Assembly: GCA_015711825.1 (NCBI GenBank)
Contig: JACVJD010000017.1
Span: 1 to 41,285, forward strand
Source of the DNA: Candidatus Solincola daggyaiensis
GTDB taxonomy: Bacteria; Actinomycetota; Geothermincolia; Geothermincolales; RBG-13-55-18
DNA length: 41,285 nt
Direction of reading: 5' to 3'
This document shows positions 1 through 41,285 of this stretch, piece after piece. Each line of letters opens with the position of its first letter. Positions within the stretch are counted from its first letter, which is position 1. Below the pieces are notes generated by a model. The model was not told the origin of the DNA. It searched no databases and saw only the letters and a program-made list of their open reading frames with translations. A program made the translations under genes and the position numbers.

Positions 1-2
1 GC

Positions 3-188
3 CTAAGTTCACCGGGGGAGACGCGACTGAAGGCGGTGGTGCCTTGGGATATCAGCAAAGAAAAAGCCGCTGTCTTGCGGCATTACAAGATATGCCTGAT
101 AAGGTGGCAAAAATGCGGGGACGAAATCGTTTTCAAGGGCCTAGAAACATCATTTCCACAGAGGAAAAAGTTTTGCGAGAAAAATTAG
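3..188 (+). CDS. C-terminal fragment of an unidentified CDS truncated by the window edge
   Basis: Open frame from base 3 to TAG at 186-188 (LSSPGETRLKAVVPWDISKEKAAVLRHYKICLIRWQKCGDEIVFKGLETSFPQRKKFCEKN*); composition looks coding, no family recognised. Confidence 0.35.
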   Translation, partial: LSSPGETRLKAVVPWDISKEKAAVLRHYKICLIRWQKCGDEIVFKGLETSFPQRKKFCEKN

Positions 189-400
189 TAACCAAATCAA
201 GCCATTTTGAAAAGTCATTGTGCAATATCCATGAATCAAGCATATTTTGCTGTCATAAGTTTTACCAATCGCGCCAATATAAAGCCAATGTGTGCGATTA
301 CAGTTGACATTTGCGCACCGAACTAATATCATAGTGCCAGAAACAAATTAGTGGTCACAAAATTGATGGTTTGCCTATCGTTGAGAAGAGGTGGAGCTTA

Positions 401-1051
401 ATGAAAGGCAAATATCTAAAGGCGCACTTAGTACTAAAGCGTTGGGGAAAGACAATACCAATAGCATTTCTTATCGATGCAACCCGTCCAGCGTATCCTA
501 CCGCGGTCTACGAGATAGATACTTTCAGGTCTCTGATGGGGAAGAAGATAACAAGTCCTCGGCCGCTTAAAGCGAACGCCTACAGCTTTGCGCATTTAGA
601 GAGCGTAAAGGGAGATATCATATCGGATAAAATTACGCAGACGGGGGAGGAAGCGGGCGAGTTTGCCGCAAAAATCCTCAGCTTGGCGGTTCCCATATCG
701 GAAGAAGAGTATCAACAAGAGCTTGAAAAAATAATCTGGCCAAGCCTTGCTGGCCAACCTAAGGGCGCTGAGCCAGGGGGGGGTGGCAAAGAGCGTAAGA
801 AACCAGCAGCTGAAAGCGGCAAGGATATGGGAGAAATAGCTACTGAGGTACAGAAGCGGGTCTCGCAGAAGAGTGCCAAGAATGGTTCGGAAAATGGGAG
901 AACTAACGAGGAAAGCGAAATTACGCCACAAGCCCCTCCACTCCCTGAAGATATGAGACGGATATTGGCGCTCGAGCTTATTGACAGCGCGGAGCGCATG
1001 AACAACGAAGCGCTTAAATTGCTGAAAAGCGCGCGATTGCTATTGGAGTAA
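401..1051 (+). CDS. hypothetical protein of the integrated element
   Basis: ORF track 371..1051; ATG at 401 (MKGKYLKAHLVLKRWGK...) follows an AGAGGTGG ribosome-binding-like sequence. Confidence 0.6.
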   Translation: MKGKYLKAHLVLKRWGKTIPIAFLIDATRPAYPTAVYEIDTFRSLMGKKITSPRPLKANAYSFAHLESVKGDIISDKITQTGEEAGEFAAKILSLAVPISEEEYQQELEKIIWPSLAGQPKGAEPGGGGKERKKPAAESGKDMGEIATEVQKRVSQKSAKNGSENGRTNEESEITPQAPPLPEDMRRILALELIDSAERMNNEALKLLKSARLLLE

Positions 1052-1192
1052 GCAGGGCAAAGACTAGGATGAAATGTTTGGATGCGAGAGCAAACTTACA
1101 AGGAAGGGTCGAAGGATTAATAACCCCTTATGGACTACGATACCCTCGCTTTTTCTTAATGGTTTGCTTGGATTAGAAAGGAGGTGAGACAG

Positions 1193-1372
1193 GTGACATT
1201 GCTGACAGCGAAGGAGGTTTCGAGCATCCTTCGCCTTTCCCCAAGCACCGTTTACGATCTGGAACGGAGAGGGGAGTTGCCTTCCGTGAGGATTGGGCAA
1301 AGGATCGTTAGATTCCTGGCGGAGGATATCGAGCGCCTCGTGAGAGAACGTCACTTTGAAAGCGAAAAGTGA
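1193..1372 (+). CDS. excisionase / MerR-like helix-turn-helix DNA-binding protein
   Basis: LLTAKEVSSILRLSPSTVYDLERRGELPSVRIGQRIVRFLAEDIERLV is the typical excisionase-family HTH; AAAGGAGGTGAG RBS upstream of GTG 1193; lies next to the integrase. Confidence 0.8.
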   Translation: MTLLTAKEVSSILRLSPSTVYDLERRGELPSVRIGQRIVRFLAEDIERLVRERHFESEK

Positions 1373-1407
1373 GCAGGGGTCCCGGCGGAAGTTGCACACG
1401 CCCCCCA

Positions 1408-1457
1408 GGGTTCCACCTGCTCTATAGAAATAGTAGCACGTCTGGCAGGTGGAACCC
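1408..1457. repeat. 13-bp perfect inverted repeat (GGGTTCCACCTGC / GCAGGTGGAACCC) between excisionase-like gene and integrase
   Basis: Arms 1408-1420 and 1445-1457 are exact reverse complements, 24-nt spacer. Confidence 0.8.
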
Positions 1458-1496
1458 ACCCCTCACTTTTCCAGGAGAACATGAGGTGGCTCCGCC

Positions 1497-2594
1497 ATGG
1501 CTTCTATTCAGAAGAAGTATAGGAAGGACGGGAAGCCAATTTACTATGTGGTTTATTGGATTGCCAATAAGCAAATCTGGAAACGGGCAGGGCAATTGAT
1601 GAGGGATGCAAAGGCCCTCAAGGCCAAGGTCGAATATGAGCTACAGAGAGGGCTGTATTTCGAGCCCTCCAGAGAGCTCTTCTCCGACTACTCGAAACGT
1701 TTCCTGGAGAGCCTCGACGGCAGGGTGAAACCCAACACGCGAGCGGAGTACGAATCGATGCTCAAGCTCTATATATTGCCCTATTTCGGCAAAATCAGAA
1801 TGAACAGGATAAACAAGCAGTTATGCGCACAATTCGTCGAGTACCTGCGAAAAGAGAAAAAGACCTCGGCAACCAACATAAACCACATCGTCAAGGTCCT
1901 CAAAAGAGTCCTGAACCAAGCGGTGGAAGAAGAATATCTGCTTGTTAATCCTGCAAAGGATATAAAACCCCTACGGGTGGAGAAAAAGGAGAGCGAGTAC
2001 TACACCCTCGATGAGATCCACCGTCTCCTAAATGCCGCCGATGACACTTTCTCCAGGGCGTTTTTAGCCCTGGCCTGCCTCGGCGGGCTTCGCGTCAGCG
2101 AAATATCCGGTCTGAAGTGGAAAGACATAGATTTCGAGAACAAGATTGTCCACGTGAGGAGGCAGTATCAGGCGGGCGTCGGTTATCTTTCCCCAAAGAA
2201 CGACGAGGAAAGGGATGTTCCCATGGTCGGGGAACTGCTGGAGATAATGGAAGCGCACATGGCCAGTCAAGGGCAGCACAGGGGAGACGAGGACCCCGTG
2301 TTCTCGAGAAAAGGTGGCCTTCCTTTCACTTCGTACAGAAATTTATACGAGAGGTCGGCGGAAAGGGCAGGGCTCAAACGGATACGTTTCCACGATCTCC
2401 GCCACTCGGCCTGCTCGGCCATGATAACCAGCGGCATGCCGGAGCCCATCGTGCAGAGGATAATGGGACACAAGAGCGCCAGCATGACCAGGCACTACAC
2501 CCATATCCACGCCGAGCAGCTGCGTACGGCGATGAGCAAGTTCGAGGAGGCTTTGAAAGAGATAGATTCCAATAAAGAGCAAGCCGAGTGTTAG
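1497..2594 (+). CDS. int: site-specific tyrosine recombinase / phage-type integrase
   Basis: Catalytic signature: LGGLRVSEISGLKW (Arg), HDLRHSACSAMITSG (H-x-x-R), GHKSASMTRHYTH (His and Tyr nucleophile). Confidence 0.95.
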   Translation: MASIQKKYRKDGKPIYYVVYWIANKQIWKRAGQLMRDAKALKAKVEYELQRGLYFEPSRELFSDYSKRFLESLDGRVKPNTRAEYESMLKLYILPYFGKIRMNRINKQLCAQFVEYLRKEKKTSATNINHIVKVLKRVLNQAVEEEYLLVNPAKDIKPLRVEKKESEYYTLDEIHRLLNAADDTFSRAFLALACLGGLRVSEISGLKWKDIDFENKIVHVRRQYQAGVGYLSPKNDEERDVPMVGELLEIMEAHMASQGQHRGDEDPVFSRKGGLPFTSYRNLYERSAERAGLKRIRFHDLRHSACSAMITSGMPEPIVQRIMGHKSASMTRHYTHIHAEQLRTAMSKFEEALKEIDSNKEQAEC

Positions 2595-2637
2595 AAATCT
2601 GTTAGAAATCACCTTATCGGCGCCTGACAAAGCGAAG

Positions 2638-2671
2638 GCCTGGCCGGGGCGGATATGCCCTCTGGCCAGGC
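2638..2671 (+). terminator. hairpin terminator downstream of integrase
   Basis: GCCTGGCC (2638-2645) / GGCCAGGC (2664-2671) with internal GGGC/GCCC, followed by ATTTTATAT. Confidence 0.6.
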
Positions 2672-2679
2672 ATTTTATA

Positions 2680-2754
2680 TGGTGGGCGTTGCGGGATTTG
2701 AACCCACGACCTCCTGCTTGTAAGGCAGGCGCTCTCCCGCTGAGCTAAACGCCC
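2680..2754 (-). tRNA. tRNA-Val (anticodon TAC), CCA encoded
   Basis: Reverse complement GGGCGTTTAGCTCAGCGGGAGAGCGCCTGCCTTACAAGCAGGAGGTCGTGGGTTCAAATCCCGCAACGCCCACCA folds as a cloverleaf: 7-bp acceptor GGGCGTT/AACGCCC, anticodon stem CCTGC/GCAGG with loop CTTACAA. Confidence 0.95.
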
Positions 2755-2978
2755 CGGCGGCGCCCCCGCCTCCAGGCGGGCGCAACATTAATATACCACC
2801 TCGGGGATCAAGAACGAGCCAAGGCCTTCGGCGCCTTTCTCCTCCCTCCCCGCCTCTGCCCACGCTCCCCCGACAAACCGTACCTCTACCTGTCGTTCCT
2901 AAGCTACTTGCTTCCAAATACTGGCTCAAATACCGGCGCCGCGGCCCCGGGAGGTCTTGCGCGCGCCCGGGCTTCGCC

Positions 2979-3695
2979 CTACCCTTTGCCCAGGCCGGTA
3001 ACGGTGTTCAGCATGTCGTTGATCCTCCTGATGAGGTCCCCGGCCTGGACGGACCCCACCCCCATACCGTAAACCCTCACCAGGTTGTATTGCGCTCGGT
3101 AGAGGATCATGCGCCGCTGCGCCTCGATGTCCCCCAGGGCGTGGTACGAGGACTCCAGGGCCAGCATGATCATGTTCCTGCTGGTTATCCCGGGCTCGTA
3201 TTGCAGCGCCTTCTCGAAGGCCTCGCTCGCCTCCCGGTAGTTCTTTTCCTCAAGATAAAGGTCACCCAGGCTGTAGTGGAGGTCGGCGGATTCCGGGTTC
3301 GCCTCTATCCCCCGCAGGGTGAACTCCTTGGCCTCCTCGTGCCTTCCCAGGGTGTCCATGATCCCCGCTCCCACGAAATAGGCGCTCTCGTAGTGAGGGT
3401 CCAGATAAGTGACCAGGATCAGGTACGGGACCAGCTCCGCCTCCTGCGCGAAACTGCCGTAATAGGTGTGATGCAGGGTGTCCGTCTTTATATACATGTT
3501 GTACGCCAGGTACTGCCGGGCCCCTCCGAGGATATCCAGAAGGCTGGAGGCGGAGGGGAAAAGCCTCTGGTCGCCGGCCCCGCTTCCAGCCGGGGTGCGG
3601 TCCAGTCCCCACTGCGACAGAGCGGCTCCCATCACCGCCACGGCCAGCACGAGGACTATCGCCTTTCCGCTGCTCCTTTTCAGGAAATCAGGCAT
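2979..3695 (-). CDS. TPR-repeat protein with N-terminal membrane anchor
   Basis: N-terminal hydrophobic segment AIVLVLAVAVMGAAL; TPR-like ADLHYSLGDLYLEEKNYREASEAFEKALQYEP. Confidence 0.75.
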   Translation of the reverse strand: MPDFLKRSSGKAIVLVLAVAVMGAALSQWGLDRTPAGSGAGDQRLFPSASSLLDILGGARQYLAYNMYIKTDTLHHTYYGSFAQEAELVPYLILVTYLDPHYESAYFVGAGIMDTLGRHEEAKEFTLRGIEANPESADLHYSLGDLYLEEKNYREASEAFEKALQYEPGITSRNMIMLALESSYHALGDIEAQRRMILYRAQYNLVRVYGMGVGSVQAGDLIRRINDMLNTVTGLGKG

Positions 3696-3734
3696 ATCTT
3701 CTTCCCCCACGCAATGAGGCCGTATCCATATGAT

Positions 3735-4514
3735 TCACAGGTCCCTGCGCTCGAAAAGCCACGCGCCCAGGTAAAGGAATATGCACGAGAAGATGAGCGC
3801 GATGGCGGCGAGAAGCGCCAGCTCGCCCGCCCCCACCCTGAATACCCTCTCGGAGTGGGCGACGGTCTCGTTGATGTTCATGCGTTCGAGGTTGGGGAGA
3901 AGGTAGTATAAAAACCCGCTTACCCCGCGCAGTAGGGCATGGTTGCCGGAGTCGGTCATGGCTCGGTAGAGGAAGTCCCCCTTGACGTGGCAGACCACAT
4001 AGAAAAGCCCCGTGAACAGCACGCAGACGAGGGGGCTGAAACGAACCGATGCCAGCATGGCCACGGCAGCCAGCACCGTGGCCTCGAGGAAGATGGTGAA
4101 AACGGCCTTGGCGAGCCCGGGGTTGAAGACCCCGAACTTCGCTCCCACCATGACCAGCAGTACGGCCAGGGATACAAAGAGCGCGAACGCCACCACCACC
4201 ATGATTCCGATATATTTCCCCAGGTAGTACTGCCATCTGCGCACCGGCCGGGAGAGGGTATTGTAAATGGTGCGGCGTCCCAGCTCTGCGGGGATGATGG
4301 TGGAGGCCAAGATCACCGCCAGGAGGAACGCCATGATGCTGGTGAGGCCCAGGGCGGCTTCCCGCAACAGGTCCACTTGCACCCCCACGCTGGCGCTGGG
4401 AAGCATGGGGATGAGAAGCATCAGCAATACGGAAAAGGCGAGGATGGCATAAAAAACCTTGCGGTGCAGAGCGTCCTGCAGCACGCTCCAGGCGAAGGCG
4501 GAAACGGCGTTCAT
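3735..4514 (-). CDS. ABC-2 type transporter permease
   Basis: Six hydrophobic segments; AELGRRTIYNTLSRPVRRWQYYLGKYIG motif typical of ABC-2 permeases; ATGA overlap with upstream ATPase. Confidence 0.8.
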   Translation of the reverse strand: MNAVSAFAWSVLQDALHRKVFYAILAFSVLLMLLIPMLPSASVGVQVDLLREAALGLTSIMAFLLAVILASTIIPAELGRRTIYNTLSRPVRRWQYYLGKYIGIMVVVAFALFVSLAVLLVMVGAKFGVFNPGLAKAVFTIFLEATVLAAVAMLASVRFSPLVCVLFTGLFYVVCHVKGDFLYRAMTDSGNHALLRGVSGFLYYLLPNLERMNINETVAHSERVFRVGAGELALLAAIALIFSCIFLYLGAWLFERRDL

Positions 4515-5446
4515 CCCTCCACCTCCCATCCCTGCTTCCCTATCCTGCGCACGAAGAACTCCTCCAGCGAGAGGCGCCTGCTCCTCACCTCCGCGATGGA
4601 CGCCCCGGCCTCGAGCAGTGACGCCAGGGCAGCGTTGAGATCGTCCCTGGGCACCAATAACCTCTTGCCCTCTCCGCCCTCTGCCCAGGAGGCGGTGGGT
4701 GGGATGGTAGCCATCGACTCAGGCACCGGCTTCCCCAGCAACACCTCGCACTCCCCTTCTTCCTCCAGCAACTCGGCCAGCGCGCCCGAGGCCACCTCCC
4801 TTCCTTTATGGATTATGATCACCCGGTCGCAGATCTCCTCGATCTCGGACAGCTGGTGCGAGCTCAACAGGATGGTGGTGCCGCCCGAGCTCAGGGACTT
4901 GAGCATATCCCGCACCTGGAGCTTTCCCAGGGGATCGAGTCCGGAAGAGGGCTCGTCGAGTATCAGCAGCTCCGGCTCCGCCAGAAGCGCCTGGGCAAGG
5001 CCTATGCGCTGCAACATTCCTTTGGAAAACTTATCCATGGTAATGTCCGCCTCGTCTTCCATGCCCACCAGGTTGAGGAGATAGGATATGCGGGGACGGG
5101 CGGCGGAAGCCTCCATGCCGGCCAGCCTGCCGTAATAGAGGAGCAGCTTGCGCGGGGTAAGGTAGAGGTCGAAATAGGGCTGCTCGGGCAGGAAGCCTAC
5201 CTTGCGGCGCGCCTCCACGGCGCCTCCGTCGCGCCCGAAGATCCTTATGCTCCCGGAGTCGGGGCGAGCCAGGCCCATCACGCACTTGAGGGTGGTGGTC
5301 TTGCCCGCCCCGTTGGGTCCCAACAGCCCCACCACGCTGTTGCGGGGGACGCTGAAGCCGAGCCCGGAGAGGGCCTGGCGCCTCGGCCCGCCCGGCCTGG
5401 TCGCGTAGCTTTTCCACAGGTCCTCGACGGATAAGACCGCTTCCAT
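4511..5446 (-). CDS. ABC transporter ATP-binding protein
   Basis: Walker A GPNGAGKTT, signature FSKGMLQRIGLAQAL, Walker B ELLILDEPSSGLDP. Confidence 0.93.
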   Translation of the reverse strand: MEAVLSVEDLWKSYATRPGGPRRQALSGLGFSVPRNSVVGLLGPNGAGKTTTLKCVMGLARPDSGSIRIFGRDGGAVEARRKVGFLPEQPYFDLYLTPRKLLLYYGRLAGMEASAARPRISYLLNLVGMEDEADITMDKFSKGMLQRIGLAQALLAEPELLILDEPSSGLDPLGKLQVRDMLKSLSSGGTTILLSSHQLSEIEEICDRVIIIHKGREVASGALAELLEEEGECEVLLGKPVPESMATIPPTASWAEGGEGKRLLVPRDDLNAALASLLEAGASIAEVRSRRLSLEEFFVRRIGKQGWEVEG

Positions 5447-5494
5447 CCTCTTCTCCCACCTTCCCTTCGGCACCTGTCCGGGGAACACCCGCTC

Positions 5495-6229
5495 TTACGG
5501 CGAGGCTTTTTCCTCCACCACCAGGGTCAGGTTGTCGAACCATGCCCTTCCCTGGCCGAAAACCACCGCCTGCACGTAAACCCCGGTGGCCTGCGGCGGT
5601 ATGTACAGGCGCACGGCCTGCGGCGTCCATCCGCTCGAGCCCGCCACGCCGGGCGAGAAGGCGAATTCGGCTCGCTTCTGCCCATCCTCCACGTACTCGT
5701 AAACCGCCGCGAGATAGGCCCCGCCCTGGACAAGCTCGGTCCGCACGTATCCCTCGACCACCACGTCATGGTCCAGGGGCAGTTCGCTCACCATGGTGAT
5801 CCAGCCCGCCGCCTGCGCCGGGGCATCGCCGGCATAGACGGCGGCACAGGAGAATCCCTCGTAGGCCTCGCCCTCCTCGCGGTAGGAAACCGCCCCCTGG
5901 GGGCTGAAGATGCGCAGCCAGCCCGGGACATATTCCCTCGTCCCCACCTCGAAGCCGTAATTGGGTATGAGATTGGTGCCCAAGGGCACCTCCGACGCGA
6001 GGTGGCCTTCCTCCTCCGTATGCCGGTGTCGGTGCCCGTCCTCGTCGCCCGCGTGGTCCTGCTCCGGCTCCGTTCCCGCGTGAGCGTGCTCCTCCTCGCC
6101 ATGGGCGTGGCTGTGCGCCTCGCCGGCGGGAATTCCCACCACCACCTCCCTCCTCACCAGGTACTGAAAGGGCAGCGAGATGGCGAGCAGCAGCGCGGCG
6201 ACGCACGGCAAAGCCCATTTACCGGCCAT
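5495..6229 (-). CDS. membrane-anchored protein with His-rich segment and C-terminal beta-sandwich (CBM-like) domain
   Basis: Signal-anchor, then EAHSHAHGEEEHAHAGTEPEQDHAGDEDGHRHRHTEEEGH, then NLIPNYGFEVGT...WFDNLTLVVEE, typical of CBM-like jelly-roll domains. Confidence 0.65.
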   Translation of the reverse strand: MAGKWALPCVAALLLAISLPFQYLVRREVVVGIPAGEAHSHAHGEEEHAHAGTEPEQDHAGDEDGHRHRHTEEEGHLASEVPLGTNLIPNYGFEVGTREYVPGWLRIFSPQGAVSYREEGEAYEGFSCAAVYAGDAPAQAAGWITMVSELPLDHDVVVEGYVRTELVQGGAYLAAVYEYVEDGQKRAEFAFSPGVAGSSGWTPQAVRLYIPPQATGVYVQAVVFGQGRAWFDNLTLVVEEKASP

Positions 6230-6775
6230 GAACCCGCCTCGGGACGCCTCTTCCCCTGCCCTTCTCACTCTCTCACCTCGAGTCCTCGAAACCAAAGGCG
6301 GCCGGCGCTTTTCGGGCGTTCAGAATATCTACCATTTTTTATCCCCATCCGGCCGTATCGTCTTCTCTTCTTCCCCTTGTCTCCAGCTGCCGGCGTTATC
6401 TCGCCGACTTTGATATGATATCGACCCCTTATCCACTGAAATCGGGCGCTTTATACGACCAGGATCCACGGTCCTGGTGACGGGAAAAACCCACTGGGAG
6501 TCACGCTCATCACCTCCCAGGAAAAAGGTCTCTCCAAACAGCGTAAACGGCATAAGCCGCTAATTGCTTTAGACGCAATTCGAGAGGTCCGCGGTTCGAT
6601 ATGCGGGGTGGAAGCCGCGCCTCGCGAACGCCACCGCTATGAAAAGAGGGGTTGAGATCCACCCTTATGGAAGGGTAGCGGGTTCGCTTTCGCTTCCTGT
6701 CGCGGGCTTACACCTCGCAGCACGGCTATGGGGCAACGTCCCGTCGTTCTATTGCCGGAACGCGCGCGGCGATGT

Positions 6776-8347
6776 TCAGGAGCGCGAGGCCAGGAAACGG
6801 GAGTAGCGCGCCAGCTTGCCCGCCACCCTCACCGCCCGCTCGGGAGTGGTGGCGGTGAAGACCCCGGTATTGCGCATGCGGAAGGAGGCGGAACTCTCGC
6901 CCTCGTTCACCGCCACGGCGATGATGGGCTTCCCTTTTTCGCGCATGAGGCGCTTGAGTCGCCGGATCAGGGCGGTGTCCGTCCATTTCCAGGCCTCGGT
7001 GGGGTTGATGCCGCCGGATCCCTCGGGGTTGCGCTCTCCTCCCCGCTTAAGCGATTCCCGAAAACCCTTCCACATGGAGAGCTGGAAGAAGGGCAGCAAG
7101 GCGATGCGGTGGCGCACCATGTTCAGGAAGGGGCGCACCGCGGTTTTGAACATGTTCTCGATCCAGAAATCGCGGCCGAGGAGGGTGCCCATGGTGATGA
7201 CCATATCCACCTCGTCGCAGGCGGTGAGGGCGTCTATGACGCGGTAATGGTTGCCGCGCTGCACGTTGCCCACGATGTCCACGGGGTTTCGCCTGCTCCA
7301 GAAGGAGGGCAGGAAGCGGTCAAGTTCCCCGATGACCTCGTCGGGAAGAACCGCCAGCTCCAGGCCCTCGCGGTCGAAGGCGTCCGCGGCCGCCACCCCC
7401 CATCCCCCGCCCAGGGTCATCACCCCCACGCGGGCTCCGCGGGGCACGGGCAAGGACGAAAACGCCGCGGCCAGGTCCACCAGCTCCTCGGTGGTTTCGG
7501 CTTCGATGATCCCCGCCTGCTCCATGGCCCCGCGAAAGAGCTCGAAGGGTCCGGCCAGGGAGCCGGAGTGGGAGAGCACCGCTCTCTCGCCCTGCCTCCC
7601 CTTGCCCGCCTTAAGGGCGATGACCGGCTTGCGAGGGGTAATGCCACGCGCCACTTCCAGAAACTTCCTGCCGTCCTTGATGCCCTCGATATACAGGATG
7701 ATGGTGTCGGTCTCGGGGTCGTCCCCCAGGTATTCCAGCCAGTCGCTGATGTCGGTGTTGGCGGCGTTGCCGCTGCCGATGAAACGGCTGAAACCTACCC
7801 CCTTGCGGTACCCCCAGGTCATGAGCTGCACCCCCAGGTTTCCGCTCTGGGATACGAAGCCGACGCTCCCCTTGCGGGGGAAAACCGGCGCTCCCAGGCA
7901 GCAGAGGGAGCTGGTTTTGGAATATATACCCATGGTGTTGGGGCCCACGATGGTGATGCCCGCCCCGTCGGCGATATCGGCCACGCGGCGCTCCAGCCTG
8001 GCTCCCTCCTCCCCCGTCTCGCTGAAGTTGGAGGAGACTATGACCGCGTTGCGTATCCCCTTCGCGGCGGCGTCAGCCAGGACCTCCGCCACCAGCCGGG
8101 CGGGTATGGCGATCACCGCCAGGTCCACCTCGGCATCGATGTCCTTGAGAGACGGATAGGCAGGAAATCCCAGCACGCGCTTCTCGCGGGGGTTCACCAT
8201 GTAGAGCTCGCCGCGGTAACCTCCCCCGATCATGTTCAGGGGCATGTTGAATCCCCACTTCCCGGGCAGGTTGGACGCCCCCACCACCGCCACCGAGCGG
8301 GGGTTGAAAAGCCGGTGGAAATCCCTCTCGAAAACCTCTCTGTCCAT
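6776..8347 (-). CDS. ADP-forming acetate/acyl-CoA ligase, alpha-type (CoA-binding and ligase-CoA domains)
   Basis: LFNPRSVAVVGASN, IVGPNTMGIY, GSVGFVSQSGNLG, AVLSHSGSLAG (phospho-His motif); no ATP-grasp domain seen. Confidence 0.85.
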   Translation of the reverse strand: MDREVFERDFHRLFNPRSVAVVGASNLPGKWGFNMPLNMIGGGYRGELYMVNPREKRVLGFPAYPSLKDIDAEVDLAVIAIPARLVAEVLADAAAKGIRNAVIVSSNFSETGEEGARLERRVADIADGAGITIVGPNTMGIYSKTSSLCCLGAPVFPRKGSVGFVSQSGNLGVQLMTWGYRKGVGFSRFIGSGNAANTDISDWLEYLGDDPETDTIILYIEGIKDGRKFLEVARGITPRKPVIALKAGKGRQGERAVLSHSGSLAGPFELFRGAMEQAGIIEAETTEELVDLAAAFSSLPVPRGARVGVMTLGGGWGVAAADAFDREGLELAVLPDEVIGELDRFLPSFWSRRNPVDIVGNVQRGNHYRVIDALTACDEVDMVITMGTLLGRDFWIENMFKTAVRPFLNMVRHRIALLPFFQLSMWKGFRESLKRGGERNPEGSGGINPTEAWKWTDTALIRRLKRLMREKGKPIIAVAVNEGESSASFRMRNTGVFTATTPERAVRVAGKLARYSRFLASRS

Positions 8348-8653
8348 GGGCAAACCTTTTCGCTCCTTTATCAACGCTCCTCGTGCCTGCCTCCATTATT
8401 AATGAGCAATTATATATGAAAACTACGCCCGGTGTTCGGTTCCTGCTTGGGGGCCCTTCTCGCCGAAAGCGCGGGTGGGCAGATGCCGGCGATAAGGCTC
8501 CGTGGGCGGAAGGAGCCGACGGCCGAGGGGCGCGCGAGATCATAAACCCTCACCGCTAGCCCCTTTCAGTGGCCATGATGGCAAACGACACCATGGGCAC
8601 TTTGGGGGTGAAACGGATTTTCCCGCTTGCGGTTAAAGTATTTATTTATTAAA

Positions 8654-8665
8654 TTATTTAAATAA
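8654..8665. promoter_or_regulatory. palindrome TTATTTAAATAA upstream of marR, candidate autoregulatory operator
   Basis: 12-bp perfect palindrome in an AT-rich patch within otherwise GC-rich DNA. Confidence 0.35.
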
Positions 8666-8672
8666 CTGTCCT

Positions 8673-9179
8673 GTGCCCCGCGCGCTTGACTCCGGGACGG
8701 CCGGGAGAAAGGAGGAAGCGGAGGCCGTGGAGCGGGAAACCGATGGACCCATCGAGGAGCAGATCCTCGCCGCGGCGCGGATCATGGCCAACGTGCTGGC
8801 GGAATCCCTCTTACACCAAAAGGCGGAGCATGTATCGCTGCCCCAGTTCCGGGTCCTGGACATGGTGCAGAACCTCACCGGCAAGCCCTCCGAGATCGCG
8901 CGCATGCTGGGGGTCTCCCCGCCCGCCGTCTCCTTCCTACTGGACAAGCTGGAGGAAAAGGGCCTCTTGCGGAGGGTTTTCTCCACCAAGGACCGGCGCA
9001 GGGTGGAGCTGGAACTTACCCGCGAAGGCGAGGAGCTGGTGCGCGGGGTCAACGCCTACCGCAGGAGACGCCTGGGCCGCATACTTGCGGGAATGGAAGA
9101 GGGGGAGAGGGGACGGCTGCTGCATTCGTTGCGTGCCTTCAATCAAAGCTACCTTGCCCTGAAGCAAAAGGAGGCCTAG
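8673..9179 (+). CDS. MarR-family transcriptional regulator
   Basis: wHTH: LTGKPSEIARMLGVSPPAVSFLLDKLEEKGLLRRVFSTKDRRRVELELTREGEEL. Confidence 0.88.
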   Translation: MPRALDSGTAGRKEEAEAVERETDGPIEEQILAAARIMANVLAESLLHQKAEHVSLPQFRVLDMVQNLTGKPSEIARMLGVSPPAVSFLLDKLEEKGLLRRVFSTKDRRRVELELTREGEELVRGVNAYRRRRLGRILAGMEEGERGRLLHSLRAFNQSYLALKQKEA

Positions 9180-9185
9180 ACGGCC

Positions 9186-10412
9186 ATGCTCAAGGATCTC
9201 ATCCCCTCCGGGCCTCACTTCATAGTGATCATGCTGGGGCTGGCGCTCCTCGCCGGTTGGGGGGCGGGGCTGCTCTGCCGCAGGGCGAAGGTGCCCATGG
9301 TCGTGGGCTACATCATGGTGGGGATAGTGATGGGCAAGTCGCTGCTGGGTATCTTCAACCAGGACAACTTCCCCGGCCTGGTTTATTTCACCTATCTGGC
9401 CCTGGCCTGCATCGGTTTCGACATCGGCGGCGAGCTGGCCTTTCGCAAGCTGCGGCATTTGGGGAAAGCGATCCTGTGGATCTCCGTCCTCGAGACCGCG
9501 GGGGCCACGGTGCTGGTCACCCTGGCGGTCTACCTTTACACCCGCAAGCTCTACGTGGCCTTGATCTTCGGCGCCCTGGCCTCGGCCACCGCCCCGGCGG
9601 CCACCGTGGACGTGTTGCGCGAGTACCAGGCCTCCGGCCCCCTGACTTCCACCGTACTCGCCGTGGTGGGCATCGACGACGGCTTCGCCATCATCATCTA
9701 CGCCTTCGCCATCTTCCTCGCCAAGACGCTCTTGAGAAGCGGGGAGGTCCAGGTGCTCGAGGCCGTGTTCAGGCCGGTGGGCGAGATCTTCGGCGCCCTG
9801 GCCATGGGCGCCGCCATCGGGGTCGTCTTCCTCTTCCTGATCAGAAAGTACACCGCGAGGCGCGGGCTGCTCGTCCTCACCTGGGGCGCCGTCGCCGTGG
9901 TCACGGGCCTCGCCAACCAGCTGCATTTCTCCCTCATCCTCGCCAACATGGCCATGGGGCTGGCCATCGTCAACCTCACCAGGTGGAGGCGGGAGGACGT
10001 CTTCGAGATCATGCGGGGGACCACGCAGCCGCTCTTCGTCATCTTCTTCGTGCTGGTGGGCTCGCAATTGGACGCGGGCAAGCTGCTGAGCCTGGGGTGG
10101 ATAGGGCTCCTCTATGTCGTCTTCAGGTCGGTGGGCAAGCAGGCGGGCGCTTCCCTGGGAGGAAGGTTCTCCGACGCGCCCCCCACCGTCCGCAAATACC
10201 TGGGTCTCTGCCTCTTCTCCCAGGCCGGGGTGGCCATCGGCCTCTCCATCCAGACCATGCTCGAGCTGGGCGGGGGGAAGTTCGGGGAGGCGGGATCCGA
10301 GCTGGGGGTGATGACCATCAGCGTCATCGCCGCCACCACCCTTTTCTTCCAGCTCCTCGGCCCCCCCTGCACGCGATATGCGATAATCAAGGCTGGGGAA
10401 GCGCATAATTAG
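9186..10412 (+). CDS. CPA2-family cation:proton antiporter (Kef/NapA-like membrane domain, no TrkA domain)
   Basis: Multiple TM segments; YIMVGIVMGKSLLGIF, ALASATAPAATVDVLREY, AVVGIDDGFAIIIYAFA. Confidence 0.88.
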   Translation: MLKDLIPSGPHFIVIMLGLALLAGWGAGLLCRRAKVPMVVGYIMVGIVMGKSLLGIFNQDNFPGLVYFTYLALACIGFDIGGELAFRKLRHLGKAILWISVLETAGATVLVTLAVYLYTRKLYVALIFGALASATAPAATVDVLREYQASGPLTSTVLAVVGIDDGFAIIIYAFAIFLAKTLLRSGEVQVLEAVFRPVGEIFGALAMGAAIGVVFLFLIRKYTARRGLLVLTWGAVAVVTGLANQLHFSLILANMAMGLAIVNLTRWRREDVFEIMRGTTQPLFVIFFVLVGSQLDAGKLLSLGWIGLLYVVFRSVGKQAGASLGGRFSDAPPTVRKYLGLCLFSQAGVAIGLSIQTMLELGGGKFGEAGSELGVMTISVIAATTLFFQLLGPPCTRYAIIKAGEAHN

Positions 10413-10421
10413 GAGCCGGTC

Positions 10422-10838
10422 ATGGACAAGGAATTCAGCCTTTATCTCGCAGGCAAGGTGGAGGACGTGATGAGCGCGAACCCCGTGCTCGTAGCGAAAA
10501 ACGAGGGGCTGGACCGTCTCCTGGACGTTTTCAAGACCTATCACTTCCACGGCTTCCCGGTGGTCGACGAAAAGGGAGCCCTGGTGGGCATCGTGCGCGA
10601 TACCGACCTCATCTCCATGTTCGCGCGCAAGGACCCCGCCTCGCCGACATACCGCACCGTGGAGGACATCATGTTCACCCCCCCGCTCACCATCGGGCTG
10701 AAGGCCAATATCCAGACCGCCATCATGAAGATGTTCTCCGACCAGACCCGTTTCCTGGTGGTGTTGGACGAGCAAGGGCAGATCGCCGGGGTGGTCACGC
10801 GCATCGACCTCATCAAGGGCATCCACCTGGAGGAGTAG
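10422..10838 (+). CDS. tandem CBS-domain protein
   Basis: VEDVMSANPVLVAKNEGLDRLLDVFKTYHFHGFPVVDEKGALVGIVRDTDLI and a second CBS ending VTRIDLIKGI. Confidence 0.9.
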   Translation: MDKEFSLYLAGKVEDVMSANPVLVAKNEGLDRLLDVFKTYHFHGFPVVDEKGALVGIVRDTDLISMFARKDPASPTYRTVEDIMFTPPLTIGLKANIQTAIMKMFSDQTRFLVVLDEQGQIAGVVTRIDLIKGIHLEE

Positions 10839-10910
10839 CGGGAAGGCCCTCCCTGCCCGAGAGCTGACGTCGATCATAGGCACGTTTTTCTCTTTCCGCC
10901 TCGGTGTTGG

Positions 10911-10916
10911 TATAAT
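10911..10916 (+). promoter_or_regulatory. extended -10 promoter element TGGTATAAT for the Crp/Fnr gene
   Basis: Perfect TATAAT preceded by TGG, ending 8 nt before ATG 10925, implying a leaderless or near-leaderless transcript. Confidence 0.5.
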
Positions 10917-10924
10917 TTACCCGC

Positions 10925-11635
10925 ATGAGTACTTTTCCCTTGACCGGGGAGGCCAGGTTGGAAAACCATCACCTGCGGGAATTCCTCGCCCATCTCGAGG
11001 AGGGATTGCGCGAGGAGGCCCGCGAGCTGTTCAAGCCCGAGAGCTTCGACCGCGAGCAATACATCTTCATCGATCAGGACGAGGCCACCCACCTCTACCT
11101 GGTCGAGGAGGGCACGGTGGAGGCCAACATCGTGCACGGGGACGGGAAACTGTTCATCCTCGGCTTCCTCTACCCGGGCGGCGTTTTCGGGGAGGGCGCG
11201 CTTTATGAAGACGGCATCTATTCTTATTCCGCGGTGGCGCGCGAGCCCACGCACACCTGGAGAATAAGCTGGGACGACCTGCAGTGGCTGGTCTCTCGTG
11301 ACCCGCTTTTCGCCCTCCACCTTATGAGAATAGTGGTCGCCAAGCTGGACCAGGCCTATTACAAGGATCGCTGCATCGCCGGGGAGAAAGTGGAGAAGCG
11401 CATAGCCTGCGTGTTGCTGAAGATGGTGGACGAGATAGGCATCAGCGACAAGTGCGGGCTGGTGATCGACACTCCCCTCACCAACCGCGACCTCGCCGGC
11501 CTGGTGGGATCGACGGAGGAGACGGTCTCGCGCATCATGAGCCGCCTGAAAAAGGAGGGCATCATGGCCGCGGACGGAAAGATGCTGGTGGTCAGGGACA
11601 AGGAGGCCCTCCTCGCCTACTTTGACGGCATTTGA
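10925..11635 (+). CDS. Crp/Fnr-family transcriptional regulator
   Basis: cNMP-binding fold (FLYPGGVFGEGALYEDGIYSYSAVARE) plus C-terminal HTH (TNRDLAGLVGSTEETVSRIMSRLKKEGII). Confidence 0.9.
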   Translation: MSTFPLTGEARLENHHLREFLAHLEEGLREEARELFKPESFDREQYIFIDQDEATHLYLVEEGTVEANIVHGDGKLFILGFLYPGGVFGEGALYEDGIYSYSAVAREPTHTWRISWDDLQWLVSRDPLFALHLMRIVVAKLDQAYYKDRCIAGEKVEKRIACVLLKMVDEIGISDKCGLVIDTPLTNRDLAGLVGSTEETVSRIMSRLKKEGIMAADGKMLVVRDKEALLAYFDGI

Positions 11636-11831
11636 TATCCCCGACAGCGCGCCTGGAATGAGCGATGCCTGGAGGCTGAAAGAGAGCTTGGCTCGTCTCC
11701 GGGATGCGCAGGCTACCAGAGGGCCACAGGCAAGCATTCCCTTACATCCCTGACATAGCTCATTTGCCTGCACCGCATGAAAGCATATATTCTTCTTGAA
11801 AGACCGGGAATGAAACAGAAAAGGAGGATAA

Positions 11832-11978
11832 ATGGCCAAGAAGGAAGCGACGGCTAAAGGAGGGCTCTGCTGCCCCCATTGCGCGGACTCCAAGTATCCA
11901 TGCGTGACCATGGAAAAGCAGATGAGAAAGGGCGAGGAGATAGCGGCGCAGGTCAGGAAAAGCAAGAAAGACCGGTAA
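11832..11978 (+). CDS. 48-aa Cys-containing small protein (MAKKEATAKGGLCCPHCADSKYPCVTMEKQMRKGEEIAAQVRKSKKDR)
   Basis: Below the ORF-track cutoff; strong RBS AAAAGGAGGATAA before ATG, followed by a terminator hairpin at 12014. Confidence 0.6.
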   Translation: MAKKEATAKGGLCCPHCADSKYPCVTMEKQMRKGEEIAAQVRKSKKDR

Positions 11979-12013
11979 CGGCCGCGTTTCCACGCCGGCT
12001 TCAGCGTATAAAG

Positions 12014-12035
12014 AGGGGCGGAGACTTCCGCCCCT
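12014..12035 (+). terminator. hairpin AGGGGCGGA-GACT-TCCGCCCCT
   Basis: 9-bp perfect stem, 4-nt loop, intergenic, downstream of the 48-aa ORF; no strong U-tract. Confidence 0.5.
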
Positions 12036-12154
12036 AGCTCATTCCGGAGCCGCTTGGAGATATACGGATCGCCGCAGCAGGGCCCGCAAACCTTAACCAG
12101 CATATGCGTGGCATGGGATATATTTCCATAACTGTCGTAAGGGAGGTGAAGGTA

Positions 12155-13981
12155 ATGGCCGAGCAAGGGAGGGAGACCGGCGCGGGTCTGAAAGAGGAGT
12201 TCAGGTTCAGCCCCCGGCCCAACCGCGCCGCGGAGATCGCCTGGACGAACTGGGGCGAGGAAGCGTTCCGACGCGCCGAGGCGGAGGGGAAGCCCGTGCT
12301 TCTCTCCATTTCCGCGGTATGGTGCCATTGGTGCCACGTCATGGACGAGACCTCCTATTCGGACCCCGCGGTGATCGAGCTCGTAAACCGCCTATACGTG
12401 CCCGTGCGCGTGGACAGCGACCGCAACCCGGACCTCAACCGGCGTTACAACCAGGGGGGTTGGCCTACCACCGCCTTCCTGGACCACCGAGGAAATCTCC
12501 TAGCGGGCGCCACCTATATCCCTCCCGAGACCATGCGCACCGCCCTGCAGAGGATCGCGGATCTGTACCGCGAACACCAGGTGGATATCGACCTTGTGCA
12601 ACCTGATTCCTCTCCCCTTCCCTCCCCGCCAAGGGGGCTCGACCTGGCGATGGTGGAGGAAACGGGAGCCGCGGTGCTGCGCGCCTGGGACCGCATGTAC
12701 GGAGGGCTGGGCAGAGAGCCCAAGTTCCCCCAGGTCGAGGCCCTCGAGCTTGCCCTCGGCCTCTATGCCGATGAGGGCTACGGCGAGTACCTGGTCTTCG
12801 CGCGCACGACCCTGGAGGCCATGATCAGGGGCAACCTCATGGACAAGGTGGAGGGAGGATTTTTCCGCTACTCCACCACGCGCGACTGGTCCGTGCCCCA
12901 CTACGAGAAGATGCTGGCGGACAACGCCGGCCTGATCCCGGTACTGCTGAAAGCATACGCCCTGACGGGCGCCGAGGCGTTCAGGCGCACGGCGACGGAA
13001 ACGGCAGCCTTTATCCTCCACACCTTGAGCGACGGAAGGGAGCGTTTATACGGCAGCCAGGACGCCGACGAGGAATATTACCTCCTGGACGCCGCGGGCA
13101 GAAAGGGCCTCAACCCCCCTCCCGTGGATCGAACGGTATATGCCGACCAGGCGGCGCGAGCCGCGGCTGCGCTTCTTCAGGCAGGCATCGCACTCGCAAA
13201 GGATGAATATTACTCTCTGGGGCTTTCCGCCCTGGAATGGCTGTGGTCGCGCGCCTTTCAGCCGGGAGAGGGCATGGCTCATTACCTGGACGAGACGGGA
13301 CGACCGCGACGTCGGGGGTTGCTCGAAGACGGGGTCGAGGCGGCCATGGCTTTTCTGGCCGCCTACGGGTACAGTGGAGACCGCAGGTGGATGGAGCGGG
13401 CGCGGGAGCTGATCGAGCTGGTGGCGGAACGCCACTGGCGGGAAGATGAACCCCTCTTTCTTGACGTCTCCCCCGGCCACGAGCTTCCCGGCCTCAAACC
13501 TCTCCCCGCCGAGCTGCCCGCGCAGTCGCGTGCCGCCCAAGCACTGCTGACCCTGTGGGCATACGGGGGAGGCGACCACTGGCGCGAGCTGGCGGGCAGG
13601 GCCCTGGAGGCGATCGCGCCGGCCGCACCCGCTTACGGCTTCATGGCGGCGCCCTTTGCGCTGGCGGTGGATCTCTACCTGCGAGGTCCGTTGATAATAC
13701 GGCTCTCCGGACCGAAAACGGCGGGGACGTCATCCATGCTCAAGACCGCCGCCCTCTCCGCCAGGGCGAGGAGCACGCTTATCATGGGAGGGGAAACGGG
13801 AATAATGGAGGGGAAAGAGACGGCGGAGCTCTGCACCGTGGACAGGTGCGTTCTGCGCGCCACCGGCCATGAGGAGCTTAAAGAAGCGCTGGGCATCCAT
13901 CCCCGCGTGGAAACCGGGCACGGCGGCTTGAGACATACGACGCAGGCCGGGAAGGCGAACGGCACCGCGGAAGGAAGGTGA
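12155..13981 (+). CDS. DUF255 / YyaL-like protein (thioredoxin-like N-terminus and glycosidase-like helical barrel)
   Basis: FRRAEAEGKPVLLSISAVWCHWCHVMDETSYSD (CHWCH), GGWPTTAFLD, GLGREPKFPQ; RBS GGGAGGTGAAGGTA before ATG 12155. Confidence 0.85.
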   Translation: MAEQGRETGAGLKEEFRFSPRPNRAAEIAWTNWGEEAFRRAEAEGKPVLLSISAVWCHWCHVMDETSYSDPAVIELVNRLYVPVRVDSDRNPDLNRRYNQGGWPTTAFLDHRGNLLAGATYIPPETMRTALQRIADLYREHQVDIDLVQPDSSPLPSPPRGLDLAMVEETGAAVLRAWDRMYGGLGREPKFPQVEALELALGLYADEGYGEYLVFARTTLEAMIRGNLMDKVEGGFFRYSTTRDWSVPHYEKMLADNAGLIPVLLKAYALTGAEAFRRTATETAAFILHTLSDGRERLYGSQDADEEYYLLDAAGRKGLNPPPVDRTVYADQAARAAAALLQAGIALAKDEYYSLGLSALEWLWSRAFQPGEGMAHYLDETGRPRRRGLLEDGVEAAMAFLAAYGYSGDRRWMERARELIELVAERHWREDEPLFLDVSPGHELPGLKPLPAELPAQSRAAQALLTLWAYGGGDHWRELAGRALEAIAPAAPAYGFMAAPFALAVDLYLRGPLIIRLSGPKTAGTSSMLKTAALSARARSTLIMGGETGIMEGKETAELCTVDRCVLRATGHEELKEALGIHPRVETGHGGLRHTTQAGKANGTAEGR

Positions 13982-13986
13982 GGAAG

Positions 13987-15165
13987 ATGAAAGAAGTCTA
14001 TCTCGACCATTACGCCGCCACGCCTCTTCTGCCCGAGGCGCGCGAGGCCATGATGCCTTTCCTGGGGGAGCGTTTCGGAAACCCCTCCTCGCTTCACAGT
14101 CGGGGTGACGCGGCCAGGGAAGCGGTGGAGGAGGCGCGGGAGAAGGTGGCCGCCCTGGTGGGCGCAGAGCCCGAGGAGATCATCTTCACCTCCAGCGGCA
14201 CGGAGGCGAACAACCTCGCGGTAAAGGGTATAGCGGCGGGGTCGCGGCGCAAGGGGAGACATATCGTCCTCTCCTCCATCGAGCATTTCTCCGTTCTCCA
14301 CGCCGCCCGCTCACTGGAGAAAAAGGGTTACGAGCTGACCATGGTCCCCGTGGACGCCCAGGGCTCCATAGACCTGGAGGAACTGGAGGCGGCCATAGGC
14401 GACGACACCGTGCTGGTCTCGGTGATGGCCGCCAACGGGGAGATCGGCACCATCCAGCCCATCGCCGAGGCGGCCCGTATCGCCGCCGAGAAAGAGGTCC
14501 CCTTTCATACCGACGCGGTGGCCGCCGCGGGCACCCTGCCCCTGGACGTCAAGCAACCGGGGCTCTCCGCCCTCACCCTCTCCTCGGACATGATCTACGG
14601 GCCCCAGGGAGTGGGTGCGCTATGGGTGAAGCGGGGATTGCGGCTTATACCCATGCTCGACGGCGGGGTGCAGGAGGGGGGACGCCGGGGAGGCACGGAG
14701 AACGTGGCCGGGATCGTGGGCATGGGGGCGGCGGCGGAGGCCGCCAGGCGGGACATGGCCGAGAGGAGCGCCCGCCTGGCGGCTTTGCGCGACGCCCTCG
14801 TTTCCGCCCTGCCGCAGAGGATAGAGCACCTTTACCTCACCGGACACCCCACCCGGCGTTTGGCCTGGAACGCCAGCTTCGCGGTGGAGTTCGTGGAGGG
14901 CGAGGGCATGCTCCTCTTCCTGGACCAGAAGGGGGTGGCGGTATCCAGCGGCTCCGCCTGCACCTCGCGAGCCCTCAAGGGATCCCACGTGCTCTCCGCC
15001 TGCGGCATACCCGCGGAGCGGGCCCAGGGGTCGATACTTTTCAGCTTCGGCCTCCAGAACAGCATGGAGGACGTGGAGTACGTGCTGGAGGTCTTTCCTC
15101 CCATCGTGGAGCGGCTGCGACAGATGTCGCCGCTCTACGCCAAATATCTCAAGGAAAGGGGGTAA
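13987..15165 (+). CDS. IscS/NifS-like cysteine desulfurase homolog lacking the PLP-lysine
   Basis: MKEVYLDHYAATPLLPEAREAM, FTSSGTEANNLAVKG, persulfide Cys loop VSSGSACTSRALKGSHVL; PLP-Lys region reads TLSSDMIYGPQGVGALW. Confidence 0.88.
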   Translation: MKEVYLDHYAATPLLPEAREAMMPFLGERFGNPSSLHSRGDAAREAVEEAREKVAALVGAEPEEIIFTSSGTEANNLAVKGIAAGSRRKGRHIVLSSIEHFSVLHAARSLEKKGYELTMVPVDAQGSIDLEELEAAIGDDTVLVSVMAANGEIGTIQPIAEAARIAAEKEVPFHTDAVAAAGTLPLDVKQPGLSALTLSSDMIYGPQGVGALWVKRGLRLIPMLDGGVQEGGRRGGTENVAGIVGMGAAAEAARRDMAERSARLAALRDALVSALPQRIEHLYLTGHPTRRLAWNASFAVEFVEGEGMLLFLDQKGVAVSSGSACTSRALKGSHVLSACGIPAERAQGSILFSFGLQNSMEDVEYVLEVFPPIVERLRQMSPLYAKYLKERG

Positions 15166-15170
15166 CGATA

Positions 15171-15554
15171 ATGGCGCAGTACAGCGACGTGGTAATGGAT
15201 CACTTCACCAACCCCCGCAACGTGGGCGAGATCGAGGACGCCGACGGGGTGGGGGAGGTGGGCAACCCGGTGTGCGGGGACATGATGACCTTCTACATCA
15301 AGGTGGGCGAGGACGAGCGCCTCGAGGACGTGAAGTTCAAGACCTTCGGCTGCGGGGCGGCTATAGCCGTCTCCAGCATGGTAAGCGAGATGGCCAAGGG
15401 CAAGACGGTGGAGGAGGCCCTCAAGATAACCCGCGACGAGGTGGCGCAGGAGCTGGGAGGGCTTCCCAAGCAAAAGATGCACTGTTCCAACCTGGGGGCG
15501 GACGCCCTGCACCTGGCCATAGAGGATTACCTGAGCAAGAAAGGAAAGGGCTGA
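15171..15554 (+). CDS. iscU: IscU/NifU N-terminal-like Fe-S cluster scaffold protein
   Basis: MAQYSDVVMDHFTNPRNVGEI, GNPVCGDMM, FGCGAAIAVSSM, KMHCSNLGADAL: three conserved Cys and Asp. Confidence 0.93.
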   Translation: MAQYSDVVMDHFTNPRNVGEIEDADGVGEVGNPVCGDMMTFYIKVGEDERLEDVKFKTFGCGAAIAVSSMVSEMAKGKTVEEALKITRDEVAQELGGLPKQKMHCSNLGADALHLAIEDYLSKKGKG

Positions 15555-15557
15555 GAG

Positions 15558-15746
15558 ATGGAAGAGAACGGCAAAATAGGCGAAGGCACCTGCAAGTGCC
15601 CATACTGCGACCAGGAGCTGGCGCTCTGCGCCGACCTGCCGGTGACCTGCCAGCCATGCTCCATTGCCTTCGTGATATGCTCGGCTTGCGGCGGGCCCGT
15701 GCGCGAGGGCAGCGTAACCTGCCCCACCTGCGGCGCGAAGCCGTGA
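15558..15746 (+). CDS. 62-aa zinc-ribbon-like protein with ten Cys
   Basis: CKCPYC..C..CQPC..CSACGG..CPTCG pattern; 3 nt after iscU stop. Confidence 0.75.
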   Translation: MEENGKIGEGTCKCPYCDQELALCADLPVTCQPCSIAFVICSACGGPVREGSVTCPTCGAKP

Positions 15747-15798
15747 CGAGCATGCGGGCCGCGCCGGGGCATTTTTTCGCCGAAAGGAGGTGCTGTCC

Positions 15799-16284
15799 AT
15801 GAGCGAGGCACAGGACAAGGCGACCATAGTGGTGTTCAGCGGCGAGCTCGACCGCGCCCTGGCGGCCTTCAACATCGCCACCACGGCGGCCTCCATGGGC
15901 ATGGAGGTCACCATGTTCTTCACCTTCTGGGGGCTCAACGTGGTGGCCAAGGAGGGCGCCCGTGGAAGCGGCAGGAGCCCGCTGCAGAGGATGCTGGGGC
16001 TGGTGAACCGCGGCGGCGCCCGGCGCCTCAGGCTGTCACGTCTCGACATGCTGGGGGGCGGCAGGGCGGCCATGAAGAAGCTGATGCGCGCATACCGCAT
16101 GCCCTCCCTGGAGGAGATGATGGCCATGGCCAGGGAGCTGGGAGTGCGCTTTATCGCCTGCACCACCTCCATGGCCCTCATGGGGCTGGGGGAATCCGAT
16201 TTCATCCCCGAGGTGGACGAGTTCGCCGGCGCCGCCACCTACGTGGAGGAGGCCTCGCGTTCGGCGATAAATCTCTTCATCTAG
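15799..16284 (+). CDS. DsrE/DsrF-like family protein (DsrE2-type)
   Basis: ATIVVFSGELDRALAAFNIATTAASMGMEVTMFFTFWGLNVV and LGVRFIACTTSMALMGL (conserved Cys); RBS AAAGGAGGTGC. Confidence 0.88.
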   Translation: MSEAQDKATIVVFSGELDRALAAFNIATTAASMGMEVTMFFTFWGLNVVAKEGARGSGRSPLQRMLGLVNRGGARRLRLSRLDMLGGGRAAMKKLMRAYRMPSLEEMMAMARELGVRFIACTTSMALMGLGESDFIPEVDEFAGAATYVEEASRSAINLFI

Positions 16285-16303
16285 AGGGAAAGGAGGTGCG
16301 GCC

Positions 16304-16534
16304 ATGAAGGCGGACAGGACCCTTGACTGCGTGGGCCTCTACTGCCCCATGCCCATCGTCAAGACCTCCCAGGAGATAAGGGAGATGGGGGAAGGCGAGG
16401 TACTGGAGGTCATCGCCGACGACAAGGGCATAAAAAGCGACATGCCCGCCTGGTGCTCCAAGACCGGCAACGAATGCCTGAGCATAGAGGAGAGGGACGG
16501 GGAGTTCCACGTGTTCGTGCGCAAGAAGGGATAG
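16304..16534 (+). CDS. tusA: TusA-family sulfurtransferase
   Basis: LDCVGLYCPMPIVKTSQEIREMGEGEVLEVIADD: CPxP motif of TusA/SirA. Confidence 0.9.
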   Translation: MKADRTLDCVGLYCPMPIVKTSQEIREMGEGEVLEVIADDKGIKSDMPAWCSKTGNECLSIEERDGEFHVFVRKKG

Positions 16535-16583
16535 TCCGGCCAGGCACCCGGGAATACGAACGCCGAGACGAAAGGGGTGAGCG

Positions 16584-17081
16584 ATGGGCGAAAAGACGCG
16601 GAAGAACCTATACGAGGCCTACACGGGCGAGTCCAAGGCGGTGGTGAGGCTCAAGGCCTTCGCCAAGAAGGCGGACGAGGAGGAATACGAGGCGGTGGCC
16701 AGGCTCTTCCGGGCGGTGGCCGAGTCGGAAGCGGTGCACGCCTACAACAACCTGCGCCTGTTGCGGGAGATCAAGGACACCGAGACCAACCTGGAGGAGG
16801 CCCTGGCCAGCGAGCAGAAGATCGCCGCGGTGGGATACGACTCCTTCATCGCCGAGGCCGAGGCGGAAGGAGAGAAGGCCGCCGCCACCATGTTCGCCTA
16901 CGCGCGGGACGTGGAGGAGAGGCACGCCAAGCTCTACGAGGGAGCCTTGCAGCACATGGTCGCAGACCGCGTCCCCAATTACTACGTGTGCAGCGTGTGC
17001 GGATACGTGGCCGACGACGTCATACCGGAGAGGTGCCCTATCTGCGGCGCGCCCGAGGAACAGTTCTTCGAGGTGGTATAG
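16584..17081 (+). CDS. rbr: rubrerythrin
   Basis: Ferritin-like diiron Glu/His pattern (YTGESKAVVRLKAFA..., ARDVEERHAKLYE) and C-terminal rubredoxin YYVCSVCGYVADDVIPERCPICGAPEEQF. Confidence 0.93.
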   Translation: MGEKTRKNLYEAYTGESKAVVRLKAFAKKADEEEYEAVARLFRAVAESEAVHAYNNLRLLREIKDTETNLEEALASEQKIAAVGYDSFIAEAEAEGEKAAATMFAYARDVEERHAKLYEGALQHMVADRVPNYYVCSVCGYVADDVIPERCPICGAPEEQFFEVV

Positions 17082-17249
17082 GCGGGCAAGACCGCTTCGG
17101 AAAAGAGCGGGGGTCGCGGGGGTGGAGCCCGGAGATCGCTCCGGGCGGCGCCGGCGACAACGCGGAGGCGATATGCGATGCCTTAACTTCAGCGCGGTTC
17201 CCGCATGCGGGTCACTATGCCCGCAGCGCAACCCCTTTCCGACAGAAAA

Positions 17250-17270
17250 AAGGCTTCCAAGGGAAGCCTT
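17250..17270. terminator. bidirectional terminator AAGGCTTCC-AAG-GGAAGCCTT
   Basis: 9-bp perfect stem flanked by A-tract and T-rich tail, between convergent genes. Confidence 0.75.
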
Positions 17271-17296
17271 ACCTTACTATTCTGCGAACCGGTTAT

Positions 17297-17526
17297 CTAT
17301 TCGATGCCGCACTGCTTGAGGGATTCCATGACCTCCGCGAGGACCTTTTTCCTCTTCTCGATCTCCGCCAGCTTGGCCTCCACGTCCTGCATCTCGGGGT
17401 CGAAAACGCAGGCCCCGAAGGAGCAATCCACGCCCGCCAGCTCCTGCAGCTTTCCCGCGAGGACCTTGAGCTCCTCCTCGTAGTCCGCTATCTCCTTGCT
17501 GAGAAGTTCGTCCTTCTCGTTGGCCA
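17297..17526 (-). CDS. small coiled-coil hypothetical protein
   Basis: MANEKDELLSKEIADYEEELKVLAGKLQELAGVDCSFGACVFDPEMQDVEAKLAEIEKRKKVLAEVMESLKQCGIE; RBS AAGGAGGTAG. Confidence 0.7.
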
Positions 17527-17682
17527 TCGATGCTACCTCCTTCTCGCTCGATCCGGTCATCCCATACATTATACCCGAACTGCGCCGCTTTTCTACGTCG
17601 CAACGGCTCTTTTTTCGCCATCGCCCGGCGCGGGCGGAAAAAGCGCGCGCCGACGCCTTAGGCTGCGGCTCCTGCCGGCGGC

Positions 17683-19617
17683 TCAGGGCATCATGCGGTC
17701 GAAATAGAGGGACCGTTCCGCAACTATCCCCCCCTCGCAGGAGACCTCCATGCCCACTTCCTCGCGCTTTCCCACCTCGGATCCCACGTCCACCGTCACC
17801 CGTCTTTGAGGTGGCACGAGGTATTCGCGCTCCAGCTCCTCCTCCCCGCAGATGTAGTCCACCCTCGCCACCCGCTCACGCGGGCCGGGATTAAACAGCA
17901 CCAGCCACTGCTTGAAACCCGTACCCGTGCTCCCCTCGGCGAAAAGCCAGCGCTGCGAGCCTGTCGCCACCCCCGCGTCGCAGAACCCTCCCGCGAGATT
18001 GTGGGCCTGGAAATAGACGGTACGCTCCGCGGTCAGGGGCAAAAGGCTCAATACCTCCAGGGAGTAATCGCAATCGCGCGGGAGATCGGGGTCCAAGCGC
18101 AGCGTCTTCCGCTCCCCCGCCCCGACGGCCAACCTCTCCTCGCGCACCGATCCGTCGGACAAGTACGTCCTCACCAGCACCCAGGTGGCCTGCGCGCAGG
18201 GGTTGAAAAGGGCGAGGTAGGAATGATAGCGCTCCCGGGTGGTCCCCTCCGCGAAATAAAGCCGCGACGCCGGCTCCGCCATCCCCGCCGAGCAGCTCGC
18301 GCCCGAGCAGAAACCCCCGTAAAGGAAATATTGCGAGCGCTCCACCGCCACCGCCTCGCTGGAGCGCACGCTCGCGGAGTAGTCCCCCTCCGGGACGAGG
18401 TCGTTTACGCGCAGGGTGAGGCGCGAGAGGGGCGGCAGCTCCATGCTCTCGGGGCGCGTCTCCCCTCCCTGGCCATGGAGAACGACGTCAAGCGTAGCCG
18501 TCCTTTCCGTAGGGTTGAAAAAAGCCAGATACTCCTCGAAACCCGGCCGCACCGTGCCCTCGGGGAAATAGTGGACCTTGGCTCCCTCCCGCGCTCCCCT
18601 GGAGGTAAAGCCGCCCCCGTAGCCCGCGCCGCGGTTGAAAAAGAGCGTCCTCTCCGCCGCCACGGGCAGGGATGACTCCAGCACCGCCGAGATATCCCCT
18701 TTCCAGGGCACCTCCCGGTTCACGGCGATGGAGAGGCGGCCGCGTGCCGGTACCTCGTGATCCCTCGCCACCGCCTCCCCGCCGCAGTAATAACGGACGC
18801 GCAGGGAAACGGGAGATCGGTTGGGGTTAAGCACCAGCAACCACTCCTCGAAACCCTCGCGGGTGGTTCCCTCGGCGAAGATATGGCGCAGGGCAGGCTC
18901 CTCGACCCCCGGACCAGCCTCCCCTCCTCGTACCATCTTCTTCCATCCATAGAGCTCGCTCAGGGTGACGAAAGCGAAGCCGCGCGCGCGCAGCCCCCCC
19001 ACGATGCCGGTGACCAATTCATAGGTGGCCCGGCCGCCGAAGTGGAAGAGGACGATGCTTCCGTCCCTGGCCGAGGCGACGATGCGGTTCACGCGCTCCG
19101 GTACGGAAAGGTTGGTGTTGAGGGCGTCCATGCTGTCGAAGTCCCACATCACCGGGGCGAAGCCTGCCGAAGCCGCCGCGGCGGAGACCCTGGCGTCGAT
19201 AAACCCCCCGGGAGGGCGGAAGACGGGCAGGCTCTGTGCGGTGGCCGAGGTGATGACCGCCTGACAGGCGTTCAGCTCCTCCACGATCTGCTGGTCCGTG
19301 AGCTTGGTCAGCCAGGGATGGTTCTGGGTGTGGTTGCACACGTCCCAACCCAGGGAGTCCATCTCCCTCAGCAACTCCGGGTTCCTCTGCGCCCAGGAAC
19401 CGATGACGAAGGCGGAGGCGCGGATGCCCTGGGTGGAAAGGAAATCCAGGATACGGTGGTCGAAACCGTAACCGTCGTCGAAGGTGAGCACCACGCGGGG
19501 CTGCGAGGAGGCGCGCGCCCTCTGCAGGCCTCCGGGGATCCCGGCAAGCCACGCAAGCGAACCCGCGGCGAGGATGACGGCGAGGACATAGACGGGCAGC
19601 GCCGCCTTGACCGTCAT
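17683..19617 (-). CDS. NodB-type polysaccharide deacetylase with four C-terminal 'LYFAEGTTR..F..WL.LFNP' repeats
   Basis: VVLTFDDGYGFD, CNHTQNHPWL, FRPPGGFID; repeats begin RHIFAEGTTREGFEEWLLVLNP, VHYFPEGTVRPGFEEYLAFFNP, LYFAEGTTRERYHSYLALFNP, RWLFAEGSTGTGFKQWLVLFNP. Confidence 0.88.
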   Translation of the reverse strand: MTVKAALPVYVLAVILAAGSLAWLAGIPGGLQRARASSQPRVVLTFDDGYGFDHRILDFLSTQGIRASAFVIGSWAQRNPELLREMDSLGWDVCNHTQNHPWLTKLTDQQIVEELNACQAVITSATAQSLPVFRPPGGFIDARVSAAAASAGFAPVMWDFDSMDALNTNLSVPERVNRIVASARDGSIVLFHFGGRATYELVTGIVGGLRARGFAFVTLSELYGWKKMVRGGEAGPGVEEPALRHIFAEGTTREGFEEWLLVLNPNRSPVSLRVRYYCGGEAVARDHEVPARGRLSIAVNREVPWKGDISAVLESSLPVAAERTLFFNRGAGYGGGFTSRGAREGAKVHYFPEGTVRPGFEEYLAFFNPTERTATLDVVLHGQGGETRPESMELPPLSRLTLRVNDLVPEGDYSASVRSSEAVAVERSQYFLYGGFCSGASCSAGMAEPASRLYFAEGTTRERYHSYLALFNPCAQATWVLVRTYLSDGSVREERLAVGAGERKTLRLDPDLPRDCDYSLEVLSLLPLTAERTVYFQAHNLAGGFCDAGVATGSQRWLFAEGSTGTGFKQWLVLFNPGPRERVARVDYICGEEELEREYLVPPQRRVTVDVGSEVGKREEVGMEVSCEGGIVAERSLYFDRMMP

Positions 19618-19640
19618 GGAGCCGGGGGCGTTTTCGGCCC

Positions 19641-20516
19641 TCAACGCGCCAGCACCTCGACCACGTCTCCCACCGCCCGGCGCGCCACCCGCTCATCGGC
19701 GCCGCCCGAGAGCACGTAACACACGCCTTCCGGGAAAGACTCCTTGACCTTGCGGGCAAAGGAGGCGTAAACGCCGTCACCGAGCTCGAAGGCTCCGTAA
19801 TCGTCGCGGTGGCCGTCGTGCCCGAACACGATGAAAAGGAGGTCGTGCTCGAAATCACGGGCTGCCGCCAAGGCCTCGTCCACGCCCGCCAGGAAATGCC
19901 GGTCGTCCGCGTTGTGGGGAAGGGCGATGTCGATGTTCTTGGGCCCGCCGCTCTTTGCCATGCCGTATCCGGAATGAAAATTGACATGCAGCACCCCGGG
20001 ATCCGGACCCAGAATATCCCTGGTCCCGTCGCCGAAATGCGGATCGATGTCTATGATCGCGAAGCGCCGCAGGCCCGCGCTGCCGCGTAAGCGCGTTATG
20101 GCCATGGCCACGTCGTTGAGGAAGCAGAAGCCCCAGAAACCGTCGTGAGAGGCATGATGACCCGCCGCCCCCACGAAACAAAAGGACGCCAGGGCCCTTC
20201 CCGCCGCAACCTCCGTCGCCCCGACCACCACGGACCCCGCCGACAGCAGCGCGATTTCGTAGTAGCCGCTTGCCCTCACCCCCTGGAGATGAGACTCGCT
20301 GTGCACTTCGGCGGCAAGGTCCTCGTCGGCGGGCTTCGCCTCCAGCAAGCGTACGCTCTCCAGCTCGAGCAGTCCCCGAGACTCCAGTTCCTGGAAGGCA
20401 GGAGCGACGCGGCCCTTCAACGCGGGATATCCCTTATCGGAGAAAGCGGGATGATAGACCACCGCGACCTTGCAGGGATAGGTCAGGTCTTCGGCCGCCT
20501 CCGCCAAGCCCGTCAC
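19641..20516 (-). CDS. histone-deacetylase-superfamily (acetoin utilization / APAH-like) protein
   Basis: VGAAGHHASHDGFWGFCFLNDVAMAI, IDIDPHFGDGTRDI, FIVFGHDGHRDDYGAF. Confidence 0.85.
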   Translation of the reverse strand: MTGLAEAAEDLTYPCKVAVVYHPAFSDKGYPALKGRVAPAFQELESRGLLELESVRLLEAKPADEDLAAEVHSESHLQGVRASGYYEIALLSAGSVVVGATEVAAGRALASFCFVGAAGHHASHDGFWGFCFLNDVAMAITRLRGSAGLRRFAIIDIDPHFGDGTRDILGPDPGVLHVNFHSGYGMAKSGGPKNIDIALPHNADDRHFLAGVDEALAAARDFEHDLLFIVFGHDGHRDDYGAFELGDGVYASFARKVKESFPEGVCYVLSGGADERVARRAVGDVVEVLAR

Positions 20517-20751
20517 CTCCCCGTCGTTTTTCGCCTTTCCTCGTGCGGCGAGCCCGCAATACCCTTATGGAGACGAGTATAACCCATGGCCACCCTTTCA
20601 ACATCGTTTTCCGTCAATCGCTCCCCATGGGCCGGTCACCTTGCCGGGCGCGCTCTCCCGCTCCTCCCCCGGCAATCCCCCGGGCGTGGTCGGGGCGGAG
20701 GAATCCGAGGACCCGACTGCGCGGCGCGTGGTAAAGCGAAGATGCTTGTAT

Positions 20752-20757
20752 TATAAT
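20752..20757 (+). promoter_or_regulatory. -10 element TATAAT upstream of GYD gene
   Basis: Perfect TATAAT in TTGTATTATAATC; intergenic, about 110 nt upstream of ATG 20867. Confidence 0.4.
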
Positions 20758-20866
20758 CTCAACCATTCAAATAGGAGCGGGTCAAGGGCCGGTGTCTTAT
20801 CAATGCCCATGTTGTTCCGGCTGCCATGCACTCCGGCCTGCCCCACGGCATACCGGGAGGTAAGAG

Positions 20867-21151
20867 ATGCCCATCTTCGTCATGCTCACCAAGCTGACCG
20901 ATCAAGGCGCCAATACCGTCAACCGCGACCCCGGCCGCATTAAAGAGGTCAACAGGGACGTGGAGGAGTTGGGGGCGAGGGTGTTGGCGCAGTACGCCCT
21001 GCTGGGGGAGTACGATTTCCTCAACATCCTGGAGGCGCCGGACACCGAGACGGTCATGCGCATCTCCCTTAAGCTCGCGTCGCGGGGGACCTTGAGGATA
21101 AAGACCATGTCCGCCTTGCCCATCGACGACTTTATAAAGTCGATAAAATGA
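20867..21151 (+). CDS. GYD-domain protein (copy 1)
   Basis: MPIFVMLTKLTDQGANTV...LAQYALLGEYDFLNILEAPDTETVMRISLKLASRGTLRIKTM; RBS GGGAGGTAAG. Confidence 0.85.
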   Translation: MPIFVMLTKLTDQGANTVNRDPGRIKEVNRDVEELGARVLAQYALLGEYDFLNILEAPDTETVMRISLKLASRGTLRIKTMSALPIDDFIKSIK

Positions 21152-21251
21152 TCGCGCGGGGCTGGCCCTGGGAATACCCGCTCTGCATCTACACCTATGT
21201 GAAGTAGATAGAAAACCGCGCGGGGATGAACCTAACGGTTGTTCGCCCCAC

Positions 21252-21281
21252 ATCGACGACTTCACAAAGTCCATGAAATAA
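21252..21281 (+). pseudogene. orphan 3'-tail copy of a GYD gene
   Basis: ATCGACGACTTCACAAAGTCCATGAAATAA (IDDFTKSMK*) matches the GYD1 3' end ATCGACGACTTTATAAAGTCGATAAAATGA at 25/30. Confidence 0.65.
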
Positions 21282-21406
21282 GGCTCAAGGCTCACGAGCG
21301 AGGAATCCCATTTCTCTCGTTTATTCTTCTGGGCCAGAGGGTAGATATCAATAGCGGCGAGGCATTTCGTCTTTACCCGTATAGGGGCGAGGGAAAGGAG
21401 AACGGC

Positions 21407-21691
21407 ATGGCTATCTACATCCTCATCAGCCGCCTGACCGACGAGGGATGCGCCACGTTGACCAAGAACCCCGACCGCATCAAGGAGGTCAACAAGGACG
21501 TCGAGGCCATGGGGGGCAAGGTTCTGGCGCAGTACGTGATCCTGGGGCAATACGATTTCATCAATATCGTGGAGGCCCCCAACAACGAGACCATCGGAAA
21601 GATCTCCGTGCAGCTGGCCTCGCGGGGGACGGTGCGCATCATGACCTTGCCCGCCATCGACGTGGACACCTTTATCGAGAGCCTGAAGTGA
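21407..21691 (+). CDS. GYD-domain protein (copy 2)
   Basis: MAIYILISRLTDEGCATLTKNPDRIKEVNKDVEAMGGKVLAQYVILGQYDFINIVEAP; close paralog of copy 1; RBS AAAGGAGAA. Confidence 0.85.
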   Translation: MAIYILISRLTDEGCATLTKNPDRIKEVNKDVEAMGGKVLAQYVILGQYDFINIVEAPNNETIGKISVQLASRGTVRIMTLPAIDVDTFIESLK

Positions 21692-21713
21692 CCTGTGCGA
21701 CGGGGGCTGCGAA

Positions 21714-21738
21714 GAAAGGGGCGCCATGCGCCCCTTTC
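21714..21738. terminator. bidirectional terminator GAAAGGGGCGC-CAT-GCGCCCCTTTC
   Basis: 11-bp perfect stem between convergent genes. Confidence 0.8.
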
Positions 21739-21745
21739 CTTTCGC

Positions 21746-22282
21746 TCATCGTGCGGCGATCCGCCGCCCGCTTGATAGCGGGCATCGACCCGGATCGCCC
21801 TCTCCGCCCCCCGGCCTCGCGGGGTTGAAGGGGCACATGTCCAGGGGGCAGCGCCGGCAACCCAAACGGTGGAGGGTACCCAAGAACAAGGCCCAGGTTG
21901 AGAGGTAGGCGAGGAGGCATCGCTTGGAGAGCCTGTACGCGTCCGGCGCAGGCAGGCCGATAAGCACGGGGGCCAGGGCAATATCCCAGTAAAAGCCGCG
22001 CGTGTTGAGGGGACGTTCGCTGCGCCTCCAGATAATGGGGGTCATCTTTCCGAAGAGGGTCGAGCAGTACTCCCCGTAGTAGGGACACCGGGCGCAGATA
22101 TAGCGCCGCGAGACGGTCATGAGCGCGCCCCACGACCCTACCCAGAGCGGCAGCTTTGCCCGCCTCCCCCGCCACAAGACATAAGACCCCAGAGCCATGG
22201 CCGGCAGCGCCGCTGCCGTGGTGACCGAGGAAACCCACCTCGGCCAGGGGTTTTCAGGGGCATCGTTCCGTCCTGTCTCCAT
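21746..22282 (-). CDS. membrane protein with two Cys clusters
   Basis: METGRNDAPENPWPRW... two or three TM segments; CARCPYYGEYC and CRRCPLDMCPFNP motifs. Confidence 0.6.
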   Translation of the reverse strand: METGRNDAPENPWPRWVSSVTTAAALPAMALGSYVLWRGRRAKLPLWVGSWGALMTVSRRYICARCPYYGEYCSTLFGKMTPIIWRRSERPLNTRGFYWDIALAPVLIGLPAPDAYRLSKRCLLAYLSTWALFLGTLHRLGCRRCPLDMCPFNPARPGGGEGDPGRCPLSSGRRIAAR

Positions 22283-22438
22283 GGCGGTTTCCTCTCTCTC
22301 TCTCACCACCCGCAGGCGGCGCGAAGGCGGAGCCAGCCCGTCGATCCGAAACCGGGACACCCGCCCGTAAGCTAGGTTACGGCCTGTGAGATGGAAGGCC
22401 CTCCCCCAAAGCGGGAGACCCGGGGCGAAACAAGTCAC

Positions 22439-23125
22439 TCAGTCCGTGAAACGGTACTTGATAAGGGCCCAGAGGGCCGGGATGCCGTCGCGCCAGCTGA
22501 TCTTCTTGCCCTCCTCCATCTCGCGCCCGGTATAGGAGATGGGGACCTCGTAGATCCTTATCTTCTTCTTCAGTATCTTGGCGGTGATCTCGGGCTCGAT
22601 GTCGAAATGATCGCTTCTCAGCTCTATGCCCTCCAGCGCCTCGCGGGTAAAGAGCTTATAGCAGGTCTCCATGTCCGAAAGGGTGGTGTTGTAGAGGATG
22701 TTGGTCACCAGGGCCAGAAAGCGGTTGCCCACGAAATGCCAGAAGAGCATGTTCTTGCGGGGACCGGTGAACCGCGACCCGTACACCACCTGCGCCTTGC
22801 CCTTGAGCACCGGCTCGAGCAGCTTGGGATAATCCTCGGGGTCGTATTCCAGGTCCGCGTCCTGGATAAGGACCAGGTCGCCGGCGGCGGCGGCGAATCC
22901 GGTGCGCACCGCGGCCCCCTTACCCCGGTTCTCGGGGTGATAGATGACCCTGGTCATGGAGCTCTCCTCCATGGCCAGGATGTCCCGCGTGCCGTCGGTG
23001 GAGCCGTCGTCCACGATGATTATCTCCCGCTCCAGGTCACCCAGGTCCACCTGCCTGACGCGGCGCAGGATCTCCTTGATGGTGTTGCGCTCGTTGTAAA
23101 CCGGCATGACGATGGATAGCTTCAT
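22439..23125 (-). CDS. family 2 glycosyltransferase (dolichol-phosphate mannosyltransferase-like)
   Basis: MKLSIVMPVYNERNTIKEIL, EIIIVDDGSTDGTRDIL, GAAVRTGF, DADLEYDPEDYPKLLEP. Confidence 0.92.
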   Translation of the reverse strand: MKLSIVMPVYNERNTIKEILRRVRQVDLGDLEREIIIVDDGSTDGTRDILAMEESSMTRVIYHPENRGKGAAVRTGFAAAAGDLVLIQDADLEYDPEDYPKLLEPVLKGKAQVVYGSRFTGPRKNMLFWHFVGNRFLALVTNILYNTTLSDMETCYKLFTREALEGIELRSDHFDIEPEITAKILKKKIRIYEVPISYTGREMEEGKKISWRDGIPALWALIKYRFTD

Positions 23126-23202
23126 CTCCCAACAACTCCCGTCTCTAGATTCCGAAACGTCGCGTCCACGGCCGTTTCCTTTCTCCTCCCCCGGCCATGG
23201 AC

Positions 23203-24201
23203 TCAGATATCCCCGTACTTCTCGAGGTAATAGCGCCGGAAGTCCCCGCTCTTTATGGGCTCCCACCACTCGCGGTGATCGCTGTACCACCGCACCGTCT
23301 CCCGCAGGCCCGCCATGAAATCGCGCCTCGGGCTCCATCCCAGCGACCTCACCCTGGAGCTGTCAACGGAGTAGCGAAGGTCATGGCCCGGCCGGTCGGG
23401 GACGTATTCTATGCACTCCTCCCCCACTCCCATGATCTCCAGGATGGCCCGGGTGAGCTCGAGGTTGGTTTTCTCCTCTCCCGCCCCGATATTGTATATG
23501 CCCCCGGCCTCGCCCCGCCTCAGCACCAGGTCGATGGCCCGGCAGTTGTCCTCCACGAACAGCCAGTCGCGCACGTTCCTCCCCTCCCCGTAAAGGGGGA
23601 CCTTCCGCCCCTCCAGAATATTGGTCACGAAGAGCGGGATCACCTTCTCCGGGTACTGGAAGGGACCGTAGTTGTTGGAGCTGCGCACGATGACCGCGTC
23701 TATGCCGTAGGTGCGCACGTAGGAGCGCACCAGGAGGTCGGCCCCCGCCTTGGAGGCGGCGTAGGGACTGTTGGGGCGCAAAGCGCTGTCCTCCTTGAAG
23801 GAACCCTCCTCGATGCTGCCGTAGACCTCGTCGGTGCTCACGTGGAGCATGCGCACACCGCTTTCCCTCGCCTTCTCCAGCAGCCGGAAGGTCCCCAGCA
23901 CGTCGGTGCGCACGAAATCCTCGGGAGAGATGATGGAGCGGTCCACGTGCGTCTCGGCGGCGAAATTGACCACCGCATCCGGCCTGAGGGAAAAGGCCTC
24001 CTCCACGTCGGAGGGCTCGCAGATGTCGCCCTTGAGAAAAGAGTAACGCGGGTCTTTCTCCACCTCCCGCAGGTTCGTGGGGTTGCCGGCGTAGGTGAGC
24101 TTGTCCAGGTTGATCACCTCGTCCTCAGGATGTTCGCGCAGGACGAGGCGGATGAAATTGCTGCCGATAAAACCGCATCCGCCGGTCACGAGCAGGCGCA
24201 T
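23203..24201 (-). CDS. rmlB: dTDP-glucose 4,6-dehydratase
   Basis: MRLLVTGGCGFIGSNFIRLV, HVSTDEVYGSIEEG, YAASKAGADLLVRSY, NNYGPFQYPEKVIPLF, RDWLFVEDNCRAIDLVL. Confidence 0.95.
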   Translation of the reverse strand: MRLLVTGGCGFIGSNFIRLVLREHPEDEVINLDKLTYAGNPTNLREVEKDPRYSFLKGDICEPSDVEEAFSLRPDAVVNFAAETHVDRSIISPEDFVRTDVLGTFRLLEKARESGVRMLHVSTDEVYGSIEEGSFKEDSALRPNSPYAASKAGADLLVRSYVRTYGIDAVIVRSSNNYGPFQYPEKVIPLFVTNILEGRKVPLYGEGRNVRDWLFVEDNCRAIDLVLRRGEAGGIYNIGAGEEKTNLELTRAILEIMGVGEECIEYVPDRPGHDLRYSVDSSRVRSLGWSPRRDFMAGLRETVRWYSDHREWWEPIKSGDFRRYYLEKYGDI

Positions 24202-24259
24202 ATCCTTTTATCACTCCCCTTGCTCTTCCCGCTGCCGCGCGCCTCAACGGGCACACTGC

Positions 24260-24697
24260 CTACTGCATGACGATGTCCCAGTCGTAGGGCACCCGCGCCT
24301 CCTCCTGGGACACTTTCCGGATCTTTCCCGCCCCCGCCTCCAGGGCAAGGCACACCAGGGCCTCCCGTGAACCCACCGCCTTCCAGCCCCTGAGCACGCC
24401 GGGAGGGATGACCACCTCGCGCGGGCGGTATTCGCCCAAGAAGAGCTCCATGACCTCGTCCCGGGTCGGTGATCCCTCGCGCCGGTCGCAAAGTACCAGT
24501 TTTATCATTCCCTGCGGGCAGAACACCCTCTCCGCCCCAATCTCGCGCAGCGTCCATGCCTCCACCACTCCCGGGAAAAGGCGGCGCGCGGTCAGCGAGG
24601 AATGCGCCGCGGCGGCGTCTTCGCCCCATATCTCGATCCATACGCCCGCGGCATCCAAAGCGGCCGCGAGCTCCTTTATCTCTACCCCCGCAATCAA
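24260..24697 (-). CDS. RmlC-like cupin (dTDP-4-dehydrorhamnose 3,5-epimerase family, divergent active site)
   Basis: RLFPGVVEAWTLREIGAERVFCPQGMIKLVLCDRREGSPT and VVIPPGVLRGWKAVGSREA align with RmlC-family motifs; TTG start. Confidence 0.7.
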   Translation of the reverse strand: MIAGVEIKELAAALDAAGVWIEIWGEDAAAAHSSLTARRLFPGVVEAWTLREIGAERVFCPQGMIKLVLCDRREGSPTRDEVMELFLGEYRPREVVIPPGVLRGWKAVGSREALVCLALEAGAGKIRKVSQEEARVPYDWDIVMQ

Positions 24698-24787
24698 CGG
24701 TTTGCCTCCGCTATCGACGACGGGCTTCCTCCGTAAATCCCCCGACTGAACGCCATGGAGGTCAAGCCTACCAGCATACCGAAAGGG

Positions 24788-25858
24788 TCACACAAGGCCC
24801 ACCCTGGAGTTGTCCCCCAGCACGAAACGGAAGGTGCTGGGGCGCGATCGGGAGCGTGAGATCTCCACGTTCTTGCCGATAAGACTGTCCTCTATGCGTC
24901 CCGGTATGTCGGATATGTGGCTGTTCTCGAGCACGATGGAATGTTCGATCTCGCTCCTCTCCAGGGTCACGTCGTAATAGATGGAGGTGAAGGGCCCCAC
25001 GAACGAGTCGATCACACGCGAGCCCCTGCCCACCACCGCCGGGCCCCTCAGGACGCTGCGCACGATCTCCGCCCCCTCCTCAATGATTACCCGGCCGTCT
25101 ATGCGGGACTCGCGGTCAACGCTGCCCTCGCAACCAGGGACAATGCCCTCGAGGATCATGCGGTTGGCCTCGAGAAGGTCCTCCAGGCGTCCGGTATCCT
25201 TCCACCAGCCGTTGATGACGTGCGCCTCCACGCGCTTTCCCTCGTCGATGAGGCGCTGGATGGCGTCGGTGATCTCCAGTTCGTTGCGCCAGGAGGGCTT
25301 GATGGAACGGGAGGCCTCGAGGATGGAGGGACGGAACATGTAGGCGCCCACCAATGCCAGGTCGCTGGGCGGCTCCTTGGGTTTTTCCACCAGCCTGACT
25401 ATCCTGTTTCCCTCCAGCTCGGCCACCCCGAAACGCTGCGGCTCCTCGACATGGGCGAGGAGGATTAAGGCCTCGACATCCTTACAGCGGAATTCCTCCA
25501 CGAAGGAGGAGATCCCCTCCCTGATCAGGTTGTCTCCCAGATACATCACGAAGGGGCAGCGGGAGAGAAAAGGCTCCGCGGTTAGCACGGCGTGCGCCAG
25601 TCCCAGCGGGGCCTCCTGGCGGATGTAGGTGACCTCCACGCCCCATGCCGAACCGTCTCCCACCGCCGCTTTTATCTCCGCCTCGGTATCCCCCACGATG
25701 ATGCCGATATCGCGGATGCCCGCATCCCTGAGCGCCTCCAATCCGTAGAAAAGTATGGGCTTGTTGGCCACGGGCACCAGTTGCTTGGCGCTGGTGTGGG
25801 TTATGGGGCGCAGGCGCGTCCCCTCTCCGCCGGAAAGTATCAACCCTTTGAGTTCCAT
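24788..25858 (-). CDS. rmlA: glucose-1-phosphate thymidylyltransferase (long, left-handed beta-helix form)
   Basis: MELKGLILSGGEGTRLRPITHTSAKQLVPVANKPILFYGLEAL, VMYLGDNLI, C-terminal hexapeptide-like repeats. Confidence 0.92.
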   Translation of the reverse strand: MELKGLILSGGEGTRLRPITHTSAKQLVPVANKPILFYGLEALRDAGIRDIGIIVGDTEAEIKAAVGDGSAWGVEVTYIRQEAPLGLAHAVLTAEPFLSRCPFVMYLGDNLIREGISSFVEEFRCKDVEALILLAHVEEPQRFGVAELEGNRIVRLVEKPKEPPSDLALVGAYMFRPSILEASRSIKPSWRNELEITDAIQRLIDEGKRVEAHVINGWWKDTGRLEDLLEANRMILEGIVPGCEGSVDRESRIDGRVIIEEGAEIVRSVLRGPAVVGRGSRVIDSFVGPFTSIYYDVTLERSEIEHSIVLENSHISDIPGRIEDSLIGKNVEISRSRSRPSTFRFVLGDNSRVGLV

Positions 25859-25886
25859 AGATGCAAATTTTATCACACGCAAAAGG

Positions 25887-25892
25887 TATAAT
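25887..25892 (+). promoter_or_regulatory. -10 element GGTATAAT upstream of transglutaminase-like gene
   Basis: Perfect TATAAT preceded by GG in the divergent intergenic region. Confidence 0.5.
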
Positions 25893-25937
25893 GTCTTCTG
25901 AAAACCGTGACCGCGAATACGGCTGGAGGTAAAGGTC

Positions 25938-27041
25938 ATGAGCAAGCCCGCAAGAGCGATCCTTTCTCTTATTGCCTCCCTGGTGTTCCTGGGCTCCACC
26001 GCCGGGCTGGTCCTGGCCCTTACCGCCGGGGCGGGGGAAGGGGGAGGAGAGGTCAAATTGGAGGTGAAGATGCACCCCAGGGAGGAGGTGCTCACCGCCG
26101 CCTACAAGATCTACGGCGACGACAACCAGAGCTTCTGGGCGGCGAAGACCCTGATCAAGAACGTCGGAGAGGTGCCCGTAAAGGACTTTCGCATCTCCTA
26201 CAAGATCGACGGGTATTGCGACTGGACCTCCACGGAGACATATCCCTTCATCCTCCCCGGCCAGACGGTAAGGGACTACTGCTGGCCCAACCTGAACGAC
26301 GAGAAGATGAAGTCGGTCACCTCCAAGACCCCGGTGGAACTCACCGTGCGCTACGAATACCAGGGCCTGGAAAAGCCCGTGGAGGACACGGAGAAGATCT
26401 ACCTTTTAGGCAGGAACGATTTCGTCTTCACCGACCTCGCGGAGGACGATATCCTCACCTTCACCGACGCCTTCGACAACTACCCCATGATCGCCGCCTT
26501 CGTGACCCCCAACCAGGAAACGGTGAAGGCGGTGGCCAACGCCATAGGCTCCGGGCTGGAGACGAACATGAACGACAACGACGTTTATGCCGCTTTCCTC
26601 CGCTGCTTCTACGTCATGCGCGAGTTGGGGGTCAGGTACATCCAGGAGCCGTTGAGCTACTGGTCGGAGCGCACGGCGCAATATGTGCAGTACCCCCACG
26701 AGACCCTCGAGCGCGCCTCCGGCACCTGCCTGGACCTGGCGATATGCATGGCCGCTCTCATGGAGGCCATAGGCATCCGCTCGTATGTCGCCCTCATCCC
26801 CGGCCACGCCATCCCGGTGATCGAGCTTCCCGGAAGCGGCGAGATGTTCGGGATCGAGTCCACCTTCGTGGACCAGGATTACACCCTGAGCCACTTCCCG
26901 GGCGAGACCAGCCCGGAGGTCACCGCCGAGGAATGCGTTACCATCGCCGCGAACGAGATCCAAGGCGCCATAGAGGATGGCAGCTATATCCTCATCGACA
27001 TCGAGGATGCCTGGAAGCGGGGGGTGATGCCGATATGGTGA
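25938..27041 (+). CDS. exported transglutaminase-like domain protein
   Basis: N-terminal signal/TM; ERASGTCLDLAICMAALMEAIGIRSYVALIPGHAIPVIE contains the transglutaminase-core Cys and His. Confidence 0.8.
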   Translation: MSKPARAILSLIASLVFLGSTAGLVLALTAGAGEGGGEVKLEVKMHPREEVLTAAYKIYGDDNQSFWAAKTLIKNVGEVPVKDFRISYKIDGYCDWTSTETYPFILPGQTVRDYCWPNLNDEKMKSVTSKTPVELTVRYEYQGLEKPVEDTEKIYLLGRNDFVFTDLAEDDILTFTDAFDNYPMIAAFVTPNQETVKAVANAIGSGLETNMNDNDVYAAFLRCFYVMRELGVRYIQEPLSYWSERTAQYVQYPHETLERASGTCLDLAICMAALMEAIGIRSYVALIPGHAIPVIELPGSGEMFGIESTFVDQDYTLSHFPGETSPEVTAEECVTIAANEIQGAIEDGSYILIDIEDAWKRGVMPIW

Positions 27042-27961
27042 AAGAGAAAAAGCCCGCGCGCATCCTGTTGCTAATCCCGCTGCTGGCGGCGCTGCTCCTC
27101 TTCTCCCCCCATGCGGCGACGGCCCAGGGACTGGGAGAAGAAGGCGGCTTCACCCTCAGCGAAGAGTTACGCATAGAGATAAACGAGGTCGGCGACGCGC
27201 ATATCACCGACGTCATCGAATACGACCAGGCCTGGTTCGACGAATACGGTTACCTGTTCGAGGAGAACCCCAACCTGCTCTCGCGCCGCTATCGCTCCGA
27301 CAGCAACGTGGGAGAGGTGGAGGACTTCGACGTGGACATAAACGCCCGCAAGGCGACCATCACCATCTCCTTCGACACTCCGGGTCTGGCCTACTATCTT
27401 TCGGGTGGATGGACGGTCTTCGGCTACGGCAATCGCTCGCCGGTGAGGGAAAGCGACGACGAATTGGTGCTGGAGGCGGCATGGACCCTCAACAACGAAT
27501 GGACCCTCTTCGAACCCATGGAGCTGGAGGAGAGAGTGATCATCGACCTTCCGGCGGGAGCGCAGGAAGCCCATTTCGACGAGGACTCCGGCGCCCTTAC
27601 CTACAGGCTTCCGGTGGCGGAGACCGGAAAGGGCTTTCTGGCTGCGCACAAGACCATGATGATCATCATCTTCTCGCTGCTCATGGCGCTGTCGTTTCTG
27701 CTGCTTCTCTACCTGTTCACGCGCAGACCCGCTTCCGGCCGTCCCGCAGCCGTCACGCCGTCGATCATGCCGCCGGCAGCTCCCGGAACAACCCCACCGG
27801 TAATGGAGGGAGCAGGGAAAACGCAGACCGAAGGCACCGGCATTCCCGGACAAGAAGCGGGCGTCTCCGCCCCCACGCCTTCGTTCTGTAGCAAGTGCGG
27901 GTATCCCAGGGCGTCGGCGCAGGAGAGATTCTGCCGTAAGTGCGGCGCTCCCCATGGCTGA
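27035..27961 (+). CDS. membrane protein with C-terminal double zinc ribbon
   Basis: Signal peptide, single TM (MMIIIFSLLMALSFLLLLYLF), C-terminal FCSKCGYPRASAQERFCRKCGAPHG; overlaps upstream stop by 7 nt. Confidence 0.8.
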   Translation: MVKEKKPARILLLIPLLAALLLFSPHAATAQGLGEEGGFTLSEELRIEINEVGDAHITDVIEYDQAWFDEYGYLFEENPNLLSRRYRSDSNVGEVEDFDVDINARKATITISFDTPGLAYYLSGGWTVFGYGNRSPVRESDDELVLEAAWTLNNEWTLFEPMELEERVIIDLPAGAQEAHFDEDSGALTYRLPVAETGKGFLAAHKTMMIIIFSLLMALSFLLLLYLFTRRPASGRPAAVTPSIMPPAAPGTTPPVMEGAGKTQTEGTGIPGQEAGVSAPTPSFCSKCGYPRASAQERFCRKCGAPHG

Positions 27962-28004
27962 CGCGCAGGGCCTGCTTATCCCCAAACGCTTCGGCAGATG
28001 GCCG

Positions 28005-29126
28005 TCATCCGCCGTTAAGGATGTCTTTCATGATGCGCAGCCGCCAGCCGGTCAGCAGTCCGCTTTCCTCCAGCTCGGAGACATCGGCGGGCTTGAGACG
28101 AGCCACCGCCTTCAAGGTGGCGTTGGGCAGGAGGAAGCCGGGATCCATACCCAGCTCCGCCGCCTTGCGGTCACGGGACTCCTTGAGCTCGCGCAACATC
28201 CGCTCCGCCGCGAGGTCGCGTTTCCGACGCGTGGGAGCGGGGAATGTGGGCAGCTCATCTCGCGGCACCCGCATCCCCCTCTCCACCGCCGCAAGGATCT
28301 CCGCCCCGAAGCGTATGAGTTGTTTTTCGGACAAGACCCTTGACGCCGCCAGTTGTCCCCGACTGCGCGGGCATTCCTGCGCCATCCTCAACAGCCGATC
28401 ACTGCCCACGATCTTGAAGGAGGGCACGTCGCTTTCCCTGGAGCGGTCCTCGCGCCACCGCAAAAGCTCGAGCAGCACGGCGAGTTGGCGGGGCGAAAGC
28501 TCCCTCGCTCCCTTCACCTTCAACGCGTCCACCGCGCGCTCGGGCATGGGCTCAAGGCTCTGCAGCGAGCGCTCGAACTCCTCACGCGCCCAGGAAGTCC
28601 TGCCGGCTTCCTCAAGCTCATCGGCGAGCCGGTCACGCAGGGAAGCGAGGTAAGCGACGTCAAGGGCGGCATATTCCAGCATCTCGTCGCTGAGGGGGCG
28701 GCGAGACCAGTCGGCTTTCTGGAACCTCTTGTCGATGGCCAGTCCGAAATACTCCCCCAGCAAGTCGGCAAGCCCCACCCTGTCCTTGCCCAGGATGCGG
28801 GCCGCGATCATGGTATCGAAGACCGGGGAGGGCTTTACCCCCAGGAAGGTCAAGAGCATACGTCCGTCGTAATCGACATCGTGGAACACTTTCTCGATGC
28901 TCCCTTCCGCCAGAATGCCGGAGAGGGGGGCAAGGTCCACGCCCATGGGGTCCAGGATGAAGATATCCCCGTCCCCACACACCTGCACCAGGGCTATCTT
29001 CTCGGCGTAATGATGGTAGCTGTCGGACTCGAGGTCCACGGATATGCTGCGGCAGCCGCGAAGCCTCTCCATCGCTTCTTCCAGCGCCTCTCGGTCACCC
29101 ACGAGCTTGTAATCGATCATGCGCAT
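28005..29126 (-). CDS. rnd: ribonuclease D (DEDDy 3'-5' exonuclease with HRDC domain)
   Basis: ISVDLESDSYHHY, FHDVDYDGRMLL, YAALDVAYLASLRDRL, HRDC-like LSPRQLAVLLELLRWREDRSRE. Confidence 0.92.
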   Translation of the reverse strand: MRMIDYKLVGDREALEEAMERLRGCRSISVDLESDSYHHYAEKIALVQVCGDGDIFILDPMGVDLAPLSGILAEGSIEKVFHDVDYDGRMLLTFLGVKPSPVFDTMIAARILGKDRVGLADLLGEYFGLAIDKRFQKADWSRRPLSDEMLEYAALDVAYLASLRDRLADELEEAGRTSWAREEFERSLQSLEPMPERAVDALKVKGARELSPRQLAVLLELLRWREDRSRESDVPSFKIVGSDRLLRMAQECPRSRGQLAASRVLSEKQLIRFGAEILAAVERGMRVPRDELPTFPAPTRRKRDLAAERMLRELKESRDRKAAELGMDPGFLLPNATLKAVARLKPADVSELEESGLLTGWRLRIMKDILNGG

Positions 29127-29405
29127 ATTATAAACCTCCCTCGGAAGCGTCCGTCCTGACCGGCAAGTCCGCGTCGGCTCACGTGGGCATCCAGCCCACC
29201 GGGAGGCCGTTTGCTCATCGGGATTCAGGCGACCTCTTCTCCGCAGGACCAGATCACATGCGCTCGCATCGTTTCCCACGCATCAACGCTCCTCCGCTTG
29301 CCGCTTAGAGGATGCGAAGGGGTTCTCCCCCCGAGGCAGACGTCACGACCCTGTTGGGCGAGAAAGCCGCCACGGCGCGAAGGGCCAGGAAACTTTCTTT
29401 CGCGG

Positions 29406-29411
29406 TATAAT
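29406..29411 (+). promoter_or_regulatory. -10 element GGTATAAT upstream of sensor kinase
   Basis: Perfect TATAAT preceded by GG, 115 nt upstream of ATG 29527. Confidence 0.4.
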
Positions 29412-29526
29412 TAATTATATCGAGTCGGCGAAGAGGGTATAGACCGGCGCGCCACCGGCAAGGTCCGGACATATACGCTTTCCGGAGCCGGACGCCCGTA
29501 ACGTAAAATCCCTGCGAGGTAGCTTT

Positions 29527-31746
29527 ATGGCGGCGAGGATACGCGTTCTTCATGTAGAGGATAACGAGGACCACGCTCTGCTCATCCGGCGCGGCCTCGA
29601 AATGCACGACCCCGACCTTGAGGTGATCGGCGCCGCCAGCGCCGAAACGGCCTTGCGCATCCTCGACCAGGAGGGAATCGACCTGGTGTTGAGCGACTAC
29701 GCCCTGAGCGGGAGCATGGACGGCCTGGCGCTGCTCCAGGAGGTACGCGGCCGCCATCCCGCCATGCCCTTCATCTTTCTCACCGGACAGGGAAACGAGG
29801 AGGTGGCCTCGGAAGCCCTGCGCATGGGGGCGAACGATTATTTCATCAAGCGCTCCGGCTTCCTTCAGTTCAAGCGCCTGGCCATCACCCTACGCAAACA
29901 ATGGGAGGCGCATGAGGCGCAGCGCGGGAGGGAGGAGGCGGAGGGGCGCTACCGCCATCTGGTGGAACACGTGAACGCCGGCATAGCCCTGGCGCGAGGC
30001 GACCGCTTCGTGTACGTGAACCCCAAGCTGTGCGAGATCCTCGGTTACGGCGAGGAAGAGCTGACCTCCCGCCCCTTCCTGGATTTCGCCTCCCCCGCCT
30101 ACCGCCAGATCATCGCGGAACGCTATCGCCGGCGCCAGGCGGGCGAGAATCTCCCCGAAACCTACGATATCAAGGCCAGGCACAAGGACGGGCGGGAGTT
30201 GACCATAGAGCTCACCGCCTCGGTAATCGAGGATTCGGAGGGCATCTCCACCCTGGCGGTGCTGCGGGACGTGACCAGGGAGCGCGAGACGGAGGTGCGA
30301 GCCCGCGAGGCGGAGGAGTTCTTCCGCCTCGTCTTCGAGCAAGCCATGGAGGCCATCATCGTCAGCGAGCTCGACGGGCGTATCCTCGAGGCCAACCCCG
30401 CCGCGAGCCGCCTGACCGGGTACAGCCAGGAGGAGCTGCGCTCCATGTTCGTGCAGGACCTGCACATACCCTCGGAGCGCGAGCTCTCGCAGCGGGAGCT
30501 CGAGAAAATCGCGCGCGGCGAGTTCACCGGCTTCGTGGGCACCGGGAGATGCAAGGACGGCAGCACCAAGAGGTGCGCGGTCACCGGAAGCGTGATCGAC
30601 CTCGGGGAGCGCAGACTGATGCTGGGCCTGATCATGGAGATTCCCCGGCGGGGGGAGGCCGAGATCGAGGCGCGCATCGCCGAGGAGGCGGACGCACGTT
30701 TCAAGCTCGCCATCGACCAGGCGCCCCTGATGGCGTTGCAGGGCTATGACGCCGAGGGCCGCGTCACCTACTGGAACCGCGCCTCCGAGGAGCTCTACGG
30801 GTTTTCGCGGCGGGAGGCGGTGGGCAGGACCCTCGACCAGCTCATCCTGGACCAGGAGGGGGCTTCGGAGTTCAAGAACCTCCTGGCGGAGGTATGGAGC
30901 TCGGGGAAACCGTCCGCCCCGCGGGAATGGAGCATCCGCGACCGCGAGGGCAGGCAACGATGGGTGCTCTCCACCGTCTTCCCCTTGCTGGTAGAGGGAG
31001 AGGTGGTGGAGGCATTCTGCGTGGACCTGGACATCACCTCTCGCAAGGAACTGGAGGTGGAGCTCCTCCGCCGCAACACCGAGCTCGACGCCTTCGCCCA
31101 CATAATCTCGCACGAGCTCCGCTCGCCCCTCGCGAGCATGAGCGGCTACCTCCACTTACTGCGCGAGTCCACGGCCGGCAAACTCGAGGCCGAGGATGCC
31201 GAATTCCTCCAACGCTGCTCCCGTGCATGTGAGCACATGGAGCGCCTCATCGAATCCCTCCTGCAGCTCACGCGCCGCGACAGAGGGGAGTCCGTGAACG
31301 AGCGCGTGGACCTGGAGGCGCTGACGCGTGAGCTGTGGGAGGAGCTTCTCCAGTCCTTGCCGCAGCTCCATCCCCGTCTCGAGACCGCCTTCCATCCCCG
31401 CGTGGTCTCGGCCGACCCCCTCATCATGCGCAGGTGCATGGCCAACCTGCTGGAAAACGCCCTCAAGCATCACCAGGGGCCACACTCCCCCACCATCGAG
31501 TCGGGCTCCATGGTCAAGGACGGCGAGACGGTGGTCTTCGTGCGCGACGACGGCCCGGGCATCCCGCCTGAGATGCGGGATGAGCTGTTCGCTCCCTACA
31601 AGCGCGGCTCGACGGCGGTGCCGGGGCTGGGAATCGGCCTGTTCATCGCCAGGAAGGCGGTGGAGAGCTGGGGTGGCCGTATATGGGTGGAATCCGCGCC
31701 CGGCGGCGGCTCCACTTTCCTCTTCACCCTGCCAAAGGGCGATTGA
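29527..31746 (+). CDS. REC-PAS-PAS-PAS-HisKA-HATPase sensor histidine kinase
   Basis: N-terminal receiver (VLHVEDNEDHALLIRRGL, LVLSDYALSG, FIFLTGQG, MGANDYFIK), PAS repeats, H-box FAHIISHELRSPLASMSGYL, N-box NLLENALKHH, G-box DDGPGI...GLGIGLFIARKAVESWGG. Confidence 0.93.
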   Translation: MAARIRVLHVEDNEDHALLIRRGLEMHDPDLEVIGAASAETALRILDQEGIDLVLSDYALSGSMDGLALLQEVRGRHPAMPFIFLTGQGNEEVASEALRMGANDYFIKRSGFLQFKRLAITLRKQWEAHEAQRGREEAEGRYRHLVEHVNAGIALARGDRFVYVNPKLCEILGYGEEELTSRPFLDFASPAYRQIIAERYRRRQAGENLPETYDIKARHKDGRELTIELTASVIEDSEGISTLAVLRDVTRERETEVRAREAEEFFRLVFEQAMEAIIVSELDGRILEANPAASRLTGYSQEELRSMFVQDLHIPSERELSQRELEKIARGEFTGFVGTGRCKDGSTKRCAVTGSVIDLGERRLMLGLIMEIPRRGEAEIEARIAEEADARFKLAIDQAPLMALQGYDAEGRVTYWNRASEELYGFSRREAVGRTLDQLILDQEGASEFKNLLAEVWSSGKPSAPREWSIRDREGRQRWVLSTVFPLLVEGEVVEAFCVDLDITSRKELEVELLRRNTELDAFAHIISHELRSPLASMSGYLHLLRESTAGKLEAEDAEFLQRCSRACEHMERLIESLLQLTRRDRGESVNERVDLEALTRELWEELLQSLPQLHPRLETAFHPRVVSADPLIMRRCMANLLENALKHHQGPHSPTIESGSMVKDGETVVFVRDDGPGIPPEMRDELFAPYKRGSTAVPGLGIGLFIARKAVESWGGRIWVESAPGGGSTFLFTLPKGD

Positions 31747-31933
31747 ACGCCACGCTCCCGGCAAGGCCGGCCGGAGAGGAAACGGTCCCGCGCCGTAAAA
31801 ACCTGGGTTTTGGGGCCGCAATGATCGCTCGAGGATACCCCTTACGCCTTGTCCATCGTGGCGCGGTTCGCATCCGCCCCGGCGCACTTCTCGCAGCGTG
31901 GGCTTTGATGATAATATGTTCCGGGGTGAGAAG

Positions 31934-32560
31934 ATGAAGGAAGGGAACGAAAACCGCAAGCGGCGCCTGCCGGCCTCGGAGCGCAAGAGGGTGATCCTGG
32001 ACGCCGCCCTGAGCGCCTTCGTGGAGTTCGGGTACCACGGCGCCCTCATGGACACCATAGCGGAGAGAGCCGAGGTCACCAAACCCATCCTCTACCGCCA
32101 TTTCTCGAGCAAGCTGGACCTGTTGCTGGCCATCATCGACAACGCCGGAGAGGAGCTGCGAACCTCCTTGCTCCTCCCCACCCCTTCGGAGATGGACTGG
32201 CTTACCTCCATACGACATAGCGTGCATGCCTATTTCGAGTTCGTGACCAGGTCGGAGGCGGCATTCCGGCTCATCTACGACACCGATCTCAACGTGGACA
32301 CCAAGGCCAGGGAGCGGGTGACCCAGATCCGCAAGAGCATCATCGACGTGGTAGCGGGGGTGGTGAGCTCCTATACCGACACCTCGAAGATGCCCAGGGA
32401 GGACATCGACGTGCTGGCGGTCATCCTCATCGGCATGGTGGAATCCACGGTCATCTACTGGATGAACAACAAAGATCGGCCGGCGGAGAAGTACGAGCAG
32501 AGCCTCGTGCAGGCCATCTCCTCCATACTTTCCAAGCTGCCGCCCCGGCCCGCGTCTTGA
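31934..32560 (+). CDS. TetR/AcrR-family regulator (1)
   Basis: RVILDAALSAFVEFGYHGALMDTIAERAEVTKPILYRHFSSKLDLLLAI. Confidence 0.9.
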   Translation: MKEGNENRKRRLPASERKRVILDAALSAFVEFGYHGALMDTIAERAEVTKPILYRHFSSKLDLLLAIIDNAGEELRTSLLLPTPSEMDWLTSIRHSVHAYFEFVTRSEAAFRLIYDTDLNVDTKARERVTQIRKSIIDVVAGVVSSYTDTSKMPREDIDVLAVILIGMVESTVIYWMNNKDRPAEKYEQSLVQAISSILSKLPPRPAS

Positions 32561-32577
32561 GAAAAGGGGGAACCGCC

Positions 32578-33126
32578 ATGCCCGGAAGGAACCGTCTCCA
32601 CATGCCGCGCCTGTCCCAGATAGGCATCTACGTCAAAGACATGGAAGCGGCCATAGCAGGCTACCAAGAGGTATTCGGAATCGGCCCCTGGCTGGTGATG
32701 GAGGGGGAGACGGATTACTGCCTTGACCGCGGATGCGAGGTCACGGTGAAGGGGCGTATCGCCATGGGTTACAGCGGGGGTATACAGCTGGAGCTGATCA
32801 ACATCGTGGAGGGGAACAACCTCTACCTCGACACCCTGGGAGGGCGCGAGGAGGGCCTGCACCACCTGGGATTTGAGGTGGACGATTTAGAGGAGCGCCT
32901 GGGGGCATGCCGGGAAGCGGGCATCGGGGTCCTGCAACGCGGTACCCTAAAACAGCTCGGGATGACCATCGACTACGCCTACCTCGACACCCTGGATACG
33001 GTGGGGGTTATCCTGGAGTTCATCCAGACGCGCTTCCTGGGCTTCAAGGCGCGCCAATCCCCATGGCTGCTCAAGCCCCTGGCGCGTATCCAGGAGCGCT
33101 TCGGGTTCCCCCCCGGCAGGCGTTGA
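32578..33126 (+). CDS. VOC-family (glyoxalase/methylmalonyl-CoA-epimerase-like) protein
   Basis: LSQIGIYVKDMEAAIAGYQEVFGIGPW ... EGLHHLGFEVDDLEERLGACREAGI ... VGVILEFIQ. Confidence 0.88.
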   Translation: MPGRNRLHMPRLSQIGIYVKDMEAAIAGYQEVFGIGPWLVMEGETDYCLDRGCEVTVKGRIAMGYSGGIQLELINIVEGNNLYLDTLGGREEGLHHLGFEVDDLEERLGACREAGIGVLQRGTLKQLGMTIDYAYLDTLDTVGVILEFIQTRFLGFKARQSPWLLKPLARIQERFGFPPGRR

Positions 33127-33430
33127 AATCGACCCGTCCAACCCTGCCCTGAAGCGCCGTATGGATCGAGGGCGATCCGGTTCCGCCGAAAGTCCTGGAA
33201 ATCGGGTCACGGTGCCGGAAACACGGGCAGGGAAAGACGAGCACGCGAGCGCCGATAAACCAAGAACCGTCATCGAAAGCGGCGCGCAAGCGTCGCACGC
33301 CGCGCGTCCAGCGCATGGATCGCGCTCCATCGAGAATGGACACCGGTCGCCGGACGCTATCGGGTTGTACCGTGGATATGAATATACTTGGCGCTATCCG
33401 GACTTCTTCACACCATAGAACCAAGCCATG

Positions 33431-33460
33431 GGAACCTCGGCTTAAAGCTTTCGAGGTTCC
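33431..33460 (+). promoter_or_regulatory. hairpin GGAACCTCG / CGAGGTTCC in leader of small ORF, overlapping a possible alternative hairpin
   Basis: 9-bp perfect stem (33431-33439 / 33452-33460); right arm overlaps alternative stem CCGAC/GTCGG (33459-33463 / 33477-33481) followed by CCTTTTT. Confidence 0.45.
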
Positions 33461-33511
33461 GACCGAAAATCGAATAGTCGGGCCTTTTTCGTACACTCTC
33501 AAGGTGGGGCA

Positions 33512-33700
33512 GTGGACGGCAGATGGGTGGAGATAGACGGCGAGACCTTCGACCTCGACGACCCCGAGGACAAGAAGCGCGCCATCCGTGCCTGGCTGAA
33601 GGCAAAGTCGAGGGAGCGCCGGGACCTACGGCCCGGCGGTGGAACGGCGGAGGAGAAAGACGCCGAAGACCGTTGCCGGCCGGGAGGAAACGGTACCTAA
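33512..33700 (+). CDS. small acidic/basic hypothetical protein (62 aa)
   Basis: GTG start with AAGGTGGGG upstream; VDGRWVEIDGETFDLDDPEDKKRAIRAWLKAKSRERRDLR looks coding. Confidence 0.4.
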   Translation: MDGRWVEIDGETFDLDDPEDKKRAIRAWLKAKSRERRDLRPGGGTAEEKDAEDRCRPGGNGT

Positions 33701-33887
33701 CCTATCGTTTGCCTTTATGCCGCCTCCGCGATCCCCGCCGTTAAAGCCCGCGCGCTTGGGAAGCGCCTCCCGCCATGTGTTATCATAAGCCGGAACGGTA
33801 ACCGCTTTGCCGCTTCGACCAGCAAGCCCTAGGCGCCCTCCGGGGCCGCTTGCGGGATCATCTCGGCGACGCTTAGGTCGGGGGAAG

Positions 33888-34493
33888 ATGGGCAAGAAGA
33901 GACTGCCCGCGGACAAAAGAAGGCTGAGCATCATCAAGGCCGCGGAGAGATGCCTCGCTCGCAAGGGTTATTACAGCTGCACCACCGCGGACATCGCGGC
34001 GGAGGCGGGGATAACCGAGCCCGTGCTCTACCAGCATTTCCGGGACAAAGCCGACCTGGTGGAGTGCATGCGCAACGCGGCGGTGGAGGACATCTCCAAC
34101 TACGTCACCAGGAGGGTGCTCAAGCGGAGCACCCCCCTCGAGGGACTGCGGGAGGCGGCCGAGGCCATCTTCGACTACACCACGCGCCACCGCAGCAAGA
34201 TGCGCGCCTACTATTATTCCATCCCCGAGCTGGGTTCAGGCGGCCTGCGCAAATCGCCCATGCAACGCCTGCACCGCCTACATAACGCCGTTTCCTACAT
34301 GCTCGAGGAGGCGCAACGCCAGGGTGCGGTGAGAAAAGACCTCCAAGTCGCCAACTTCGCCTGGAGTTTCATCTCCCTGGTGGAGATCGTCTATATCGCC
34401 AACGCCCTCGGCCTGGCGGTGCCCTTCAGGGATAAGGAGGAATACATGGATCTTATAGACCGCCTGCTGGATACGGTGGCGGTGACGGACTGA
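33888..34493 (+). CDS. TetR/AcrR-family regulator (2)
   Basis: SIIKAAERCLARKGYYSCTTADIAAEAGITEPVLYQHFRDKADLVECM. Confidence 0.9.
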   Translation: MGKKRLPADKRRLSIIKAAERCLARKGYYSCTTADIAAEAGITEPVLYQHFRDKADLVECMRNAAVEDISNYVTRRVLKRSTPLEGLREAAEAIFDYTTRHRSKMRAYYYSIPELGSGGLRKSPMQRLHRLHNAVSYMLEEAQRQGAVRKDLQVANFAWSFISLVEIVYIANALGLAVPFRDKEEYMDLIDRLLDTVAVTD

Positions 34494-34507
34494 ACGGGAG
34501 GGCGGAG

Positions 34508-35119
34508 ATGGCGGAAAAGGTCCGCAGGCCGAGGGGAAACCGAAGGCAGCAGATCATAGACGCAGCCGTCAAGGCCTTCGCGGCCAAGAACTACGACGGC
34601 GCCTCCATGACCGACATCGCCCACGCGGCGGGCATCACCAAGCGCGCCATTTACCGCTACTTTCCCAGCAAGCGAGAGCTTTTCTACGCCGTGCGCAACG
34701 AGGTGTACGGCGCCATCGTGGACAACCTCTGGAGGGAGCTACCTGAGGCCGGCGACTTCAACGAGCTGGCCGACGCCCTTATGCGCAACCACTTCCGCTT
34801 CGGCATGGAAAACCCCGACATGTTGCGCATCGTGGTCAACACCATCTCCGAGGCGGCCACGCGGGAGTTCCAGGAGAACATCGAGGGGCTGCTCGCCGAG
34901 CGGGCGGAGGAAATAGAGAGGCTTATGCAGGCGGGCATCGAGGAGGGGACCCTTGACCCCGCCCTCGACACCTCCTTCGTCTCCTGGATCCTGGTGCTCA
35001 TCTTTTTCTTCCTCGTGTATATGCTCGCATACGAGGAAGACTGGCTTATCCCGCGCGGGGAGGAGGCCGCCTCCGTCCTCATGCGCCCCTTCCTCGCCTC
35101 CCTGGCTCCCCGCCCTTGA
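34508..35119 (+). CDS. TetR/AcrR-family regulator (3)
   Basis: QIIDAAVKAFAAKNYDGASMTDIAHAAGITKRAIYRYFPSKRELFYAV; 14 nt after regulator 2. Confidence 0.9.
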   Translation: MAEKVRRPRGNRRQQIIDAAVKAFAAKNYDGASMTDIAHAAGITKRAIYRYFPSKRELFYAVRNEVYGAIVDNLWRELPEAGDFNELADALMRNHFRFGMENPDMLRIVVNTISEAATREFQENIEGLLAERAEEIERLMQAGIEEGTLDPALDTSFVSWILVLIFFFLVYMLAYEEDWLIPRGEEAASVLMRPFLASLAPRP

Positions 35120-35249
35120 TCCCTCCGCGCCTTCGCCCACGGTCATACCCGAGTAAGAGCCGGTCTCGGCCCCCGACCCGAGAAAGCCGGGTAAGCCGGG
35201 TTTGCGAAAGCGCATGGAGGCAGATCCGGCTTACGCCGCCCGGGAAGCC

Positions 35250-36485
35250 CTATTCGTAGATCTTCTCCTCCTCGTTGAAGGCCTCGGGGGCGTCCTGCTC
35301 CACGTCGCGCTTGCCTTTCACCTGCTCCTCCAGCTCCTTGTAGAACTCGTGCTGGATGATGAGGTTCATGATCTCGTTGGTGCCGGTCCAGATGGAGAGC
35401 AGGCGGCTGTCCCGGAGCATCCTCTCGATGGGATAGACGTTGGTGTAGGCGATGCCCCCCATGGCCTGCATGGCGTTGTAAACGATGTCCCACACCGCCT
35501 CGGTGGCGTACTTTTTGGACTCCGAGACCATGCGGCGCATGCGCCCGTGGGGCACGCCGGAGTCGATGGCCCTGGCGGTCATCCAGATGAGGCTGGCCAT
35601 GGAATCCAGCTTCACCAGGCTCTCGGCGATCATGAACGACACCGCCTGGAAGTTCTTGATCTGCATACCGAAGGCCTTACGCCGCGTGGTGTAGCGCGCC
35701 GCCAGCTCGATGGCCTCCCGCGCCGCCCCCACGCATCCCGAGGCTGAGGTCATGCGCTCCGGCACCATCATGCGGTAGAAGATGTGCGAGGCGCCGTTCT
35801 CCTCCCCCACCAGGTTCTCCACCGGCACCCTGGTGTCGCGGAAGAGCACGCGCCCGGTGCCGCTACCCCGCGCTCCCATGAGGCCGTAAACCGTCTTCAC
35901 CTCCACGCTGTCGTCCCGCTCCACCAGAAAGCAGGAGATGCCGTCGCGCGGCGGGGCGTCCGGGTTGGTGCGGGCATAGACCATGAAGTAGTCGGCGCCC
36001 TCCGCCCCCACGATGAAGCGCTTCTGCCCGTGCAGCACGTAGTGGCCGCCTTCGCGCCGCGCGGTGCAGGTGGCGCCGAAGAAGTCCGAGCCGCCGCGGG
36101 GCTCGGTCAGGGCCTCCGCGCATACCTTCTCCCCCTTTAAGGTGGGCACCAGAAAGCGCTGCTTGTGGTCCTCGTTGCCGAACTGCACGATGCATTCGCC
36201 CACGATGCTCACCAGGGAGTAGAGGCAGGTGAGGGGCACCCCCACCAGGGACATCTCGGAGATGGCGATGATCTCGTCCTCCCACTTCAGGCCACGGCCC
36301 CCGTACTGGGGCGGGAAGCGCAGCCCGAGGAGGTTGCGCCTCCCCGCCTCTTCCAGGAAGAACCTGGGAAAAGGCGCGATCATGGCGTCCATGTCCAGAA
36401 TGAGCTGGCGCGGCACCCAGCTCACCAGGTCGCGCACCTCCTGCTGCAGGGCCTTCTGCTCCTCGCTCATGATGAAATCGAACAT
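35250..36485 (-). CDS. acyl-CoA dehydrogenase
   Basis: [106 protein letters not shown]. Confidence 0.95.
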
Positions 36486-36601
36486 CTCACTCCTCCTCCG
36501 TTCCACCGCCGTCGGCGCTCACCGTCGCCTCGCTTTTTTGGCAAAAGCAAGGCATCGCCTCGAGACGCGGCCACTCTCACGCCGCGCTCTCCCGCTTCCC
36601 A

Positions 36602-36650
36602 CTCCGCCTTAACTTCCTTTCTTCTTCATCTCCACCATCTCGCGAGCGCG
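36602..36650 (-). pseudogene. orphan 3'-tail copy of the adjacent merR gene
   Basis: 44/49 nt identity to 36726-36774 (merR 3' end); encodes RAREMVEMKKKGS* vs KRAREMVEMMEKGS*. Confidence 0.8.
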
Positions 36651-36732
36651 GTTTCCGACTTCTGCCTAAGGAAGCATAGGGCTTCAGCCTACACGATCGC
36701 CGTCACGCCGCATCCGCCGCTTTGGCTCCGCC

Positions 36733-37203
36733 TTAACTCCCTTTCTCCATCATCTCCACCATCTCGCGGGCTCGCTTAATGAACTCTCCGTCCTCCCCCT
36801 GCTCCTCCAGGATACGCAGGAAGCTCGCGGCGAACTCCAGCATCTCTCCGCGTATCTCCCTCAGCTCCTCGATCCTCTCGTCTATCTCCCGGATGTGCCG
36901 CAGGCCGTATTCCAGGGTGCGCATGATCTGCTGTCTCTGGGTGGGGTCCACCTCATAGAGCTCCAGGATGTCCTTGAGCTCGGCCAGGGAGTACCCGAAA
37001 CGCTTGCCGCGCAGGATGAGCTTGAGGCGCGCCCGGTCCCGCTCGTCGTAGAGCCTCTGGCTGGTGGGCGTCTCGCGGTGGGGTGAGAGAAGGCCCACCT
37101 CCTCGTAGTAGCGGATGGTGCGCGGGGTGATGCCGAATTCCTGCGCCAGCTCGGAGATGGCCATCTTGGCGCGGGAACTTTTTCCGCCGCCGTTACCGGA
37201 CAT
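36733..37203 (-). CDS. MerR-family regulator, LiuR-like
   Basis: AISELAQEFGITPRTIRYYEEVGLLSPHRE...RLYDERDRARLKLILRGKRFGYSLAELKDILELYEVDPTQ, strongly resembling LiuR-type MerR regulators of acyl-CoA catabolism. Confidence 0.88.
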   Translation of the reverse strand: MSGNGGGKSSRAKMAISELAQEFGITPRTIRYYEEVGLLSPHRETPTSQRLYDERDRARLKLILRGKRFGYSLAELKDILELYEVDPTQRQQIMRTLEYGLRHIREIDERIEELREIRGEMLEFAASFLRILEEQGEDGEFIKRAREMVEMMEKGS

Positions 37204-37230
37204 CGCCGTCCCTCCCGGCCGCGACGGCGC

Positions 37231-38868
37231 TCATCCCCTCGCCGGCTCCTCCACCCTCTTCTCCTCCTGCTGCGGTCCCGCCTCCGCCTCCGCCAGCGCC
37301 AGGTCCTGGTAGGCGTGGAAGAGGCGGGCGCAGAAGTCGTCCCAGCGCTCGCAGACCTCCAGCGTCCTCGCGTTCATCTCGAAGAGGTGCGGGACGGAGA
37401 GCAGCTCCTCTATCTCGCCCGCGAAGCCCTCGATGATCCCCGGGTCGGCGCCCCGCAGGATGCTCGCCACGCATTCGGAGGCGGGATACCACTCCGCCAC
37501 CCTCTGGAAATCCCGGTGCATCTGGGTGAGGAGCACGTTGCGCGGCCCCTCCCACAGCTCGTTGACCAGCCCGTCCCGCAGCATGCGCGGGAAGCTGGAA
37601 AAGTCCTCCATAACGCCGTGGCCCCCGAACACGCTTATGCCCAGGCGCGACATGTCGTTGGCGTCCGCGGCGGTGGTGATCTTCTGCAGCATCACCAGCT
37701 GCCGCACGTCGAAGCGCTTCCTCTTTATCTCCAGGGGCTCGTCGGTGGTCAGTCCCGGCGCCAGGCCGCCCGGGAGAGCGATGAAGTCGCGATAGAGCTT
37801 GAAGCACCCCGCCACGCTGCGCCGCGCCAGGCGCTCGTGCTTTTCCAGCTGCCACGCGGCCATGGGGAAGGAGGCGATGGGGAGGCCGAAGGCGGTGCGG
37901 AACTCGGCGTATTTGCGGCACTCGCGCAGCCCCCGCAGCATGCCGCTGCTCATGCCGATGCCCACCACCAGGCGGGAGAGGGTGAGCACGATGCCCACCA
38001 CGTTGGCCACGCCGCGGTCGAGGGGCCCCACGGGATAGGCCAGGGCGCCCTGGAAGGTGATCTCGGCGGTGGGGAGCTCCACCGTGCCCAGCTTCCACTT
38101 CAGGCGGTCGATGGTGTAGCCGTTGCGCTTCTCTTTATCCTTGTCCCCGGGGAGCCACATGGGGACGACGAAAAGCCCCACCCTCTCCGAGCCCTGGGGC
38201 TTGGCGGTGACCACGGCGTAGTCCGCGTGGGCGGCGGAGCAGAAGAACTTGTTGCCGTAAAGGCGCCACGCGCCTCCCTCCTGCGCCGCCTCCAGGAGGT
38301 TGGCGGGCACGTCCGAGCCCCCCTGGATCTCGGAGACGAACTGGGCCCCGATGGCGAAATCGCCGTCGATGCCGTCACGGGCGTGCGCGAGGATGCGCAG
38401 GGTCTCGGGGGTGTCCGCGTACTTCTCCAGCAACGCCACCAGCCCCCAGGTGCAGGCGAGGGGACAGAGCACCCCGGCCTCGGAGTTCTGGCTCAGGATG
38501 GCGAGCTTGACGAAGCGGGTCCATGGCGAGGTGCTTTGGGAGAAGAGGGCCTCGGAGAAGACCTCCTTCTCCATCATCTCGATCTCGTAGGGCCTGACGA
38601 TGCGGTCGATGCGGTTCTTGTGACCGTCGTAGTGCATCATGTAGGGGCGCCTCTCGGGGGTGGCGATGCGCTCCGCGAAGTCGCGCCAGCGGAAAGAGGC
38701 CTTGCGCGAGAACTCCCTCGCCTCGCGGTCCACCTCCTCCGCCTCCTCGCCCGCGAAGGCGCGTACCATTTTCTGGAGAAAATGATCGTCGGCGTAATAG
38801 TCGACCTTGCTCCTCCATTCCAGGAAGGGATTGAAGCTGTAGGGATTGTTCCTGTCCGGAAGGGACAT
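37231..38868 (-). CDS. acyl-CoA dehydrogenase, long AidB/ACAD-like form
   Basis: FVSEIQGGSDVPANLLEAAQEGGAWRLYGNKFFCSAAHADYAVVTAKPQG; EFRTAFGLPIASFPMAAWQLEKHE; GISVFGGHGVMEDFSSFPRMLRDGLVNELWEGPRNVLL. Confidence 0.9.
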   Translation of the reverse strand: MSLPDRNNPYSFNPFLEWRSKVDYYADDHFLQKMVRAFAGEEAEEVDREAREFSRKASFRWRDFAERIATPERRPYMMHYDGHKNRIDRIVRPYEIEMMEKEVFSEALFSQSTSPWTRFVKLAILSQNSEAGVLCPLACTWGLVALLEKYADTPETLRILAHARDGIDGDFAIGAQFVSEIQGGSDVPANLLEAAQEGGAWRLYGNKFFCSAAHADYAVVTAKPQGSERVGLFVVPMWLPGDKDKEKRNGYTIDRLKWKLGTVELPTAEITFQGALAYPVGPLDRGVANVVGIVLTLSRLVVGIGMSSGMLRGLRECRKYAEFRTAFGLPIASFPMAAWQLEKHERLARRSVAGCFKLYRDFIALPGGLAPGLTTDEPLEIKRKRFDVRQLVMLQKITTAADANDMSRLGISVFGGHGVMEDFSSFPRMLRDGLVNELWEGPRNVLLTQMHRDFQRVAEWYPASECVASILRGADPGIIEGFAGEIEELLSVPHLFEMNARTLEVCERWDDFCARLFHAYQDLALAEAEAGPQQEEKRVEEPARG

Positions 38869-38995
38869 GGCACACCTCCTTCGCCCGCCGCCATCGCCTT
38901 GCGCGATCGCGGTACCGCAAGCCGTCCCGGGTTCCAGTGCCGGCCTTGCCGTGTAACCAGGGATGGCCGCGACGACAGCCACCCATAACTATGAA

Positions 38996-39011
38996 TTAAC
39001 GTTTACGTTAA
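38996..39011. promoter_or_regulatory. palindromic operator TTAACGTTTACGTTAA upstream of ACAD-merR-ACAD genes
   Basis: Perfect 7+2+7 palindrome, overlapped by a second palindrome ACGTTAACGT (39005-39014). Confidence 0.7.
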
Positions 39012-39067
39012 CGTTATAAGAATAATGTTATTTGCTGACTCCCCAGGCTGTCAACAATGCACACCAT

Positions 39068-39265
39068 GGGGTCAGCCCCCGATTTTCGACAAATGGTGCC
39101 AGGCCTCAACTCGCGGGGCCCGCCTTCTCTATGGTGCCGGGCGCCTGCCCTCTCTAGGGGGTCGTTCACTTTTCAATCGCTTTACTTTCCACGCTCCAGG
39201 GCAGGGTTCTGTTGGCCTGCTTTCGCTGCTCGACGGGGTTCGGTCCTAAGTCCGGGCCTGACCCC
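39068..39265. mobile_element. candidate ~198-bp non-coding element with imperfect terminal inverted repeats (GGGGTCAGCCCC ... GGGCCTGACCCC)
   Basis: Ends match in 11/12 positions as inverted repeats; no convincing coding capacity; sits between operator and FGGY kinase 3' end. Confidence 0.45.
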
Positions 39266-39278
39266 TCCGACCTCTGTT

Positions 39279-40844
39279 TCAGGCCCAATGGGAGGCCCGC
39301 TGCACCGCCTTTTTCCAGCCGGCGTAGAGTTTCTCGCGCGTCTCCGCGTCCATGGCTGGCTTGAAGACGCGGTCCACGCGGCGAATGCGCAGGATATCGT
39401 GGGGGTATTTCCACATCCCCGCCGCGATGCCGGTGAAGAAGGCGGCGCCCAGGGCGGTGGCCTCGAGCACCTGCGGGCGCTCCACCTCCGCGTCCAGGAT
39501 GTCCGCCAGGAACTGGAGGAGGAAATCGTTGGCGGAAGCCCCGCCGTCCGCCTTGATCCTCCTCACCGCCATACCGGTGTCCTTCTGCATAGCCTCTATA
39601 ACGTCCTTGCACTGGTAAGCGATGGACTCCAGGGTGGCCCTCACCACCTGCTCCTTGGTGGTGGCGCGGGTGAGTCCGATGACGGTGCCGCGCGCGTAAG
39701 GGTCCCAGTAGGGCGCGGTGAGGCCGGTGAAGGCCGGCACCACGTAGACGCCACCGCAGTCCTCGCAGGCCCGCGCCAGGTCCTGCGACTCCGCCGCGTC
39801 CTTTATTATCTGCAGGTTGTCCCTGAGCCACTGCACGGACGAGCCGGCGCTGGAGATGATCCCCTCCATCATGTAGGTGGTCTTTCCCTCCAGTTTCCAG
39901 GCGATGAGGGGGGTGAGCCGGTGGATGGAAGCCATGGGCTCCTCGCCGGTGTTCACGTCGATGAAGCTGCCGGTGCCGTTGGTGCATTTCACGCTGCCCT
40001 TCTCGAAGCAGGCCTCTCCAAACAGCGCCGCTTGCTGGTCCGCCACCACACAACGGATGGGGATGGGGTCGCCGAAGGCCTCGGTGACGCCGAAATCGCC
40101 CGCCGTCTCCCGTATCTCGGGAAAGACCAGGCCGCCGGGGAGCCCGAAGGGCTTGAGCAGGAGGGGACTCCAGCGCATGCCGAAGGGGTCGTACAGGCCG
40201 GTGGCGCTGACGTTGGAGAAATCGGTGGCGTGCACCGCGCCGCGGGTGTAGTTCCATACCAGCCAGGTGTCCACGGTGCCCAGGCGCAGCTTCCCCGCCG
40301 CCGCCTTCTCCGCCGCGCCCGGCACGTTGTCCAGCACCCAGCGCGCGTGGGCGGAGGATTGCGCGGGGGTAACGGTGAAGTGGGCGGCGGTGATGAGCAG
40401 CTTGCCCACCAGGTTGCGGCGCAGGCCCTCGCTCAGGTGGGCGATGCGCTGGTACGCTCCCCCCGCCAGGTGCAGCAGCTTGAACATGGCGCTGCGGTTG
40501 ACCTTCTCGCAGGCGTCGGACATCCTGGTGTCCTGCCAGGTGATGGCGTTATAGACGGGCTCTCCCGTCTCGGCGTCCCAGATCATGCTGGTGGCCCTCT
40601 GGGTGGCGATACCCATGGCGGCGATCTCCGCCGGCTTGATGCCGGATTCCTCCAGAGCTTTTCGGGTGACTTCCATGCAGCCCTCGAAAAGTACCGCGGG
40701 GTCCTGTTCCGTCCATCCCGGCTGCGGGAATATCTGCGGTATCTCGCGGTACACCTCGCACACCACGTCGGTCTCGCGGTCGAAGATCACCGCCCTTACC
40801 CCGGTGGTGCCCACGTCGTTTACCAGGATGTACTTCTCATCCAC
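39279..40844 (-). CDS. FGGY-family carbohydrate kinase, glycerol-kinase-like
   Basis: ILVNDVGTTGVRAVIFD, GIATQRATSMIWDAETGEPVYNAITWQDTR, VVADQQAALFGEACFEKGSVKCTNGTGSFIDVNTG, YVVPAFTGLTAPYWDPYARGTVIGLTR, KADGGASANDFLLQFLADIL. Confidence 0.9.
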   Translation of the reverse strand: MDEKYILVNDVGTTGVRAVIFDRETDVVCEVYREIPQIFPQPGWTEQDPAVLFEGCMEVTRKALEESGIKPAEIAAMGIATQRATSMIWDAETGEPVYNAITWQDTRMSDACEKVNRSAMFKLLHLAGGAYQRIAHLSEGLRRNLVGKLLITAAHFTVTPAQSSAHARWVLDNVPGAAEKAAAGKLRLGTVDTWLVWNYTRGAVHATDFSNVSATGLYDPFGMRWSPLLLKPFGLPGGLVFPEIRETAGDFGVTEAFGDPIPIRCVVADQQAALFGEACFEKGSVKCTNGTGSFIDVNTGEEPMASIHRLTPLIAWKLEGKTTYMMEGIISSAGSSVQWLRDNLQIIKDAAESQDLARACEDCGGVYVVPAFTGLTAPYWDPYARGTVIGLTRATTKEQVVRATLESIAYQCKDVIEAMQKDTGMAVRRIKADGGASANDFLLQFLADILDAEVERPQVLEATALGAAFFTGIAAGMWKYPHDILRIRRVDRVFKPAMDAETREKLYAGWKKAVQRASHWA

Positions 40845-40894
40845 GTCGCGCCCCCGTTTCTCTCCGTTTTCCCCGCCTCCCCCTATTATAGAGG

Positions 40895-40957
40895 TCAGGT
40901 CTTGAATCTTGAATTCTTTTCCATATTATGGTTGGATATTCAAGATTCAAGACCTGA
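40895..40957. repeat. 20-bp perfect inverted repeat (TCAGGTCTTGAATCTTGAAT / ATTCAAGATTCAAGACCTGA), candidate REP/MITE-like hairpin
   Basis: Arms 40895-40914 and 40938-40957 are exact reverse complements; 23-nt spacer contains CCATATTATGG. Confidence 0.85.
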
Positions 40958-40962
40958 TCCCA

Positions 40963-41285
40963 TCAATGCGGGTGGCCGATGGAGTCGTGGGCCCAGGTGC
41001 GGTTCCCCCCGTACACGGCGCGCTCCGCCACCACCGGGAGATCGGAGGTCACGGTGGTGGAGACCTCCCAGGCGGCGACGTACTTCCCCACCTCGTAGGT
41101 GCGGCGGGAGCGGGCGGGCACGGTCTCCCGGGGGCCGGCCACCGCTCCCGTGGCGGTCTGGAAGTCTATGGCAACCGCGGCGGGCTCGTCTCCCGGGTTC
41201 TGCACCAGCACCCAGGTCTCGAACCCCCCTTGCGTGCAGCCCTCGGCCAGGTACCAGGCGGTGGAGGGGGCGGTGACCCCGATGG
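40963..41285 (-). CDS. C-terminal part of a protein carrying the 'LAEG.T..GFE.W.LVQNP' repeat (truncated by window end)
   Basis: Minus-strand translation ...IGVTAPSTAWYLAEGCTQGGFETWVLVQNPGDEPAAVAIDFQTATGAV...VVAERAVYGGNRTWAHDSIGHPH*; same repeat as the NodB protein at 17683-19617. Confidence 0.75.
   Translation of the reverse strand, partial: IGVTAPSTAWYLAEGCTQGGFETWVLVQNPGDEPAAVAIDFQTATGAVAGPRETVPARSRRTYEVGKYVAAWEVSTTVTSDLPVVAERAVYGGNRTWAHDSIGHPH

Follow-up and report, generated by a model that had tools for sequence, protein, structure and literature searches.

Lysine-less IscS genes are linked to TusA and DsrE-family sulfur-carrier genes in Geothermincolia and across archaea and bacteria

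A TusA and/or DsrE-family neighbour was found for 109 of 117 distinct IscS proteins that lack the PLP lysine and have adequate flanking sequence, versus none of 53 loci encoding a lysine-bearing IscS. This linkage, specific to the lysine-less form, suggests that a "dead" IscS encoded beside TusA and a DsrE relative represents a widespread sulfur feed to Fe-S proteins that dispenses with desulfurase chemistry. The lysine-less IscS-IscU pair is already known from A. fulgidus (PDB 4EB5) and M. acetivorans (IscS1) and is not new; no published description of its linkage to TusA/DsrE was found in the open-licence literature, and it is in this part that the candidate undescribed system of the sequence-only reading would stand. 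The sulfur donor of the pair has been a puzzle since A. fulgidus IscS was reported, in works cited in PMC7585200, to have no desulfurase activity. The linkage points to a testable donor, TusA together with a DsrE-family protein, in the genetically tractable Methanosarcina and the biochemically tractable A. fulgidus.

Operon Layout and Synteny within the Class

The window (the whole 41,285-nucleotide stretch of DNA that was analysed) belongs to a Geothermincolia genome (Actinomycetota), and all genes discussed lie on its + strand. A Crp/Fnr-family regulator (10925..11635; Pfam cNMP_binding and HTH_Crp_2) is followed by a DUF255/Thioredox_DsbH protein with a CHWCH motif (12155..13981; Pfam PF03190), the lysine-less IscS, a pseudo-cysteine desulfurase (13978..15165; Aminotran_5 and residues), the IscU scaffold (15171..15554; NifU_N, with NCBIfam NifU_clost above its cut-off), a small zinc-ribbon-like protein (15558..15746; PF13248 just under the cut-off), a DsrE2-like sulfur carrier (15799..16284; Pfam DrsE_2, PF13686, 1.7e-47), TusA (16304..16534; Pfam TusA, PF01206, 3e-27), and a rubrerythrin with a rubredoxin-like domain (16584..17081; Pfam Rubrerythrin and RUBY_RBDX). 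From DUF255 to rubrerythrin, the junctions consist of a 4-nt overlap and then gaps of 5, 3, 52, 19, and 49 nt; the coordinates and spacing of these seven same-strand ORFs match exactly those first given for them, and Pfam supports the families assigned. An ATG at 13987 offers an alternative start for iscS. Terminator-like sites in the operon region were no more frequent than in shuffled sequence, and no Hdr/Dsr genes were recognised among the ~19 window proteins scanned with Pfam.

The conserved synteny in relatives for which the sequence-only reading had called was found in the class, where the order from IscS to rubrerythrin was retained in nearly all of 23 relatives, ruling out a chance gene order. 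The operon membership first proposed held from IscS to rubrerythrin and has to be amended at its 5′ end, as DUF255 accompanies the operon within the taxonomic order but not beyond it in the class, and the Crp/Fnr gene, which had been omitted, is the steadier neighbour across class relatives. This gene was found upstream of iscS in most of them and, in several, ended 14-29 nt before it. The DUF255 protein appears to be an accessory component, the rubrerythrin probably contributes oxidative protection, and the Crp/Fnr-family protein probably regulates the unit.

Residues of the Lysine-Less IscS and Its Partners

Sequence and alignment confirmed that the operon IscS is devoid of the PLP lysine, as had been noticed at first sight. 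At the PLP Schiff-base site, D204-M205 (codons 14587..14592, + strand) occupy the positions of His-Lys, so that Met205 stands in place of the lysine and the motif reads SSDMIYGP versus S(A/S)HK.YGP in lysine-bearing IscS; Q183 is replaced by Ala, and Cys328 (14959..14961, + strand), which corresponds to the cysteine that carries the persulfide in E. coli IscS, is retained. Because the class orthologs carry SD[LMG] at this site, the change from HK to DM does not represent a sequencing error, and this explanation, as well as that of a pseudogene, was ruled out by orthologs at 67-91% identity sharing the substitution and open frames. One relative's genome presented an internal stop, an exception among the otherwise open ortholog frames.

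In an alignment of 218 IscS sequences (149 lysine-less and 69 lysine-bearing), Lys206 and Gln183 were both gone in 149/149 of the former and both present in 69/69 of the latter, with Cys328 conserved in 218/218. Of the features of a catalytic IscS, the operon protein has Cys328 and the class V aminotransferase domain (PF00266, 1.3e-72) and lacks K206 and Q183; it also scores below the NCBIfam equivalog cut-offs (IscS, 368.5 vs 643.2 bits; NifS, 484.9 vs 530.75 bits), a comparison made without the lysine-bearing paralogs as a yardstick. The C-terminal SPLY motif, considered as a sign of IscU binding, was uninformative, partly because sequence ends were trimmed.

Regarding the partners, the IscU ligands Cys35, Asp37, Cys61, and Cys105 (C-D-C-C) are conserved, as are nine cysteines of the zinc-ribbon protein through the class. 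DsrE2 Cys121 is conserved in 43/43 sequences, and the protein, which falls below the NCBIfam SulfCarrDsrE2 equivalog cut-off (75.6 vs 210 bits), is, as judged from its sequence, a divergent DsrE2 subtype. TusA presents the CPxP motif as Cys14-Pro-Met-Pro, plus Asp40 (+26) and Asp46 (+32), and is also below its NCBIfam equivalog cut-off (58.5 vs 78). The intact relay thiols (IscS Cys328, TusA CPxP, DsrE Cys, and IscU C-D-C-C) and the linkage are what a route from TusA/DsrE through the pseudo-IscS to IscU predicts, and the core idea of the sequence-only reading thus appears largely supported.

Linkage across Archaea and Bacteria

The association of lysine-less IscS with TusA/DsrE holds in archaea as well as in bacteria. 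When sequences were thinned to less than 70% identity, the neighbour was found in 35/39 lysine-less versus 0/24 lysine-bearing IscS, and a TusA-like ORF lay nearby in one of ~12 lysine-bearing IscS added later. Eight lysine-less loci were devoid of a recognised TusA/DsrE neighbour, and both kinds of exception count against the main reading. The linked loci spread over ~17 named phyla, among which some metagenome bins may be misplaced, and an oddity of a single lineage is ruled out by this spread. The same gene set is reached via two gene orders, TusA-DsrE-IscS-IscU (A. fulgidus, Methanosarcina) and IscS-IscU-ZnR-DsrE2-TusA (the Geothermincolia operon), and via two DsrE subtypes.

However, these counts imply more independent evidence than the IscS tree provides, since two to three changes suffice to explain the lysine loss and a single origin was not rejected (AU p=0.21). 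Only one or two pairs could be formed for an independent-pairs test, and with a possible single origin the linkage may therefore partly reflect descent; many independent losses, as a proof of the association, are unsupported. The operon IscS was placed in an NQ/DL/DM clade apart from that of A. fulgidus, with a single lysine-less clade not rejected.

Comparison with Known Systems

The A. fulgidus IscS-IscU pair (PDB 4EB5, 4EB7, 4HVK, 4R5F) resembles the operon in being lysine-less, with the Cys-loop kept and IscU adjacent, and its IscS is among the nearest natural PDB relatives of the operon protein, which likewise adjoins an IscU with cluster ligands. The present analysis revealed that A. fulgidus IscS of 4EB5 also belongs to the TusA/DsrE-linked group, and TusA-DsrE precedes a second, 87%-identical copy. 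The two systems differ in the PLP-lysine site (Asn-Asp in A. fulgidus vs Asp-Met in the operon) and in gene order, and the A. fulgidus locus encodes a single-domain DsrE rather than DsrE2, with no intervening zinc ribbon or rubrerythrin. M. acetivorans isc1 (MA0808-MA0807) comprises an IscS without the PLP lysine adjoining IscU (PMC7585200). The matching loci of related genomes are arranged as TusA-DsrE2-IscS-IscU. The isc1 system differs from the Geothermincolia operon in gene order, in an IscS that carries His-Thr at the site, H104D, and Q183H and lies on a long separate tree branch, and in an IscU with a long extension.

The IscS and IscU core is shared with bacterial ISC and with the minimal ISC system (MIS), and the absence of HscA/HscB/Fdx/IscA from the cluster is listed as a further resemblance. 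However, MIS was described with a cysteine desulfurase (PMC12192291), whereas the operon enzyme is without the catalytic lysine and is linked to sulfur carriers. Adjacent DsrE-family and TusA genes are also found for the Hdr/Dsr sulfur-oxidation carriers, but the linked partner in the operon is IscS-IscU. The E. coli Tus relay (IscS-TusA-TusBCD) has a TusA with a Cys and two equally spaced Asp and a DsrE-family partner; its active IscS is the source and TusA the acceptor, the reverse of the flow proposed here. In E. coli, TusA and IscU compete and sulfur passes from IscS to TusA, which counts against a reversed flow.

Proposed Mechanism and Alternative Explanations

On sequence grounds, the operon somewhat more probably than otherwise specifies a modified ISC system, with a desulfurase that would have become a PLP-independent sulfur-relay platform fed by TusA/DsrE. 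From the linkage and the retained thiols we infer both the direction of transfer and the order DsrE, TusA, IscS. DsrE2 and TusA would carry sulfane sulfur, and TusA would dock on the lysine-less IscS dimer as E. coli TusA does on IscS, with transfer directed inward. The TusA Cys14 persulfide would then be passed to Cys328 on the other subunit of the IscS dimer and from there to the IscU cysteines, on which a [2Fe-2S] cluster would be built. In addition, Cys328 may ligate the cluster transiently, as in A. fulgidus. Thiols may be shielded or reduced by rubrerythrin and, within this taxonomic order, also by the thioredoxin-like DUF255 protein, and regulation of the operon would fall to the Crp-family protein. 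In the E. coli structure, the TusA Cys lies ~4 A from Cys328 of the opposite IscS subunit (PMC2854127), and mixed IscS2-IscU-TusA complexes are known to form (PMC11302665). Sulfide alone persulfurates A. vinosum DsrE (PMC3397948).

A broader proposal, put forward tentatively, is a dedicated PLP-independent Fe-S pathway of archaea and bacteria, leading from inorganic sulfur through DsrE/TusA and lysine-less IscS to IscU and including the crystallised A. fulgidus pair; cysteine would then be unnecessary for this route. If TusA and DsrE are indeed the donor, a common form of Fe-S assembly in anaerobes would draw persulfide from carrier proteins rather than from cysteine, which would bear on cluster making in sulfidic settings and on the routine annotation of all IscS homologs as cysteine desulfurase.

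The sulfur source could, however, still be cysteine, if a lysine-bearing IscS encoded elsewhere loaded TusA and the lysine-less IscS-IscU served as a satellite assembly site. The Geothermincolia genome harbors two further IscS paralogs, both lysine-bearing, and cysteine may therefore be its ultimate source; E. coli TusA receives sulfur from IscS (PMC2854127). On the other hand, 19 of 41 genomes with a lysine-less IscS (A. fulgidus, four other Archaeoglobi with large contigs, and 14 more) had no second IscS-like gene at E<=1e-25, a threshold under which SufS-type enzymes may fall and to which bin gaps may add. This explanation is considered rather unlikely, and the bypass of cysteine initially proposed, which cannot be concluded for the Geothermincolia genome, gains plausibility in Archaeoglobi.

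It is doubtful that the lysine-less IscS does no more than offer a cysteine as ligand and a surface for docking, with IscU taking free sulfide and TusA/DsrE serving other processes, such as tRNA thiolation. A. fulgidus IscS is reportedly inactive as a desulfurase and its own cysteine ligates the cluster, according to works cited in PMC7585200 and to PMC9769115, as this explanation would have it, but the near-constant TusA/DsrE linkage of lysine-less IscS versus its near-absence in lysine-bearing IscS is left unexplained, whereas the relay to IscU would account for it. Finally, a regulatory or stress pseudoenzyme restraining IscU and TusA under oxidative or sulfur stress is very improbable, for although rubrerythrin and Crp are syntenic across the class, rubrerythrin is only occasionally near in the archaeal gene order, and the conserved IscU ligands and Cys328 favour assembly over sequestration.

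Linkage of Lys-Less IscS to TusA and DsrE

Pfam agreed with the names given by the sequence-only reading to the seven genes DUF255, Lys-less IscS, IscU, zinc ribbon (ZnR), DsrE2, TusA and rubrerythrin, and their positions on the forward strand (12155-17081) and gaps (an overlap, 5, 3, 52, 19 and 49 nt) were confirmed. The PLP-lysine site of the window IscS is ALTLSSDMIYGPQGVGAL, for which Lys-bearing IscS present S(A/S)HK.YGPKG. Lys-less IscS were searched for in GTDB species genomes by a degenerate DNA pattern in which [ND]-x-[hydrophobic]-Y-G-P replaced H-K-x-Y-G-P, and neighbours played no part in the choice. Among the matches listed, all were Lys-less IscS except two distant sequences with Asn-Lys at the site, which retained the lysine; the Lys-less proteins came from Bathyarchaeota, Asgard archaea, ANME and Methanosarcinales, Thermoplasmatota, Chloroflexota, Myxococcota, Thermodesulfobacteriota and others. 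In these same listed matches, a TusA gene adjoined most Lys-less IscS, and at many loci a gene of about 120 aa, identified as DsrE by Pfam, separated TusA from IscS. Chloroflexota and Myxococcota shared the gene order of the window, IscS-IscU-ZnR-DsrE2-TusA. At five Bathyarchaeota loci carrying Lys-less IscS and IscU (L081, L093, L121, L125 and L137), no TusA or DsrE was recognised in the flank examined. A 178-aa gene, by eye a rubrerythrin-type ferritin look-alike, lies directly upstream of the Asn-Gln-type IscS at loci L062, L065 and L135.

As a control, the same genomes, together with the classes to which the Archaeoglobi, Methanosarcinales and Dehalococcoidia members belong, were searched with a pattern that disregarded the His-Lys pair; Lys-bearing paralogs from the window's class were also included. 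Of the distinct IscS whose flanking sequence sufficed, 109 of 117 Lys-less proteins had a TusA or DsrE-family gene as neighbour, against none of 53 Lys-bearing ones. After thinning to under 70% identity, the figures were 35/39 and 0/24 (Fisher p=1.3e-13, a value obtained on related sequences, which do not count as independent events). About a dozen further Lys-bearing loci came from an Actinomycetota sample taken later; near one of them (L372, G311:C30) lies a TusA-like ORF. The proposal that TusA or DsrE2 would deliver persulfide to IscU through Lys-less IscS is strengthened by a linkage specific to such proteins. No description of this linkage was found in the open-licence literature. The operon belongs with ISC and the minimal ISC system (MIS), not in a separate category.

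Residues Retained and Lost

In 218 aligned IscS, Gln183 and Lys206 were present in all 69 Lys-bearing proteins; in all 149 Lys-less ones, position 183 was Ala, Ser, His or Val and position 206 was Asp, Gln, Leu, Met, Thr or others. Cys328, equivalent to the E. coli IscS persulfide cysteine, was kept in 218/218, and the TusA CPxP motif, the DsrE cysteine and the IscU ligands were also conserved. By these residue patterns, Lys-less IscS have abandoned the PLP chemistry and retained all the thiols needed for a relay; PLP may still bind non-covalently.

Proposed Mechanism and Sulfur Source

The E. coli IscS-TusA crystal structure has TusA bound to one subunit, its cysteine roughly 4 Å away from Cys328 of the partner subunit (PMC2854127), and a single IscS dimer can carry one TusA and one IscU (PMC11302665). 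The reverse of this geometry would have TusA loading Cys328, which would then swing to IscU. A. vinosum DsrE can be persulfurated in vitro by sulfide alone (PMC3397948).

Of the 41 genomes that carry Lys-less IscS, 19 yielded no other IscS-like gene at E<=1e-25, among them A. fulgidus and four further Archaeoglobi with large contigs. That result favours a non-cysteine source in the 19, with SufS-type desulfurases below the threshold or gaps in metagenome bins possible. The bypass of cysteine suggested earlier is favoured for such genomes. The window's genome itself encodes two Lys-bearing IscS, and there the sulfur may still derive from cysteine, with a Lys-bearing IscS loading TusA. One of the two adjoins genes reading as cysteine synthase and an Rrf2-type regulator. 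Also encoded in this genome are a further, more divergent class V homolog, another IscU that lacks an adjoining IscS, a single SufB-type gene and a second match of the TusA type.

Known Relatives and Phylogeny

Genome G067 is probably A. fulgidus, as its contig C1 encodes a protein equal to PDB 4EB5 except for one residue. That iscS copy (L287) has just a shortened, 94-aa DsrE ORF ahead of it; TusA and a full-length DsrE precede a second, 87% identical iscSU copy. One report (PMC9769115) describes the Cys328-equivalent cysteine of A. fulgidus as ligating the nascent cluster, and one of its figure legends places PLP in the A. fulgidus structure. Seven Methanosarcinales-type loci, ordered TusA-DsrE2-IscS-IscU, appear to match M. 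acetivorans isc1 in IscU length (211-252 aa) and His-Thr at the IscS site; four unknown genes neighbouring iscS1U1 and the missing lysine had already been reported (PMC7585200).

In a tree built with the site columns excluded, Lys-less IscS occupied two or three positions (Asn-Gln/Asp-Leu/Asp-Met, Asn-Asp and the long-branched His-Thr group), and a single Lys-less clade was not rejected (p-AU 0.21). Consequently, the TusA/DsrE association either arose on two or three occasions or has persisted very long amid gene-order rearrangement.

Synteny within the Class

The conservation of synteny anticipated by the sequence-only reading was borne out in 23 orthologous loci of Geothermincolia. IscS and IscU were adjacent in all, and on every contig that extended far enough zinc ribbon, DsrE2, TusA and rubrerythrin followed in this order, with two exceptions. 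In G006, a Crp-like gene lies between TusA and rubrerythrin. In G001 (L055, contig C22), DsrE2 is missing and the start of TusA is seemingly joined to a rubredoxin-like tail, reflecting either fusion by deletion or misassembly.

DUF255, initially counted in the operon, was confined, among the loci compared, to genomes of the window's own order. The Crp/Fnr-family gene (10925-11635 in the window) is the likelier member of the unit, because it lies upstream in most class genomes, several of which have only 14-29 nt between its end and iscS. Its product and class orthologs show near-invariant C150, C162 and C177 (class alignment numbering), a possible sensor for redox state, persulfide or an Fe-S cluster. 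The zinc-ribbon protein (15558-15746) keeps nine cysteines in 23/23 class sequences, and in Chloroflexota and Myxococcota, too, its gene separates IscU from DsrE2. Convergent to the operon, a 90-aa gene (17297-17569, reverse strand), whose product had no match in a Pfam search, keeps its position in most class relatives.

Other Features of the Window

Positions 1-2754 have low GC (0.48 versus about 0.63) and include a phage-type integrase (1497-2594) adjoining a tRNA-Val gene, features that point to one end of an integrated element. On the reverse strand, a polysaccharide deacetylase fused to DUF5719-type repeats (17683-19644) adjoins a histone-deacetylase-like gene.
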